NCBI GenBank assembly: GCA_026005175.1
Contig: BPKO01000007.1
Location: 62,001 to 126,000, forward strand
From: Candidatus Tectimicrobiota bacterium
GTDB lineage: Bacteria > Tectomicrobia > Entotheonellia > Entotheonellales > Entotheonellaceae
Direction of reading: 5' to 3'
Length of the DNA stretch: 64,000 bases
This document shows positions 1 through 64,000 of the stretch, in pieces. A model generated the notes under the pieces. That model was given only the letters and a program-made list of their open reading frames with translations. It searched no databases and was not told the origin of the DNA. The translations under genes and the position numbers were made by a program. Position 1 is the stretch's first letter, and each line of letters begins with the position of its first letter.

Positions 1-496
1 TCCCCAGGTCCGGCTGACAGACGATCAGCAGCGCGCACAGAGCGACCCCCAGCAAGTGAAACAGATACCAGCCCTCAGGCACCCGCCCCGCGCGTTCGTA
101 CTGGACGGCCAGGGTACTGGCCACCCACACGAGGAGGCTATATTTGGCAAACTCCGCCGGCTGCACCAGAAGGGGCCCCAGCGCCAGCCAGCGTCTGGCT
201 CCCCCTACCGCCTTGCCCAGGCCGGGGACGAGGACGAGGGCCAGGGCCACCAGGGTGAAAAGCAGGGCCGGGGCTGCCAGGCGACGCTGCACGCGGTAAG
301 GAAGGGTCCACGCGGCCCACATGGCACCTAGTCCCACCAGCGCCCACTGCAGCTGCCGTTTGACAAAGTAGAGGGAATCGCCGTAGCGCTCCTGGGCGAG
401 CACCGCACTGGCGCTGTAGAGCATCACCAGCCCCACGGTGAGCAGCAGCAAGGTGAGCGTGAGGAGCACGAGGTCTGTGCGGCGCCAGGCCGTCAT
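1..496 (-). CDS. ftsW: FtsW/RodA-family (SEDS) peptidoglycan glycosyltransferase, 3' end outside the window
   Basis: Only the first 165 residues are visible; the gene runs off the window edge. FtsW is a polytopic inner-membrane SEDS protein that polymerises lipid II glycan strands at the septum together with FtsI. The visible part has a hydrophobic first helix at about residues 8-26 ending in LYSASAV, then YFVKRQLQW, both typical of the FtsW N-terminus, followed by further alternating hydrophobic segments. ATG at 496 lies 5 bp after the mraY stop, so it is the last visible gene of the minus-strand dcw operon. FtsW rather than RodA is inferred from its place next to mraY, murF, murE and ftsI. 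Confidence 0.88.
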   Translation of the reverse strand, partial: MTAWRRTDLVLLTLTLLLLTVGLVMLYSASAVLAQERYGDSLYFVKRQLQWALVGLGAMWAAWTLPYRVQRRLAAPALLFTLVALALVLVPGLGKAVGGARRWLALGPLLVQPAEFAKYSLLVWVASTLAVQYERAGRVPEGWYLFHLLGVALCALLIVCQPDLG

Positions 497-501
497 CGTC
501 C

Positions 502-1588
502 TCACCGCAGTTTTAACGTGCTCAGGCTCAGGAGCGCCAAAATAATGGCGATGATCCAGAAGCGAACAATCACCTTGGGCTCTTCCCACCCCTGTTCTTC
601 GAAATGGTGGTGGAGGGGTGCCATGCGAAAGACGCGTCTGCCGGTGAGCTTAAAGGAGACGACCTGCACGATGACCGACAGCGTCTCGATGACAAACAAG
701 CCCCCGATGAGGAGCAGCAACAGCTCATGCTTGACGAGGACGGCTACCGTACCCAGCGCACCGCCCAAGGCCAAGGCGCCCACATCGCCCATGAAAATCT
801 GCGCCGGATAGGCGTTGAACCAGAGGAACCCTAGGCTTGCCCCCACCAGGGGCCCCGCAGAAAACGGCGAGCTCTCCTGCCCCAGGCACATAGGGAATGT
901 TCAAGTAGGCGGCAAAGCGAGCATGGCCGGCCACGTAGGCAATGCCTGCATACGCAAAAGCCGCGACGCTAAGCGGTCCAGTGGCCAGCCCGTCTAGTCC
1001 GTCGGTCAGATTCACGGCGTTGCTGGTGCCTACAATCACACAGATACTGAAGGGGAAGTAAAACCATCCCAGGTCGGGCATGACCTCTTTGAAAAACGGC
1101 ACGGCCAGCCGCGTGACCTGCCAGCTCGGGTCGGCCAGGAGGTAGAGCAGCCCAGAGACCACAGCAGCAACGAGCACCTGGAGAGGAAACTTGTGCTTGG
1201 CGCGCAGCCCCGCCTCGCTACGCCGCGAAATCTTGCGGTAGTCGTCCCAGAAGCCAATGGCGCCAAAGGCCAGCGTGGCCCCCAGCGCGAGCCACACCTG
1301 AACCACCGTGAGGTCAACCCACAGCAGGGTCGACAAGCACAGGGCGCCCAGGATGAGCACCCCTCCCATGGTCGGGGTTCCTGCTTTGACGTAGTGCGAC
1401 TTGGGGCCATCGCGGCGAATGATCTGACCGATTTGCCACTTTTGCAGCCACCGGATCACGTAGGGCCCCAGGAGCAAGCTCACCAGCAAGGCGGTCAGCG
1501 CCGCGTAGGCGGTACGAAAGGTGATGTACCGAAAGACGTTGAACGCCGAAAAGGTTTGGTGGAGCGGGAAAAGAAGGTGATACAGCAT
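502..1588 (-). CDS. mraY: Phospho-N-acetylmuramoyl-pentapeptide-transferase MraY (one frameshift)
   Basis: Transfers phospho-MurNAc-pentapeptide from UDP to undecaprenyl phosphate, giving lipid I in the inner membrane. Visible motifs: [16 protein letters not shown] (61-76), catalytic aspartates in GFWDDYRK (DD at 115-116), [10 protein letters not shown] (193-202), then [17 protein letters not shown] and [13 protein letters not shown] in the C-terminal half. The C-terminal half is in another frame; the shift is an extra C in the five-C run at 840-844. Removing one base leaves 361 residues, the normal family length, so a sequencing insertion is likelier than real decay. ATG at 1588 shares one base with the murF stop (TGATG), suggesting translational coupling. 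Confidence 0.93.
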
Positions 1589-2985
1589 CAGTGCCCCTTT
1601 CCCTGGGCACCCAGCCCTTGCACCACGCGTTCCATGGCCATCCCCCGTGAGCCTTTGACCAAGACGACATCCCCCGCCTCGAGGAGCCGCCGCAGCACGG
1701 CCAGTGCCGCCTCGTGGTCCTCCACGCATACGATTCGGGGCCGCGGCATGCCGGCGGCTGCCGCCCCCTCGGCCATATGGCGCGCCAGCGGCCCGACCGT
1801 AATCAAGTAGGCCAGTCCGCTGCGGGCGGCCACCGCGCCAATTTCCGCGTGCAGGGCCGGTGCCGCTTCCCCCAGCTCGAGCATATCCCCCAGCACCGCC
1901 AGGCGCCGGCCTGCGCCTTCTAGCCGTTGCACGAAGGCCAACGCCGCCTGCATCGACTGCGGATTGGCGTTGTAGGTGTCATCCACCACCACCACCTCGC
2001 CCAGCCGGTGCACCGTCAGCCGCCCCGGGACGCCGCGGTAGGCCTCTAGTCCGGCGACGATGCGCGCTGGCGGCACGGCCAAAGCCAACCCTACGGCGGC
2101 CGCAGCAAGCGCATTGCTGAGGTTGTGCCTCCCCGGGAGCGGCACGTGCACCTCCCAAGCGGTTCCTTGCAGCTCGAGAAGGCACCGAAACCCATCCAGG
2201 CCCGCGTCGTGCAGCAGGCGTCCCCGCACCTCGGCCGTCACCGCCTGGCCAAAAGTGACCAGCCGCCCGCGCGCCCGGCGGCCTAGCGCCAAGGTCCGTG
2301 GATCATCGGCATTGACCACGGCCACGGAAGAGGCATCGAGCGCCTCGATCAGCTCCCCTTTGGCTTCCTGAATGCGCTCGATGGAGCCCAGGTACCCCAC
2401 ATGGGCCAGCCCGATGTTGGTCAGCACCCCCACGTGGGGCTGCACGAGCTCGCACAGACGCCGGATCTCGCCCAGATGGTTCATGCCGAGCTCAAAAACC
2501 GCCATTTGCGCCGTCGACGGCAGCTGCAGCAGGGCCAGCGGCACGCCAATATGGTTGTTGTAGCTCGCCGGGGCTTTAAAGGTGGGGTAATGGGTTTGCA
2601 GCACGGCGGCCGTCATTTCCTTCACCGTGGTCTTGCCGTTGCTGCCGGTGACGGCAATCACCGTACCGCCATAAGTCCCTCGCCGCGCCTGGGCCAGCGC
2701 CTGCAAGGCCGCCAGCGGATCGGCAACGACGACGACGGCCACCTCTGCCGGCACCGGGGGAAGGGCAGCGGCCCGCGCTGCCGCGACGATCACGGCACGG
2801 GCCCCGCGGCGCACCGCCTCGGCGATGAATTGGTGACCGTCAAAGCGCGCGCCTGGCAGGGCCACAAAGAGCTCACCGGCGCGCAGGGTGCGCGAATCCG
2901 TGCTCACCCCGCGGACTTCTTGCTGCGGGTGCCCCTGGCGCAAGCAGCCTCGGGTATGGGAAACGATGTCGGCCACCTTCCACAC
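1588..2985 (-). CDS. murF: UDP-MurNAc-tripeptide--D-alanyl-D-alanine ligase MurF
   Basis: Cytoplasmic ATP-dependent ligase that adds D-Ala-D-Ala to the UDP-MurNAc-tripeptide, completing the pentapeptide used by MraY. The 465-residue protein has the Mur-ligase ATP loop TGSNGKTT at 113-120, the FELGMNHLGEI segment that follows it in MurF, the ligand-binding stretch DTYNANPQSMQAAL, and the C-terminal Rossmann domain with VLGDMLELG. Length is normal. The start is GTG at 2985, 11 bp after the murE stop; the stop overlaps mraY by one base. No frame problems are seen. Confidence 0.95.
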   Translation of the reverse strand: MWKVADIVSHTRGCLRQGHPQQEVRGVSTDSRTLRAGELFVALPGARFDGHQFIAEAVRRGARAVIVAAARAAALPPVPAEVAVVVVADPLAALQALAQARRGTYGGTVIAVTGSNGKTTVKEMTAAVLQTHYPTFKAPASYNNHIGVPLALLQLPSTAQMAVFELGMNHLGEIRRLCELVQPHVGVLTNIGLAHVGYLGSIERIQEAKGELIEALDASSVAVVNADDPRTLALGRRARGRLVTFGQAVTAEVRGRLLHDAGLDGFRCLLELQGTAWEVHVPLPGRHNLSNALAAAAVGLALAVPPARIVAGLEAYRGVPGRLTVHRLGEVVVVDDTYNANPQSMQAALAFVQRLEGAGRRLAVLGDMLELGEAAPALHAEIGAVAARSGLAYLITVGPLARHMAEGAAAAGMPRPRIVCVEDHEAALAVLRRLLEAGDVVLVKGSRGMAMERVVQGLGAQGKGH

Positions 2986-2996
2986 CGGTTGGGGTC

Positions 2997-4478
2997 CTAG
3001 CCGCCACGGGCGGTCAAGAGGGAGCGCACGACCTCGCGGTCGTCAAACGGCAGGCGCTGCTGACCGACGATTTGATAATCCTCGTGCCCTTTGCCGGCAA
3101 TAAGCACCGCGTCGCCCGGGCGGGCCACCGCCAGGGCATGGGCAATGGCCTCCCGCCGATCGGGAATGGTGACGTAGGCACGGTCTTTGGCAATCCCCGC
3201 CACGATGGCCGCGATGATCTGCAACGGGTCCTCACTCCGCGGATTGTCCGAGGTAACGATGGTGTAGTCACTGAGCTGGGTAGCGACCCGGCCCATCAGT
3301 GGACGCTTGCCCGGGTCGCGGTCGCCACCGCACCCAAAGACCGTAATCAGCCGACCGGCGGTGTCGGCGCGCAGCGAGCGGAGGACCTGCTCAAGTGCCG
3401 CCGGGGTATGGGCGTAGTCGACGAAGACGGCGAACGGTTGCCCCGCCTCAACCCGCTCAAGGCGCCCGGGAACCTGCCGCAACTGGGCAATGCCTTCGAC
3501 AATCGCCGCCGCCTCCACTTCCAGGGCCACGGCCACCGCAATGCCGGCAAGAAGATTATAAACGTTGTGACGGCCAACGAGGGAGGAGCGAATGGCAAGA
3601 CGCCCGATGGGGGTGGGCACCACACCGCGAATGCCGTGGAGGTCGTGGTGCAGCGTTTCTGGGGTGAGCGTGGCGGCGTGATGCAACCCGTACGTGAGCA
3701 GCCGGGTAGAGGTCGCCTGTGCGAGCTGCCGGCCACGAGGATCGTCCAGGTTGAGGATGTGCCAGCACGCGGGGTACTCGCGGAACAGGCGGGCCTTGGC
3801 CTCAAAATAGGCCGCTTCGCTGCCGTGGTAGTCGTAGTGATCGCGGCTCAGGTTGGTAAAAACACAGGCAGCAAAGTGGCAGCCGCGGACGCGTTCCTGC
3901 ACCAACGCATGGCTTGAAACCTCCATCGCCGCGTAGCGGACGCCTGCGGCCACCATCTGCGCCAGCAGGTGCTGCAAAGTTGGCGCCTCGGGGGTGGTGT
4001 GCGGCGCGGCCATACAGTGAGAACCAAAGCGGTAGTTAATCGTCCCCAGAACCCCCACGGAACGCCCGGCAGCCCGCAGAATGGCTTCGATGACGTAGCA
4101 AGTGGTGGTCTTGCCGTTGGTGCCGGTTACCCCGACGAGCGCAAGCTGGCGCGAGGGATGGCGGTAGAAGGCACTGGCGAGGAGGCCAAGGGCCTGCCGG
4201 CTATTGGGTACCTCGATCACCGCCACATCGCGCGCCTGGGCCTGTTGCAGCAGGGCCGCTGTGGTCTGCTCGACCACCACCGCGGCGGCCCCTTTGGCCA
4301 GGGCCTCCTCGACAAAGCGATGGCCGTCGGTGGTGTCGCCCCGCACGGCAACAAAGAGCATTCCGGGAGCCAGCTGGCGCGAATCGGCAGTGATGCCCCA
4401 CACCTGGCGTTGCAGCGAGCCGCTGCGCACCCGTCCGGACACTTCGGCCAGCAGGTCGTGAAGCCACCGAAATAGCAT
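2997..4478 (-). CDS. murE: UDP-MurNAc-L-alanyl-D-glutamate--2,6-diaminopimelate ligase MurE
   Basis: Cytoplasmic ligase adding the third stem-peptide residue. The 493-residue protein has the ATP loop TGTNGKTT at 118-125, the SHALVQERV segment, and the C-terminal DNPRSEDP motif at 411-418. DNPR is the signature of enzymes that select meso-diaminopimelate rather than lysine, so the organism most likely has mDAP peptidoglycan. ATG at 4478 lies 5 bp downstream of the ftsI stop. The gene is intact. Confidence 0.95.
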   Translation of the reverse strand: MLFRWLHDLLAEVSGRVRSGSLQRQVWGITADSRQLAPGMLFVAVRGDTTDGHRFVEEALAKGAAAVVVEQTTAALLQQAQARDVAVIEVPNSRQALGLLASAFYRHPSRQLALVGVTGTNGKTTTCYVIEAILRAAGRSVGVLGTINYRFGSHCMAAPHTTPEAPTLQHLLAQMVAAGVRYAAMEVSSHALVQERVRGCHFAACVFTNLSRDHYDYHGSEAAYFEAKARLFREYPACWHILNLDDPRGRQLAQATSTRLLTYGLHHAATLTPETLHHDLHGIRGVVPTPIGRLAIRSSLVGRHNVYNLLAGIAVAVALEVEAAAIVEGIAQLRQVPGRLERVEAGQPFAVFVDYAHTPAALEQVLRSLRADTAGRLITVFGCGGDRDPGKRPLMGRVATQLSDYTIVTSDNPRSEDPLQIIAAIVAGIAKDRAYVTIPDRREAIAHALAVARPGDAVLIAGKGHEDYQIVGQQRLPFDDREVVRSLLTARGG

Positions 4479-4483
4479 GGTGT

Positions 4484-6256
4484 TTACTCCGCTCTTGGCG
4501 CAGCCCTGGCCACCCCTCTGTCTGCTACCGTCATGTAGGGGACATCAGGCTGCGGCGCGCGTACGGTCAGCGCCTTTCCCTGAGGTGGGGGGACGCGTAG
4601 GTAGTGTAAGGCTTGCTGCGCGATGCGGCGAAAGAGGGGGGCTGCGGCCTGTCCTCCCCAGCGATGCCGCTGCGGTTCGTCGAGCATTACCAAGAGGACC
4701 AGTTCTGGCGCCTCGGCAGGCAGATAGCCCACAAATGAGGCGAGCACCCGCTGCTGGCTGTAGCCACCCGTTTCGGCATCGACTTTCTGCGCCGTTCCCG
4801 TTTTACCCGCCACCGCATAGCCGGGAACGGCCGCCAGTCGTCCGGTCCCGCGCACAGTCACGCCGGTGAGGATGGCAGTGAGCTGCTCGGCCGTGCGACG
4901 CGACAGAACTTGTCGCCGCAGCCGTGGCGGCAGTGTCTGCCGCGTGTCGCCGCGGACAAGCGACCGCACCAGCCGCGGCTGGACGAGCCAGCCGCCGTTG
5001 GCTATGGCGGCATAGGCGGTGATGAGTTGCAGGGGCGTTACCGCAATTTCCTGCCCCAAGGCCAAAGAGGCCTGGGAAAACCCCGACCACGCTTTTGGCG
5101 GCCGCACCTCACCCGGGGATTCCCCCGGCAAGCCCACGCCGGTGCTTTCGCCAAAGCCAAAGCGCCGGATGTAGCGGTAGAGCTGTTCGGGAGTGAGCCG
5201 CTCGGCGATTTTTACCGCCCCGATGTTGCTCGAAAACTGCAGCACTTCGGCAAAACTGAGGAAGCCAAACGGCTCGTGGTCGCGGATGCGCCGCGGCCCT
5301 CGCTGCAGCAGGCCCTCTTCGCAGAAAAACGGCTCTTCGGGGCGGGCCACCTCCGCCTCGAGGGCTGCGGCGGCCACTATGACCTTGAAGGTGGAGCCAG
5401 GTTCCACGGGATCGGTGACGGCCCAGTTGCGCTGCCACTGCTGCTGCGCAGGGTCGCGAAAATCGTTGGGGTTAAAAAAGGGGTAGAGGGCCAAAGCCAA
5501 GATATCCCCAGTGTAAGGCTGCATGAGCAAGGCAAGACCCCGGGTGGCTCCTGTCTCTTCTACCCGCGTGGCAAGTTCTTTTTCGGCAAGATACTGGAGC
5601 TGGGCGTCGAGGGTGAGGTGCACGTCGGCGCCACGCGGAGGGTCAGCGGCAAGAAGGCGGCGCCGCAGGGCATCGCGCGGCACGGTGACCTGCCGTACCT
5701 GCCCGGAGAGGTGGCGATCGAAGGCGTACTCCACCCCGCCCAATCCCTGGCCGTCAACACCGACAAACCCCAGGACCTGGCCGGCCAAGTGCCGGTAAGG
5801 GTAGTAGCGCCGCCGCTCCGAAAGGACGTGGATCCCCGGCAAGGCCAAGGCCCGCAGGCGCTGTTCGACCTCGGGGGTGACTTGGCGCGCCAGCCAAACA
5901 AAGGGGCCCTGCGCTTGGAGCTGCTGATGCAGGCGGGCACGCGGGGACTGGAGCACCTCGGCAAGCTGGGAAGCGACTCGGTCGGGATTGGCCACTTCGT
6001 GCGGCACGGCATAGACCGAAGGCACGGGCAGGCTGGTGGCCAGCACTCTTCCCTGGCGATCCACGATTTGCCCCCGCTCGGGGTGTAGCGTCAGCTGCTG
6101 TTGGTACTGGCGAGCCGCCAGGCGGCGCAGCGACTCGTGCTGCACGATCTGCGTTAGGTAGAGCCGCCCCGCGATGGCCATAAAGCCAAGGGCAAAGCAG
6201 CCAAGCACCAGGCCCAAACGCGCCTTTCGATAGGGCCGGCGCTGCCAGGGGTTCAT
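4484..6256 (-). CDS. ftsI: Division-specific penicillin-binding protein FtsI (PBP3-like transpeptidase)
   Basis: Class B PBP that cross-links septal peptidoglycan; 590 residues. A short basic N-terminus (RRPYRKAR) precedes one membrane anchor at about 12-30. Then come the dimerisation domain starting near RGQIVDRQGR (61-70) and the transpeptidase domain with its three active-site motifs: STFK (Ser288), SSN (342-344) and KTGT (485-488). No PASTA domain follows. I start at ATG 6256, which overlaps the ftsL stop as ATGA; a longer reading frame upstream overlaps ftsL and has no N-terminal homology. Confidence 0.94.
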   Translation of the reverse strand: MNPWQRRPYRKARLGLVLGCFALGFMAIAGRLYLTQIVQHESLRRLAARQYQQQLTLHPERGQIVDRQGRVLATSLPVPSVYAVPHEVANPDRVASQLAEVLQSPRARLHQQLQAQGPFVWLARQVTPEVEQRLRALALPGIHVLSERRRYYPYRHLAGQVLGFVGVDGQGLGGVEYAFDRHLSGQVRQVTVPRDALRRRLLAADPPRGADVHLTLDAQLQYLAEKELATRVEETGATRGLALLMQPYTGDILALALYPFFNPNDFRDPAQQQWQRNWAVTDPVEPGSTFKVIVAAAALEAEVARPEEPFFCEEGLLQRGPRRIRDHEPFGFLSFAEVLQFSSNIGAVKIAERLTPEQLYRYIRRFGFGESTGVGLPGESPGEVRPPKAWSGFSQASLALGQEIAVTPLQLITAYAAIANGGWLVQPRLVRSLVRGDTRQTLPPRLRRQVLSRRTAEQLTAILTGVTVRGTGRLAAVPGYAVAGKTGTAQKVDAETGGYSQQRVLASFVGYLPAEAPELVLLVMLDEPQRHRWGGQAAAPLFRRIAQQALHYLRVPPPQGKALTVRAPQPDVPYMTVADRGVARAAPRAE

Positions 6257-6558
6257 GGGGCCTCCCTCTCCTGGGGCAGGCGGGGTTCGGCCCGCACGTA
6301 AATCACTTGCGAGGCTTCGGGCTGCCGCAACCCAAGGCGCTCTTTGGCGAGGGCTTCGATGCGGGACCACTGGCGCAGGGTTGCCCGCTCAACCCGCAGC
6401 TCCTCACGACGACGCAGCACCGCTTCCCGCTCGGCTTGCAGCTGGCTGCGGCGGTAGTTCAGCGCAACGAGCTGCATTTGCGGCCAGAGGTAAAGCAAGG
6501 CGCCACCCAGGAGCATGGCGGCACAGAGCACGAGCACCACGTAGAGCCGCGCTTGCAC
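6253..6558 (-). CDS. ftsL: Cell division protein FtsL (small bitopic protein)
   Basis: A 101-residue protein with one membrane segment right at the N-terminus (about residues 4-24, rich in V, L, A), followed by a charged predicted coiled coil with many Arg, Glu and Gln and then the segment ALAKERLGLRQP. This is the usual FtsL architecture, and the gene sits where ftsL normally is, directly before ftsI. FtsL is a divisome scaffold with FtsB/DivIC and FtsQ and activates FtsW-FtsI. The GTG start at 6558 is chosen because a GGAGAGG ribosome site precedes it. The name rests on topology and position more than sequence. Confidence 0.8.
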   Translation of the reverse strand: MQARLYVVLVLCAAMLLGGALLYLWPQMQLVALNYRRSQLQAEREAVLRRREELRVERATLRQWSRIEALAKERLGLRQPEASQVIYVRAEPRLPQEREAP

Positions 6559-6607
6559 GGAACCTCTCCACGACCCAGGCAGGCTGTCGCGGCGGATGAG
6601 GCAGGTC

Positions 6608-6838
6608 TTACGCCTCTCGGTGGCAGCCCAGCGCCGCACACGCCGCTTGGTAAAGCCGCAAGGCAATCTCCAACGCCTGTGCCGGGTCTTCGTGCCAGAC
6701 TTTCACCGTCGGTTTGGGGATCCCCTGGGCGTCCGTGGTGATTTCCACGGAAGAGGCCGGCGCAGGAGCGACCGCCACGGTACGCTCACAGACCGAGCCG
6801 TCTCCGGCATAGACGATCGTCTCAGTGACGTGCGGCAT
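6608..6838 (-). CDS. 76-aa protein of unknown function between mraZ and ftsL
   Basis: Not recognised. ATG at 6838 follows a good GGGAGG ribosome site 6-7 bp upstream, and the frame is open to 6608, 49 bp before ftsL, in the same strand and operon. The protein is soluble, with no membrane segment. A beta-rich N-terminal half (TETIVYAGDGSV, TVAVAP, SVEITTD) leads to a C-terminal amphipathic helix with the pattern HEDPAQALEIALRLYQAA. It lies where rsmH (mraW) is found in most dcw clusters. At this size it cannot be RsmH. The gene is probably real because of its spacing and ribosome site; the function is open. Confidence 0.65.
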   Translation of the reverse strand: MPHVTETIVYAGDGSVCERTVAVAPAPASSVEITTDAQGIPKPTVKVWHEDPAQALEIALRLYQAACAALGCHREA

Positions 6839-6976
6839 AGCTGACCTCCCTTGACCCAGCACTTCTCAACCTCTCCGCGACCACCCGGGCGCGGGCGCCC
6901 CGGCCACGACGCCGTGGCGGGACAAGACGAGCTCCCTTTTCTTCCCCTGGACATGGCCAAGGGGGGAGCAGCGGCT

Positions 6977-7423
6977 TTAGAGTTGCAGCTCCATGAGCCG
7001 CGCATGCGAGTCAAAGCGGGCACTTTCGCTGGCATCGTAGGCTTCCCATCGCGCCGGCGACCACAGCTCGAGTTTCTTTAGGACACCAATAAGCAACGCT
7101 TCCGTTTCGATGCCCGCGTACTGCCGGAGCTTCAGGGGGATGAGCAGGCGGCCCTGGCGATCCAAGTGACAGACGCTGGCGCTGGCACAGAACTGGCGCA
7201 AAAACGCCCGCGTGCTGGCGTCATTGCGCAGGCCGAGCAGCTGCGCCTGAATATCGAGCCACACCGCTTTCGGATACAGCACCAGGCACTGCTCAAAGTA
7301 CTTCGTCACCACAAACGTCGTGTCGTGCGGGGCATAGAGCTCGTGCAGCGTCTGCCGCACCGCCGCGGGAACGCTCAGCCGCCCTTTCTCGTCGAGACTG
7401 AGGCGATATTCCCCGAGAAGCAA
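6977..7423 (-). CDS. mraZ: Transcriptional regulator MraZ
   Basis: First gene of the dcw operon and its autoregulator. The 148-residue protein has two SpoVT/AbrB-like half-domains, each with the DxxGR motif: DEKGR at 11-15 and DRQGR at 87-91. MraZ forms ring-shaped oligomers that bind tandem TGGGA-type boxes in its own promoter; three such boxes lie at 7438-7462. The start is TTG at 7423 with AGGTGAGG about 5 bp upstream; the N-terminus MLLGEYRLSLDEKGRL matches the family start. A gap of about 140 bp separates it from the 76-aa ORF. Confidence 0.94.
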   Translation of the reverse strand: MLLGEYRLSLDEKGRLSVPAAVRQTLHELYAPHDTTFVVTKYFEQCLVLYPKAVWLDIQAQLLGLRNDASTRAFLRQFCASASVCHLDRQGRLLIPLKLRQYAGIETEALLIGVLKKLELWSPARWEAYDASESARFDSHARLMELQL

Positions 7424-7437
7424 GCGCCCTCACCTTT

Positions 7438-7462
7438 TCCCACTTTCTCCCACTTTCTCCCA
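7438..7462 (-). promoter_or_regulatory. MraZ operator: three TGGGA boxes at 10-bp spacing
   Basis: On the minus strand TGGGA occurs at 7462-7458, 7452-7448 and 7442-7438, with identical GAAAG-type spacers, exactly one helical turn apart. This is the known MraZ binding layout, directly upstream of the mraZ start and just downstream of the promoter -10 box, so bound MraZ would block initiation or clearance. Confidence 0.88.
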
Positions 7463-7469
7463 CGCGACA

Positions 7470-7499
7470 ACTATACCCCTCCCCCTGCAGCCCTGTCAA
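7470..7499 (-). promoter_or_regulatory. Sigma-70-type promoter of the mra/dcw operon
   Basis: Minus strand: -35 TTGACA (7499-7494), 18-bp spacer, -10 TATAGT (7475-7470). Transcription would start around 7463, at the edge of the MraZ boxes, and run through mraZ to ftsW. Confidence 0.8.
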
Positions 7500-7580
7500 G
7501 GGAATTCTCAGCCGGCAAGGGGGCAAGGCAACAGCGGAGACGGTGTGAGGGGATAAGGAAGAAGAGACGGAAAGGGGACA

Positions 7581-8004
<424 letters not shown>

Positions 8005-8777
8005 TGCCCGCTCCACGACACAGGCTTCGTCCGCAGACGGCGCGGGCTCTTGCACGGGCCATAGCAGCATGCGGCGGCAGTGCGGGCAGGTAAAGAGCTT
8101 TTCCTGGCGGCGAATCTCGGCAACGAGCTGCGGCTGGACTTTGAGGTGACATCCCCCACACGTGCCGTCTTGCACTTCCACCACCGCCAGGCCACCGCGC
8201 GCTGCCACGAGCTGTTCGTACTGCGCATAGAGCCCCGCCTCGAGGCGCTCCACGAGTCGCTGGCGCGCTTCCTGTTCTTCCCGCAAGCGCTGCGCCAGCT
8301 CGGCCTGTCGCACCTGCAGCAGCTGCTGCTGGCGGGCCAGTTCCTGCTGGGCCGCCTCCACGCGTTGCTGCTGCGCCTCGCAGGCCAGGCGCTGCTGCTC
8401 GGCCTGTTCCATCAGCTGCAGGATCTGCTCTTCTAAAGCCTCGATGCGTTCTTTACCCGCGGCAATCTCGGCCAAGACGGCACTGTACTCGCGGTTCGTC
8501 TTCACCTCGCGCAGCTTGCGCTGGGTCTTGGCCAGCGCCGCCTGGCACTCATCGAGCTCGCGCTCACGTGCCCGCCGCTCGCGCTCACTCGCTGCGAGCT
8601 CCGCACGCAACTGGTCCAGAGCCTGACGCGCTTCTCTACACGCCTGCTCGTAGGGATGGAGCTGCTGGGGGAGCTGCCGGTGTTCGTCTTCCAGACGGCG
8701 CAGCCGCTCGTCGAGGCGCTGCAACGCCGCCAACAGCACCAACTGGCTGCGCACGCTCACGCTCCCTTTCCTCTCAG

Positions 8778-8850
8778 TGGGCCCACCTGGCTTCGAACCA
8801 GGGACCAACCGGTTATGAGCCGGTAGCTCTACCCGCTGAGCTATGGGCCC
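8778..8850 (-). tRNA. tRNA with CAT anticodon (elongator Met or Ile2)
   Basis: A 73-nt cloverleaf: acceptor GGGCCCA pairs with TGGGCCC, D arm GCTC/GAGC, anticodon arm ACCGG-CTCATAA-CCGGT, T arm CCTGG-TTCGAAG-CCAGG; no encoded CCA. It is not an initiator, since position 1 pairs with 72 and there is no run of three G-C pairs in the anticodon stem. The short D loop and TTGGTC next to the anticodon stem resemble lysidine-modified tRNA-Ile2, so identity between Met and Ile(CAU) is open. Confidence 0.92.
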
Positions 8851-8865
8851 ATGCCTCTGTCGATC

Positions 8866-8895
8866 AATCTACTCAACCCTGGCAAGGGGTGTCAA
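8866..8895 (-). promoter_or_regulatory. Sigma-70-type promoter for the tRNA / zinc ribbon / rnpB unit
   Basis: Minus strand: -35 TTGACA (8895-8890), 18-bp spacer, -10 TAGATT (8871-8866), 16 bp before the tRNA 5' end. It lies in the gap after the rpoD stop. Confidence 0.7.
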
Positions 8896-8915
8896 GCAGC
8901 CGCGCCGCCAGGCGC

Positions 8916-10646
8916 TCAGCCGTTGTCAAGAAAGCTGCGCAACAGCCTGCTGCGGCTTGGATGGCGCAGCTTGCGCAGCGCCTTGGCCTCGATTTGCCGC
9001 ACGCGCTCGCGCGTGACGTCGAAGTCATGTCCCACTTCCTCAAGCGTGTGTGCCGCATCGACGCCAATGCCAAAACGCTTGCGCAGCACGCGCTCTTCGC
9101 GCGGCGTCAGCGTCTGCAAGACCCGTAGTGTCTGCTCCTTGAGGTTCATGCGGATGACCGCCTCGGCCGGCGAGGCCACTTTCTTGTCCTCGATAAAGTC
9201 GCCGAGGTGACTCTCCTTGTCCTCGCCAATGGGCGTCTCAAGCGAAATGGGTTCTTTGGCAATCTTGAGGACCTTGCGCACCTTGTCGACCGGCATCCCC
9301 ATGCGCTCGGCGATTTCTTCCGGCGTGGGTTCCCGCCCCATTTCCTGTACCAGCTGGCGCGTGGTGCGTACCAGCTTGTTAATGGTCTCGATCATGTGCA
9401 CCGGAATGCGAATGGTGCGGGCCTGATCGGCAATGGCGCGGGTGATCGCCTGCCGGATCCACCAGGTGGCGTAAGTGCTGAACTTGTAACCGCGGCGGTA
9501 CTCAAACTTGTCGACTGCCTTCATGAGACCGATGTTGCCTTCCTGGATCAGGTCCAGGAAGTGCAGCCCACGGTTGGTGTATTTTTTGGCAATGCTTACC
9601 ACCAGGCGCAGGTTGGCTTCCGCCAGTTCGCGCTTGGCCTCCCGGTCCTTTTGCTGCCCGCAGCGGATGCGCTCCAGGGTGGTCACCAGGGCCTCTTTGG
9701 TGGTGGCGGTCTCTAGCTCGAGGTGCCGCAGCCGGCGCGTGGCCAAGCGCAGACGCCGGGCCAGATCTTGTAAGGCCTGCTGTTCGGGGGCGTATTGCTG
9801 CTCGCCTTGGGCGGTCAAGCGGGTCAGCTCTCGCAAGCGGTGGCGCAGGGTCTTGCGGTCGCCGCCGCCTTGCTGCAGGCAGGTCTCGATTTCCCGTTCG
9901 CAGGCCAGCATCTGCTGCAGCACCGCTTCGAGCCGCTCGATGATGCGCTCCACGGTTTCCGGGCGCAGGTTGAGCTCGCGCGTGAGCTTGGCGATGGTAT
10001 GACGGAGGGTTTTTTCGCGTTTGGACTGCTCTCGCTCGCCAGCCATGGCCTCCTGTGGCGCCAGCGTCGGGACTTCGGCGTAGAGCTCGCGCAAGCGGGC
10101 GACGATCTCTGCCACGCTGGCCCCTGTCTTGGCCGCGGACGGCAGCGGCTCGCCGTCTGCGTCATCGTCTTCTGCCGTCTTCGCCACGGGCTCGCGCTCG
10201 CTAAGCGCCAACAGCTCTCGTACCGCCAGCGGATTGGTGACGATGGCGTGCACGACCTCGTGCTGGCCTTCTTCGATGCGGCGGGCGATTTCCACTTCTC
10301 CCTCGCGCGTCAGCAGGGGAATGGTTCCCATTTCGCGCAGATACAGGCGCACCGGGTCGTCGGTCTTGCCCAGCGCCTCAACGGGGAGCTCCCCGCGTCC
10401 TCCTTCTTCTGGCTCGGGATAAGCCAGCACGCCGCCGTTTTTCCGGCCGGCAACGCGCCGTGTCGGCGGTTCGACCCCTGGCAAATCGAGGTCGAAGTCA
10501 TCGATCATCATGAGCTCATCGCTCTGTGGTGCCGCAGAGACCTCGGGAGAGAGAAGCTCCTGGACGTCCTCGTAGGCGAAGTATTCTTTCTTCTTGCCCA
10601 GAGCAAGCAGGCGTTCAACTTCCGCACGCTTGTCGTTTTTTGCCAT
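8916..10646 (-). CDS. rpoD: RNA polymerase primary sigma factor RpoD (sigma-70)
   Basis: 576 residues. In order: an N-terminal region 1.1-like helix set ([22 protein letters not shown] is its start), region 1.2 with [12 protein letters not shown], a long non-conserved insert rich in charged residues, region 2 with [18 protein letters not shown] and [14 protein letters not shown], region 3 ([14 protein letters not shown]), and region 4 with the helix-turn-helix [19 protein letters not shown] that contacts the -35 box. The start is ATG at 10646. It is the last gene of the rpsU-yqeY-mutS2-dnaG-rpoD operon. The many TTGACA/TATAAT-like promoters here fit this factor. Intact. Confidence 0.96.
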
Positions 10647-10734
10647 AGCGCTTCACCCCTTGACCTTGGCCTTTCTTTCGTTCCACCCGCTACGTCCGCC
10701 CTCTTCCTGCGTGGCCCTTATGGCTTTCTCCCAC

Positions 10735-12510
10735 TTACGAAAATCCCGAGTGTAGCTCGCGGCTCAGCTCGTGGTAGGCCCGCAGCAGCGAATCGGCCAC
10801 GGGCACGCCGCGGCGCTCTGCTTCCTGGATCTGGGCTTTGAGCTGCTGGCGCTTGGCCTGGAGGCGCCGCTGCTGGAACTTGGCCATACAATCGGCCAGC
10901 GCCCGGGCGATTTCAGCCGCTTCGGCCTCCAGGGGTTCGACGGCCATCTGTGCCAGCAGCTGTTCCTGAGCCGGGGTCTCGGCATGACGGAGCAGGGTGG
11001 CAAAGACCGCCTCTTCCCCTTGAGGGGCAAGGCGAAGCAGCAAGGCATACAGCGCCCGCAGCAGCGGATCGCGGAAATCCTCGGGGCACACGCGCTCGCG
11101 CACCTCTTGCAGCAGCCGCGGCTTGTGGCACAGGAGGCGCACCAGCGTATACTCTTCCGCCGGCCTGCCGGCCGCGGGCACGCGCGGCGGTGGCGCGAGA
11201 GGAGGACCTGCCGGCGCCGCGTCCAAGCCCACTTCGCGCTGTAAAACGGCCACGGGCACCCCGCTTTTGTCCGCCAGCTCGACGAGGTAGCCCCAGCGCT
11301 CGACGGGGCTGGGAACCTTGCGCAGCAGCGGCACGATTCGCGCGATCCAATCGGCCCGCCCTGCCGGCGTGTCAAAGGCCGGCTGCGCCCGCCCCCGCCC
11401 CACCAAGTAAGCCACGAAGCTCTCTGCGGCTTCCACGCGCCGCACGAACGCCTCCGCCCCGTAGCGCCGCAGGCAGCTGTCGGGGTCCTCCCCTGCCGGC
11501 AGGACAGCGACCCGCACCCGCAAGCCGGCATCCAGCAGCAGGGCCAAGCCCCGCTCGGTCGCCGCGCCCCCCGCGGCATCGCTGTCAAAGACCAGCACCA
11601 CCTCGCTCGCCAGCCCCTTGAGCAGGCGCACCTGCTCCTCGGTCAGCGCCGTGCCCAGCGTCCCCACCACGTTGGCGATGCCGTGGCTGTGGCAGGCAAT
11701 CACGTCCGTGTAGCCTTCCACGAGGATGGCCAGCCCGCGCTGCCGAATGGCCGCCTTGGCCAGGTGAAAGCCATAGAGGAGACGGCCCTTGTGAAAGATC
11801 GGTGTCTCGGGCGAGTTGAGGTATTTGGGCACTGCCGGTGCCTCACCCCCCGTCTCGAGCGCGCGTCCCCCAAAGGCCACCGGCCGGCCGTAGCGGTCGT
11901 GGATTGGGAAGATGAGGCGATGGCGGAAGCGATCGTAGCAGCCACGGCCGTCGCTGCGCATCGCGGCCAGCCCGCTCGCCACCAGCAGCTCGCGGGCAAA
12001 CCCCTGCCGCTGCAGCTCCCGGCTGAGGGCATCCCAGCTTGCCGGCGCATACCCGAGTTCGAACCGGGCAATACTTTCCGGGCTCAGCTGGCGCTGGCGA
12101 CAGTAAGCCCGGGCTGGCTGGCCTATCGCCTCTTGCAGGCACTTCTGGAAGAAGGCCACCGCGGCGCGGTGCAGGCGATAGAAGGGCTCGAAACGGTCCG
12201 GCGGTGCCGCGGTGTCGGCCAAAGGGACGCCATAGCGCGCGGCCAAGTGACGCACGGCTTCCGGGAAGGAGAGGCCTTCGCGGCGCATGACAAAATGGAC
12301 CACGTTGCCGCCGGCCTGGCAGCCAAAGCAATAAAAAAGCCCTTTGTCAGGGCTCACAGTAAAGGAAGGCGTCTTTTCCTGGTGGAAAGGGCAAAGGCCC
12401 TTGTAGCTGGCGCCGCTTTTGCGCAACCGCACGTACTCGCCGACGACGGCCACAATATCGGCGCGGCGGAGGACTTCCTCCACCACAGTCTCAGGAATTC
12501 GGTGCGCCAC
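10735..12510 (-). CDS. dnaG: DNA primase DnaG
   Basis: 591 residues. Makes RNA primers at the replication fork. The N-terminal CHC2 zinc finger shows CPFHQEKTPSF then FYCFGCQ (about residues 40-65). The central TOPRIM domain has LVEGYTDVIACH and the metal-binding FDSDAAG, and a C-terminal helical region for helicase contact follows. The start is GTG at 12510 with AGGA about 8 bp upstream. It lies 5 bp after the mutS2 stop and before rpoD, the classic macromolecular-synthesis order. Intact. Confidence 0.95.
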   Translation of the reverse strand: MAHRIPETVVEEVLRRADIVAVVGEYVRLRKSGASYKGLCPFHQEKTPSFTVSPDKGLFYCFGCQAGGNVVHFVMRREGLSFPEAVRHLAARYGVPLADTAAPPDRFEPFYRLHRAAVAFFQKCLQEAIGQPARAYCRQRQLSPESIARFELGYAPASWDALSRELQRQGFARELLVASGLAAMRSDGRGCYDRFRHRLIFPIHDRYGRPVAFGGRALETGGEAPAVPKYLNSPETPIFHKGRLLYGFHLAKAAIRQRGLAILVEGYTDVIACHSHGIANVVGTLGTALTEEQVRLLKGLASEVVLVFDSDAAGGAATERGLALLLDAGLRVRVAVLPAGEDPDSCLRRYGAEAFVRRVEAAESFVAYLVGRGRAQPAFDTPAGRADWIARIVPLLRKVPSPVERWGYLVELADKSGVPVAVLQREVGLDAAPAGPPLAPPPRVPAAGRPAEEYTLVRLLCHKPRLLQEVRERVCPEDFRDPLLRALYALLLRLAPQGEEAVFATLLRHAETPAQEQLLAQMAVEPLEAEAAEIARALADCMAKFQQRRLQAKRQQLKAQIQEAERRGVPVADSLLRAYHELSRELHSGFS

Positions 12511-12515
12511 GCCGC

Positions 12516-14839
12516 CTATCCTTTGAGCTCGACGATGGTGGTGCCGCCTCCGGGATCACCGGCCTGGAAGCGCTCAACCAAGGGGTGTTGCCGGAGCAGT
12601 TCGCCAATGGCTTCGCGCAACCGTCCACTTCCCACCCCGTGAATGAGGCGCACCCGCCCTACCCCCTGGACGCACGCCTGGTCGAGGTAGCGCTCCACCA
12701 CGGGCAACGCCTCGGCGACCGTATACCCCAGCAGCCGCAAGACGGTGGGAAAGCGCTCGTCGTCCTTTGACGCCCACGCCACCGCAGGCGCAGAGGTCGG
12801 TTCCGCTGCCGTGGCACGCTCCAGGGCCGCTGCCGCCACCGTCAGCGTCTTGTTCCCCACTTCCACTTGCACTTGCCCCTGGGCCGAAACCGGCGTGCGA
12901 ATTCGCCCCACCACGTTGAGGCCGCGCACCCGTACCCGCTCGCCCACCTGCCACGCCGGCGCCGGTGCCGCTCCGGCGGCGGCAGGACGCAGCGCCTCGA
13001 CGCGCTCGACGGCACGTTGCCACGCCTGCTGCGGGAAAGGCAGCGGGCCTGAGGCAGAATTTTGGCGCCGCAGGGCCGCCAGCGTCGCGTCGAGCTCGCG
13101 CCTGACCGCCTGCAGCAGCGCTTTGCCCTCGTCGTAAAGCGCCTGCCGCACGCGCTGCTCTTCGGCCTTTGCCTGGTCGAGGGTGCGGGCCGCTTCTTCT
13201 TGCAAGCGCGCCACCTCGCGGCGTGCTTCCTCCAGGCGCTGCCACTCGGCCGCCAGCGCCCGCCGCTCGCCCTCAAGCCAGTCCAGAAGCTGCTCGCTGC
13301 GCTGCCGCGTCAGCCCGGCTTCCTGCCGGGCCCGCGCCAGGATAGCCTCAGGCAGCCCAAGCCTGGCGGCCACCTCAAAGGCCAGGCTGCGGCCGGGCAA
13401 GCCGTAAACGAGGCGGTAGCGAGGCTGCAAGGGTGTCGGGGTCAAAGTCGACCGCCGCACAGGTAATGCCCGGGGTGGACACGGCAAACGCCTTGATGCT
13501 CCCGTGGTGGGGTGGTGGCCAAGGTCATCACCCCGCGCTGGTGCAGGGACTCCAAGAGAGCGATGCCGAGCGGGCCGCCTTCCAGGGGGTCGGTTCCGGC
13601 CCCCGAGTTCGTCCAGCAACACCAACGCCCCGGGGGGCGCCGTGGCGAGGATGGTGCAGATGTTGGCCACGTGCGCCGAAAAGGTACTGAGGTTTTGCTG
13701 CAAGCTCTGCTCGTCGCCGATATCCACAAAAATGCCGGTAAAAACCGGCAAGGTGCTGCCGGCCTCGGCCGGGATGTGCAGCCCGCACTGGGCCATCAGG
13801 GCAAGGAGGCCCACCGTCTTAAGTGCCGCCGTTTTGCCACCGGTGTTGGGCCCGGTGATAACCAGGGTCCGCGCTTCGGGACCCAGCTGCACGTCAATGG
13901 GCACCGGGTTGGCAAGCAGCGGGTGGCGGGCGCCGCGGAGCCGCAGCTGCAGCTGCGAGCTAAAGCGGGGCGCCACGGCCCGCATCTCCTGGCTAAGGCG
14001 CCCTTTGGCCACCAGCAGGTCAACCTCACCGACGATCTGAAGGGCCTGCTCGAGGGCGGTGCGGCTGGCGGCAAGGCGCTGCGTGAGCTGGCGCAGGACC
14101 TCGCGGACCAGGCGCGTTTCTTCGGCCCGCAGGTGCTGCAGCTCATTGTTCAACGTCACCACCGCCGCCGGCTCCAGGTACACGGTAGCGCCGCTGGCCG
14201 ACTCGCCGTGCACGATGCCCGCCAGGGCCTGGCGATGGGCGGCCTTAAACGGCAACACGAAGCGGTCGTTGCGCAGCCGGATGACGGGTTCCTGCACCAG
14301 CGGGGCGTAGGCGGTCAGGGTGTCGTGCAAGACTCGCTCGATGCGGGCGCGCAGCCGTCCGAGCTGCTGGCGCACCGCGGCCAGCGCCGGGCTGGCATGG
14401 TCGCGCACGTGCCCTTTTTCATCAACCGTGTGGCGGATTTCCCGCAGCAGCAAGCCCAAGTCGGGGAGGCGCTCGAGGCGACGCACCAGCAGCGGGGCGT
14501 GCGGGGCCGCCGTGCGCGCGTAGCGCCGCAGGCGCTGGCTCACCTCGAGGCAGGCGGCAACCTCGAGAAACTGCCACCCTTCGAGGTAAAACCCTCGCAA
14601 TCTGCGCCTGCGCCAGGTAGGGGGCGATATCCGGAAGCGGACCAAGCGGCGGGGCGGCATCGGCGGCGAGCAACGCCACCATTTCCGAGGTTTCCTGCTG
14701 CGCCACCGCCAGCTCGGCCGCGTCCCATCGGGGCTGCGAGCTGCTCGGCAAGACGCTGGCCCGTCGGGGTCACGGCGTGGGCGCGGAGCCGTTCCTTGAT
14801 TTCGGCAAAATCAAGGGCTTCCGCCGCGTGGGCGTTCAC
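12516..14839 (-). CDS. mutS2: Endonuclease MutS2 / ribosome-rescue ATPase (five frameshifts)
   Basis: MutS paralogue with an ATPase core and C-terminal Smr nuclease domain; family members act in recombination control or in splitting collided ribosomes. Visible: core helices, RLRNDRFVLPFK, Walker A GPNTGGKTAALK, Walker B DELGAGTDPLEGG, ATTHHGSIKAFA, a long coiled coil and a C-terminal Smr segment with VRLIHGVGSGRLREAI. The reading frame breaks near 14728, 14595, 13600-13604 (extra C in a run), 13509-13512 (extra G) and 13428. All five are +1 insertions; removing them gives about 772 residues, the family length. Start GTG at 14839 follows AGAGGGGG. Sequence error is the best explanation. Confidence 0.88.
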
Positions 14840-14891
14840 CGCCACCCCCTCTCGGGGAGCCGCCCCGCAGGCTGGGAGATCGCGCTTCGTC

Positions 14892-15347
14892 TCATGAGCT
14901 GCCACGGGTTAAGCGCTCGCGCACCAGGCGATTGAGCTCGCTTCCCGCCACCCGCCCCCGCAAGGCAGGCATCAAGACGCGCATCACGCGTCCGACGTCC
15001 TGGGGGGAGGAAGCCCCCACGTCACGAATCGCCGCCTCGATGTGCTGCCGGAGCTCTTCTTCACTCAGCGGGGCCGGGAGATAGGCCTCGAGAATCGCCA
15101 GTTCACGCTCTTCCTTTTGGGCAATCTCTTCGCGGCCGTGTTGGCGGGCAAGGTTGATGGTTTCGCGTCGCTGTTTCACCGCCGCTTGCACCACTTCCAG
15201 CTCTTCTGCTTCGGCAAGCGGCCTTCCCAAAGCAATCTCGCGATTTTTGAGAGCAGCACTGAGCAGCCGCAGCGTCGAGACCCGCTCGCGTTCCCCCCGC
15301 TTCATGGCCTGCATCGTTTCGCTTTGCAGCCGCTCACGTAAGGACAT
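14892..15347 (-). CDS. yqeY: GatB/YqeY-domain protein
   Basis: About 151 residues, starting MSLRERLQSETMQAMKRGE and containing RVSTLRLLSAALKN and the helical C-terminus GRVMRVLMPALRGRVAGSELNRLV. This is the YqeY family, related to the tail domain of the amidotransferase subunit GatB and thought to bind tRNA; its exact role is not settled. ATG at 15347 is preferred because GTGAGGG precedes it by 7 bp; an alternative GTG at 15359 overlaps the rpsU stop. Location between rpsU and the replication genes is common for this family. Confidence 0.88.
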   Translation of the reverse strand: MSLRERLQSETMQAMKRGERERVSTLRLLSAALKNREIALGRPLAEAEELEVVQAAVKQRRETINLARQHGREEIAQKEERELAILEAYLPAPLSEEELRQHIEAAIRDVGASSPQDVGRVMRVLMPALRGRVAGSELNRLVRERLTRGSS

Positions 15348-15355
15348 AAGTGCCC

Positions 15356-15553
15356 TCACATGCCCAGGAGCTGACGGACTTTTGCGGCTTTTTTGCGCGC
15401 CGCAATGAGCTTGCGCTTGCGGCGCACGCTCGGCTTTTCGTAGTATTCGCGTTTGCGAATTTCCGAAAGGATGCCGGCTTTTTCACACTGCTTTTTAAAG
15501 CGCCGCAAGGCGCTCTCAAAGGATTCGCTATCCCGCACCCGGACACCTGGCAT
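15356..15553 (-). CDS. rpsU: 30S ribosomal protein bS21
   Basis: 65 residues, strongly basic: [20 protein letters not shown] at the N-terminus, then [18 protein letters not shown] and a KKAAK tail. Typical bS21, which sits near the anti-Shine-Dalgarno end of 16S rRNA and helps initiation. ATG at 15553 follows a GGAGG ribosome site. It heads the rpsU-yqeY-mutS2-dnaG-rpoD operon. Confidence 0.95.
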
Positions 15554-15665
15554 ACGGACCTCCTCTCCCTGTCACCAAGACGCCAGTTTCCCTTCCCCGC
15601 ATTCCAGCCCGCACGACCGTATACGAGGTCATCCCTGGCAGTTTAAGCCCGGGGATTTCGCATAA

Positions 15666-15682
15666 CCTCTTATTATAAGAGG
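15666..15682. promoter_or_regulatory. 17-bp perfect palindrome over the rpsU promoter -10 box (candidate operator)
   Basis: CCTCTTATTATAAGAGG has two perfect 8-bp arms around a single central base. The -10 hexamer of the rpsU promoter lies inside it, so a dimeric repressor bound here would block the promoter. The regulator is unknown. Confidence 0.55.
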
Positions 15683-15700
15683 AACCGAAGACACGTGCAA
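15672..15700 (-). promoter_or_regulatory. Sigma-70-type promoter of the rpsU-rpoD operon
   Basis: Minus strand: -35 TTGCAC (15700-15695), 17-bp spacer, perfect -10 TATAAT (15677-15672). The transcript would start about 110 nt upstream of rpsU. Confidence 0.78.
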
Positions 15701-15740
15701 GGAGTCGTGTCTCTGGAACCGCAAGCGAGCCGCCCCGTCT

Positions 15741-16437
15741 CTAGGAGCCGGCCGGCTCCGCAGGCTGGACGCCGCCAGGCGCCGCGGGCTTGCCGCCACC
15801 GGGCTTGCCGAAGCGCCGCTGCAGTTCGCCCAGCACCTCGTCCGGCGGCACCCGGTGGGTGCCGAGCAAGACGAGGGTATGAAACCAGAGGTCGGCCATT
15901 TCGTAAACCAGCTCCGGTCTGGCCCCATTTTTGGATGCCAGCACCACTTCGGCGGCTTCCTCGACCACTTTCTTGCAAATGGCGTCCTGGCCGCGCTGCG
16001 TCAGCCGCCAGACGTACGACGCCTCCGTGCCGCTTTCCTGGCGCTCCACAATGCGCTCGTACAGCGCCGCCAGCAGGTGCGCGCGCGGCGGCGCGGCATC
16101 GGGCCGCCGGCGCCACCAGGGGCGCGATGAAAGCATGTTCGCTGACCCGTATGGCACGCCACGCCTTGTTGCTCGACCTGAAGCAGCAGAGCGTCTTGAT
16201 CGCAGTCGTAGTAGACGGGCCTTGACGCGCTGCACGTGGCCAGAGGTTTCTCCCTTGCGCCACAGGGCCTGGCGCGAGCGGCTCCAGAAGTGTGCATACC
16301 CGGTTTGTAGCGTCCGCTCGAGCGCCTCGCGGTTCATGTAGGCCAGCATGAGCACCGTCCCGTCGCGGGCGTCTTGCACGATGCGCCGGCAAGAGGCCGT
16401 CGGGACCAAAGCGCAGGGTGTCTATGGCGTGTGGCAC
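15741..16437 (-). CDS. hisI: Bifunctional phosphoribosyl-AMP cyclohydrolase / phosphoribosyl-ATP pyrophosphatase HisIE (frameshifted)
   Basis: Histidine steps 2 and 3. The N-terminal HisI part shows [43 protein letters not shown] and [10 protein letters not shown], including zinc/metal ligands. The C-terminal HisE part shows [12 protein letters not shown] and [14 protein letters not shown], followed by a Pro/Gly/Ala-rich tail. Frame breaks lie near 16385, 16217-16219 and between 16085 and 16130; the first two are single-base insertions in C/G runs. GTG at 16437 overlaps the end of hisF by 16 bp. It is the last gene of the his cluster. Insertion errors rather than pseudogenisation are likely. 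Confidence 0.87.
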
Positions 16438-17234
16438 GGCTTGGGGTCTCCCGGCATCAGGGGCTCGTAGCGTACACGGACGCCGCGCGCTTTGCAGGTA
16501 CTGCTTTGCCTGGGCGATGGTGTACGTACCAAAGTGAAAAATCGACGCCGCCAGCACGGCATCGGCCCCGCCGACGGTTAGGCCTTCGTAGAGGTGGGCA
16601 AGCGAGCCAGCCCCCCCCCGAGGCGATCACAGGAATCGGGACGGCTTCGGCCACGCGGCCGCGTCAGGGCGAGATCGTAGCCGGCCTGGGTGCCGTCGCG
16701 GTCCATACTGGTGAGCAGGATTTCCCCGGCGCCCAGGGCGGCCACCTGCTGCGCCCCACGCCACGGCATCCCTTCCCCGTCGCCACGCGCCCCCCCGTGC
16801 GTATAGACTTCCCCAGCCGCCCGCGGGGCGCTGCTTGGCGTCGATGGCCACCACGATGCACTGGCTGCCAAAGGCCTCTGCCGCCTCGCGCACCAGCTGG
16901 GGGCGGCCGGACGGCGGCGGTGTTGAGCGACACCTTGTCGGCGCCAGCGCGCAGGAGGTCGCGGATTTCTGCCACCGTGGTGATGCCGCCGCCGACGGTA
17001 AACGGCATGCAGATGCTTTCGGCGGTACGGCGGACGACCTCGATGAGAATGCGCCGCTTTTCGTACGAGGCCGTAATGTCGAGAAAGACCAACTCATCGG
17101 CCCCCTGGGCGTCGTAAGCCCCGCGCCGCCGCTACCCCGGATCTCCGGCGTCGCGCAGCGAAACAAATTTTACTCCCCTTGACAACACGACCGTCTTTGA
17201 CATCGAGACACGGGATGATGCGCTTGGCGAGCAC
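16422..17234 (-). CDS. hisF: Imidazole glycerol phosphate synthase cyclase subunit HisF (heavily frameshifted)
   Basis: Makes IGP and AICAR from PRFAR with ammonia from HisH. Order of segments over several frames: [115 protein letters not shown] and PCHTP at the stop. Both catalytic aspartates (CLDV and SMDRDG) are present. About ten frame breaks occur, each resolvable as an extra base, often in G/C runs (for example around 17173, 17145 and 17125). The corrected length is about 267 residues. The start is GTG at 17234, 3 bp after hisA. Confidence 0.87.
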
Positions 17235-17237
17235 CGT

Positions 17238-17966
17238 TTACTCCGCTTGCACGGCAGCCTGTGCCTGCTGGTAGCTGAAGCGGCCCTCATAGAGGGCCTT
17301 GCCGACGATGACCCCCGTTACCCCCAGCGGCTGCAGAGCTGCCAGCCGCCGCAAGTCCTCCAGCGTCGCCACCCCTCCCGAGGCAATCACCGGCACCGAG
17401 ACCCCCTGGGCCAGGGCAGCAATGCCGGAGAGGTCAGGGCCCTGTAAGGTGCCGTCACGCAAGATATTGGTGTAAATGATCGCCGCGATGTCGAGCGCCG
17501 CCACGCGCGCGGCCACCGCCTGCGGCGTCACGGCGGCCGTCTCTTGCCAGCCCTGCACCGCCACGCGGCCGTCGCGGCTGTCGATGCCCACACACACCCG
17601 GCCGGGGAAGCGGGCCACCGCCGCCTCGAGGAACTCCCACTGCGCCACCGCCGCCGTCCCCAGCACGGCCCACTGCACGCCGCTGTCAAACACCGCCTGC
17701 AACGTCGCCAGATCCCGGATTCCCCCGCCCACCTGGAGCGGAATTGCCACGCTGCGCGCCAGCTGCGCAATCACAGCCAGGTTGTGCATTTTCCCGGTGA
17801 ACGCCCCGTCGAGGTCGACAACGTGCAAGCGCGGGGCCCCGGCCTCGGCCCAGCGCTGGGCCACGCTCACTGGATCGGTATCGTAGACCGTCTGCCGCGC
17901 GGCCTGCCCCTGCACCAGGCGCACGCAGCGGCCGCCGCGCAAATCAATGGCCGGAATTACCTGCAC
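17238..17966 (-). CDS. hisA: Phosphoribosylformimino-AICAR-phosphate isomerase HisA
   Basis: 242-residue TIM barrel isomerising ProFAR to PRFAR in histidine synthesis. N-terminal PAIDLRGGRCVRLVQG carries the catalytic base Asp8; the second catalytic Asp is in CVGIDSRDG, and phosphate-binding loops are QVGGGIRD and IASGGVATLEDLR. Intact, unlike the neighbouring hisF and hisIE. ATG at 17966 overlaps the end of hisH by 10 bp. Confidence 0.95.
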   Translation of the reverse strand: MQVIPAIDLRGGRCVRLVQGQAARQTVYDTDPVSVAQRWAEAGAPRLHVVDLDGAFTGKMHNLAVIAQLARSVAIPLQVGGGIRDLATLQAVFDSGVQWAVLGTAAVAQWEFLEAAVARFPGRVCVGIDSRDGRVAVQGWQETAAVTPQAVAARVAALDIAAIIYTNILRDGTLQGPDLSGIAALAQGVSVPVIASGGVATLEDLRRLAALQPLGVTGVIVGKALYEGRFSYQQAQAAVQAE

Positions 17967-18595
17967 GGCCGCTTCCCCCGGCTCAGCGTCACGAAGTTCT
18001 CCAGGATGCGCAGCCCCCAGCCCTGGCTCTTTTCAGGATGAAACTGGGTGGCGTAGAGGTTGTCGTGCCACAGCACCGAGGCAAAGTCGAGGCCGTAGTC
18101 GGTGGTGGCCACCACCACCTCTTCCTGACACGGCACCGCATAGTACGAGTGCACGAAATAAACGTAGGCACCTTCTGGAACGCCGGCCAGCAGCGGGCAA
18201 GGGCGCCGCAAGTGGAGCTGGTTCCAGCCCATGTGCGGCACTTTCAAGCGCCCGGCCGGGGTGGCTTCTGGAAAGCGCCGCACGTGTCCGGCCAGCAGGT
18301 TCAGACCCGGCGAGGGGCCAAACTCTTCACTCTCGCTGAGCAGGGCCTGCATGCCGACGCAGATGGCCAGCAGTGGGCGGCCGGCCTGCACCACGGCCCG
18401 CAGGGCTTCGTCGAGCCCGCGGGCCCGCAGGTGGTGCAGGCAATCGCGGAACGCCCCGACGCCGGGAAACACCACGGCATCGGCGCGGACCACTTCCTCG
18501 GGATCGGCGCTGACGCGAGTCTCAACCCCAAGGCGGGCAAAGCCCTGCTGCACGCTGCCCAGGTTGCCCCGTCCGTAATCCACAATGGCGATCAT
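17957..18595 (-). CDS. hisH: Imidazole glycerol phosphate synthase glutaminase subunit HisH
   Basis: 212-residue class I glutamine amidotransferase that feeds ammonia to HisF. Starts IAIVDYGRGNLGSVQ; nucleophile cysteine in ICVGMQALL, oxyanion region PGVGAFRDC, catalytic His-Glu in TQFHPEKSQ near the C-terminus. ATG at 18595, 3 bp after the hisB stop. Intact. Confidence 0.95.
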   Translation of the reverse strand: MIAIVDYGRGNLGSVQQGFARLGVETRVSADPEEVVRADAVVFPGVGAFRDCLHHLRARGLDEALRAVVQAGRPLLAICVGMQALLSESEEFGPSPGLNLLAGHVRRFPEATPAGRLKVPHMGWNQLHLRRPCPLLAGVPEGAYVYFVHSYYAVPCQEEVVVATTDYGLDFASVLWHDNLYATQFHPEKSQGWGLRILENFVTLSRGKRPCR

Positions 18596-18598
18596 GGT

Positions 18599-19189
18599 TT
18601 AACCAAAGGCCTCCTTGGTCGTCAGCAGCCCGCGCAAGCGCGGATCGCGCTGCGTCGCTTCATCCGCCGCGCGGCCAAAGGCTTTGAAGAGGGCCTCAGC
18701 AATGTGGTGCCGATTACGCCCGTAGTGCAAAATGAGGTGCAACGTGGCCCGGCTGTGGCTGGTAAAGCCCAAGAAAAACGTCTCCACCAGCTCGACGTCG
18801 AACGTCCCGATGCGCCCCGCCGGAATGGCCACGTTGTACACCAAGTAGGGACGGTCACAAAAATCGACCACCGCCGAGGCCAGGGTCTCTTCCAGCGGCA
18901 CGCTCGCCGAGGCGTAGCGGCGCATCCCTTCCTTGCTGCCCATGGCCTGGTGGAAGGCCTGCCCCAGACAAATCCCCACGTCTTCGACCGTATGGTGGTA
19001 GTCGACGGCCACGTCGCCGCTGGCCGTCACCTCAAGGTCAAAAAAGCCGTGGCGGGCGATCATGCCCAGCATGTGATCCAGAAAAGGAATCCCGGTTTGG
19101 ATACGTGCCGTGCCCTGGCCGTCGAGCTCCAGAACCACGGTCACGTCCGTTTCAGCGGTGCGGCGATGCACGCGGGCACAGCGGGCCAT
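18599..19189 (-). CDS. hisB: Imidazoleglycerol-phosphate dehydratase HisB (monofunctional)
   Basis: 196 residues. Metal-binding motifs of the dehydratase are all seen: DHMLGMIARHGFFDL, DYHHTVEDVGICLGQAF and, near the C-terminus, the histidine-rich RNRHHIAEALFKA. No N-terminal phosphatase domain, so it is the monofunctional type. ATG at 19189 lies 1 bp after the hisG stop. A longer frame upstream overlaps hisG and is rejected. Confidence 0.95.
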   Translation of the reverse strand: MARCARVHRRTAETDVTVVLELDGQGTARIQTGIPFLDHMLGMIARHGFFDLEVTASGDVAVDYHHTVEDVGICLGQAFHQAMGSKEGMRRYASASVPLEETLASAVVDFCDRPYLVYNVAIPAGRIGTFDVELVETFFLGFTSHSRATLHLILHYGRNRHHIAEALFKAFGRAADEATQRDPRLRGLLTTKEAFG

Positions 19190-19190
19190 C

Positions 19191-19832
19191 TTACGCCTCC
19201 AGAGCCAGGCGCAGCTCGTGGATGAACTGCGACACGCGCTCGAACTTGGTCTTTTGACTGGCACGGTTGACCACCAGCCGTGCCGTGGACTGCAAGATTT
19301 CTTCTACTTCGACGAGACCGTTTTCGCGCAAGGTGCGGCCTGTCTGCACAAGATCGACGACGAGGTCACTCAGGCCCACCAGCGGGGCGAGCTCCACCGC
19401 CCCCCCCAAAGTGATAATTTCTACCTGTACCCCTTTTTTGCTGAAGTGGGCTTCGGTCAGGCGGGGAAAGGTCGTAGCCACTTTGATGTTGGACCAGTGC
19501 AAGACGTCGGTAGGGCGCCGCGGCGCCTGCGGCCGGGCCACCACCAGGCGGCAGAAGCCAAAGCGCAGGTCCAGGGGCTCGTAAATGTCCTTTTGCTGCT
19601 CGAGCAAGATGTCTTTGCCGACGATGCCGAGGTCGGCCGCCCCGTACTCGACGTAGGTGGGAATGTCGGTGCCGCGCAGCAGCAAAAAGCGCACCCCGCG
19701 CTCGGGAAACGGCCACAGCAGGCGGCGGCTCTCGGCCGCCATCGCCTGGCAGTCAAAGCCCACCCGCTGCAAAAGGGCCAGCGCCCCAGGCAGAATCCGC
19801 CCCCGCGGCAAGGCGACCGTAAGCTCGTTCAT
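19191..19832 (-). CDS. hisG: ATP phosphoribosyltransferase catalytic subunit HisG, short form
   Basis: First committed step of histidine synthesis. About 213 residues, starting [13 protein letters not shown], with [21 protein letters not shown] and the PRPP-binding part [14 protein letters not shown]. It ends near 213 residues without the regulatory ACT-like C-terminal domain, so it is the short form that needs the HisRS-like partner HisZ; none is in the window. ATG at 19832 overlaps the murA stop as ATGA; an in-frame ATG at 19847 is an alternative start five codons upstream. Confidence 0.94.
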
Positions 19833-21085
19833 GCCCTCTCGCGCCATATCCGTGCCCCCAGGAGGGCGAGCTTCTCTTCGATGGCCTCGTAGCCGCGATC
19901 GAGGTGGTAGACGCGCGACACCACGGTGCGACCCTGGGCGGCCAAGCCGGCCAGAATCAGGCAGGCCGAAGCGCGCAGGTCGGTGGCCATCACTTCTGCC
20001 CCACTGAGCGGCGTCCCGCCGTAGACGGTGGCCACCTGGCCCCGCACCGCGATGTGGGCCCCCATGCGCCGCAGCTCGGCCACGTGCATCAGGCGGTTTT
20101 CGAAAATCGTCTCGCGGATGACGCTGATGCCTTCAGCCTGCGTCATCAGCACGGTCAGCTGCGCCTGCATGTCCGTCGGGAAGCCCGGGTAAGGCGCCGT
20201 GGTGACCCGCACCGGGCGCAAGGGCCCCTTGCAGCGTACGGCGAGGGTGGTGGGGCCGGCTTCGACTTCTACCCCGGCCTGGCGCAGCTTGCGGATGACC
20301 GCCCCCAGGTGGTCGGGCCGGCAGTGGGTGATCGTGACTTCCCCGGCGGTAATGGCCGCCGCCACGGCAAAGGTTCCCGCCTCGATGCGGTCGGGAATGA
20401 CCGTATGCTGGAAAGGCGACAGGTGGGCTACCCCTTCGATTTCAATCGTCTCGCTCCCCGCGCCGCGAATACGCGCCCCCATGCGGTTGAGCACCTCGGC
20501 CAGGCACACCACTTCGGGCTCGCGGGCCGCCGGGGTGATACGCGTCCGTCCCGCCGCCAGTGCCGCCGCCATCATGAGGTTTTCGGTGCCGGTGACCGTG
20601 GGCAGGCGCAGGCGGATGTCGGCGCCGCGCAGCCGCCGGGCCCAGGCGTGGATATAGCCGTGTTCGAGCTTGATCTCTGCCCCCAGAGCCTGCAGGCCGG
20701 CGAGGTGCTGGTCGATGGGCCGCGCGCCGATGGCACAGCCGCCGGGCAGGGACACACGCGCCTGGCCGCAGCGCGCCACCAGTGGCCCCAGCACCAACAC
20801 CGAGGCGCGCATCGTTTTTACGAGCTCATAAGGGGCTTCGTAGCCTGAGAGCCGCGCCGCATTGACGCGCACCTTGCCGCCTCCCAAGTCCTCGACGCGC
20901 ACGCCGAGCTGCTGCAGCAGCCCGCCGATGGTGCGGATATCCCCCAGCGCCGGGACGTTGGCAAGCTCGCAGGGGCCGTCGGTCAAGAGGGCGGCGACCA
21001 TGAGCGGCAAGGCGGCGTTTTTGGCGCCGCTGACCGCGACCTGGCCGCGCAAGGGATAGCCCCCCTCGATGACCATGCGCTGCAC
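19829..21085 (-). CDS. murA: UDP-N-acetylglucosamine 1-carboxyvinyltransferase MurA
   Basis: First committed step of peptidoglycan precursor synthesis (enolpyruvyl transfer to UDP-GlcNAc). 418 residues with the N-terminal KNAALPLM substrate loop, the fosfomycin-target cysteine in [13 protein letters not shown], and the FPTDMQAQ and [14 protein letters not shown] segments. The start is GTG at 21085 with AGGAGG 5-6 bp upstream; an internal ATG at 21076 is less well placed. It sits between prmC and hisG, a common linkage in Gram-negative lineages. The Cys predicts fosfomycin sensitivity, as inference. Confidence 0.95.
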
Positions 21086-21094
21086 GCCCGCCTC

Positions 21095-21973
21095 CTAGCG
21101 CACTTCCGCCCACACCACCCGCGCGATACCGCCAAAGTCTTCGTACACGCCCATGGCGCCAAACTGTCCCTGTTGCTGCAAGGCGGCAAGCACCTGAGCG
21201 GCCTGCTGCCACCCCACCTCTAGCAACAGCCGACCCCCTGGCGCCAGCACCTCGCCGCAGGTGGCAATCAGCCGCCGGATGAGCGCCAGCCCATCCTTGC
21301 CGCCCACCAGCGCCACCGCCGGTTCATACTCGCGCACCTCCGGCGCCAGCTGCTCCCATTCTTCTTCTGTAACATAAGGCAAATTCGCTACGCATAGCGC
21401 GAAACGCCGCAGGCCGGGGCGCAAGGAAGTGAGCAAGTCGCCACACAGCCACGTCACGCGCGCCGCCACCCCCAGCCGCCGGGCGTTGTCTTGGGCCACC
21501 CGCAGGGCCGGCAGCGAAAGGTCGATGGCACAGACCCGGCTTGCCGGCAAGGCTGCCGCCAGGCTGATCGCCAAGTTGCCGCTCCCGGTCCCCACGTCGA
21601 GGAGCCACAGCGGCTCCTCCCCTCGCGCCGCTTGCCACTGGCGCGCAAAGCGCAGGCCGTGAGCCACCAGCAGCTCGCTTTCGGGGCGAGGAATAAGCAC
21701 TTGCGGCGTGACGCGAAACGCCAGCGACCAGAACTCTTGCTTCCCGGTAATGTACTGCACCGGTTCGCGCCGCATCCGCCGCTGCAGGCGCTCGGCGTAG
21801 CACCGCTGCTGCTGCGGGGTCAAGACACGGCCGGCCTCGATGTAGAGGTGTGAGCGCGGAATTGCCAGCACCTCGGCCAGCAGGATCTCGGCGGCTGCCC
21901 GTGCTTCGGGAACGCCGTGCGCTTCGAGGGTGCTAACCGCGGCGCGCAGCACCTCACGAACGGTGTTCTGCAC
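21095..21973 (-). CDS. prmC: Peptide chain release factor N5-glutamine methyltransferase PrmC
   Basis: Methylates the glutamine of the GGQ motif in release factors. 292 residues: N-terminal helical substrate-recognition domain, then the AdoMet-binding fold with [14 protein letters not shown] and [13 protein letters not shown]. The usual NPPY catalytic motif reads NLPY here ([12 protein letters not shown]); this variant keeps the Asn and Tyr, so activity is likely retained. It overlaps the end of prfA by 20 bp, matching its role on the PrfA product. Confidence 0.92.
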
Positions 21974-23057
21974 TGCCTATGGCCTGTAGCTTCGCCGCTT
22001 GCTCGGCCAAGAGCAGCGCCTCGATGAGCTCATCGAGGTCGCCCTCGAGGATCTGTCCGAGCTTGTACAGGGTGAGGTTGATGCGGTGGTCCGTCACTCG
22101 CCCCTGGGGAAAGTTATAGGTGCGAATGCGCTCGCTGCGGTCACCGGTGCCAATTTGGGCCCGCCGCTGCTCAGAGATCTGCGCCTGTCGCTCCCGCTGC
22201 AAGAAGTCAAGAAGGCGCGCCTGCAAGACCTTCATCGCTTTGGCCCGGTTTTTGTGCTGCGACTTTTCGTCTTGGCAGGTCACCACAATGCGCAGGTCCT
22301 TGCGGTCCTTGGGCTCATAAGTAATGCGCACCGCCGAGTCGGTGGTATTGACGTGCTGCCCCCCTGGCCCGGAAGCCCGAAAGACGTCGATGCGCAGGTC
22401 CGAGGGATCGATGTCCACTTCCACCTCCTCGGCTTCTGGCAAAATGGCCACGGTGACCGCCGAGGTGTGGATGCGCCCCTGCGCTTCGGTTTCGGGAACC
22501 CGCTGCACGCGGTGGGTGCCACTTTCAAACTTCAAGCGGCTGTATGCCCCTTTGCCCTCGATGAGGGCGATCACTTCTTTAAACCCTCCGGTTTCCGTGG
22601 GGCTGGAGCTCAGCACTTCCACGCGCCACCGCTTCGACTCGGCGTAGCGCGTGTACATGCGGAAGAGGTCGGCGGCAAAAAGGGCCGCTTCCTCCCCTCC
22701 CGTACCGGCCCGGATTTCGAGAATGACGTTGCGTTCGTCGTTGGGATCGCGCGGCAGCAGCAGCAAGCGCAGCTCTTCTTCCAGTGCCGCCAACCGGCGC
22801 TGCAGGGTTGCCACTTCCTCTTTCACCAGGGCGGCAAAGTCGGCTTCCAGCGGCTCGGAGGCAAGAAGTTCCTGGTGCTCCTGGAGCTCCCGCGCCAGCT
22901 GGCGATACGCTTGGTACTTACTCACCACCGGGCGCAGCTCGGCTTGCTCTTTGGCATAGCGCCGCAGTGCCTCGGGATCGGCCAGCACCGCCGGGTCGCT
23001 CAGCTGGGCAGTGAGGGCCTCATAGCGCGCCTCAAGAGCAGAGAGTTTTTCCAGCAT
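21954..23057 (-). CDS. prfA: Peptide chain release factor 1
   Basis: Terminates translation at UAA and UAG. 367 residues: N-terminal coiled-coil domain, the codon-recognition loop with the PxT-type tripeptide PET in [15 protein letters not shown] (RF2 would have SPF), and the catalytic GGQ in [20 protein letters not shown] at 23057 with a 6-bp gap to rpmE. No programmed frameshift, as expected for RF1. Intact. Confidence 0.95.
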
Positions 23058-23063
23058 AGGGAC

Positions 23064-23288
23064 TCATGAAGACGTACCGCGCTTGCCGGCTGCCTTGCCG
23101 TACTTGCGCTCAAAGCGCTCTACCCGGCCCGCTGTGTCGACGAGCTTCTGGCGGCCGGTGAAGAACGGATGACACTTGGAACAAATCGCCACGCGCAGGT
23201 TGGGCACCGTGGAGCGGGTACGAAACGTTTCGCCACACGCACAGGTAATCACGGTTTCGACATACTGAGGATGAATGCCTGCCTTCAT
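23064..23288 (-). CDS. rpmE: 50S ribosomal protein bL31 (zinc-binding type)
   Basis: 74 residues starting [19 protein letters not shown]. The CxC in ITCACGE and the CxxC in [10 protein letters not shown] form the zinc site, so this is the C+ form. [20 protein letters not shown] is the conserved family core. ATG at 23288; a promoter of its own lies at 23331-23359. Followed by prfA, a frequent pairing. Confidence 0.95.
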
Positions 23289-23330
23289 ACGGGCGGTCCT
23301 TTGTCTGCAGAGGGCGTCCGCTCGGCCTTG

Positions 23331-23359
23331 AGCATACCACACGCGCGGCTCGGTGACAA
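23331..23359 (-). promoter_or_regulatory. Sigma-70-type promoter upstream of rpmE
   Basis: Minus strand: -35 TTGTCA (23359-23354), 17-bp spacer, -10 TATGCT (23336-23331), in the 85-bp gap between rho and rpmE. It could drive rpmE-prfA-prmC-murA-his separately from rho. Confidence 0.65.
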
Positions 23360-23373
23360 GCCGTCGCTTGGCC

Positions 23374-24670
<1,297 letters not shown>

Positions 24671-25201
24671 CGTTACATTCCACCTCCTCACTGGCCACTG
24701 CGAGCCAGCCGAAACCGTCTGAGCCACCACACACCAAGGCACTTGAGCCCTCTTGCCCAAGGCCATCACCCCGCAGCAGCCCTGCCGACGTCCGCGGAAG
24801 ACGCTGCCGCGGGCCTGCCGATGTTCCCTCTCCTCACATGCGCACGGAGTTGGGCCATCTGGCAAACGGGGAAGGTTCGTGCTCCTTAACGCAGGGATGC
24901 CCTCCGAGGTCGCGCCACCCTGTGCCGCACAGCACGACCCGCCTTACCTGTGTCGGGGCGTGTCCCCTCTTGTGGACAAGATCGTTTCTTTCAAGGCACA
25001 CAGGGGAGCGCGTTCCTCACCTGTCGCTGCGGCGTGGATAGAGACAACCCTCGGTAGCCAATCGTTCGAGGCAACTGACCCTAACGTTTTTGTAATCGCC
25101 CCTCTCCTCCTTGCAGAGGCTATGGCCCTACATCAGAGGGGCTCTCCGAAGGCTGTGGAGCGTTCTGGTTGCATGGGGGCTCTGAAGTAGGATCACCACA
25201 A
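24671..25201 (-). promoter_or_regulatory. Long untranslated leader of rho (about 525 nt)
   Basis: Between the promoter at 25202-25230 and the rho start no convincing gene is seen on either strand. Rho autoregulates its own leader in several bacteria, so this region may hold rut-like C-rich RNA or an attenuator; that is inference from family knowledge. On the other strand nothing is seen. Confidence 0.45.
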
Positions 25202-25230
25202 AATATACGCACCCTTTTCGCTACTGTCAA
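25202..25230 (-). promoter_or_regulatory. Strong sigma-70-type promoter driving rho
   Basis: Minus strand: -35 TTGACA (25230-25225), exactly 17-bp spacer, -10 TATATT (25207-25202). The only strong promoter pattern seen in the 850-bp divergent gap; it points towards rho. The rest of the gap, 25231-25517, shows no gene or clear signal. Confidence 0.75.
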
Positions 25231-25517
25231 GCGACCAACGCGGCACGGGGTCCGCCCTCCCGCAGGCAACCCGGCTTTGGTGGCCTGCGTGTAGCACCCC
25301 CTTTGGCTTGCAAGACGACGGCAGCGCGTTTAACTTTGGCAGCGCGCTCGGCATCGGGCAGGGCGAGGCCTTGCTTCTCCAATTTTAACCCAGGGGAGGC
25401 GCCGCGCCCCAGAGAAACCGCGCCGGCAGCGTAGCACAAGCCGTGCACCGCTGTCAAACCCCAGACCGCCGTGGTGCTTTGGCTTGCCGCCGCTTACAAG
25501 GCAAAGGGAGGTGTTCC

Positions 25518-26354
25518 ATGGTGAGGCGCCACGTCCCGCAGCGCTTTTTCTGTGCCCAGAAGCGAGCCTATCTTGACCCCACGGTTTCTATGGCGCACGT
25601 GCTTCGCCATCACCAGGTCACGGCGGCCGACCTCGGCCTGCGGCCCACGGTGATCGTGTCGCTCGTCCCCCCACTGGCCCGGCGCCTTTTTCGCCAGTGC
25701 GGCACGCCGGCGCCCGCCGCCCTGCGGGTGTTGCACCAGCCCCTCTACAACCCCGAACGCGCCTTTTTTTCCTGCATCGCCTCGCCCATGGGGGCGCCGA
25801 TGGCGGCGATGCTCCTTGAGCAGCTTATTGCCTTGGGAGGGCGGCGCTTCCTGTACCTGGGCTTTTGCGGCGCCCTGCAGCCCGAGCTCCGCATTGGGGA
25901 CCTCTTTCTTCCCACGCGGGCCCTCCGCGAGGAGGGGACATCTTACCACTACTTGCCGCCCACGGTCGAGCCCGCGGCGGCCGAGCGCCTCACTGCCGTG
26001 TTGCAGGCGCAGGCGCACGGCGGCGGCCTGCGCCTGCACCCGGGGGTGATCTGGACCACCGACGCCCCCTACCGCGAGACCCGCGCCAAGATCCGCCGCT
26101 TTCAGGCCGCAGGCGTCGCGGCGGTCGACATGGAGATGGCGGCGCTGTTTGCCGTGGCCAGGTATCGCCAGTGCGAGGTGGCAGCGCTGCTGGTTGTCTC
26201 CGATGAGTGCTATCACCCCGTCTGGCGCCCGGGCTTTGGCGCTCCCTCGCTGCGCCAGGCCTGCCAGCAAGCGGTCGCGCTGGCGCTGGAGGCCGCTGCC
26301 GCCATCGCCGCCCTTCCCGACCCGGGGGTTGACGGGGAGAGACGAATACGGTAA
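25518..26354 (+). CDS. Nucleoside phosphorylase family protein (uridine/purine phosphorylase-like)
   Basis: 278 residues of the PNP/UDP phosphorylase superfamily, which splits nucleosides with phosphate in salvage or acts on 5'-methylthioadenosine-like substrates. Seen: LYLGFCGALQPELRIGDLFLPT (phosphate/ribose loop region), the ribose-binding segment VAAVDMEMAALFAVARY, and LLVVSDECYHPVW. ATG at 25518 follows GGGAGGTG by 5 bp. It is upstream of moeA in the same direction, about 60 bp apart. Exact substrate cannot be read from the sequence. Confidence 0.8.
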   Translation: MVRRHVPQRFFCAQKRAYLDPTVSMAHVLRHHQVTAADLGLRPTVIVSLVPPLARRLFRQCGTPAPAALRVLHQPLYNPERAFFSCIASPMGAPMAAMLLEQLIALGGRRFLYLGFCGALQPELRIGDLFLPTRALREEGTSYHYLPPTVEPAAAERLTAVLQAQAHGGGLRLHPGVIWTTDAPYRETRAKIRRFQAAGVAAVDMEMAALFAVARYRQCEVAALLVVSDECYHPVWRPGFGAPSLRQACQQAVALALEAAAAIAALPDPGVDGERRIR

Positions 26355-26412
26355 GTATGAACCGCGCTTGCGCGCCAACGGCAACCACCCCGTTTGCTGA
26401 AGTGTAGAGGTT

Positions 26413-27654
26413 ATGCATGCATACGCGATGATCACCGCCGAGGAGGCGCTGGCGATTGTCCTTCGCCACGTCCAGCCTTTGGCGCCCCAGGTGCAGCCCC
26501 TGCTTGAGGCATTGGACTGCGTCTTGGCGCAAGACGTCGTGGCCCAGGAAGACCTCCCGCCTTTTCCGTGCAGTGCCAAGGACGGCTTTGCCGTCATTGC
26601 CCGCGATGCGAGCAACCCCCGGCGCCTTATCGGCGAACAGACGGCCGGGTACGTGGCCGGGCTGCGCGTCGAACCGGGGACTTGCGTCCGCATTACCACT
26701 GGCGCGCCGCTGCCGCCGGGGGCCGATGCCGTGATCATGGTCGAAGACACGCAGGAAGCCAACGGCATGGTGACCCTGCTGCGTCCTGTGGCCCCTGGCG
26801 CTGACGTGCGTCCCGTGGGGCAGGACGTGGCCAAAGGCGAGCGCGTCCTGGCGGCCGGCACGTGCCTGGGACCCCAGGAAATTGGCCTTCTGGCCAGCCT
26901 GGGGCACTCCTCGGTCCTGGTTTACCCCCGTCCCCGGGTCGGGGTGCTGTCGACGGGCAATGAAGTCGTCGAGCCCGAGACGCCGCCGCGCCCGGGCCAG
27001 ATCCGCGACAGCAACCGCTATGCCTTGATGGCGGCGCTGCGGCGTGCCGGCGCCCAGCCCGTGTCGCTGGGGATCGCCCCTGACGAGGAGGCGGCCCTCA
27101 CGGCGGTCATCGACGAGGCGCTGGCCACCTGTGACGCGGTGATCACCTCGGGGGGCGTTTCCATGGGCAAGCTCGACCTCATCAAACCCCTGCTGGCGCG
27201 GCGCGGTCAAGTGCACTTCGGGCTGGTGAACATGAAGCCGGGCAAGCCCCTCACGTTTGCCACCGTGGAGGGCAAGCCGGTCTTCGCCTTGCCCGGCTTT
27301 CCGGTGTCGTCTCTGGTCTCTTTCGAACTTTTCGTGCGGCCGGCGCTGCGTAAGATGAGCGGCCATCGCCTGCTGCTGCGGCCGCGGGTGCCGGTGACTC
27401 TGGCGGAAGCCATCCGCGGCGATGCCGGTCGCCCCGAGTTTCATCGCGCTGTGGTGTGGCGGGAAAACGGTGGTTACAAGGCCCGCTCGACGGGCCTGCA
27501 ATCTTCAGGACGCCTGCTGTCGATGGTGGGGGCCAATGCCCTGCTCGTCTTGCCGCAGCAAGATCGGCCCTTCCAGGCGGGAGAGACGGTGATGGCGATC
27601 CTGCTTGACCATCCAGAAACCGACCCTGACCCCGTGGCGGCGACGGAACCCTGA
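26413..27654 (+). CDS. moeA: Molybdopterin molybdenumtransferase MoeA
   Basis: 413 residues. Inserts molybdate into adenylylated molybdopterin to give Mo-cofactor. Seen: AKDGFAV (55-61), TTGAPLPPGADAV (95-107), the molybdopterin-binding GVLSTGNEVVEP (177-188) and TSGGVSMGKLD (245-255), and LPGFPVSSLVSFELFV. ATG 26413 or ATG 26428 could be the start; the AGAGG upstream is badly spaced for both. Just upstream of molybdo-hydroxylase subunits that would need the cofactor, so a shared function is likely. Confidence 0.92.
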   Translation: MHAYAMITAEEALAIVLRHVQPLAPQVQPLLEALDCVLAQDVVAQEDLPPFPCSAKDGFAVIARDASNPRRLIGEQTAGYVAGLRVEPGTCVRITTGAPLPPGADAVIMVEDTQEANGMVTLLRPVAPGADVRPVGQDVAKGERVLAAGTCLGPQEIGLLASLGHSSVLVYPRPRVGVLSTGNEVVEPETPPRPGQIRDSNRYALMAALRRAGAQPVSLGIAPDEEAALTAVIDEALATCDAVITSGGVSMGKLDLIKPLLARRGQVHFGLVNMKPGKPLTFATVEGKPVFALPGFPVSSLVSFELFVRPALRKMSGHRLLLRPRVPVTLAEAIRGDAGRPEFHRAVVWRENGGYKARSTGLQSSGRLLSMVGANALLVLPQQDRPFQAGETVMAILLDHPETDPDPVAATEP

Positions 27655-27698
27655 GGGGCTCCGGCCCAAGGGAAGGCGCATCTCCGTGGAGGACGACC

Positions 27699-28565
27699 TT
27701 GCGAAACTTCGAGTACTTTGCCCCCAAGACAACCCGACAGGCAGTGCGGCTACTGGCTAAATACCAAGGACAAGCCAAGCTCCTGGCCGGGGGCACGGAC
27801 CTTTTTCTGCGCATGCGGCAGCGCGTGGTGCTGCCCGAAGTGGTGATCGACCTCAAGCGCATCCGCAGCCTCGCAGGCCTGCGGTATTCGTCCCAAAAGG
27901 GCCTGCGCATCGGGGCCACGGTCACCCATGCCGAAGTCGAGCAGCACCCAGCAGTACGCCGTCACTACGGGGCGCTGGCTGAAGCCGCGAGCTGGGTAGG
28001 GTCACCGCAGACGCGCCACCGGGGAACGGTGGTGGGTAATCTGTGCAACGCCTCGCCGGCGGCCGACACCGCCCCGGCCCTGATTGCTTACGGCGCCACG
28101 GTGCACATCGCTGGCCCCCACGGGGAGCGCACCGTCCCGGTGGAGGCCTTTTTCCAGGGGCCGGGGAAGACGGTGCTGGGCCCGGACGAGATGGTGGTGG
28201 CTGTCTCGCTTCCTCCCCCCCAGGGCCGCCACGGCTGGGGCTTCTCGCGCCGCACCCGCACCGCCATCGACATTGCCCTGGTCTCGGCCTGCTGCGTGGC
28301 GTGGGCCGAGGGGAACGCCTGCCGCGACGTGCGCATCAGCCTGGGAGCGGTGGCGCCCACGCCGCTGCGGGCCACGGCAGCAGAGGAAGTCCTGCGCGGG
28401 CAGCGTCCCACCCCGGAGCGGCTGGCCGAGGCAGCGCGGCTGGCCGCTGCGGCCTGTCGTCCCATCTCCGATGTGCGCTGCTCTGCGGCCTACCGCCAGG
28501 AGACGGCCGCTGTCCTCACCCGCCGCTGCCTGGAGGCAGCGTTTGCCATGCTGGGGTTGCGCTGA
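27699..28565 (+). CDS. FAD-binding medium subunit of a xanthine/CO-dehydrogenase-type molybdo-hydroxylase
   Basis: 288 residues with the two FAD-binding loops of the CoxM/XdhB family: AGGTDLFLRM (30-39) and TVVGNLCNASPAADTAPAL (110-128), plus a C-terminal CO_deh_flav domain. It passes electrons from the molybdenum subunit and 2Fe-2S subunit to acceptor. The start is TTG at 27699 with GGAGGA 5 bp upstream. The 2Fe-2S subunit follows after 12 bp. The large catalytic subunit is not in this window, so the substrate cannot be inferred. Confidence 0.88.
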   Translation: MRNFEYFAPKTTRQAVRLLAKYQGQAKLLAGGTDLFLRMRQRVVLPEVVIDLKRIRSLAGLRYSSQKGLRIGATVTHAEVEQHPAVRRHYGALAEAASWVGSPQTRHRGTVVGNLCNASPAADTAPALIAYGATVHIAGPHGERTVPVEAFFQGPGKTVLGPDEMVVAVSLPPPQGRHGWGFSRRTRTAIDIALVSACCVAWAEGNACRDVRISLGAVAPTPLRATAAEEVLRGQRPTPERLAEAARLAAAACRPISDVRCSAAYRQETAAVLTRRCLEAAFAMLGLR

Positions 28566-28577
28566 GAGGAGAAAAGG

Positions 28578-29049
28578 GTGAAACGCCTCATCACGCTGAC
28601 GGTCAACGGCGAAACGCACCAAGTGGCAGTCGAACCGCGGCAATCGCTGCTGCACGTGCTACGCCAAGAACTGCACCTCACCGGCACCAAGGAAGGCTGT
28701 GGCGAGGGAGAGTGCGGGGCCTGTACGGTCTTCCTCGACGGCAAAAACGGTCGACGCCTGCCTTATTTTTGCGGTGGAGGCCGATGGCCGTGAGATCGTG
28801 ACCATCGAAGGGCTGGCGCAGGGGGACACGCTTCACCCCTTGCAAAAGGCGTTTGTTGACTACGGTGCGGTGCAGTGTGGTTTCTGTACGCCGGGGATGA
28901 TTCTGGCCGCCAAGGCTCTGCTGGATCGCCACCCCAACCCGAGCGAAGAAGAGATCCGCCGCGGCATCTCCGGCAATCTCTGCCGGTGCACCGGCTACGT
29001 CAAAATCGTCGAAGCCATCCAGGCTGCAGCCAAGATGCTGGCTTCCTGA
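28578..29049 (+). CDS. 2Fe-2S small subunit of a molybdo-hydroxylase (CoxS/XdhC type; one frameshift)
   Basis: About 156 residues once corrected. First cluster ligands in [17 protein letters not shown] and the following Cys of DACLIF; second cluster in QCGFCTPGM and NLCRCTGYV. All eight cysteines are present. The frame breaks in the five-A run at 28743-28747; one extra A restores [18 protein letters not shown]. The start is GTG at 28578. The stop shares a base with the next gene's ATG (TGATG). Electron-transfer partner of the FAD subunit upstream. Confidence 0.9.
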
Positions 29050-29654
29050 TGCATGTGGTGGGCGTGGTGCTGGCGGCCGGAGAATCCCGCCGCATGGGAC
29101 GGCTCAAAGCGCTGCTGCCTTTTGGGCCGGTCACGGTGATCGAGCAAGTGGTCGAGGGGCTTCGGCGTGCCCCTTTGGCGCGGGTGGCGGTCGTGCTGGG
29201 CCACCGCGCCGCTGAGATTGCCGCCGCCCTTGGTCGGCTGCCTGTCGATATCGTGTACAACCCGCACTACCGTCAAGGCATGACCACCTCGGTGCAGGCA
29301 GCTCTGCGTGCCCTGGTGCCACCGCCCGACGCTTACCTGCTGGCCCTCGTCGACCAGCCCCATCTTGGACTCGAGCCGGTCATGCAGGTGCTGACGGCTT
29401 ATGTCCAAAGCGGCAAGGGGATCGTCATTCCGACGTACCAGGGCAAGCGCGGCCACCCGATCGTGCTTTCGGCGGCGTACCGAGAGGCGGTGCTGGCGCT
29501 GGGGCCGGAGCAAGGCCTGCACCTGGTGACGCGCGGCCATCCTGAGGACACGCTGGAAGTGCCGATGGCCACCGACGACGTGCTGCATGACATGGACGAA
29601 GAGGCCGACTATCAGGCCTTGCTGCGGCGCTGGCAGCAGCGGATGCCGTCTTAA
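29049..29654 (+). CDS. MobA-like nucleotidyltransferase (MocA/CoxD-associated type)
   Basis: 201 residues with the NTP-transferase signature VVLAAGESRRMGRLKALLPFG (nucleotide-binding LAAG at 8-11, Lys20) and a metal-binding VDQPHL near residue 99. Family members such as MocA transfer CMP to molybdopterin to make the MCD cofactor used by CO/xanthine dehydrogenases; next to coxM/coxS-like genes this is the likely role. ATG at 29049 is coupled to the coxS-like stop. Confidence 0.85.
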   Translation: MHVVGVVLAAGESRRMGRLKALLPFGPVTVIEQVVEGLRRAPLARVAVVLGHRAAEIAAALGRLPVDIVYNPHYRQGMTTSVQAALRALVPPPDAYLLALVDQPHLGLEPVMQVLTAYVQSGKGIVIPTYQGKRGHPIVLSAAYREAVLALGPEQGLHLVTRGHPEDTLEVPMATDDVLHDMDEEADYQALLRRWQQRMPS

Positions 29655-29670
29655 GTAGGGGAGACCAGGC

Positions 29671-31285
29671 ATGTCGAGCGACATCGAGGCCAAAATTGCC
29701 GAGCTCTGGAACACCATGGACGAGTCGTGGGAGAGCTACGGCAAAATCCTGGAAGACAAGGCGGCGATGAACGCTGGCAAGATCGCCATCGTCACCGAGC
29801 ACGAGCAGATTACATACGACCAGCTCGACGAGCGGGTCAACCGCGTGGGCAATGCCCTAGAAGCCCTGGGGGTGAAGAAAGGCGACAAAGTCTGCGTCAT
29901 GCTCCCCAACACTCCAGAGTTTCTCTACGTCTGGTGGGGAAATGCCAAGCTGGGGGGCATTACGGTGCCGCTCAACACGGCGCTCAAAGGCGAGGGACTG
30001 GCCTACATCATCAACCACTCGGACGCCGAGACCCTGGTGATCAGCCACCGCTACCTGCCAGCGCTGGAAGAGATCCGCGAGCAGCTGTCGAACCTCAAGC
30101 GCCTCATCGTCTTGGGGCCCGGCGGGGGAGCGACCTTCGCGCCTGCCGCCGGGCGCCATCGACTTCGCGGAGCTGCTGACTGCTCCGGCCACCAGCCCGC
30201 TCAAAGAAGTGTGGTCGGACGACATCGACTCGATCATGTACACCTCGGGCACCACCGGCTTGCCCAAAGGGGTCATCCACCGCCACTCGCGCTGCTACGG
30301 CGGCTTCGTCTTGCCCATTATGACCGGCTACACCGCCGAGGATGCGGTCTATAACCCCTTGCCTCTCTTTCACATCGGCGGCCAGAACATGGTCTGGATG
30401 GCCCTCGTCTCCGATACCCGCGTGGCCCTGGCCGAACGCTTCAGCGCCAGCCGCTTCTGGGACGACGTGCGCAAGTACCACGCCACCTTCACCCTTTTTC
30501 TCGGCGCCATGATCCCCATTCTCTACAAGCAACCCCCGCGGCCCGACGACGCCGACAACCCCCTGCGCGTGGCGCTGAGCGCCGCTGCCCCCCGCGACAT
30601 CTGGGAAGCCTTCGAGCGCCGCTTCAACGTTAAAATCATCGAGCTCTACTCGCAGACCGAGGGCGGGTTCATCATCAACCCCGACGCCCACAGTGCCGGC
30701 AAAATCGGCTCCATGGGCAAACCTGGCGCAACGTTCGAGATGAAGGTGGTGGACGAAAACGACAACGAGCTGCCCCCCGGGCAGGTGGGAGAGCTGATTT
30801 ACCGGCCCAAGGGAGCAACGACGCTGACCGAGTACTACAAGAATCCGGAAGCCACGGCGGAAAAGACCCGCGGGGGCTGGATCCGCAGCGGCGACCTCGC
30901 TTACCGAGACGAAGACGGCTACTTTTACTTCGTCGACCGCAAGAGCGACTTCATGCGCCGGCGCGGCGAGAATATCTCGTCTTTCGAAGTCGAAAAGATC
31001 ATTAACCAGCACCCCAAAGTGCTCGAAAGCGCCGCCTACGGCATCCCTTCGGAACTGGGAGAAGACGAAGTGATGGTGGCCGTGGTGCTCCAGCCCGGAG
31101 AACGGCTGGCACCAGAAGAGCTGATCCGCTACTGCGAAGCGCGCATGGCTTACTTCATGGTTCCCCGCTACGTGCGCTTTGTCGAGGCGCTGCCCAAGAC
31201 GGGCACCGAACGCACCATGAAGTACCAGCTCAAAGCCGAAGGCATCACGCCGGATACCTGGGACCGCGAGGGCCGCCGGCTATGA
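29671..31285 (+). CDS. Acyl-CoA synthetase, AMP-forming (one frameshift)
   Basis: Activates a carboxylic acid to its CoA ester. ANL superfamily motifs: A3 YTSGTTGLPKGVIHRH, A5-like ELYSQTEGGFI, A8 GWIRSGDLAYRDEDGY, and the C-terminal catalytic-lysine context PKTGTERTMKYQL. A +1 insertion near 30130-30150 splits the gene; the corrected protein is about 537 residues, the family norm. ATG at 29671 follows GGGGAG. It most resembles the crotonobetaine/carnitine-CoA ligase (CaiC) group by the ISSFEVEKIINQHP segment, but the substrate is not certain. Confidence 0.87.
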
Positions 31286-31309
31286 GCTCAAACGCCAAAT
31301 TTGAGAGGC

Positions 31310-31338
31310 TTGACACGCCCGGTGAAGTGTGAAACAAT
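31310..31338 (+). promoter_or_regulatory. Probable sigma-70-type promoter for the ABC ATPase gene
   Basis: TTGACA (31310-31315), 17-bp spacer, AACAAT (31333-31338). The -10 box is poor but the -35 is perfect and spacing ideal. Confidence 0.5.
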
Positions 31339-31435
31339 CGCCCCCGGGGAAGACGGGCATTCCACCAGGAAGGAGGCCTTTCGGCACGCCGACTGCAGGT
31401 CCAGAGGAGAGGAATGCCGCAAGGAGGAGGGAGCG

Positions 31436-32538
31436 ATGGCGCAGGTAATTTTGCGCAACCTGGTGAAGCGGTTCCCGCCGAATGTGGTGGCCGTGAACAA
31501 CGTAAATCTCGACATCCAGGATAAAGAATTCGTGGTGCTGGTAGGGCCGTCGGGCTGCGGCAAGACCACGACGCTGCGCATGATTGCCGGGCTTGAAGAC
31601 GTCACCGAGGGCGAAATCTACATCGGCGACCGCCTGGTCAACGACGTGCCACCCAAGGACCGCAACATCGCCATGGTGTTCCAAAACTACGCCCTTTACC
31701 CGCACATGACGGTATACAAGAATATGGCCTTTGCCTTGAAGCTGCGCAAAGTGCCCAAGGCAGAGATTGACCGCCGGGTGAAAGAGGCGGCGGAGATCCT
31801 GGGCATTAGCGAACTCCTCGACCGCAAGCCCAAGCAGCTCTCCGGTGGCCAGCGGCAGCGCGTCGCGGTGGGCCGGGGCCATCGTGCGCCAGCCCGAGGT
31901 CTTCCTCTTTGATGAGCCGCTCAGCAACCTCGACGCCAAGCTGCGCGTCAACATGCGCTCCGAGCTCATCAAGCTGCACGAGCGCCTCGATGCGACGATG
32001 ATTTACGTGACCCACGACCAGGTGGAAGCGATGACCATGGGCGACCGCATCGTCGTCATGCGCGACGGCTTCATCCAGCAGGTGGGGGCCGCCCATGGAG
32101 GTTTACGACCATCCGGCAAACCAGTTCGTGGCCGGCTTTATCGGCAGCCCGCCGATGAACTTCCTCGATGCCCGCCTGGTGCAGGAAAACGGCGAGACGC
32201 TGGTCGACCTCAAGGGGCTGCGGCTGCCGCTGCCCCCGGACAAAGCGAAGCGGGCGGAGGCGTATCTAAACAAGGAGGTCGTCTTCGGCATTCGCCCCGA
32301 AGACATCTCCGATATCGGCCAGCTCGACAGCAAGTACCTGGTGCCGCTGCGCGCCAGCATCGAGGTGCTCGAGCCGCTGGGTGCGGAAATCATCCTGGAG
32401 CTGTCGTGTCGGGGCTACACCTTCACGGCGCGCATGGAGCCACAGCTGCGCGCCAAAATGCACGACGAGATCCAGGTCTACTTCGATATGGAACGCTGCC
32501 ACCTGTTCGATCCAAAGACCGAACAGGCCATTTTCTAG
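31436..32538 (+). CDS. ABC transporter ATP-binding protein, MalK/UgpC type (two frameshifts)
   Basis: About 366 residues after correction. ATPase of a sugar or glycerol-phosphate type importer: Walker [16 protein letters not shown]-loop [14 protein letters not shown], signature [10 protein letters not shown], Walker [16 protein letters not shown]-loop [10 protein letters not shown], then a C-terminal regulatory OB/TOBE domain ([25 protein letters not shown]). Two +1 insertions, near 31875 and 32090, break the frame. ATG at 31436 follows AGGAGGGAG. No permease or binding-protein genes are adjacent, so it is a stand-alone ATPase that must pair with components elsewhere. Confidence 0.88.
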
Positions 32539-32549
32539 CTTCCGGGCTC

Positions 32550-32578
32550 ATGCCCTCAGCCGATGTGGCTGAGGGCAT
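32550..32578 (+). terminator. Intrinsic terminator after the ABC ATPase gene
   Basis: A perfect 12-bp stem (ATGCCCTCAGCC / GGCTGAGGGCAT) with a GATGT loop, 11 bp after the stop, followed by a short TTTG. Also reads as a hairpin on the other strand. Confidence 0.72.
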
Positions 32579-32640
32579 TTGTCCGTGTGCCTGCCGACCA
32601 CCTGCGAGGCGGACCGTGCGCTGCGATAAGGAGAGACAGC

Positions 32641-33783
32641 ATGGACTTCGGGTTTAGCGACGAACAGGAGATGCTCAGGCAGACGGCGCGCGCTTTTCTG
32701 GCCGAGCACTGCCCCTCGCAAGTTGTGCGCCAGCTGATGGAAGACGAACGGGGCTACTCGCCAGACCTGTGGCGGAAAATGGCCGAACTGGGCTGGCTCG
32801 GCCTGGCGTTTCCCGAGGCTTACGGCGGCCAAGGCCTGGGCTTTGTTGACCTCACCGTTATTCTCGAAGAAATGGGCGCTGCCCTGTTGCCCTCGCCGTT
32901 TCTCTCCACCGTGGTGCTGGCCGGCCAAGCCATCTTGATTGGCGGCTCTGAGGCGCAAAAGCAGGCCTACTTGCCCCGCATCGCCGCCGGGGACTTGCTG
33001 GCCACCCTGGCCCTCACCGAACCCTCGGGCCGCTTCGACGCCGAAGGGGTAAGCGAGGTAAAGGCCGTTCCCGAAGAGGGGCGCTTTCGCCTCTCGGGCA
33101 CCAAGCTCTTTGTCCTCGATGCCCACATCGCCGACGTGCTCGTCGTCGTGGCGCGCACCAAGGACGCCGGCGACAAGAGCTTTGGCATCAGCCTTTTCCT
33201 CGTTGACCGCACCGCGCCCGGGGTGTCGACGACGCTGCTCAAGACGATGGACCAGACGCGCAAGCAGTGCGAGGTGACATTTGACAACGTGGTGGTGGAA
33301 GCCGACCGCCTCCTGGGGCCCCTCGATGGCGGCTGGCCCATCGTCAGGAAAGTCTTGGACATCGCCACCGCGGCCCTGTGCGCCGAGATGGTGGGGGGTG
33401 CCCAGCGCGTGCTCGACATGAGTGTGGCCTACGCCAAGGAACGGGTGCAGTTTGGACGCCCCATCGGTAGCTTCCAGGCCATCAAGCACAAGTGTGCCGA
33501 GATGCTGCTGCAAGTCGAGTCGGCCAAGTCGGCTGCCTACTACGCCGCCTGGGCGGTGGACGAGGACGTGCCGGAAGCGCCGCTGGCGGTTTCCATGGCC
33601 AAGGCGTACTGCAGCGACGCCTACCGCAACGTGGCGGGCGAAGGCATTCAGGTGCACGGCGGCATTGGCTTCACCTGGGAACACGACATGCACCTTTACT
33701 TCAAGCGCGCCAAGTTCTGCGAGTTCATGTTCGGCGACGCCACCTACCACCGCGAGCTGGTGGCGCAGGAGGTCAACCTGTAG
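32641..33783 (+). CDS. Acyl-CoA dehydrogenase family protein
   Basis: 380 residues, FAD-dependent desaturation of an acyl-CoA thioester, electrons to ETF. Family segments: N-terminal helix domain ([19 protein letters not shown]), [14 protein letters not shown] at the FAD/substrate region, [20 protein letters not shown], and [23 protein letters not shown] at 32641 with AAGGAGAG 8 bp upstream. The catalytic base position should lie in the last third; this FadE-like subfamily often lacks the classical Glu of short-chain enzymes, so activity details are open. Gene intact. Confidence 0.88.
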
Positions 33784-33791
33784 CGGCGGGC

Positions 33792-34569
33792 TCAGTAAAA
33801 CGGCCAGGGCACGCTGCGGCGCGAGCGCGGGCCGGGAAACTGCGGGCAGGCAAGCAGGCGCGCCATGCGCGCCTGCAAGGCCTCGACTTCCAGGGGATGC
33901 AGCAGAGCGGGCAAGCTGCGAGGCGAGGCCCGTGCCGGCGGCCAGCTCGCCGGCAACGCGCCGCACGTCGGCCAGCAGCGCCGCGGGGACCGGCTCGCCG
34001 GCAAAGTCCCAGATCACCGTGCGCAGCTTGGGCTGGGGATGAAAGGTCAGACCGTGGTCGATGCCCCAGAGGCGGCCGTCTTCGTCCCGCAGGCAGTGGC
34101 TGGCCTTGCGGTCGGCGTTGTTGGTAAGGAGGTCAAACACCGCCAGCGCTTTCACCTCGTCCGGGTGCGTCTCGCGCAGGGCGAAGTAGTCGGCGTCCTC
34201 GGCACGGTGGTGGATGTAAAGCTGGAGGCTGCCGATGCCCTGCGGGCCGCTGCGAATCACCGTGGGGGGCACGAGCTGCCAGCCCAGGGCCTCGCTGAAG
34301 AGAAAAGCGGCGTACTCGCGCTTGTACAGGGTGCCGTCGGGAAAGTCCCACAAGGGCGCCTCGCCGCGGCGTGGCTTGTAAACGGCCAGCAGCGGCGCCG
34401 AGAGTCCCACCTCCATGGCCACCAGAAACGTGTAGTTTGACCCCCAGGGAATCAGCACGGCTTCCTCGATGCGCCCTTCCCGCAACAGGGCACAGATCTC
34501 GGCCGTTGGCTGGGTGCGGGGGTCGACTTTGATGTAGCGTCCGCAGCGGGGAAAGCGCCCGTCGATCAC
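33792..34569 (-). CDS. SCO1664-family conserved protein of unknown function (one frameshift)
   Basis: About 258 residues after correction. Segments: LREGRIEEAVLIPWGSNYTF, YKPRRGEAPLWDFPDGTLYKREYAAF, LFDLLTNNADRKASHC, LWGIDHGLTFHP, KLRTVIWDFAG. These match the SCO1664 family known mainly from Actinobacteria and Chloroflexi, with a kinase-like (PI3/4-kinase-like) fold by the Asn-Asn-x-Asp-Arg-Lys and GIDHG motifs. The function is not known. A +1 insertion near 33906 separates the last ~38 residues (HPLEVEALQARMARLLACP onward). Convergent with the acyl-CoA dehydrogenase gene. Confidence 0.72.
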
Positions 34570-34583
34570 CCCTCTCCCCTCCC

Positions 34584-35773
34584 CTACGCGCCGTCGGTTT
34601 CGGCGTACACCGCTGCCGCGCGTGCCACGCCGGCCCCCGGCGGGCAGGCATGACCCAAACGGCGTAGCACGTCCTCGAAGGCATAAAGGGCATGGAGAAT
34701 GACGCGTGGCGTGGCCGTCACCCCCATGTGCCCGACCCGCACCACGCTCTCCCGGTACTCCCCCAGCCCCGGCAGGGTGGTCAAGCCGTGGTCCTGGCGC
34801 AGGTGGCGCAGGAAATCGGTTGCCGACAGCCCTGCCGGCAGGCGAATGCAGGTCACGGTGGGCGAGACCACCTCGGGATGGGCAAAAACGTGCAGGCCCA
34901 GGGCCTCAATGCCGGCGCGAAAGGCAGCCGCGTTGCGCCGGTGGCGGGCAAAGCGCGCCGGCAGCCCTTCTTCAAGGACCATGGTGAGCGCCTCGTGCAA
35001 GGCGTAAAAGAGGTGCACGGCGGAAAATACCCCCTGCGGCCGCTTCAGGCGCGGCCGCCGGTGGCGGTGGGGTCAGGGCGGGCCTTCCAGGCCAGCAGGT
35101 TGCCAAACACGCTGCCGCAGGGCTGGCGGCGCCGCGCCATGACCTCCCAGGCCCGCTCGCTGACGGCCACATAGGCATGGCCGATCGGCGCGCCGATCGC
35201 CTTGTGGTTACAGCCCACCACCAAGTCGACGTCCCAGGCATCGGTGGCCACCTCGGCACCGGCCAGGGAAGAAATGGCGTCAAGCAGCAGCAGCGCCCCA
35301 TGGGCGTGCGCCAGGCGGGCCACCTCCCCAACCTGCGGGTAAAGCGCCCCCGTCGACGTTTCGTTGTGGACCATGGTGACCAGCTTGTAGGAGCCGGCGG
35401 CCAGCTTCTGGGCCAGCGCTTCCAGGTCGAGCGGTTCTCCCCAGGGAGAGGCAAACACGTCGGCTTTGCCGCCCAGGGCGGTGACGATGCGCACCGCCAC
35501 TTCCCCAAAGTAGCCGCAGACGATGGCCAGCACCCGATCCCCTGGCTCCAGGACGCTGGTAATGGCCCCTTCCAGGCCACTGCGCCCTGAGCCCGGCAGC
35601 GGCACCACCTGGTTTTTGGTCTGAAAGACTGCGGCTAGCAAGTCCAGGGTCTGCTCGTAAAACTCCTGAAACTCGTCGTAGACAGGACAAACGCCGGGGC
35701 GCAGCATGGCTCGCAGCACCCGGTCGGCAATTTCGTTGGGGCCAGGACAGATGAGGATGTCTTCCGTCTGCAT
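34584..35773 (-). CDS. Class V aminotransferase, alanine--glyoxylate / serine--pyruvate type (frameshifted)
   Basis: PLP-dependent transaminase, about 395 residues. N-terminal LICPGPNEIADRVLRAM, cofactor region GSGRSGLEGAITSVLEPGD, VVHNETSTGALYPQ-like segment, Asp in LLLDAISSLAGAE, and the PLP lysine in VVGCNHKAIGAPIG. The C-terminal domain (ALHEALTMVLEEGL, GLTTLPGLGEYRESVVRVGHMG) is in another frame; the break near 35030-35060 equals two insertions or one deletion. Likely role: glyoxylate or serine metabolism (inferred). ATG at 35773; divergent from the LLM oxidoreductase gene. Confidence 0.85.
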
Positions 35774-35945
35774 GCGCTTTTCTCCGTGCCGCTACCCTCC
35801 GTGCCGCCGCTTGCCGCGCGGCCTGCCGGCAAGGATAGCAAAGTCCCGCGGCGGCGGGCAACACGGCGTTGTGTCGAGCGCCCTCTCCTGCTACCATGGC
35901 GCTGAGTGCGCTATGGCTTTTCTTGTCCCGTGGAGGGTGGTGGCA

Positions 35946-36884
35946 ATGACCCAGCTCCGTTTTGGCGTGCATACCGGGCAGCAGAACTGCTCCCTTGACG
36001 AGCTGCGCCGTCTGTGGCGCTACCTCGACGGCGCCGGCTTTGACTGGATCTCCGTTTGGGACCACTTCTACGAGTCTCCCCCGGTGGACGGTTCTGGCGA
36101 TGCCTTCGAGGCCGTTTCTGCCCTGACCCTGCTGGCCACCGAAACGCGCCAGGTGCGCGTTGGCTGCCTGGTCTTTTGCATGGGGTACCGCCATCCCGCC
36201 GTACTGGCCAAAGCCCTGGTGACCATCGACCACGCCAGCCACGGCCGCCTGGAAGTGGGCCTTGGCGCCGGCTGGCACGAGCCCGAGTACCGGGGCTACG
36301 GCATTCCCTTCCCGCCGATCAAGGAGCGCCTCGACCTGCTCGAAGAGGGCATCCAGGTGATCCGCGCCCTCTTGAACAACGAGCGCAGCACCTTCCGCGG
36401 CAAGTACTTCTCGCTGCACGACGCCGCCTGCAACCCCAAGCCCGTGCAGCGGCCGCTGCCGCTGTGGATCGGCGGCAACGGCGAAAAGCGCACCTTGCGC
36501 CTGGCCGCCCGCTATGCTGACGGCTGGAACGGGCCGTACATTTCGCCCGAGACCTTTCGCCACAAGTGCCAGGTGCTCGACCGCTGGTGCGAAGCCGAGG
36601 GGCGGGATCCGGCCACCCTGGTGCGCACGGTCAACGTGGGCTTTTACATGGCCACCGACGCCGCCAAGGCACGGGCCCTGCGGCGCACCCTGGAAGCGCA
36701 GTGGGGTAGCGCCTTTGCCACGCGCGCCGAGGGCTTCCTCATGGGCACGGTGCAGGAAACCATCGATCGCCTCGGGGCGTATCGCGAGGCGGGCGCCGCC
36801 CGCGTCAACATCGCCCTGCGCGCGCCTTTTGACTGGGAGGCCTTGCAGGCTTACGTGGAAGAGGTCATGCCGGCCTTCCGCTGA
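35946..36884 (+). CDS. LLM-class (luciferase-like) flavin/F420-dependent oxidoreductase
   Basis: 312 residues, TIM-barrel bacterial luciferase superfamily. Seen: RFGVHTGQQNCSLDELRR, WISVWDHFYESPP, RVGCLVFCMGYRHPAVLAK, LEVGLGAGWHEPEYRGYG, LPLWIGGNGEKRTLRLAARYADGWN. The set is typical of the F420-dependent group, but the cofactor (F420 or FMN) cannot be fixed by eye. ATG at 35946 follows GGAGGG by about 8 bp; an upstream ATG at 35913 is poorer. Substrate unknown. Confidence 0.82.
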   Translation: MTQLRFGVHTGQQNCSLDELRRLWRYLDGAGFDWISVWDHFYESPPVDGSGDAFEAVSALTLLATETRQVRVGCLVFCMGYRHPAVLAKALVTIDHASHGRLEVGLGAGWHEPEYRGYGIPFPPIKERLDLLEEGIQVIRALLNNERSTFRGKYFSLHDAACNPKPVQRPLPLWIGGNGEKRTLRLAARYADGWNGPYISPETFRHKCQVLDRWCEAEGRDPATLVRTVNVGFYMATDAAKARALRRTLEAQWGSAFATRAEGFLMGTVQETIDRLGAYREAGAARVNIALRAPFDWEALQAYVEEVMPAFR

Positions 36885-36888
36885 GCGC

Positions 36889-38115
36889 TTACAGCACCAG
36901 CAGCAGGCGCGACGGCTCGGCCAAGTAGTCCATAAGGGTGTTGAGGAAGCGCTGGGCCGCTGCGCCGTCCAGCGCCCGGTGGTCAAAGGTAAGCGACAGC
37001 GGCAGCACCCAGCGCACCGCCACCGTGCCCGCATGGACCAGCGGCTTCTCGACGAGCTTGCCCACGCCCAGGATGGCCACCTGCGGCAAGTGCAGCATGG
37101 GCGTGGCAAAGAGGCCGCCCACCGTCCCGTAGTTGCTGATGGTAAACGTGGCGCCGCGCAGCTCGGCCAAGGCAATGCGCCGGCTGCGGGCCTGCTCGGC
37201 CAGGCGCTGCACCTCCCGCGCCAGGGTCAGAAGGTCCTTGCGGTCCACGTCTTTCACCACCGGTACGATGAGGCCGTCGGGGGTATCGGTGGCAATGCCG
37301 AGGTGGTAGTAATCCTTGAGGATCAGCTGCCGCTGGTCCTCGCTCAAGGTGGCGTTGAGGTGGGGGTGCTGGCGCAGCGCCGCCACCGTGGCCTTCATGA
37401 TAAACGGCAGCAGGGTGAGGTTGACCCCCTGCGGCTGCGCCGCCTCTTTGCTGCGCCGCCACAGGCTGACCAGCTCGGTGACGTCCACTTCGTCGGTGGT
37501 GGTGATGGGCACCGCGGTCTGCGCCGCCCGCACCATCGCCTCGGCAATGGTGCGCCGCAAGGCGGGCAGGGGCTGGCGGCGGATGGGGCCGTAAGCGTCC
37601 CGCTCCGCTTCTTCCGCCGGCGCCGCGGGCGCCGCCGCGGGCGCGGCCGCCCGCAGCACGTCTTCGCGGCGAATGCGCCCGTGCGGCCCGGTCGGGGTGA
37701 CCTGCGTCAAGTCCACCCCCAGGTCCCGCGCCAGCTTGCGCACCGACGGAATGGCCAGGGGGCGCCGCTTGGGCGCGACCTGCGGTTTTGCCACTTCCGG
37801 TGGCGGCGGCAAGTCGCGCGCCGTACTCTCCAGCCGCCCCACCACCGCCGGGGCGGGCGGGGCTTCTGCCGCCTCGCCTTCCTCGGCGATCACCACCAGC
37901 ACGTCGCCGACGCGGATCTTCTCTCCCTCGCGGGCGCCCAGGCGCAGGATGGTGCCGGCGCGCGGCGCCGGGATCTCCACCACCGCCTTGTCGGTTTCCA
38001 CCTCCACCAGGGGCTGGTCAAGCTGCACCCGGTCTCCCTCGTGCACCAGCCAGCGTACGATTTCTCCCTCGACGATCCCCTCCCCCACGTCAGGAAAGCG
38101 AAAGGTGAAGGCCAT
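36889..38115 (-). CDS. 2-oxo acid dehydrogenase E2, lipoyl acyltransferase (branched-chain type)
   Basis: 408 residues. Order: lipoyl domain with the lipoate lysine in VETDKAVVEIPAP (about residue 43), an Ala/Pro-rich linker, a peripheral subunit-binding domain (AIPSVRKLARDLGVDLTQV, GPHGRIRREDVL), a second linker, and the acyltransferase domain ending in LTFDHRALDGAAAQRFLN, whose His-x3-Asp-Gly is the active site. Last gene of the E1-alpha, E1-beta, E2 set, 15 bp after E1-beta. No E3 is nearby, so lipoamide dehydrogenase must be shared. Confidence 0.93.
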   Translation of the reverse strand: MAFTFRFPDVGEGIVEGEIVRWLVHEGDRVQLDQPLVEVETDKAVVEIPAPRAGTILRLGAREGEKIRVGDVLVVIAEEGEAAEAPPAPAVVGRLESTARDLPPPPEVAKPQVAPKRRPLAIPSVRKLARDLGVDLTQVTPTGPHGRIRREDVLRAAAPAAAPAAPAEEAERDAYGPIRRQPLPALRRTIAEAMVRAAQTAVPITTTDEVDVTELVSLWRRSKEAAQPQGVNLTLLPFIMKATVAALRQHPHLNATLSEDQRQLILKDYYHLGIATDTPDGLIVPVVKDVDRKDLLTLAREVQRLAEQARSRRIALAELRGATFTISNYGTVGGLFATPMLHLPQVAILGVGKLVEKPLVHAGTVAVRWVLPLSLTFDHRALDGAAAQRFLNTLMDYLAEPSRLLLVL

Positions 38116-38130
38116 GGCCTCTCCCCAGGG

Positions 38131-39108
<978 letters not shown>

Positions 39109-39113
39109 CCTTC

Positions 39114-40250
39114 CTATCCCCTCTGCTGCAGCGACGCCAGCAGCGCTGCTTCCTGCTCGCGCAGCGGCGGGGTGAGCTCGGCAAACAGGTAGCGGAACAT
39201 GTCCTGTGGTGGGGGCGGCGGCACGGCTTCGGCTTCGGCCATCGCCTGCTCGACTTCGGCGGCACAGGCGGCGAGGAGCTCCTGCTCCCACGCCTCTGAC
39301 CATAGACCCCGCTGCTGCAAGTACCGCTGCACCCGCACCAGCGGATCGCGCTGGCGCCACGCCTCGACTTCGGCCTCGTCGCGGTACTTGGTGGGGTCGT
39401 CGGCAGTGGTGTGCGCCCCTAGCCGATACGTGTAGGCCTCGATGAGGCTGGGCCCCTCGCCCCGGCGTGCCCGCTCGACCGCCTCGCGCGTCACGGCGTA
39501 CACGGCAAAAATGTCGTTGCCGTCCACCAGCACTCCGGGGAAGCCGTAGGCCAGGGCCTTCTGGGCAATGGTGCGCGAGGCGGTTTGCAAGTGTCTGGGC
39601 ACCGAAATGGCGTACTGGTTGTTCTGGCAGAAAAAGACGCAAGGCACCTGGAAGACGCCGGCCAGGTTCATGGCCTCGTGCACGTCGCCTTCAGAAGTGG
39701 CGCCGTCGCCAAAGTACGTGATGGCGATGCTGTTTTCGCCCCGGTACTTGCTGGCATAGGCCAGGCCCACGGCGTGCAGGGGATGCGAGCCCACCGGGAT
39801 GGATATGGGCAAGACCCGCACCCCTTCAGGCATGTGGCTGCCCCACTCGTTGCCCATCCAGTAGAGCGACAGCTGCTTCAGCGGCACGCCGTGCAGCCAC
39901 ATGGCCCCGGTTTCCCGGTACGACGTCACCATCCAGTCTTGCGGCGCCAGGGCGTGGGCGCTGGCCACCAGGCTGGCTTCCTGCCCTTCCATGGGGGCGT
40001 AGGTGCCAAAGCGCCCCTGCCGCTGCAGGGCGATCGCTTTGCGGTCGTAAAGCCGCAGCAGCCACATCTGGCGGTACATCTGCTGCACCTGCGCGTCGGA
40101 TAGCGGCGGGCGCAGGGCCTCGTTGCATGTGCCGTCAGGGGCCAGGATGCACACCATTTCCTCTTTGAGCGGGTCAAAACGCCCAAAAAACTCAGGCGTG
40201 TGCCGCCGGGTTTTCGATTTCCGGCGTGGCGAGAAGCGCTCGGAAGCCAC
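39114..40250 (-). CDS. 2-oxo acid dehydrogenase E1 alpha subunit
   Basis: 378 residues. The thiamine-diphosphate motif is GDGATSEGDVHEAMNLAG ... QNNQYAIS, with FGTYAPMEGQEASLVASAHAL and SYRETGAMWLHGV in the active-site region, and a phosphorylation-loop-like segment YRLGAHTTADDPTKYR. Together with E1-beta and E2 this is most like branched-chain 2-oxoacid dehydrogenase (BkdA-type) rather than pyruvate dehydrogenase. ATG at 40250, 16 bp after a CoA-transferase gene, so probably one operon. Confidence 0.92.
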   Translation of the reverse strand: MASERFSPRRKSKTRRHTPEFFGRFDPLKEEMVCILAPDGTCNEALRPPLSDAQVQQMYRQMWLLRLYDRKAIALQRQGRFGTYAPMEGQEASLVASAHALAPQDWMVTSYRETGAMWLHGVPLKQLSLYWMGNEWGSHMPEGVRVLPISIPVGSHPLHAVGLAYASKYRGENSIAITYFGDGATSEGDVHEAMNLAGVFQVPCVFFCQNNQYAISVPRHLQTASRTIAQKALAYGFPGVLVDGNDIFAVYAVTREAVERARRGEGPSLIEAYTYRLGAHTTADDPTKYRDEAEVEAWRQRDPLVRVQRYLQQRGLWSEAWEQELLAACAAEVEQAMAEAEAVPPPPPQDMFRYLFAELTPPLREQEAALLASLQQRG

Positions 40251-40265
40251 AGCCCCCTCCTTCGC

Positions 40266-41519
40266 TCAGATGACCCCGGCCGCACGCAGCCGCTGCAGCG
40301 TAGCTGCCGTCATGCCGAGCTCGCCCCCGTAGATCTCCTCGTTGTGCTCTCCCAGGGTGGGCGCGCGGCGCCACAGCCGCCAGGGAGTGGTGGCAGACAG
40401 CCACGGCGCCGTGGTGTAAGGAAGCTCTCCCAGCCCTTCGTGGGCAATGGGCACAAAGCCGCCGCGCGCCTGGAACTGAGGGTCGGCCAGGTTGTCTTCG
40501 GGCCGACGCACCACCCCCCAGGGCAAGTCGTGCGCCTGCGCGGCGTGGTAGACCTCCTCGGCAGTGTGCGCGGCCACGTAGGTCTGGATGTAGCTGGTAA
40601 GCAGCTGGCGCGCTTCCAGGCTGTCGGCCCAGGCATCGTCGGCAAAGCGCGCCAGCACCTCTGGCGGCGCCGCCCCCACCGCCACCAGGAAGCGGGCTGC
40701 CTTGCGCATGCCAACCGGCCCCGGGGTGATGCCGGCCCAGACGTAGTAGCCGTCTCGGGCCCGGTGCGACAGCGGCTGGGTGATGTAAGGAAACGCGTGG
40801 CGGTTGGTCTGGCGCAGCACTTCGAGCTCGTTGTACATGAAAAACGGCATCGACATCTCGGTATTGGAACAGCACGCCTCGTGGATGGAGACGTCGATAA
40901 ACTGCCCTTCGCCGCTGCGGTCGCGGTAGCACAGCGCCCCGAGCAGCCCCAAAAAGGCGTAGTGCGACGCCATGTGGTAGGCGTGCCACATCTGCGGCGC
41001 GATGGGCGGCGTGTCGTAGTGGCCGCTGGCATCGGGATCGTAGCCGCAAATGGCCATCTGCCCGCCCAGCGCGAGGTGGACAAGGTCTGAGGTCTTGTAG
41101 TGGCGGTAAGGACCGGTTTGGCCAAAAGGGGTGATCGAGACCATGATGAGGCGGGGGTTCAGTGGCTGCAGCGCCTCGTAGTGCAGGTGGTACTGCCGCA
41201 GGAAGTCAAGCGGCGTGGCATCCACGAGCATGTCGGCCGTGGCCACGAGGCGGCGAAAGATCTCGCCGCCTTCGGGGGTGCGCAGGTCGAGGGTGATGCC
41301 GCGTTTGTTGACGTTGTAGTGCCAGAAGTGAAGGCTGCGCTCGGGATGCGGCTGGTCGTGCACGAACGGCCCGTACGTGCGGCTCTTGTCGCCCCAGGGT
41401 GGCTCGATTTTCACCACGTCGGCGCCGTTGGCGGCAAGCAGCTTGCCGCAGTAGGCCCCCTTTTCGTCGGCAATTTCCAGCACGCGCAGGTCTGCCAGCG
41501 GTCCTGCCGGCTCGCCCAT
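40266..41519 (-). CDS. Family III CoA-transferase (CaiB/BaiF type), copy 1
   Basis: 417 residues. Segments: LRVLEIADEKGAYCGKLLAANGADVVKIEPPWGDKSR, DLRTPEGGEIFRRLVATADML, and GQFIDVSIHEACCSN, where the Asp is the catalytic nucleophile of family III. It swaps CoA between an acyl-CoA and a carboxylate; formyl-CoA, carnitine-CoA and succinyl-CoA:benzylsuccinate enzymes are relatives, and the substrate is unknown. Follows a second CoA-transferase by 11 bp, suggesting paired or heteromeric use. Intact. Confidence 0.88.
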   Translation of the reverse strand: MGEPAGPLADLRVLEIADEKGAYCGKLLAANGADVVKIEPPWGDKSRTYGPFVHDQPHPERSLHFWHYNVNKRGITLDLRTPEGGEIFRRLVATADMLVDATPLDFLRQYHLHYEALQPLNPRLIMVSITPFGQTGPYRHYKTSDLVHLALGGQMAICGYDPDASGHYDTPPIAPQMWHAYHMASHYAFLGLLGALCYRDRSGEGQFIDVSIHEACCSNTEMSMPFFMYNELEVLRQTNRHAFPYITQPLSHRARDGYYVWAGITPGPVGMRKAARFLVAVGAAPPEVLARFADDAWADSLEARQLLTSYIQTYVAAHTAEEVYHAAQAHDLPWGVVRRPEDNLADPQFQARGGFVPIAHEGLGELPYTTAPWLSATTPWRLWRRAPTLGEHNEEIYGGELGMTAATLQRLRAAGVI

Positions 41520-41530
41520 CGCCGCCTCCC

Positions 41531-42829
41531 TCAGATGATCCCTTTAGCCCGGTACTCGGCCACTTGGGCCTCCGAAAGGCCAAGCAGCTGGCGGTACACG
41601 TAGTCGTTGTCCTCTCCCCAGCGCGGGGCGCCGCGCTGTATCGGCCCCCCTGGGTGCATGGGGGTGCGGGAAAAGCGCATGGGAATCCCCTCCACCGGCA
41701 GCAGCCCGAAGCGGCTGTGGCGCACCGGCACGAAGTAGCCGCGCGCTTGCAGCTGCGGGTCGCGGCGCACCTTGTCGGCCGCCGTCTGCACCACGCCGGC
41801 GCGCACCCCGTGCGCTTGCAGGCGCTGCATCACCTCTTCGGCCGGATACTGGCGCGTCCAAGAGGCCAGCTCGGCATCGAGGCGGTCCTGGTGCTGCAGC
41901 CGGCCCTCCAGGGTGGCGTACTCGGGCCTGGCCGTCCACGGCGGGTTGGCCATGGCGCGGCACAGGGCCTGCCACTCCTCGTCGTCAAAGACGGCAATCG
42001 CGCACCAGCGGTCTTCTCCCTGACAGGGATAGACGCCGTGCGGCGCGGCTGCCCGGTAAGGCGAGCGGTTGCCGGTGCGTGTCGTGGGGCGCCCGTTGAC
42101 CACCGCGTCGAGGATCGCTGTACCGGTCAGCACCAGCCCTACCCCAGTCTGGGACAGGTCGATGTACTGGCCTTCGCCGGTGCGGTGGCGGTGGTGCAAG
42201 GCACACAAAACGGCCATGGCGCCGTAGTAAGCCCCGGTGTGGTCGAGGTAAGAGTAGCCCCACCCGGCCGGCGGGTAAGGCTCGGGCAGGCCCGACTGGT
42301 AGCTAAGGCCGCTGAGCGCTTGCGCTGTGGGCCCGTAGCTGATGTAGTGGCGCTGCGGCCCGCTGTTGCCCAGCCCCGACATCTGCACGTAAATGATGTC
42401 GGGCTTGATGGCCCGCAGCTGCGGGTAGCCAAAGCCCCACTTTTCCATGGTGCCGGCGCTAAAATTCTCGGTAACCACGTCGCCAAGGGCCACCAGGCGC
42501 CGGAAGAGGGCCTTGCCTTCGGGCGTCTCCAGGTTGAGCCGGATACCGCGCTTGCCGGTGTTGATGTTGAAGTAGTAGCCTGCCCGGTCGAAGCGCTCTT
42601 CCACGCTGTACGCGGTCCCAAACGGGTCCTCAGGGGGGCCAGGGGTGTCGGGAATAAAAGGCGGCACGTAGCGCGCCAGGTCGACGCGGCGCGCCTCGGT
42701 GGGCTCGATGCGGATGACTTCGGCTCCCATGCTGGCCAAGAGGCGCGTTGCCCCGGCACCGACCAGAATCCAGGTCAGGTCGATGATGCGAATTCCGGCA
42801 AGCAGGCGTGGCGGCTGGGCAGGCAGCAT
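41531..42829 (-). CDS. Family III CoA-transferase (CaiB/BaiF type), copy 2
   Basis: 432 residues, not a close copy of the gene downstream (different loops and length). Segments: LLAGIRIIDLTWILVGAGATRLLASMGAEVIRIEP, KRGIRLNLETPEGKALFRRLV, GEGQYIDLSQTGVGLV with the catalytic Asp, and RTGNRSPYRAAAPHGVYPC. Pairs of such genes often encode heteromeric transferases (inference). Intact. ATG at 42829, 51 bp after the CoA-ligase-like gene. Confidence 0.88.
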   Translation of the reverse strand: MLPAQPPRLLAGIRIIDLTWILVGAGATRLLASMGAEVIRIEPTEARRVDLARYVPPFIPDTPGPPEDPFGTAYSVEERFDRAGYYFNINTGKRGIRLNLETPEGKALFRRLVALGDVVTENFSAGTMEKWGFGYPQLRAIKPDIIYVQMSGLGNSGPQRHYISYGPTAQALSGLSYQSGLPEPYPPAGWGYSYLDHTGAYYGAMAVLCALHHRHRTGEGQYIDLSQTGVGLVLTGTAILDAVVNGRPTTRTGNRSPYRAAAPHGVYPCQGEDRWCAIAVFDDEEWQALCRAMANPPWTARPEYATLEGRLQHQDRLDAELASWTRQYPAEEVMQRLQAHGVRAGVVQTAADKVRRDPQLQARGYFVPVRHSRFGLLPVEGIPMRFSRTPMHPGGPIQRGAPRWGEDNDYVYRQLLGLSEAQVAEYRAKGII

Positions 42830-42880
42830 CTTCCATCCTCGCAGCGGGCAGGCCTATTGTAGGGAAAAGCGGCGGCCGCT

Positions 42881-44314
42881 TCAAGCCCGGCCATGCCGCG
42901 CGGTATACTCGTACAGGGCCGCCAGCACGGCAGCCACGTCGTCGAGGCGGTGCAGGAAGCGCACCCCTTCGGCGATCATCTCCCGCACGATCTGGCTCTC
43001 CAGCGGCGTCATGGCGGTGGCCAGCACCAGGGGCTTGGAGGCACGGGCCTGCAGGGCCCGCAAGCCCTGAAGCATCGCCTTTTCTTCTTCCAGGCGCTGC
43101 CGCACCATGGCCGGCGCCTCGGCGCCCCAGAAGCCGGGCGCCCCGTAGCCATGCACCACCACCGCGCCCAGTACGTCACAGTCGAGCAGCCGCTGCACGA
43201 TCTGCAAGCGGGCTTCTAGCGAGATACTCCCCGCTGCTGCGCCGAAGTCAACGGGATTGCGCACCGAGGCCCGCTCCGGCATGCCCAGGCGCCGCAGCTC
43301 GGCCTGCAGCGCTGCCGGCAGCTCCGGCACGCGCAAGCCGTGCTGCGCCAGAGCGTCGGTGAGCATGACCCCCCAGGACCCCCCCAGGGTGACGATGCCC
43401 ACGGTGGGCTGCCGCAGCGGCGGCAGCTCCAGCAGGGCATGGGCCAGGGTGAGGCTGAGCTCGAAGTGGGAGGCCTGGATGACCCCGGCCTGGCGTAGCG
43501 CCCCGCGGTAAACCGCGGCGGCACCTGCCAGCGCGCCGGTGTGCGAAGCTGCCGCCCGGCTGCCCTCAGGCGTGACGCCCGCTTTGAACACCACAATGGG
43601 CTTGTGCGGGGCGATGCGCCGCGCCACTTCCAGGAAGCGGCGCCCCTGGCGCAGGCCCTCGATGTACAGGCAGATGGCCTGCGTCTCGGGGTCGTGCTCG
43701 CAGTACTCGAGAAAGTCGACCACCGTGACGTCGGCCTCGTTGCCGGTGTGCAGGAACTTGCCAAAGCCGCGGCCCAGGCTGGCCTCGCGGGCGGCGATAT
43801 CGGTGATGGCGTAGGCGCCCTGGCAGATAAAGGTCACCGGCGTTTTGCGCAGGTAGCGGCCGTCGGCGGGGTGCGCTTTGAGGCCGTAGTGCAAGTTGAT
43901 GACCCCGGAGACGTTGGGGCCAATAAGGCGCAAGCCGTGGGCACGGGCGTAAGCCACCATTTGTGCTTCCTGGGCCCGGCCCTCGGTGCGGGCTTCGCCA
44001 AAGCCCGCGGTGACAATCAGCGCCACTTTCACGCCCTTGGCCACGCAATCCCGCAAGACATCGAAGACCCCGGCCGCCGGCACGGTCACGATGGCCAAGT
44101 CAACAGGGTCGGGAATCTCGGTGACGCGGGCATAAGCAGGCTGGCCGAGCACGGTGCCGGCCCGCGGGTTGACCGCGTAGACCTGCCCCGGGAACGCCCC
44201 GTGCAAGAGCTCCCGCAGCATCCAGTGGCCCCAGGTGTCCGGGCGCTCGGTGGCGCCAATCACCGCAATGCGGCGCGGACGCAGCAGCGCTTCAAAGTCG
44301 ATGGCAGCCGTCAC
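42881..44314 (-). CDS. ADP-forming acyl-CoA synthetase alpha-like CoA-binding protein
   Basis: 477 residues: N-terminal CoA-binding Rossmann domain ([32 protein letters not shown]), the succinyl-CoA ligase-like domain with the phospho-His in [17 protein letters not shown], and a third ligase_CoA-like part ([19 protein letters not shown]). It matches the alpha portion of ADP-forming acetate/acyl-CoA ligases; the ATP-grasp beta part is absent here and in neighbours, so it may act with a separate beta subunit or serve another role. Same strand as the CoA-transferases. Confidence 0.83.
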
Positions 44315-44357
44315 GGTTTCCTCCTTGCTGCACAGGGAGACGCAGGCGTCACGGGTC

Positions 44358-45992
44358 TTACGACAATCCCAGCTCTTTTACGCTCAGCTCGCGCAGTTTG
44401 AACTTTTGCACTTTGCCGCTGGAGGTCATGGGGAAGCGCTTCATGAAGAGGACGTGGCGCGGGATCTTGAAGCTGGCGATCTTTCCCCGGCAGAAGGCGA
44501 TCAGCTCTTCGGCCGTCACGTGGGCTCCGGGAGCCAGCACCACGCAGGCGCAGGGCACTTCGCTGAGCCGCGGGTCCGGCACCCCCACCACCTGCGCCTG
44601 CGCCACCGCCGGATGCTGGAGCAGCAGGGCCTCGACTTCGATGGGATCGACGTTTTCGCCACCCACCTTGAGCATGTCTTTGTAGCGCCCCAGGAAGCGG
44701 ATGGTTTCGTCTTCGCGCATGACGGCCATATCGCCGCTGTGCAGCCAGCCCTCGGCATCGATGACTTTGGCGGTCTCTTCGGGCTTCTTGTAGTACCCCT
44801 GCATGACGCCATATCCCCGGCAGCACAGCTCCCCGGGGGTGCCGTAGGGCACGGGCTGGCCGCTTTGCGGATCGATCACTTTGAACTCGTAGCCAGGCAG
44901 CGGCGCTCCCGAAGCCAGGCAGCGGTCGTCCTCGCTGTCGGTGAGAAAGCCCAGGGCGGCGCCCACCCCCACTTCCGTCATGCCCCAGCCGCTCACCGTG
45001 GGGCAGAGGAGCCGCTGGGCGCGGCGGGCTACCGGTTCGCTGCTAGAGAGGCCGGCGGCGAGGATGCCGGTGCGCAGGCTGGAGCGATCCGTGTGCGCGC
45101 AAGCCGGATGGGCCATGAGGTCGTGGAAGTGGGTGTCGAAGCCGTGGATCAAGGTTACGCGTTCGCGCTCGATAAGGCGCAGCGCCTCGCCAGCGTCGAA
45201 GTGCGCCATGAGCACCTGGCGCGCGCCGGTGACCACCGACATGAGCGGCCCTTCGTAGAGGCCAAAAGCGTGGAAGAGGGGCAGGTACATGAGGATGACG
45301 TCGCGGGGGCGCACCGCCAGCCGGTTGGCTTCGTCGGTGATGTTGCGCAAGATATTGTGGCAATGCATGACGCCTTTGGGGAAGCCGGTGGTGCCGGAGG
45401 TATACATGATGAGCACCGTGCCGTCGGGATCAACCGCCTGCTGGCGGGCGAAAAGCTCGGCCTCGTCTACCGCCGCTGCGGCAGCCACCACGTCGCGCCA
45501 GCGCAGCGTGCCGGGGTAGGCCTGCTCGCTCACCACGATGACGCGGCGCAGCTCGGGAAAAGCCGCGGTGCGCAGGGCCTGGGGGTCGGGGCAGGCATCG
45601 AGCTCCGGGATCAGGGCGCGCACCATCTCCAGGTAGCCCACCGGCCCGGAGTGGTCGGTGGTGATCAGGGTGGTGCTGTCAGACTGCCGCAAGACGTACT
45701 CCAGGTCGGCGGTGCGGAAGCGGGTGTTGATGGGCACGAGCACGGCACCGATTTTGGCCACCGCAAAGAGGATGTGGATCCACTCGGGCCGGTTGGGCAG
45801 CCACAGCGCCACTTTGTCCCCGGGGGCAATGCCGCACCGTATGAGTCCGCGCGCTGCCCGGTCGCAGTCGGCCTTGAGCTGGGCAAACGTCCAGCGCTGC
45901 TCGCCAAACACGAGCGCCTCGCGCTCGCCAAAGCGCCGCGCCACCCGGTCCAGCATTTCTCCAAACGTCACCTTTTCGAACCACTCGCCCAT
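44358..45992 (-). CDS. Acyl-CoA synthetase, AMP-forming (long/medium-chain type)
   Basis: 544 residues, intact, with ANL motifs: A3 [18 protein letters not shown]5-like [16 protein letters not shown]8 [17 protein letters not shown], and the C-terminal [13 protein letters not shown] with the catalytic Lys. It should activate a free acid to the CoA ester at the start of the catabolic set that follows (CoA-transferases, 2-oxoacid dehydrogenase). The start is ATG at 45992 with GAGGAGCAGG upstream. First gene of the minus-strand cluster 45,992-36,889. Confidence 0.9.
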
Positions 45993-46307
45993 TGCCTGCT
46001 CCTCGCGCCCAGGTCTATGCTATCGCCTTCTGCCCGCCGTGGCCGCCGGCCCGGCCACGGCGCTTGCCATAACCATGCCACAAAGCAGCCCGCCGATCCA
46101 GCCCGCCCTTGCCGCCTGGCACAGCGCCCAACCACAGCGCGCGCGGCAAGCCCGCCCTTGCCTGAGGTCCGCTGCGCCAGACCATGCCCGGCCCTGCGCG
46201 GCCTGGCCGCGAGCCGCGGTGGCAGACGGCGGCCGGCGCGCCCAGGGAATGCCATAGCGGTGCCGCCTCGGCGGGCACGCCTTGCCGACACACTGAGAAA
46301 TTTTTTC

Positions 46308-46336
46308 TTGCCAAATCGATCAAATTCCTCTATACT
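46308..46336 (+). promoter_or_regulatory. Sigma-70-type promoter in repeat copy 1
   Basis: TTGCCA (46308-46313), 17-bp spacer, TATACT (46331-46336), 46 bp before the relic's ATG. Conserved in copy 2 with one or two changes per box, so it is under selection or recent. It could transcribe the relic and the following cargo genes. Confidence 0.65.
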
Positions 46337-46382
46337 CTTCCTAACTTTCCGTCATTTAATCCCTTCCGGCAAGGGGGATCCC

Positions 46383-46940
46383 ATGGCCCTGGGTAGCTCT
46401 CTTCACTCTCGGGGCCAGCCCCCCAAACTTCTCGACCGTGTGCGCCATGCCATACGCGCCCGGCATGATAGCCTGCGCACCGAAGAGGCCTACTGGAGCA
46501 AAAACTCTTCCACCCCAAGCGACATTTGCCTTCTCTCGCAGCACGTGCTTCAGCAGGACATTGGCTGGCTGGACGGCGGTGTCCGGGCCAAGCCGCCTCA
46601 CCGGGTTCCGGCGGCCTTGAGGCGAGAAGAGGTCAAGGCAGCCAAACGGTCCCAGGACCCGCACCGCGGCATCCTCCGGCGGCATCCTGTGAGCAACCTG
46701 GTGGTGCAGCGGGCCGTGAAAGCCGCTGTGCGCCAGGCGGGCATCGCCAAAGCGGCGAGCGGTCATCCCTTGCGGCACTCGTTTGCCACCCATTTGCTCG
46801 AAGACGGGTATGACCTCCGTACTGTCCAAGAACTCCTGGGCCATAAGGACGTCCGCACGACGATGGTCTACACCCATGTCCTGCGCCGCGGGGGCCAGGG
46901 GGTCAGGAGCCCTGCGGATCTCTTGGGAGCTTCGCCGTGA
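46383..46940 (+). pseudogene. Integron-integrase-type tyrosine recombinase relic, copy 1
   Basis: Open for 185 codons but internally deleted. Start: [20 protein letters not shown], the N-terminal helix of integron integrases, then SEEAYW-like TEEAYWS. A jump follows to [20 protein letters not shown], and after [14 protein letters not shown] a second gap to [20 protein letters not shown]. The C-terminal part keeps [15 protein letters not shown] (HxxR), LGHKD and YTHV (the active Tyr) and ends GVRSPADLL. The first catalytic Arg and the IntI-specific insert are missing, so it should be inactive. Normal integron integrases are about 320 residues or more. Same central deletion as copy 2. Confidence 0.8.
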
Positions 46941-47157
46941 GGAGCGTGGTGCCTCTGAGTTGTTTCTGGCTACAGAAACGGCCTCGCCTTGCGCGTCCCA
47001 AGGCGCTGTCAGCACCCGGGACCCTGCGGCGGGCAGTGTCCCGGTTTTATGTCTCATTTTTTGATACCTTTGCCCGCCCATTTTATCAACGCAAATGATA
47101 CACAAGTCATTGATAGTAAAATAATTACGAGACATGACGGCGGCGCGCCAGTTATGG

Positions 47158-47218
47158 ATTATGTATCACTTCACGATGCTTTTGCCGGATCGGTTGGGAT
47201 ACATAATTTTAGTTAGGC
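47158..47218 (+). other. attI-like recombination site after relic copy 1
   Basis: An inverted repeat ATTATGTATC (47158-47167) / GATACATAAT (47198-47207) followed by GTTAGGC (47212-47218), which fits the integron core GTTRRRY. Sequence shared with copy 2 stops after GTT, as expected if different cassettes were inserted here. Confidence 0.6.
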
Positions 47219-47294
47219 CCGGGCATGAACGGGACCAATGCCCGCGCTTTCATCCTGTGATTGGCCCCATGTACCATGCAGAAAGGAGAACACC

Positions 47295-47765
47295 ATGAAA
47301 TCTTGGCTCGACACCGTAGCCGTCGTCCTCGTCGGCTCCTGGATCGCCATGTCTGCGAGTTGGGCGCAGGCAGGGGGGCATCAGATGATCACCCCGAGTG
47401 ACCTCAAGTGGAACGACGTTCCCTCCTTGCCGCCGGGCGCAAAGATCGCGGTGATCGAGGGGCCAATGAACGAAGCGGTTCCCTTTACAGTGCGCATCAA
47501 GTTCCCCGCCAACTATAGCCTTCCAGCCCACTGGCACCCGGCCATCGAGCGGGTAACCGTCCTGTCCGGCACCTTCCATATGGGCATGGGCGACAAGCTC
47601 GATCCCCAGAAGACCTCGCCCTTGGGGCCGGGAGGCCTAATGATCATCCAACCCAAGACAAACCATTTCGCGTGGACCAACGAGGAGGTGATCGTGCAGC
47701 TCAATGGGACGGGGCCGTGGGGTATCACCTATGTCAACCCTGCTGATGACCCTCGGAAGAAGTGA
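47295..47765 (+). CDS. Secreted cupin-domain protein
   Basis: 156 residues. N-terminal signal peptide (MKSWLDTVAVVLVGSWIAMS, cleavage likely after SWAQA). One cupin barrel with metal-site motifs SLPAHWHPAIERVTVLSG and a second half LGPGGLMIIQPKTNHFAW. Cupins of this type bind metal and often a small carbohydrate or unknown ligand; no precise function can be given. ATG at 47295 follows AAGGAGA by 5-6 bp. First cargo gene after the attI-like site, 77 bp from its core. Confidence 0.8.
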   Translation: MKSWLDTVAVVLVGSWIAMSASWAQAGGHQMITPSDLKWNDVPSLPPGAKIAVIEGPMNEAVPFTVRIKFPANYSLPAHWHPAIERVTVLSGTFHMGMGDKLDPQKTSPLGPGGLMIIQPKTNHFAWTNEEVIVQLNGTGPWGITYVNPADDPRKK

Positions 47766-47774
47766 TCTCACTCA

Positions 47775-47802
47775 CCGCACGCCCCGCATGTGAGGCGTGC
47801 GG
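47775..47802 (+). repeat. Hairpin between the cupin and DUF1326 genes
   Basis: Perfect 9-bp stem CCGCACGCC / GGCGTGCGG with a 10-nt loop. No T-run follows, so it is more likely an mRNA-stabilising or attenuating hairpin than a terminator. Confidence 0.45.
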
Positions 47803-47836
47803 CCCATTGTGCCAACTCCAAGGAGGAGAGACAACC

Positions 47837-48381
47837 ATGGCTGCAAAATGGCAACTGGCAGGAACGTACCATGCAACTGTGAGGTGGCGTGTCCCTGCGT
47901 CTTTCTGAGTGCGCCGACGACAGGGGAATGTACCGTGCTCGTGGGGTGGCATATCGAGCGGGGCTCCTTCGACAATGTCACCCTCGATGGGCTCAACGTG
48001 GCGCTCGCGGTCCACTCTCCCGGACACATGGCGCAGGTCAAGTGGAAGGCGGCCCTCTATTTTGATGACAAAGCGAACGAGGCGCAGCAGCATGCGCTCA
48101 CCCAGATCTTTACCGGCCAAGCGGGCGGGCATCCTGGGATGTTGGTGTCTCATGTCGGCGAGGTGCTGGGTATCAAGAGCGTCGCCATTGACTATCACGC
48201 CGAGGGGAAACGACGTCGCATGCGGCTTGCCGACATCGCCGAAGCCGAGATTGAAGCCCTGGCAGGGCAAGGCGGAGCGGACATTACCATTAGTAATCAC
48301 CCCCTGTGCGTCGCGCCTGGCCATCCCGCAGTGGTGGCGAAGTCCCAGCACTTGAGCTACCGCGATCATGGGCTCCAGTGA
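47837..48381 (+). CDS. DUF1326 family protein (one frameshift near the start)
   Basis: About 181 residues. Starts AAKWQLAGTYH, then NCEVACPCVFLSAPTTGECTVL after a frame change near 47870, followed by WHIERGSFDNVTLDGLN and VAIDYHAEGKRRRM. The Cys-rich CNCEVACPC is the DUF1326 hallmark, a likely metal or thiol site; no function is known. The shift is a lost base (or two extra), the opposite type from those in the core genes, so true inactivation is possible. ATG at 47837 follows AAGGAGGAG. Same cassette as the cupin gene, ending in attC A. Confidence 0.75.
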
Positions 48382-48576
48382 GAGTTGTCTGAGAAAAATG
48401 GCTACTATTCTCCCTTCACCTACGAAGGGGCGTGAGGGCGTCATGTACAGGGCAATCGGGGGTGACGTCGGCTTTTCCTGTGGCGCCCTGCTTGGGAGAT
48501 GCGATAGCGAGATGGGCGAGGCCCTGTAGGATCAGGGGAGCATCTTGCCTTCCCGCTAGCCCTGGGCAGCGCCTTG

Positions 48577-48664
48577 GCCTAACATTCGCGTGCAGGCGAC
48601 CGCTTACAGCCTCCGCTCGTGTCTCGCTTCGGCTTCCAGCGGCGCCTGACGCGTAGCGTTAGAC
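48577..48664 (+). other. attC A: complete 88-bp integron attC site
   Basis: Starts GCCTAAC (RYYYAAC) and ends GTTAGAC (GTTRRRY). Inner arms GCGT-G-CAGGCG and CGCCTG-ACGC pair with one unpaired G, the extrahelical base that marks attC strand choice. Lies 196 bp after the DUF1326 stop and 46 bp before panE, in cassette orientation. Occupies most of the 328-bp gap 48382-48709. Confidence 0.75.
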
Positions 48665-48709
48665 GCCACGAGTCAGGGAGCTGTCAAACATTTTTTGTGA
48701 GGAGGTACT

Positions 48710-49651
48710 ATGCGCATCGCCGTCTTCGGAGTCGGGGGTGTCGGCGGCTATTTTGGCGGACGCTTGGCTCAGGCGGGAGAGGAGGTGGTGTTTATCGCCC
48801 GTGGGGCACATTTACAGGCGTTGCGGACGCAGGGGCTGCGGGTGGAGAGTGTACTGGGGGACTTTGTGGTACAGCCCGTCCAGGCGACAGACGACCCGCG
48901 GCACGTAGGCGTTGTGGATGCGGTGCTGGTCACGGTGAAAGCCTGGCAGGTGCCCGAAGTGGCGGAGGCCATGCGCCCGCTCATCGGGCCAGACACGTGT
49001 GCCGTCCCCCTGCAAAACGGCGTCGAAGCGCCAGAGCAGTTAGCGGCGGTGCTGGGGCCGACCCATGTCGTTGGCGGCGTCTGTGGGCTGGTGAGCTTCA
49101 TTGTGGCCCCAGGCCATATTCGCCATGCGGCCGCCGAGCCCTTCGTGCAGTTGGGGGAGTTGGATAACCGTCCGAGCGCGCGGCTGGATCACCTGCGGCA
49201 GGCGTTCGAGCGGGCGGGAGTCCGGATCGAACTCGCCGCAGATATCCAGTGTGCGCTGTGGATGAAGTTCCTCTTTATTACGCCGTGGAGTGGTCTCGGC
49301 GCGCTGACGCGGGCTCCTATTGGCGTCTGGCGGAGCCTGCCGGAGACGCGCCGGCTGAGTGAACAGGCCGTGGGTGAGGTCCTGGCGGTGGCTCACGCGC
49401 GGGGTGTGGCTGTCCCAACAGACGCGCTGCAGCAGACCATGGCGCTGTTGGACAGCGTGCCGCCAGAGGCAACCGCCTCCATGCAACGCGATGTGATGAC
49501 GGGGCGCCCTTCGGAACTGGAGGCGCAAATTGGCGCCGTCGTCCGCTTGGGGGAGGCGGTGGGGGTGGCCACCCCGCTGCATGCCTTTATCTATGCGAGT
49601 TTGCTGCCTCTGGAGCAGCGGGCACGGGGCCAGCTCCAGTTCCCACTCTAA
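48710..49651 (+). CDS. panE: 2-dehydropantoate 2-reductase (ketopantoate reductase) family
   Basis: 313 residues, NADPH-dependent reductase, the PanE/ApbA family (pantothenate route). Seen: N-terminal Rossmann GVGGVGGYFGGRLAQAG, IARGAHLQALRTQGLRV, VKAWQVPEVAEAM, LQNGVEAPEQLA, and the C-terminal helical domain with KFLFITPWSGLGALTRAPIG and SMQRDVMTGRPSELEAQIG. ATG at 48710 follows GTGAGGAGG by 5 bp. It is inside an integron-like cassette, so a distinct 2-oxoacid reductase role is possible. Confidence 0.87.
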   Translation: MRIAVFGVGGVGGYFGGRLAQAGEEVVFIARGAHLQALRTQGLRVESVLGDFVVQPVQATDDPRHVGVVDAVLVTVKAWQVPEVAEAMRPLIGPDTCAVPLQNGVEAPEQLAAVLGPTHVVGGVCGLVSFIVAPGHIRHAAAEPFVQLGELDNRPSARLDHLRQAFERAGVRIELAADIQCALWMKFLFITPWSGLGALTRAPIGVWRSLPETRRLSEQAVGEVLAVAHARGVAVPTDALQQTMALLDSVPPEATASMQRDVMTGRPSELEAQIGAVVRLGEAVGVATPLHAFIYASLLPLEQRARGQLQFPL

Positions 49652-49738
49652 ACGACACACCTGCGGAAGGCAAGAGCAGTAGAAGCCGGCGCGAGGCGGT
49701 GTGGTCAGGCACCCCGCGTCTAACTATGGCGGGGGCGT

Positions 49739-49850
49739 GGGGTCAGGTCTTGAATCGTGAATCAAGAGCTTGGTCTAACGTCTCGGGTCAGGCGACGGCT
49801 CACAGCCTCCGCTGTGCCCCGCGACTCCCCCACGCCCGCTTCGGCAGCAG
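49739..49850 (+). other. attC C: truncated attC-like site with upstream conserved motif
   Basis: GGGTCAGGTCTTGAAT at 49740 leads, 17 bp later, to GTCTAAC (49773-49779) and a stretch that matches attC A for about 45 bp (CAGGCGAC-GGCT-CACAGCCTCCGCT). No GTTRRRY end is found, so the 3' half is lost or scrambled. It lies between panE and the toxin-antitoxin set, in a 316-bp gap (49652-49967) with no other feature. Confidence 0.55.
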
Positions 49851-49967
49851 CCGTTCTCCAGCGAAGTCGCCCTTGAGGTCCCAGGCCCGGCTGCCCTCTG
49901 CGCATCGAGGCTTTTACATCCCGAGACGCTGCCTGTGGTCCCTGACGCGCTGGAGCCTCTTTTACCA

Positions 49968-50336
49968 ATGACCTCGTGCCGTGTTCCCCTGCTGTGCTAT
50001 GCTGTGCATGTGACAGGCCGATCGCAGCGCAACCAGTCCGTTGTCACGGGGGAAAACGGGAGGAGGGCCCAAACCGCGAGAAAGAGCAAGCCTCCCTATG
50101 TGGTATGCCGCAAAGACTATTGTGGCAGCCGCCCCCTCATCAAGGGCACGAAATTCCCTGTGGGTGCGGTGGTGCACTATATCCTCAAACAGGGCCTGAC
50201 GCCCGAAGAACTGGTGCAAGAATTCCCCCTCCTGACGCTTGCCCAGGTCTACAATGCGCTGTCGTATTATGACCACGTGGAAGACCTCGAGTGCGAGCTG
50301 TATGAGAGCGGCGAACTTGGAGGAGTTGAGAGATGA
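49968..50336 (+). CDS. DUF433 domain protein, likely antitoxin (upstream member)
   Basis: About 122 residues, the start being uncertain (ATG 49968; the domain itself begins later). DUF433 helix-turn-helix domain: IKGTKFPVGAVVHYILKQGL, TPEELVQEFPLLTLAQVYN, ALSYYDHVEDLECEL. This family usually represses and neutralises a DUF5615 PIN-like toxin. Its stop overlaps the next DUF433 gene's ATG (ATGA). A long N-terminal extension rich in Arg and Lys is unlike typical DUF433 antitoxins. Confidence 0.7.
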   Translation: MTSCRVPLLCYAVHVTGRSQRNQSVVTGENGRRAQTARKSKPPYVVCRKDYCGSRPLIKGTKFPVGAVVHYILKQGLTPEELVQEFPLLTLAQVYNALSYYDHVEDLECELYESGELGGVER

Positions 50337-50572
50337 AACCGTGGAGAGAGTGGATTGTTTCAAACCCCTCAATTATGATGGGCAAGCCAGTGATTGCTGG
50401 AACTCGTATCACAGTAGAACTCATCTTAGAAAAGTTAGCTGCCGGTGAGACGGTGGAGGATTTGCTTGAAGCGCACCCCAGGCTAACCCGGGAGGCTATT
50501 CAAGCAGCCCTGGCCTTTGCCGCTGAGGCTTTGCGCGCCGATGTCGTTTATCCCATAGAGGTATCGGCGTGA
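50333..50572 (+). CDS. DUF433 antitoxin
   Basis: 79 residues, compact DUF433: PWREWIVSNPSIMMGKPVIA, GTRITVELILEKLAAGETVE, DLLEAHPRLTREAIQAALAF. ATG overlaps the previous DUF433 stop, and its own stop overlaps the toxin start (GTGA), a tight operon. It is the usual partner of the DUF5615 protein that follows. Confidence 0.82.
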   Translation: MKPWREWIVSNPSIMMGKPVIAGTRITVELILEKLAAGETVEDLLEAHPRLTREAIQAALAFAAEALRADVVYPIEVSA

Positions 50573-50925
50573 AACTTCTGGCCGATGAGAGTGTGGATCG
50601 CCCTATTGTGGAGCGGCTACGTCAGGAGAGCTATCAGGTATGGTACGTTGCCGAAATGGAGCCAGGGGTCTCTGACAATGTCGTCCTGAATCTGGCGAAT
50701 CGGGAAGGGACTGTATTGCTCACAGCAGATAAGGACTTCGGTGAACTTATATTTCGTCAGAGACGAATGACAAGGGGAGTCATTCTCGTTCGGTTAGCCG
50801 GTATATCTCCGGTTCTTAAGGCGGAGATTGTGGCGTCTGCCCTCGTGGCGCATGGCGATGAAATGGAGAAAGCTTTCACGGTTGTTACTCCGGGAGCCAT
50901 TCGTATCCGACGGAGGATGCCTTAA
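50569..50925 (+). CDS. DUF5615 PIN-like toxin
   Basis: 118 residues: MKLLADESVDRPIVERLRQE with N-terminal Asp-Glu metal site, SDNVVLNLANREGTVLLTADKDFGELIF with the TADKDFGEL acidic motif typical of PIN-like DUF5615 nucleases, and VILVRLAGISP. Predicted endoribonuclease toxin. The start is GTG at 50569. Toxin-antitoxin cassettes are common stabilisers of integron arrays. Confidence 0.82.
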   Translation: MKLLADESVDRPIVERLRQESYQVWYVAEMEPGVSDNVVLNLANREGTVLLTADKDFGELIFRQRRMTRGVILVRLAGISPVLKAEIVASALVAHGDEMEKAFTVVTPGAIRIRRRMP

Positions 50926-51097
50926 TCTCAACTCAAAGTTGACAGGTTGAGGGATGGAGGATCACCGCAGCCCTTTACCGTCCAGGCCGGGTGTGCCTCC
51001 ATTTTGTAGGGAGTCATGTGGCTGCCTGCATAGGTAGACCCCGACGGGCCCAAAAGGCATCCAGGGTGTTGTTCAGGCGCGCAAGGCGTGAGGCCTA

Positions 51098-51189
51098 GGG
51101 TCAGGTCTTGAATTGTGCATGAATGACTTGGCCTAATACGGCCCCGGCACCGACGCCCTTCCACGTTTGCTCTGCGTCCCCTCCAGCCT
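51098..51189 (+). other. attC D: degenerate attC-like segment
   Basis: GGGTCAGGTCTTGAAT (51098-51113), then CTTGGCCTAAT, close to the extended R'' CTTGGCCTAAC of attC A. Downstream it matches the segment after the TM2 gene (attC E) for about 45 bp. No GTTRRRY end is present. It runs into repeat copy 2. The gap 50926-51402 holds nothing else I can name. Confidence 0.4.
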
Positions 51190-51352
51190 GCCCTTGCCTC
51201 AGGTCAGCCGTCGCTCCAGACCATGCAGGGCCCCGCGTGGCCTGGCAGCGAGCCGTGGCAGCAGGCGGCAGCCGGCGCTGCGCGTGCCCAGAGCGCCGAG
51301 ACAGTGCCGCCTCGGCGGGCGCACCTGGCCGGGGTACACTGTAAAATTTTTC

Positions 51353-51381
51353 TTGTCAAATTGATAAAATTCTTCTATATT
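51353..51381 (+). promoter_or_regulatory. Sigma-70-type promoter in repeat copy 2
   Basis: TTGTCA (51353-51358), 17-bp spacer, TATATT (51376-51381), at the same place as in copy 1. Closer to consensus in the -35 box. Confidence 0.65.
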
Positions 51382-51402
51382 CCCCCGCAAAGGGAATGTC
51401 AT

Positions 51403-51966
51403 TGCCTTGGGTAGCTCCCTCGCCGCGCGGGGCCAGCTCCCCAAACGGCGTCCGCGGGAGAAGGGGGTGACGAGGTGCGGCAGTTCCTGACCCATCTGGC
51501 GGTCAACGCCCACGTGGCGGCGTCCACGCAAACTCAAGCCTTGCGTGCCCTCCGGTTTCTCTCCCAGCACGTGCTCCAGCAAGGCATTGGCCGGCTGGAC
51601 GGCGGTGTCCGGGCCAAGCCGCCTCACCGGGTTCCGGCGGCCTTGCTGCGAGAAGAGGTCAAGGCGGCCAAACGGTCTCAGGACCCGCACCGCGGCATCC
51701 TCCGGCAGCATCCTGTGAGCAACCTGGTGGTGCAGCGGGCCGTGAAAGCCGCTGTGCGCCAGGCGGGCATCGCCAAAGCGGCGAGCGGTCATCCCTTGCG
51801 GCACTCGTTTGCCACCCATTTGCTCGAAGACGGGTATGACCTCCGTACTGTCCAAGAACTCCTGGGCCATAAAGACGTCCGCACGACGATGGTCTACACC
51901 CATGTCCTGCGCCGCGGGGGCCAGGGGGTCAGGAGCCCTGCGGATCTCTTGGGAGCTTCGCCGTGA
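51403..51966 (+). pseudogene. Integron-integrase-type tyrosine recombinase relic, copy 2
   Basis: Begins [14 protein letters not shown] as copy 1 but lacks the VRHAIRARH helix. It jumps, with a frame change near 51470, to [20 protein letters not shown] and [17 protein letters not shown], a part of the N-terminal domain that copy 1 has lost. From [15 protein letters not shown] on it matches copy 1, including the central deletion and the [20 protein letters not shown] and YTHV catalytic segments. Longest open stretch starts at GTG 51475. Lacks the first catalytic Arg, so inactive. Confidence 0.8.
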
Positions 51967-52173
51967 GGAGAGCGGTGCCTCTGAGTTGTTTCTGGCTACA
52001 GAAACGCCTCGCCTTGCGCGTCACAAGGCGCCGTCAGCACCCGGGACCCTGCCGCGGGCAGTGTCCCGGTTTTATGTCTCATTTTTTGATACCTTTGCCC
52101 GCCCATTTTATCAACGCAAATGACGCACAAGTCATTGATGATAAAATACATGATGACAGCATGCCAGTCATGA

Positions 52174-52234
52174 ATTATGTATCACTTCACGATGCTTTTT
52201 CCAAATCGTTTGGGATACATAATTTTAGTTGGAC
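52174..52234 (+). other. attI-like recombination site after relic copy 2
   Basis: Inverted repeat ATTATGTATC (52174-52183) / GATACATAAT (52214-52223) followed by GTTGGAC (52228-52234), again GTTRRRY. The shared sequence stops after GTT, as in copy 1. Confidence 0.6.
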
Positions 52235-52282
52235 GGCACGCGCGTGTCATATTTCAGAACGGGTTCAAAGGGGTGAAGGGTA

Positions 52283-53071
52283 ATGAGCTTCAAGAATTTG
52301 AGAGTTGGATCCAGTGATCGTGTCGGGTGGATCGAGTTTCGACGGCCTCCACTCAACGCGTTCAATTGGGAGATGTTGCATGAGGTGCCAAAAGCGCTGA
52401 CGCAGCTATTGAACGACTCTGATATCCGTGTGATCGTCTTTGCCAGCGCGTTGGAAAAGTACTTCTCCACTGGAGCCGACCTGAAGGTGTTTGAGGCGAT
52501 GAGCCAAGACGATATTCGCCTATGGGTCGAATCGTGCCACTCCCTCGTCCTTCAGATGAGAGGGGCCCAAAAGCCGCTTCTTGCCGCGATCCACGGCACT
52601 GCCGTTGGTGGGGGACTAGAAATCGTGTTGCACTGTGACGTCAGATTCGTTGCGGATAACGCGAAATTGGGTCAACCCGAAATTAACATTGCCTTCATAC
52701 CACCCGTTGGCGCGACGCAAGCTTTGGGAAGGTTGCTCGGGCGATCGAGAGCGCTCCGGTTTCTCTATGAGGGCACGCTGGTGTCAGCCCAAGAAGCGCT
52801 AGAGATGGGGCTCGTCGATGTCGTGGTGCCAGCGGACCGACTCCGGGCAGAGACGCAAGCCTATGCCGCAGCGCTCGCAACAAAGCCGGCCGGCGCTTTG
52901 GCAGCGATCCGACGCTGCATCACAGCGGGTATCGAGAGGCCATTTGAAGAAGGTCTCGGGATTGAAATGGATGCCGCAGTAGCACTCGGTGGCAGTCGCG
53001 ATTTCGCGGAGGGACTGCAGGCATTTCTCGAGAAGCGCGCACCCAAGTGGGAAAGTAATCCGCAGCGGTGA
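52283..53071 (+). CDS. Enoyl-CoA hydratase/isomerase (crotonase) family
   Basis: 262 residues. Crotonase fold with oxyanion-hole segments YFSTGADLKVFE and AIHGTAVGGGLEIVLHCDVR, plus LGQPEINIAFIPPVGATQ and GLVDVVVPADRL. It hydrates or isomerises an acyl-CoA; exact substrate unknown. The second catalytic Glu of true hydratases is at PEIN, so hydratase activity is plausible. Base composition is lower in GC than the flanking core genes. ATG at 52283, 49 bp after the attI-like core, and followed by attC B 51 bp after the stop: a textbook cassette layout. Confidence 0.85.
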   Translation: MSFKNLRVGSSDRVGWIEFRRPPLNAFNWEMLHEVPKALTQLLNDSDIRVIVFASALEKYFSTGADLKVFEAMSQDDIRLWVESCHSLVLQMRGAQKPLLAAIHGTAVGGGLEIVLHCDVRFVADNAKLGQPEINIAFIPPVGATQALGRLLGRSRALRFLYEGTLVSAQEALEMGLVDVVVPADRLRAETQAYAAALATKPAGALAAIRRCITAGIERPFEEGLGIEMDAAVALGGSRDFAEGLQAFLEKRAPKWESNPQR

Positions 53072-53121
53072 GATCATACAGTGCTCAATGTCGTTCTAGG
53101 GAGCTCAGTGGACGGGTTATA

Positions 53122-53209
53122 GCCCAACCAAGGTGTACAGGCGACGGCTTCCAGCATACGCTCGTGCCTCGCTCCCGCTTCCAGCCGCGCCTGACACCCC
53201 GCGTTAGGC
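53122..53209 (+). other. attC B: complete 88-bp integron attC site
   Basis: Starts GCCCAAC, ends GTTAGGC. Inner arms GTGT-A-CAGGCG and CGCCTG-ACAC pair with one unpaired A. Same length as attC A and alike over most positions, including ACAGGCGAC and CTTCCAGC; only the pairing arms differ, by compensating changes. Confidence 0.75.
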
Positions 53210-53253
53210 TGCGGTGTGAAACCGCTTTGTGTTCACTCATTGGATGAGAGAAA

Positions 53254-54076
53254 GGAGGAGAGTTTCAAGTAAGTAGTGGCATTGCCAACAGCTCCCGATC
53301 GTCGCCGTTCACATGAAAGCGAGCAAACAAGGCCAGAGTCAAGTTGACCATCTCCAGCGACCTGGAAACCACCAAGGATCTCCGCTTGAATCGCGCAAAC
53401 CAATGCCGCAACCGACGGTGATTCCGCTCAATGGCTTTCGTCACCCGCTTGCCCATCGCCAGCTGCTTGCCAGGAATGACAGAAGAATAAACGGCATATT
53501 CGTCTGTGCAGTAGATCGCCACATTCCACTTCTTCAGTCGCTCATAGAGTCTCAGGAAGGTTGCTCGATCACGATCCCCACATTCCCAGTCAAGCAGCTG
53601 TCCTGTATCACCATCCAGAGCTTTCCAGATCCAGAGAGGTCGCTGTTTTTTTTAAGATAATGCCACATCTCATCGACTTCGACAATGATCGCTTTGCCGC
53701 TTGGCTGCGGCTTGGCCTCCTGCTCACGGGCATACTGGCGAATCCAGTTGAGCACAGACTGGGCAGAGACATTGAGGAGCTTGCTGATGCGATTCATCGA
53801 AAGACCACTGATGTAAAGCCAGACGGCGAACAGCTTGATGCGAAGGGGCATGCCGCGTGGCACATGCACGATGTTTTTGGTGAATTGATACCCGCAGGTT
53901 TGACACTTCTTTTTGGGAATGCCTCTGACGCTGCCGTTTTTGATGACGTGGGTGCTGCCACATTTGACACATGACGGTTCCATGGAGACCCCCTTGCGAC
54001 GACGCATGACCTCCACAGAGACAGTGTACCACGGCAGTGCCAGTTTTTCCACTACGAGATTGAAACTCTCCCCCCA
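53254..54076 (-). mobile_element. IS1-family insertion sequence
   Basis: About 823 bp bounded by imperfect inverted ends: GGAGGAGAGTTTCAA at 53254-53268 and, on the other strand, GGGGGGAGAGTTTCAA at 54076-54061, each followed by a GTAGTGG block. It carries one transposase. It sits 45 bp after attC B and 37 bp before the TM2 start, so it hit the 5' part of that cassette. Target duplication is not obvious. Confidence 0.78.
53265..53983 (-). CDS. IS1-family transposase, frameshift at an A8 run
   Basis: About 239 residues in two frames. N-terminal InsA-like zinc part CVKCGSTHVIKNG and CQTCGYQF, a helix-turn-helix (MNRISKLLNVSAQSVLNWIR), then the DDE domain: VDEMWHYLKKK, YCTDEYAVYSSVIPGK, and IERNHRRLRHWFARFKRRS. 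The break is at the eight-A run near 53646-53653; a -1 slip there restores KKKQRPLWIWKALDGD. IS1 elements use -1 frameshifting on A runs, so this may be programmed; a lost base is equally possible. ATG at 53983. Confidence 0.8.
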
Positions 54077-54112
54077 AGGGTAGTAGGGTGGGCCCAAGAC
54101 AAGGAGACCAGC

Positions 54113-54457
54113 ATGGACATTGAAATGACACAGGTCGCGATGCTCAAGAAGGATTTATCCAATGATGAGCGAATGCAGTTTGATATACAATTTGCAGTTC
54201 GGCGAAAAAGTCCTACGACAGCCTTGATTCTTGGTCTTTTCCTTGGTGCGTTGGGGATCGACAGATTCTACATCGGACACATTGGTCTGGGGTTCGGGAA
54301 ACTTCTCACCCTTGGCGGTCTCTGGATCTGGCAGATCATCGATTGGTTCCTGATAATGGGGGCTACGAGACGACGTAACATCGAGATCGTCCAGCAGATT
54401 CGTGACACTATCGTCCAGATGCGATCCAGGGGCATGGGGTCAGGTCTTGAATCGTGA
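54113..54457 (+). CDS. TM2-domain membrane protein
   Basis: 114 residues. A TM2 domain: RRKSPTTALILGLFLGALGIDRFYIG (two membrane helices with the GxxGxDRFY turn), LGFGKLLTLGGLWIWQIIDW as the second. No known function. The last eight codons and the stop (RGMGSGLES) are encoded by the conserved repeat motif at 54436, so its C-terminus was set by the cassette end. ATG at 54113 follows CAAGGAGACC. Confidence 0.8.
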   Translation: MDIEMTQVAMLKKDLSNDERMQFDIQFAVRRKSPTTALILGLFLGALGIDRFYIGHIGLGFGKLLTLGGLWIWQIIDWFLIMGATRRRNIEIVQQIRDTIVQMRSRGMGSGLES

Positions 54458-54540
54458 AGCACGCGCTTGGCCTCACACGGCCCTGGCGCCCTCCCACGTC
54501 CGCTCTGCGCCCGCTGCCGGCCGCACCTGAGGCGTTCGGC
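54436..54540 (+). other. attC E: degenerate attC-like end of the TM2 cassette
   Basis: Motif GGGTCAGGTCTTGAAT, then GCCTCAC (54470-54476; one off RYYYAAC) and, 57 bp later, GTTCGGC (54534-54540; one off GTTRRRY). Related to attC D over 45 bp. Marks the right end of the island; the chromosome resumes with the dehydrogenase gene. Confidence 0.4.
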
Positions 54541-54710
54541 GCCCAAAAAGGGGTGCGTCCTGGCCAAAGGTCGGCCACGCCCCTTCGGCGCGGGCCGCAA
54601 CGGCTGCCTGCTCCAAGCCTGCTGCGCCAGCCCGCCCTTGACGCCTTGCCAAGGCGGCGCTATGCTCCCTTTGACGCCAGCAGCGCCTTGCGCAAGGAGA
54701 AGCTATCCCT

Positions 54711-55796
54711 ATGGCCACGCATCGCATCGCCGTGATTCCTGGCGACGGCATCGGCCAGGAAGTCATCCCGGAAGGGCTTAAAGTGCTGCGCACGGTGCAG
54801 GAAATCGTCCCCGGCCTGCACCTGGAATACGAAGAGTTTCCCTGGGGCACCGATTACTACCTGCAACACGGGGTGATGATGCCCGAGAACGCCCTTCAGA
54901 TCCTGGCCACGTTTGACGCCATTTACTTTGGCGCCGTGGGTGATCCGCAACGGGTGCCCGACCACATCACCCTCAACGGCCTCATCCTCCCCATCCGCAA
55001 GCACTTCCAGCAGTACGCCTGCGTGCGGCCAGTGCAGCTGCTGCCCGGCGCCCCCTGCCCCCTGGTGGGCAAAACGCCGGCGGACATCGACTTTGTGGTG
55101 GTGCGGGAAAATACCGAGGGGGAGTACGCCGACGCCGGCGGCTGGATTCACCGCGGGGCGCCGCAGGAGGTGGCCATCCAGACGGCGATCTTCACGCGCG
55201 CCGGCTGCGAGCGCATCATGCGCTTTGCCTTCGAGCTGGCGCGCAAGCGCAACAAAAAGCGGCGCGTGACGTCCATCACCAAGTCGAATGCCCAGAAATA
55301 CGGCATGGTTTTCTGGGACAGCATCTTTCGGGAAGTGGCGGCCCGCTATCCTGACGTCGAGGCCAATGCCTACCTGGTCGACGCCGCGGCGATGAACTTC
55401 ATCCGCTGCCCCGAGGTCTTTGACGTGGTGGTGGCTTCCAATCTCTTTGCCGACATCCTCACCGATCTGGGAGCGGTGATCATGGGCGGCATGGGGTTTG
55501 CCCCCAGCGCCAACCTGAACCCCGAGCGCACTTACCCCTCGATGTTCGAAGCCGTGCACGGCTCGGCTCCGGACATTAAAGGCCAAGGCATTGCCAACCC
55601 CATTGCCACCATCTGGGCCGGGCAGATGATGCTCGACTTCCTGGGAGAAGCGGAAGCCGCAGCGCGGATCTTGCGCGCTCTGGCCACCCACGTCCAGCGC
55701 GGCACGGTACGTACCCCAGACCTGGGCGGCCACCACCGCACCAGTGACGTGGGGGACAGCATTTGTGCCATCCTGCGCGAGCAGGCTGCCATCTAA
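54711..55796 (+). CDS. Tartrate/D-malate/isopropylmalate dehydrogenase family protein
   Basis: 361 residues of the isocitrate/isopropylmalate dehydrogenase superfamily, NAD(P)-dependent oxidative decarboxylation. Seen: RIAVIPGDGIGQEVIPEGLK, FVVVRENTEGEYADAGGW, the metal-binding SNLFADILTDLGAVIMGGMG, and EAVHGSAPDIKGQGIANP. The ENTEGEY and NLFADI versions fit tartrate/D-malate dehydrogenase (TtuC/DmlA group) better than LeuB. ATG at 54711 follows AAGGAGAAG. Convergent with the flavoprotein gene. Confidence 0.85.
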   Translation: MATHRIAVIPGDGIGQEVIPEGLKVLRTVQEIVPGLHLEYEEFPWGTDYYLQHGVMMPENALQILATFDAIYFGAVGDPQRVPDHITLNGLILPIRKHFQQYACVRPVQLLPGAPCPLVGKTPADIDFVVVRENTEGEYADAGGWIHRGAPQEVAIQTAIFTRAGCERIMRFAFELARKRNKKRRVTSITKSNAQKYGMVFWDSIFREVAARYPDVEANAYLVDAAAMNFIRCPEVFDVVVASNLFADILTDLGAVIMGGMGFAPSANLNPERTYPSMFEAVHGSAPDIKGQGIANPIATIWAGQMMLDFLGEAEAAARILRALATHVQRGTVRTPDLGGHHRTSDVGDSICAILREQAAI

Positions 55797-55808
55797 CGCC
55801 CCGCCAGG

Positions 55809-57446
55809 CTATTCTGCTTCTACCACCGGCGTGCGCTGCACTTGCAAGGTGCCGTCGGCAGCGCGGCAAACGAGGAGGTTACAGCGCCAGGCGGTGTCGT
55901 CTTTGGCAGGGAAGTCTTCGCGGTAGTGGGTGCCGCGGCTCTCCTGGCGCGTCAGGGCGGCCAAAGCGATGGCCTCGGCGACCAGGCAGAGGTTGCTCAG
56001 CTCCAGGCAGCGGGCCACCTCGGCCGGGCGCGTGCCGCCGCAGGCCTGGGCTGCTTCGCCACAGGCCCGAATCTCGGCCAGGGCCTGTTGCAGGGTGGCT
56101 CCCTGGCGGATGATGCCCACGTGCTCCCACATGGCCTGCCGCAGGCGCCGCCGCACCTCGCGAGGATCGAGCGCCGTCGCCGGCTGGAACCGCCGCTGCA
56201 CCGCCTGCACCTGCTCGCGCACCAGGGCCCGGGACACCGCGGGCACCCCCTTGGCGGTGCCGGCGGCGTGCTCGCCGGCACGCTTGCCAAAGACGTAGCA
56301 TTCGGTGAAGGCATTGTTGGCCAGGCGGTTGGCGCCGTGGCAGCCGCCGGCCACTTCCCCCACGGCGTAAAGCCCTGGCAGGGCCGTGGCACCCCAGGCG
56401 TCGGTGCGAATTCCCCCGCAGAAAAAGTGCGCCTCCGGCCGCACCAGGAAGCGGGCGGTGCGGTAGTCGAGCTTTTTGAGCTCGGCAATGTGCGCCATGT
56501 CCGGGGCGTAGCGGCGAAAGTCGGCTTCCGGAATGTCGGCCAGCGACAGCACCACGGCGTCGCCTATGCCGCGGCCGGCGGCAATCTCGCGGAAAATGGC
56601 GCGCGCGCGGATATCCCGCGTCACGTTTTCCGTCCCCTGGGGCAAGGCAGCCATGAAGCGCTCGCCGTGCTTGTTGTAGAGCTTGGCCCCTAGCGGGAAA
56701 AGCGTGGGGGAAGCCAGCAGGCGCGTCACCGGCCAGCGCAGGGCCACGGGGTAGTACTGCACGAACTCCATGTCCACCAAGGCCACACCGGCCCGCAGGG
56801 CCATGGCCAGGCCGTCGCCGGTGACGCCGCTGACGTTGGTGGTCTGGGCATAGACTTCGGCGCCGCCGCCGGTGGCCAGAATGACCGCGCCGGCCAAGAC
56901 CACGTAGGGCTCTCCCGTGGTGCGGTGGAATCCCACGGCACCGCCGCAGCGGCCGCGGTCTACCAGCAGCTCCTGCATCATCAGGTGATCGAGGACGGCG
57001 ATGCCGCGGCGGTCGACCTGGGCGCGAACCGGCCGCGCGACTTCCGTGGCCACGTTGCGCACCGTGTAGCAGCCCCGCGGCAAGCGGTGGCCGGCCGAGG
57101 GCTGCGTCTCAAGGCGCCCGTTGCGGGTAAGAAACGGCACCCCCCAGGCCACGAGCTCTTCGAGGCGCGCACAGGCCTCGCGGCACATCGCCTCTACCAT
57201 CGGCCGGTGGTTGAGCCATTCTCCGCCACGCAGCACGTCCTCGGCAAAGATCGCTGGCGCGTCCTGGGGATGAAACGGCGCCGAGTGGCCCGAGCGGGCA
57301 ATCACCGTATTGCCGCTATAGCCTGGCGTCTGTTTGGAGACGATCACCGTCCTGGCTCCGGCGTCGTGTGCGGCGATGGCCGCCCGCATGGCGGCCGCGC
57401 CGCCGCCGATCACCACCACGTCGCTCCGCACTTCCTGCATGCTCAA
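55809..57446 (-). CDS. Fumarate reductase/succinate dehydrogenase-type flavoprotein
   Basis: 545 residues of the FrdA/SdhA/NadB family. N-terminal FAD motif VVVIGGGAAAMRAAIAAHDAG, substrate-binding GYSGNTVIARSGHSAP, VILATGGGAEVYAQTTN, and the C-terminal GANRLANNAFTECYVFGKRAG. It oxidises or reduces a C4-like dicarboxylate, or could be an L-aspartate oxidase. No iron-sulphur or membrane subunit gene is near, so it probably works as a soluble or unusual partner enzyme. ATG at 57446. Intact. Confidence 0.83.
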   Translation of the reverse strand: MSMQEVRSDVVVIGGGAAAMRAAIAAHDAGARTVIVSKQTPGYSGNTVIARSGHSAPFHPQDAPAIFAEDVLRGGEWLNHRPMVEAMCREACARLEELVAWGVPFLTRNGRLETQPSAGHRLPRGCYTVRNVATEVARPVRAQVDRRGIAVLDHLMMQELLVDRGRCGGAVGFHRTTGEPYVVLAGAVILATGGGAEVYAQTTNVSGVTGDGLAMALRAGVALVDMEFVQYYPVALRWPVTRLLASPTLFPLGAKLYNKHGERFMAALPQGTENVTRDIRARAIFREIAAGRGIGDAVVLSLADIPEADFRRYAPDMAHIAELKKLDYRTARFLVRPEAHFFCGGIRTDAWGATALPGLYAVGEVAGGCHGANRLANNAFTECYVFGKRAGEHAAGTAKGVPAVSRALVREQVQAVQRRFQPATALDPREVRRRLRQAMWEHVGIIRQGATLQQALAEIRACGEAAQACGGTRPAEVARCLELSNLCLVAEAIALAALTRQESRGTHYREDFPAKDDTAWRCNLLVCRAADGTLQVQRTPVVEAE

Positions 57447-57582
57447 GCTTCCTCTCGCGTGTTCTCTCAGCCATCAGCGAAACGCTTGCAGTGACTGCGT
57501 CGCGGCTAGCCCGCGGCAGATGGCCCTTTAGACCCCAGAGCATAGCGCACCCGGCGGCCCGCTGCCACGGATCGCTTGCCGG

Positions 57583-57611
57583 TTGACAAGTGGGGAATTG
57601 GCCTCTATGCT
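57583..57611 (+). promoter_or_regulatory. Sigma-70-type promoter for the LLM oxidoreductase and hydrolase pair
   Basis: TTGACA (57583-57588), 17-bp spacer, TATGCT (57606-57611), about 65 bp before the ATG. Perfect -35 box and ideal spacing. Confidence 0.72.
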
Positions 57612-57675
57612 GGCCATGTCGTCGCACGACAGGCGCACCGCGGCCCGCGTCCCTTTAGCGCAAGGAGAGCGAGCG

Positions 57676-58920
57676 ATGAAAGCCTGCTGGTTCCACCTCA
57701 TGCCCTACCCCTACTTGCCGGACGATTTTAAGCAGAAGTACCGCAGCGTCTGGGTGGACGTGCCCAGCACCCTGTATGATCCGGAAAAAGGCCACTGGGT
57801 GTACAACGAGTACCTCGACGAGCTGGAGTTTGCCGATCAGGTTGGCTTTGACGGCATCTGCGTGAACGAACACCACGCCAACGCCTACGGGCTGATGCCC
57901 TCGCCCAACCTCATGGCGGCGGCGCTGGCGCGCCGCACATCGCAGGCGGCGCTCATCGTTTTGGGCAACAGCCTCGCTCTCTATAATCCCCCTATCCGCG
58001 TGGCCGAAGAGTTTGCCATGCTCGACGTGATGAGCGGGGGCCGCCTCGTGGCCGGCTTTCCCGTGGGCAGTTCCATGGACACCAACTTCGCCTATGGCCA
58101 GACGCCGGCCACCCTGCGCGAGAAGTATCAGGAGGCCCACGACCTCATTCTTCAGGCCTGGACGCGCCCGGAACCCTTTGCCTTTAACGGCAAGTACACG
58201 CAGCTGCGCTACGTCAACCTCTGGCCGCGGCCGCTGCAGAAGCCCCACCCGCCCATCTGGATCCCCGGCGGCGGCAGCATCGAGACCTGGGACTGGGTGC
58301 TGGAGCGCAACTACATGTACAGCTACTTGAGCTACTTTGGCTTCAAGCACGGCCGCCGCGTCATGCAGGGCTTCTGGGAAGCTGCCGACCGCAAGGGCGT
58401 CGACCGCAACCCGTACCGGGCCGGCTTCTTGCAGCTGGTGGCCATTTCTGACACCGATGCCAAAGCCGAGGCCGAGTACGCGGCGCACGCCGACTACTTC
58501 TACAACCGTTGCCTGCACGTCTTTGAAGGCTTCGCCGATGCCCCCGGTTACCGCACCCAGGCCACGCTGCGGCGCGGCTTTCGCCCGCAGGTGGGGGCGC
58601 GCGCCATGCGCATTCGCGAAGGGCTGACCTGGAAGGACTTCGTGGAGCAGGGCTATATCATCGGCGGCAGCCCGGCGACGGTGCGCGATCGCCTCAAAGA
58701 AGTGGTGCGCGAGATGAACATCGGCCATCTCATGGTGCTGTGCCACTTCGGCAACATGCCCAAAGAGCGGACGCTGCAAAACACCGAGCTGTTTGCCAAG
58801 TACGTGCTACCCGAGCTGCATACCTTGTGGCAGGAGTGGGAAGACCACTGGTGGCCCCAGCCGCTGGCCAGGCGTGCCCAACCGGGCGCGGCGATAGAAG
58901 CGAAAGCAGAGCGCGCGTAA
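57676..58920 (+). CDS. LLM-class flavin-dependent oxidoreductase (alkanal monooxygenase-like)
   Basis: 414 residues, luciferase-like fold. Seen: MKACWFHLMPYPYLPDDFK, FADQVGFDGICVNEHHANAYG, LIVLGNSLALYNPPIRVAEE, LVAGFPVGSSMDTNFAYGQ, HPPIWIPGGGSIETWDWVLE, and YIIGGSPATVRDRLKEVVRE. The NEHHAN and PVGSSMDTNFAYG parts resemble FMN/FMNH2-dependent monooxygenases. ATG at 57676 follows AAGGAGAGC. With the next gene it may degrade a carbonyl or ether compound by oxygenation then hydrolysis (inference). Confidence 0.85.
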   Translation: MKACWFHLMPYPYLPDDFKQKYRSVWVDVPSTLYDPEKGHWVYNEYLDELEFADQVGFDGICVNEHHANAYGLMPSPNLMAAALARRTSQAALIVLGNSLALYNPPIRVAEEFAMLDVMSGGRLVAGFPVGSSMDTNFAYGQTPATLREKYQEAHDLILQAWTRPEPFAFNGKYTQLRYVNLWPRPLQKPHPPIWIPGGGSIETWDWVLERNYMYSYLSYFGFKHGRRVMQGFWEAADRKGVDRNPYRAGFLQLVAISDTDAKAEAEYAAHADYFYNRCLHVFEGFADAPGYRTQATLRRGFRPQVGARAMRIREGLTWKDFVEQGYIIGGSPATVRDRLKEVVREMNIGHLMVLCHFGNMPKERTLQNTELFAKYVLPELHTLWQEWEDHWWPQPLARRAQPGAAIEAKAERA

Positions 58921-58931
58921 AGGAGAGCCCG

Positions 58932-59720
58932 ATGGTTCAGGAACAGATGGTTGCCGTGCGCGACGGCATGTTCAACGTCAAGCTGCGCACGGCCGGCAGC
59001 GGCGATCCCCTGCTATACTTGCACGGCGCCGGCGGGCTGCGGGGCTGGGAGCCGTTTCTGGCCGAGCTGGCCAAGCGCTTCCGCGTCTACGCCCCTGCCC
59101 ATCCCGGCTTTGAAACGAGCACGGGCATCGAGCACCTGGACGACATCATCGACTTGGTGGTTTTCTACAACGACTTCCTCGACACCCTGGGACTGGCCTC
59201 GACGCACGTGGTCGGCCACTCCTTGGGGGGTATGCTGGCAGCGGAGCTGGCCGCCTTGAGCCCGCACCGCGTGCGCAAGCTGGTGCTGGTCAGTGCCGTG
59301 GGGCTGTGGCTCGACGCCCACCCGGTGGCCGATTTCTTTGCCATGACCCCGGAGGAGCTGGCGCGGGCGCTGTGGTTCAATCCCGACTCGGAAGTGGCGC
59401 GGGCAATGATGGCGCTGCCCGAAGACGAGCAGGCGCAGCTCGAGGCCTTCCTGCTGCGCAATCAGCACCTGGCCACGGCCGGGAAGTTCCTCTGGCCGAT
59501 TCCCGACAAGGGCCTCAAAAAACGCATTCACCGCATCAAGGCGCCAACCCTGATCCTCTGGGGGCAAGCCGACGGCATCGTGCCTCCCGTGTATGCGCAG
59601 GAGTTCCAGCGCCGCATTGCCGGGTCGCAGGTGGTGGTGATGCCGCACTGCGGGCACTTGCCCATGTACGAAGCGCCGGAGGCGTTCGTGCAGCTCGTCA
59701 GTGACTTCCTCAGCGGCTAG
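58932..59720 (+). CDS. Alpha/beta hydrolase
   Basis: 262 residues. Oxyanion region LLYLHGAGGLRGWEPFL, nucleophile elbow VVGHSLGGMLAAELAAL (Ser), catalytic acid in LILWGQADGIVPP and His in CGHLPMYEAPEAF: a full triad. Similar to meta-cleavage and lactone-hydrolysing enzymes. ATG at 58932 lies 11 bp after the LLM stop, AGGAGAG upstream. Likely cotranscribed. Confidence 0.87.
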   Translation: MVQEQMVAVRDGMFNVKLRTAGSGDPLLYLHGAGGLRGWEPFLAELAKRFRVYAPAHPGFETSTGIEHLDDIIDLVVFYNDFLDTLGLASTHVVGHSLGGMLAAELAALSPHRVRKLVLVSAVGLWLDAHPVADFFAMTPEELARALWFNPDSEVARAMMALPEDEQAQLEAFLLRNQHLATAGKFLWPIPDKGLKKRIHRIKAPTLILWGQADGIVPPVYAQEFQRRIAGSQVVVMPHCGHLPMYEAPEAFVQLVSDFLSG

Positions 59721-59750
59721 CCGCGGGAGGCGGCCGGCACGCACCGGCCG

Positions 59751-60695
59751 CTACGCCGTCCCGAAGGTAATCACCTGCTCGGCCTCGGCGGCAATCCACA
59801 CCTGAGTGCCCCAGGCAAGCTCCTCGACGAAGCGGCGAAACACGCGGCGCGAAGGAAACGCGGTCACGTAGCGGGGCCGGTAGCCCATGGCGACCGGCTG
59901 GCGCACCAGCGCTTGCAGTCGGGCCAGCCGGGCGGGGGTGATAGGGCCGCTGCTGGCCACCACTTCCACCACCACCAGGAGGCGCTCGCTTTCGCACAGC
60001 AGGATGACGTCCGGCAGCTGCGCTGTCACTTGCAAGGGCAAGTTGAGCTCGCGCATGAGGTCGCGGTTTTGATAGCCGCCCTTGTGGCGCGTGTCGCCGA
60101 CGTAGACGACACGGGGGGTGCGCAGGAACGTCGGGGCATAGACGGCCACCACCTCGGCAGCCAGGCGGCTGTGGGCGCCGGGGCTGAGGAAAAAAGGTTG
60201 CGGCTGTCCCACTTCGACGGGAATTTCGGCCCGCCGCCGCTGCTGCTTCCAGCTCTGCCCCTGCGCCAGCCGCGCGGCCAGCTCGCGTGCCAGCCAGCGA
60301 CGCTCCAGCGGCGCCGGGCAGGTGAGCACGCGCAGCATTTCGGGATGGAGGCGGTAGAAGGTCTTGGGATCGTTGGTGCTCAGCTGGTGCCGGATCACCA
60401 GCCCTTCTTCGCACAGCGGCTGGAGCGACAGCTTGCGGTACGACTCGCGGGTGTTTTCGGCCACCTCACGGCCGCACTCCTGGCGGGCAAACTCGATGAT
60501 GTCGTGAATGCGGGCGCCATCGCGCAGGCGGCGCTTGCCGGGCAGCAGGCCCTGGCGCTCCACGCCGTCGGCCAAGGCCAGCAGGCAGATGGCGCTCTGG
60601 TCGGTGATCAGCCGCCGGTCCAACCCCAGCTGCTGCATCAGCACTTTGACTTCCTCGAGGTCGAGGCGCGTTTCGTCGTCCCTGGCCGCCGTCAC
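59751..60695 (-). CDS. Type II restriction endonuclease, BsuBI/PstI family
   Basis: 314 residues. Family segments: LITDQSAICLLALADGVERQ, HDIIEFARQECGREVAENTRE, SYRKLSLQPLCEEGLVIRHQ, NDPKTFYRLHPEMLRVL, and the catalytic PD-ExK-like region VVYVGDTRHKGGYQNR with LLVVVEVVASSGPI. Relatives cut CTGCAG; this specificity is inferred. GTG at 60695 overlaps the methyltransferase stop (GTGA) with GAGGAG upstream, so the modifying enzyme is translated first, which protects the host. Confidence 0.87.
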   Translation of the reverse strand: MTAARDDETRLDLEEVKVLMQQLGLDRRLITDQSAICLLALADGVERQGLLPGKRRLRDGARIHDIIEFARQECGREVAENTRESYRKLSLQPLCEEGLVIRHQLSTNDPKTFYRLHPEMLRVLTCPAPLERRWLARELAARLAQGQSWKQQRRRAEIPVEVGQPQPFFLSPGAHSRLAAEVVAVYAPTFLRTPRVVYVGDTRHKGGYQNRDLMRELNLPLQVTAQLPDVILLCESERLLVVVEVVASSGPITPARLARLQALVRQPVAMGYRPRYVTAFPSRRVFRRFVEELAWGTQVWIAAEAEQVITFGTA

Positions 60696-62437
60696 AGCAA
60701 CCGCAACTCCTCTGCCCACACCGGGTTGGCCGTCGTTCCCAAAGCAAGGGGTTCCACCACGGCGCTTGCCAGTCCCTGCATGCGCTGCAAAGCCGCCTGA
60801 AGCCTGGTCAGAAACGACAGGGGAAGCCCCACGGCCGCCAAGACCGCCCGATCGAGCCCTTCTCGCTCGCGGCCGCCGCTGCGCAAGAAGTGATCATAGG
60901 CCTGCGCCAGCGCCTGAAGGCTGGCTGGGGAGAGCTGCCGTACGTCGAGCACCGGCACCGCCCCGAAGCGGCCGGGGCTCAGGTTGTAGACGCCGCCGCC
61001 GTAGAGGTGGGCGTTGGCCCGCATGGCCACTTCCGTGGGGCTGGCGTTGAGCACCGCCAACAGCGGCCGCAGGGGCACGGCGGGTCTGGGAATGAGCTCG
61101 ATGAAGTTTTCGCCCGCCACCCAGCCGGCCTGGTTCCAGACCACCTGGTAGCGCTGGTAAATGCGGCGTGGCACGAGCACCGGGGCGGTGCCGCGGCGCT
61201 CGAGGGTGGTGAGCAGGTTGTACCAGGGCCGGCGCCGGGTTTTGCGCAGGCGCGGCAGGTTCTGCACCCCGCGCACCGGCCGGGCAAGGCCGCGCGGTTT
61301 GAGGACTTGCTGCTCCCAGTACTCGATGTAGCGCAGCAGCCGCGTGCCGGCCAGGTGTTCTTTGCTCCAATCGCAGGCGACCACGAAGTGGCGTACCGGC
61401 GTCTCGTGGCTTACCAGAGGGGCGGTCACGTCTTTGGGCGACATAAGGAACGGGCGCAGCCAGCGCCGCTCCAGGGCCCAACGCTGCTGGGTGGCGGCAG
61501 AAACAAGGTAAAACATCTTGGCGAAAGACTGCAGGCCAATCCGGGCCTGGGCCAGGGTGGTCAGGGGGGTCAGCCACGGCTGCTGCTGCAGCTCTTGCCA
61601 GGCGCGGGGCATATACAGGTAGGGCGTCCAGCTGGCTTCCGGCGCCAGGTCTCGGGTGGCCACGACCGTCCCGGTAGCCGCAGGGGCTTCTTCCAGCAAG
61701 CGCTGCGGCTCGGCGGGCAAGGCGCTGGGCATGCGGCTGTGAAGGGCAACAAACGGCACGTGCTCCGGCCCTTTCTCTTCTGCGGCGTGGCGCTTTTCGG
61801 CAAGCAGCATCACCGGCCGCACCAGCACTTCGGGAAAGACCTGGGACTGGAAGCCCACGATGCCGCGCAAGCGGAAGGTACGCAGCAAGTAGGCCTTGAA
61901 GGGCTTCCCGTAGCGCATGTCGAGCCAGCTGTCGGACACGATGAGGGCGAGCCGGCCGCCGGGTTTGAGGAAGCGGGCGCTGTAAGCGATGAAATAGCAA
62001 GCCAGGTCGGTGAGGCGCGACGAGGCACCCAGTTCTTGCTCGGCAGCCAGCTGCAAAGCCGCCACATCTTTTTGCCACCACCGCCGCACGTAGGGCGGAT
62101 TGCCAATGAGCACGTCTACGGGCGGAAAGTGCGAGGCAAAGAGGTCGCCCACGAAGACCCCGGGCACCTCGGCCGGCAGGCCATCTTCCTGCAGGCCCTG
62201 CCGGAGGGCTTGCAGCGCCTGGGGGTCGGCATCCACCCCGTGCAGCTGGTGCGCCACTTGCGACCGCGACGCGCCCAGGGCGAGCAGGCGTCTGGCGCTT
62301 TCCCGCAGGAAAACCCCCTCGCCAAAGCCGGCATCGAGCACGTGGTCGGTGGCCGCCCGAATGGCCCACTGCGCCAGCAGCGCGGCAATGGGCCGCGGGG
62401 TGCGAACAAAACCGTGTGCTTTCAGGAGGCGGTGCAT
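60692..62437 (-). CDS. N6-adenine DNA methyltransferase, M.PstI/M.BsuBI type
   Basis: 581 residues. AdoMet motif I VLDAGFGEGVFLRESA, motif IV VLIGNPPYVRRWW (NPPY, N6-adenine type), FLKPGGRLALIVSDSWLDM, and a C-terminal target-recognition domain with LLAVLNASPTEVAMRANAHL and YNLSPGRFGAVPVLDV. Gamma-class order. ATG at 62437 (MHRLLKAHGFVRTPRP); no strong ribosome site seen. Pairs with the BsuBI/PstI endonuclease downstream, target CTGCAG by inference. Confidence 0.88.
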   Translation of the reverse strand: MHRLLKAHGFVRTPRPIAALLAQWAIRAATDHVLDAGFGEGVFLRESARRLLALGASRSQVAHQLHGVDADPQALQALRQGLQEDGLPAEVPGVFVGDLFASHFPPVDVLIGNPPYVRRWWQKDVAALQLAAEQELGASSRLTDLACYFIAYSARFLKPGGRLALIVSDSWLDMRYGKPFKAYLLRTFRLRGIVGFQSQVFPEVLVRPVMLLAEKRHAAEEKGPEHVPFVALHSRMPSALPAEPQRLLEEAPAATGTVVATRDLAPEASWTPYLYMPRAWQELQQQPWLTPLTTLAQARIGLQSFAKMFYLVSAATQQRWALERRWLRPFLMSPKDVTAPLVSHETPVRHFVVACDWSKEHLAGTRLLRYIEYWEQQVLKPRGLARPVRGVQNLPRLRKTRRRPWYNLLTTLERRGTAPVLVPRRIYQRYQVVWNQAGWVAGENFIELIPRPAVPLRPLLAVLNASPTEVAMRANAHLYGGGVYNLSPGRFGAVPVLDVRQLSPASLQALAQAYDHFLRSGGREREGLDRAVLAAVGLPLSFLTRLQAALQRMQGLASAVVEPLALGTTANPVWAEELRLL

Positions 62438-62558
62438 GCCGCGGTGGCGCTCCCGTGACCTGGCAAGCCCCTTGATTGTGGCGGCTGGCAGGAGACGGTG
62501 CAAGCAGAAAAGCACGTGCCGCACGCGGCGGCAGCGCGCGTACCAGGCGGGGGTTATT

Positions 62559-62774
62559 TTACCAGGCGAAGCCGGCGGCGGGACTTGGCGGGCCCGGACC
62601 GCGCGGGGGGGGCGTCTCGGCTTCCTCCTCGGCCAGTTGCAGCAAGCCGAGCGAGTCGAAGAGGTCAGCCAGGGCATAGAGGGTGGCGTCGTCGGCACGA
62701 ATGATTTCCCCAATCAGCACCACCCGCAGCAATGAACTGTCAGGATGATCACAGTAGGGGCACGGCCGGTCCAT
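62559..62774 (-). CDS. 71-aa protein with CPYC zinc-like motif, unknown function
   Basis: Not recognised. ATG at 62774: MDRPCPYCDHPDSSLLRVVL then acidic helix RADDATLYALADLFDSLGLL and a Pro/Gly-rich tail. CxxC at 5-8 plus Cys and His nearby could bind one metal. It precedes the methyltransferase by about 120 bp on the same strand; it could be a small regulator of the restriction system, but that is a guess. Confidence 0.45.
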   Translation of the reverse strand: MDRPCPYCDHPDSSLLRVVLIGEIIRADDATLYALADLFDSLGLLQLAEEEAETPPPRGPGPPSPAAGFAW

Positions 62775-62932
62775 CCGCACGCTCCTGCAACCTGGCCTTG
62801 AGATGCGCTTGAGCGGCGCCACCCCGGCGTCTGCGGCATGCCGGGCAGCTTCGCAACGCAAGAGGCGTCCTCGTTTTCGCCCGCTCCTGCACGTTATCGG
62901 CAGGAAGCGGCGGAAGCTTTAGGCCGCCGCCC

Positions 62933-64000
<1,068 letters not shown>

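Follow-up and report, generated by a model that had tools for sequence, protein, structure and literature searches.

A virus-type gene in the rsmH position of the dcw operon of a Candidatus Tectimicrobiota genome

The window, the whole stretch of 64,000 nucleotides of Candidatus Tectimicrobiota contig BPKO01000007.1 that was analyzed, carries the head of a dcw operon on its minus strand. Its own genome is designated G000 and its four nearest genomes G001 to G004. The operon contains the following features, given in the direction of reading:

7470-7499, minus strand: sigma-70-type promoter match (TTGACA-18-TATAGT, 11/12 bases)
7438-7462, minus strand: three TGGGA repeats with a spacing of 5 nt, MraZ-box-like by sequence match
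6977-7423, minus strand: mraZ (PF02381, Pfam 8.8e-31)
6839-6976, minus strand: spacer of 138 nt separating mraZ from ORF76; the ORF76 ribosome site lies at its end
6608-6838, minus strand: ORF76, 76 aa, ATG at 6838 and stop at 6608-6610, member of a virus-type family
6253-6558, minus strand: ftsL (Pfam 2.2e-05), start at GTG 6558 inferred by alignment with relatives
4484-6256, minus strand: ftsI, 54.6% identical to G003
2997-4478, minus strand: murE, 61.5% identical to G003
1588-2985, minus strand: murF, 54.5% identical to G003

The usual dcw head reads mraZ-rsmH (mraW)-ftsL-ftsI. Like it, the operon in the window has mraZ first, behind a promoter and MraZ-box-like repeats, and keeps ftsL, ftsI, murE and murF in the usual order; it differs in that the slot between mraZ and ftsL lacks rsmH and holds a virus-type 76-aa gene instead, while rsmH is located on another contig. 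One promoter match was found before mraZ, compared to 0.1 expected from shuffles, and the repeats are called MraZ-box-like on the basis of what we take to be the box consensus. A promoter and such repeats ahead of mraZ are typical of dcw operons under MraZ control, which would make ORF76 the second gene here, probably transcribed together with mraZ from the mraZ promoter. RNA folding of the spacer between mraZ and ORF76 revealed nothing unusual (z 0.01). Further upstream, an RNase P RNA (class A, 324 bits) is encoded at 7581-8000 (minus strand) between a zinc-ribbon gene and mraZ, and a tRNA at 8778-8850 (minus strand) is located upstream of the zinc-ribbon gene.

A previous sequence-only reading of the locus had described a 76-aa ORF with a good ribosome site as the sole gene between mraZ and ftsL, which was confirmed: the sequence GGGAGGT is located 5 nt before the ATG. 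An alternative start at GTG 6862 would yield a protein of 84 aa. Other frames overlap ORF76 mechanically, for instance one of 110 aa (6703-7035, minus strand) and one of 82 aa (6596-6844, plus strand); sequence relatives were found for the ORF76 frame, unlike for the overlapping ones. The length of ORF76 alone could be due to chance, since 259 shuffles contained an ORF of that length when the 418-nt gap was shuffled 1000 times with dinucleotides preserved. It is the relatives, not the length, that rule out a chance frame: ORF76 aligns to four virus-type proteins (see below) with scores of 102-161, whereas the maxima from 500 shuffles each were 39-45. Because its relatives score above all shuffles, ORF76 is more than a chance frame and, judged by sequence comparison, is a real gene. 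Comparison with the relative L042 showed 14, 16 and 30 differences at codon positions 1, 2 and 3 over 50 codons, and comparison with L153 showed 23, 19 and 44 over 58 codons, a pattern as for a constrained protein. ORF76 as a remnant of rsmH was rejected: a tblastn search of 30 RsmH proteins against 5501-8200 gave no similarity below E 0.12 (22 residues) in the slot, and the best match outside the slot had E 0.032.

Among the nearest genomes, the order mraZ-rsmH-ftsL is adjacent in G002, G003 and G004, the three of the four in which both flanks were found; G001 has rsmH-ftsL and gave no mraZ match at E 0.001. In G001 a triple TGGG repeat, MraZ-box-like, is located directly before rsmH and near the contig end (L037:14308-14332). 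No profile match for ORF76 was obtained in G001-G004 at E 0.01, and the core motif of the family is missing from the single-sequence matches in G001 (E 0.58) and G003 (E 0.067). The proposal that ORF76 is a conserved gene of the lineage at this locus was thus contradicted, the ORF being absent from all four genomes. The proposed replacement of rsmH holds for the genome of the window, where the slot is free of rsmH, and fails for the relatives, where rsmH stands between mraZ and ftsL in three of four. Both findings go against a lineage-wide replacement and leave the ORF as real and the description of its slot as correct. Because the relatives lack the ORF and have rsmH in its place, ORF76 does not qualify as a division gene conserved across the lineage; it may have a role in division or regulation. 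Among 59 best-scoring rsmH loci (two of them repeat fetches of the same genes), MraZ was encoded within 1.5 kb in 47, and mraZ-rsmH-ftsL is a very stable gene order.

A second MraZ-family protein is encoded in a DNA-repair operon (L040:7357-7863 in G003, L041:6015-6521 in G002 and G000:C1:49079-49492). The order in G003 is recA, the mraZ paralogue, nurA, an unnamed gene, a herA-type helicase gene and a gene for a calcineurin-like phosphoesterase, which we presume to be Mre11-like; in G000 herA and the phosphoesterase gene are likewise near the mraZ paralogue.

The suggestion that rsmH might be found elsewhere in the genome proved right. A single match is present, on contig C11 (G000:C11:137122-138006; PF01795, 319 bits), and it encodes a full-length Methyltransf_5 domain (profile positions 2-307 of 309), identifying the protein as RsmH. 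In this region (L038:8120-10038) the gene is flanked by an ATPase_gene1 (AtpZ/AtpI-like) gene on one side and by a toxin-antitoxin-type pair of HEPN and nucleotidyltransferase genes (HEPN-MNT) on the other. While the C11 protein shares the full domain with RsmH (MraW), it is divergent, being 42-44% identical to RsmH of G001-G003; mraZ, ftsL, ftsI, murE and murF of the window are 51-63% identical to the copies of the relatives, and the RsmH proteins of G001 and G003 share 63% identity. RsmH proteins 51-56% identical to the C11 copy were found in several genomes of other phyla. In a tree of 56 rows, from which L077 (partial) and the duplicates L115 and L117 were left out, the C11 protein pairs with the RsmH of a genome of 0.6 Mb (L118; SH-aLRT 89). 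A motif search matched 42 of the 56 rows, the C11 copy with PLLMT and the other 41 with PLDMR; L118 was among the 14 unmatched rows, and the alignment shows PLLMT there too. Such a motif may point to donors from candidate phyla. In a smaller RsmH tree the C11 copy was unplaced. Approximately unbiased (AU) tests did not reject a clade of the C11 copy with the family (p 0.289; p 0.384 with G004; p 0.404), so that the C11 copy may instead be the native gene, relocated and then changed fast. Overall the comparisons suggest displacement of rsmH by a foreign copy, which is favoured over common descent, with the AU tests not being decisive.

Contig C11 also encodes a PolX-type polymerase that is 38-43% identical to those of three relatives; G001 lacks PolX. 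The genome has two such polymerases (G000:C11:135059-136807 and G000:C1:34529-36208), which are 42% identical to each other. The C11 protein is more similar to the PolX of G004 (43%) than to the G002 (39%) and G003 (38%) proteins, so C11 may carry an acquired stretch close to rsmH.

A profile search of the 76-aa protein had been proposed as a way to place it. No Pfam family was found at E up to 1, and hence no Methyltransf_5 domain (PF01795); ORF76 shares no similarity with RsmH. Its relatives were found instead in virus-type contigs. Four distinct relatives were detected, three in viral contigs of IMG/VR and one in a contig filed as a Pacearchaeota MAG, so that the family comprises five members with ORF76 included. 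The contigs are 3300005340_000038, 3300028802_000012 and 3300037808_001962 (IMG/VR) and NZDU01000008.1. The closest relative, L042 (62 aa), was found in a scan of IMG/VR and is 62% identical to ORF76 over 50 residues. The remaining three, L045 (62 aa), L048 (97 aa) and L153 (96 aa), came from a scan with L042 as query, a scan of GTDB contigs by alignment and a search for the DNA pattern. L153, encoded at L153:6267-6557, is 43% identical to ORF76 over 58 residues. A further IMG/VR contig, L046, contains a cut-off piece identical to L042 over 22 residues and was not counted. The Pacearchaeota contig (L048) is read as a virus contig because its gene order, judged by eye, parallels that of the viral contig L153. 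The family core is SSVE...G...(V/I)KV(Y/W)H(E/A)DP..A, with 13 columns invariant in all five members, ORF76 among them. L048 and L153 have an extra N-terminal helix (predicted for L153), and the first pair of strands is missing in L042 and L045. ORF76 thus shares with these unnamed small viral proteins the core motif and a hairpin followed by a helix. It differs in its setting: theirs are virus-type contigs, whereas ORF76 belongs to a bacterial division operon, with mraZ and ftsL as its neighbours, and is not encoded in a virus or provirus.

A set of 19 proteins encoded near the relatives was compared with PHROGs. Those named are, around L153, a DnaB-like helicase, a Holliday junction resolvase, a polymerase exonuclease subunit and a thymidylate synthase, and around L045 a DNA helicase, a primase/helicase and an ATPase. 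Of the four virus-type contigs, two or three have replication genes within a few kb of the family gene. This setting is not common to each member: on the L042 contig (L044) a single neighbour was named, an HNH endonuclease at a distance of about 3 kb.

The family is rare in cellular genomes. A profile of four rows matched two of 386 genomes at E 0.01, the window's own and G112; the G112 match (E 0.005) was unrelated on inspection, leaving no credible match in the 385 other genomes. Two scans of 84,980 species genomes, which require conserved peptide patterns and can let distant members escape, returned L048 alone. Single-sequence searches gave 24 weak matches in 16 other genomes; 19 of these 24 loci were scanned in six frames, and the core motif was present in none. 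The DNA pattern scan yielded six loci: two known contigs, the new relative L153, and L149, L150 and L154, which were rejected as relatives since the pattern falls inside another protein, presumably a capsid-like one. Phage records gave no match with two queries, plasmids gave none with ORF76 and one unrelated match (E 0.2) with L042, and further viral scans added no relative of ORF76.

No NCBIfam match was obtained for ORF76, the PADLOC defence models gave no family for any of the five members at E up to 1, and the PHROGs match of ORF76 was no better than 0.24. An AlphaFold2 model of ORF76 (four sequences; mean pLDDT 85.6, pTM 0.54) predicts two hairpins and a helix, with strands at residues 3-10, 16-24, 30-35 and 41-46 and the helix at 52-74; the model of L153 (mean pLDDT 79.7, pTM 0.47) has the added N-terminal helix. 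The predicted ORF76 fold had no convincing match: at E 0.001 Foldseek returned nothing in PDB or BFVD for the ORF76 model and nothing in PDB for the L153 model, and the best VIA Z values were 3.6 and 3.9, respectively. The best PDB match of ORF76 by sequence was 0.13; a profile of five rows matched titin at 0.0045 over 25 positions, with nothing else under 0.2, which was taken as chance. Among the chains in structural comparison with the L153 model was T7 gp1.2, the phage inhibitor of the E. coli dGTPase (7u65_G Z 3.0, 2mdp Z 2.5). It is also a small phage protein, but these Z values are too low for a claim of kinship, and the PDB sequence searches gave no match to it.

Another reading takes ORF76 for a ribosome-binding protein whose C-terminal half would be a reduced version of the HPF/YfiA (S30AE) hibernation domain, with the gene replacing rsmH near the same ribosomal site. 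L153 aligns to the Pfam family S30AE (PF02482) with residues 8-92, nearly its whole length (E 0.0084), but scores below the curated cut-off (17.3 vs 23.7 bits), and it is the one member of five with such a match at E up to 1, ORF76 itself having none. In structural comparison the L153 model aligns with YfiA 4v8i_AY (Z 3.2, rmsd 3.1, 45 aligned residues) and the YfiA/plastid HPF chains 6eri_AG (Z 2.4) and 4v61_BI (Z 2.5), and the ORF76 model with 4v61_BI (Z 2.2, rmsd 2.0, 41 aligned); overall these chains reach Z 2.2-3.2 over 39-45 residues, which is within the chance range. The profile-profile score is 13.37, higher than in any of 60 column shuffles (top 12.91), yet it corresponds to a probability of 0.77%, and MraZ, used as an unrelated control, reaches 13.33. 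With a sub-threshold Pfam score and a control scoring as high, the HPF/S30AE identity was not supported after follow-up, and we regard this reading as very improbable.

Better placed, though still unlikely in our estimate, is a neutral capture, in which a viral gene landed in the rsmH gap and has been carried along without a function tied to division or to MraZ. No relative keeps the ORF in its dcw operon, and the family is otherwise found in virus-type contigs alone, which speaks for it. Against it stand the intact frame and strong ribosome site of ORF76 within a compact essential operon, as well as the codon-position pattern, although the constraint seen there may date from viral life. The locus might also be an artefact of assembly or binning, either through a chimeric dcw junction or through C11 coming from another organism while the genome's own rsmH is missing. 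The MAG is 77.49% complete with 3.55% contamination, and PolX and RsmH of C11 are not family-like. A chimera, however, would need two joins within about 400 bp, and both flanks match the dcw genes of the relatives. C11 in turn carries the genome's sole PGK match, which shares 72% identity with the G001 protein, along with an AAA protease that shares 67% identity with one encoded in G001. Its composition correlates with that of the window at 0.90-0.93, compared to 0.88-0.96 for other stretches of the genome (C2 omitted, masked bases) and 0.77-0.81 for the relatives. Because of these two proteins and its composition, C11 probably belongs to the window's genome, and we consider an artefact improbable.

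The explanation we prefer, and hold to have about an even chance of being right, is that the dcw operon lost rsmH, that a divergent rsmH on C11 acts in trans and that a viral 76-aa gene was captured in the slot and is transcribed with the operon. In this view, rsmH would have been lost from its ancestral place, and the 16S rRNA methyltransferase would be supplied in trans by the single divergent C11 copy, which was probably acquired. The gene of putative viral origin would have entered the position left free, second in the operon. Its transcription would probably start at the mraZ promoter, which has the MraZ boxes, and its translation at the ribosome site of its own. Its product would most likely be a small adaptor, folded as two hairpins plus a helix, that attaches to a partner molecule and would be dosed with the division operon in this genome; it would be no catalytic replacement for RsmH. 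Likely partners are nucleic acids, replication proteins or proteins of the host, because replication genes are located near the family gene in two or three of the four virus contigs. As sequence, the swap in the slot is solid; the direction of transfer from virus to host, the acquisition of the C11 copy and co-transcription are what we infer from it. The case is that of one MAG, the single genome of its genus.

In the literature, E. coli is described as able to do without mraZ and rsmH, with transcription from there into the operon being what matters (PMC11731830), RsmH is listed among the factors conserved in reduced candidate phyla (PMC12641178), and the dcw cluster is presented as broadly conserved apart from losses specific to some groups (PMC8871954). 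Together these statements fit an operon that can spare the rsmH position in a cell that keeps the enzyme. A search of titles and abstracts found no report of rsmH being replaced by such a gene. A bolder version, which we offer as a long shot, is that a viral host-takeover protein was domesticated as a lasting, MraZ-dosed member of the division operon after a foreign rsmH at another site had displaced the operon's own. It would then tune division-gene expression, MraZ activity or the state of the ribosome, in place of a non-catalytic role of the mraZ-rsmH pairing. The ORF76 locus exposes a family of small viral proteins that is unnamed in the libraries searched. With the operon kept, rsmH moved and a virus-type gene in its place, it would provide a natural test of whether the pairing of mraZ and rsmH matters.
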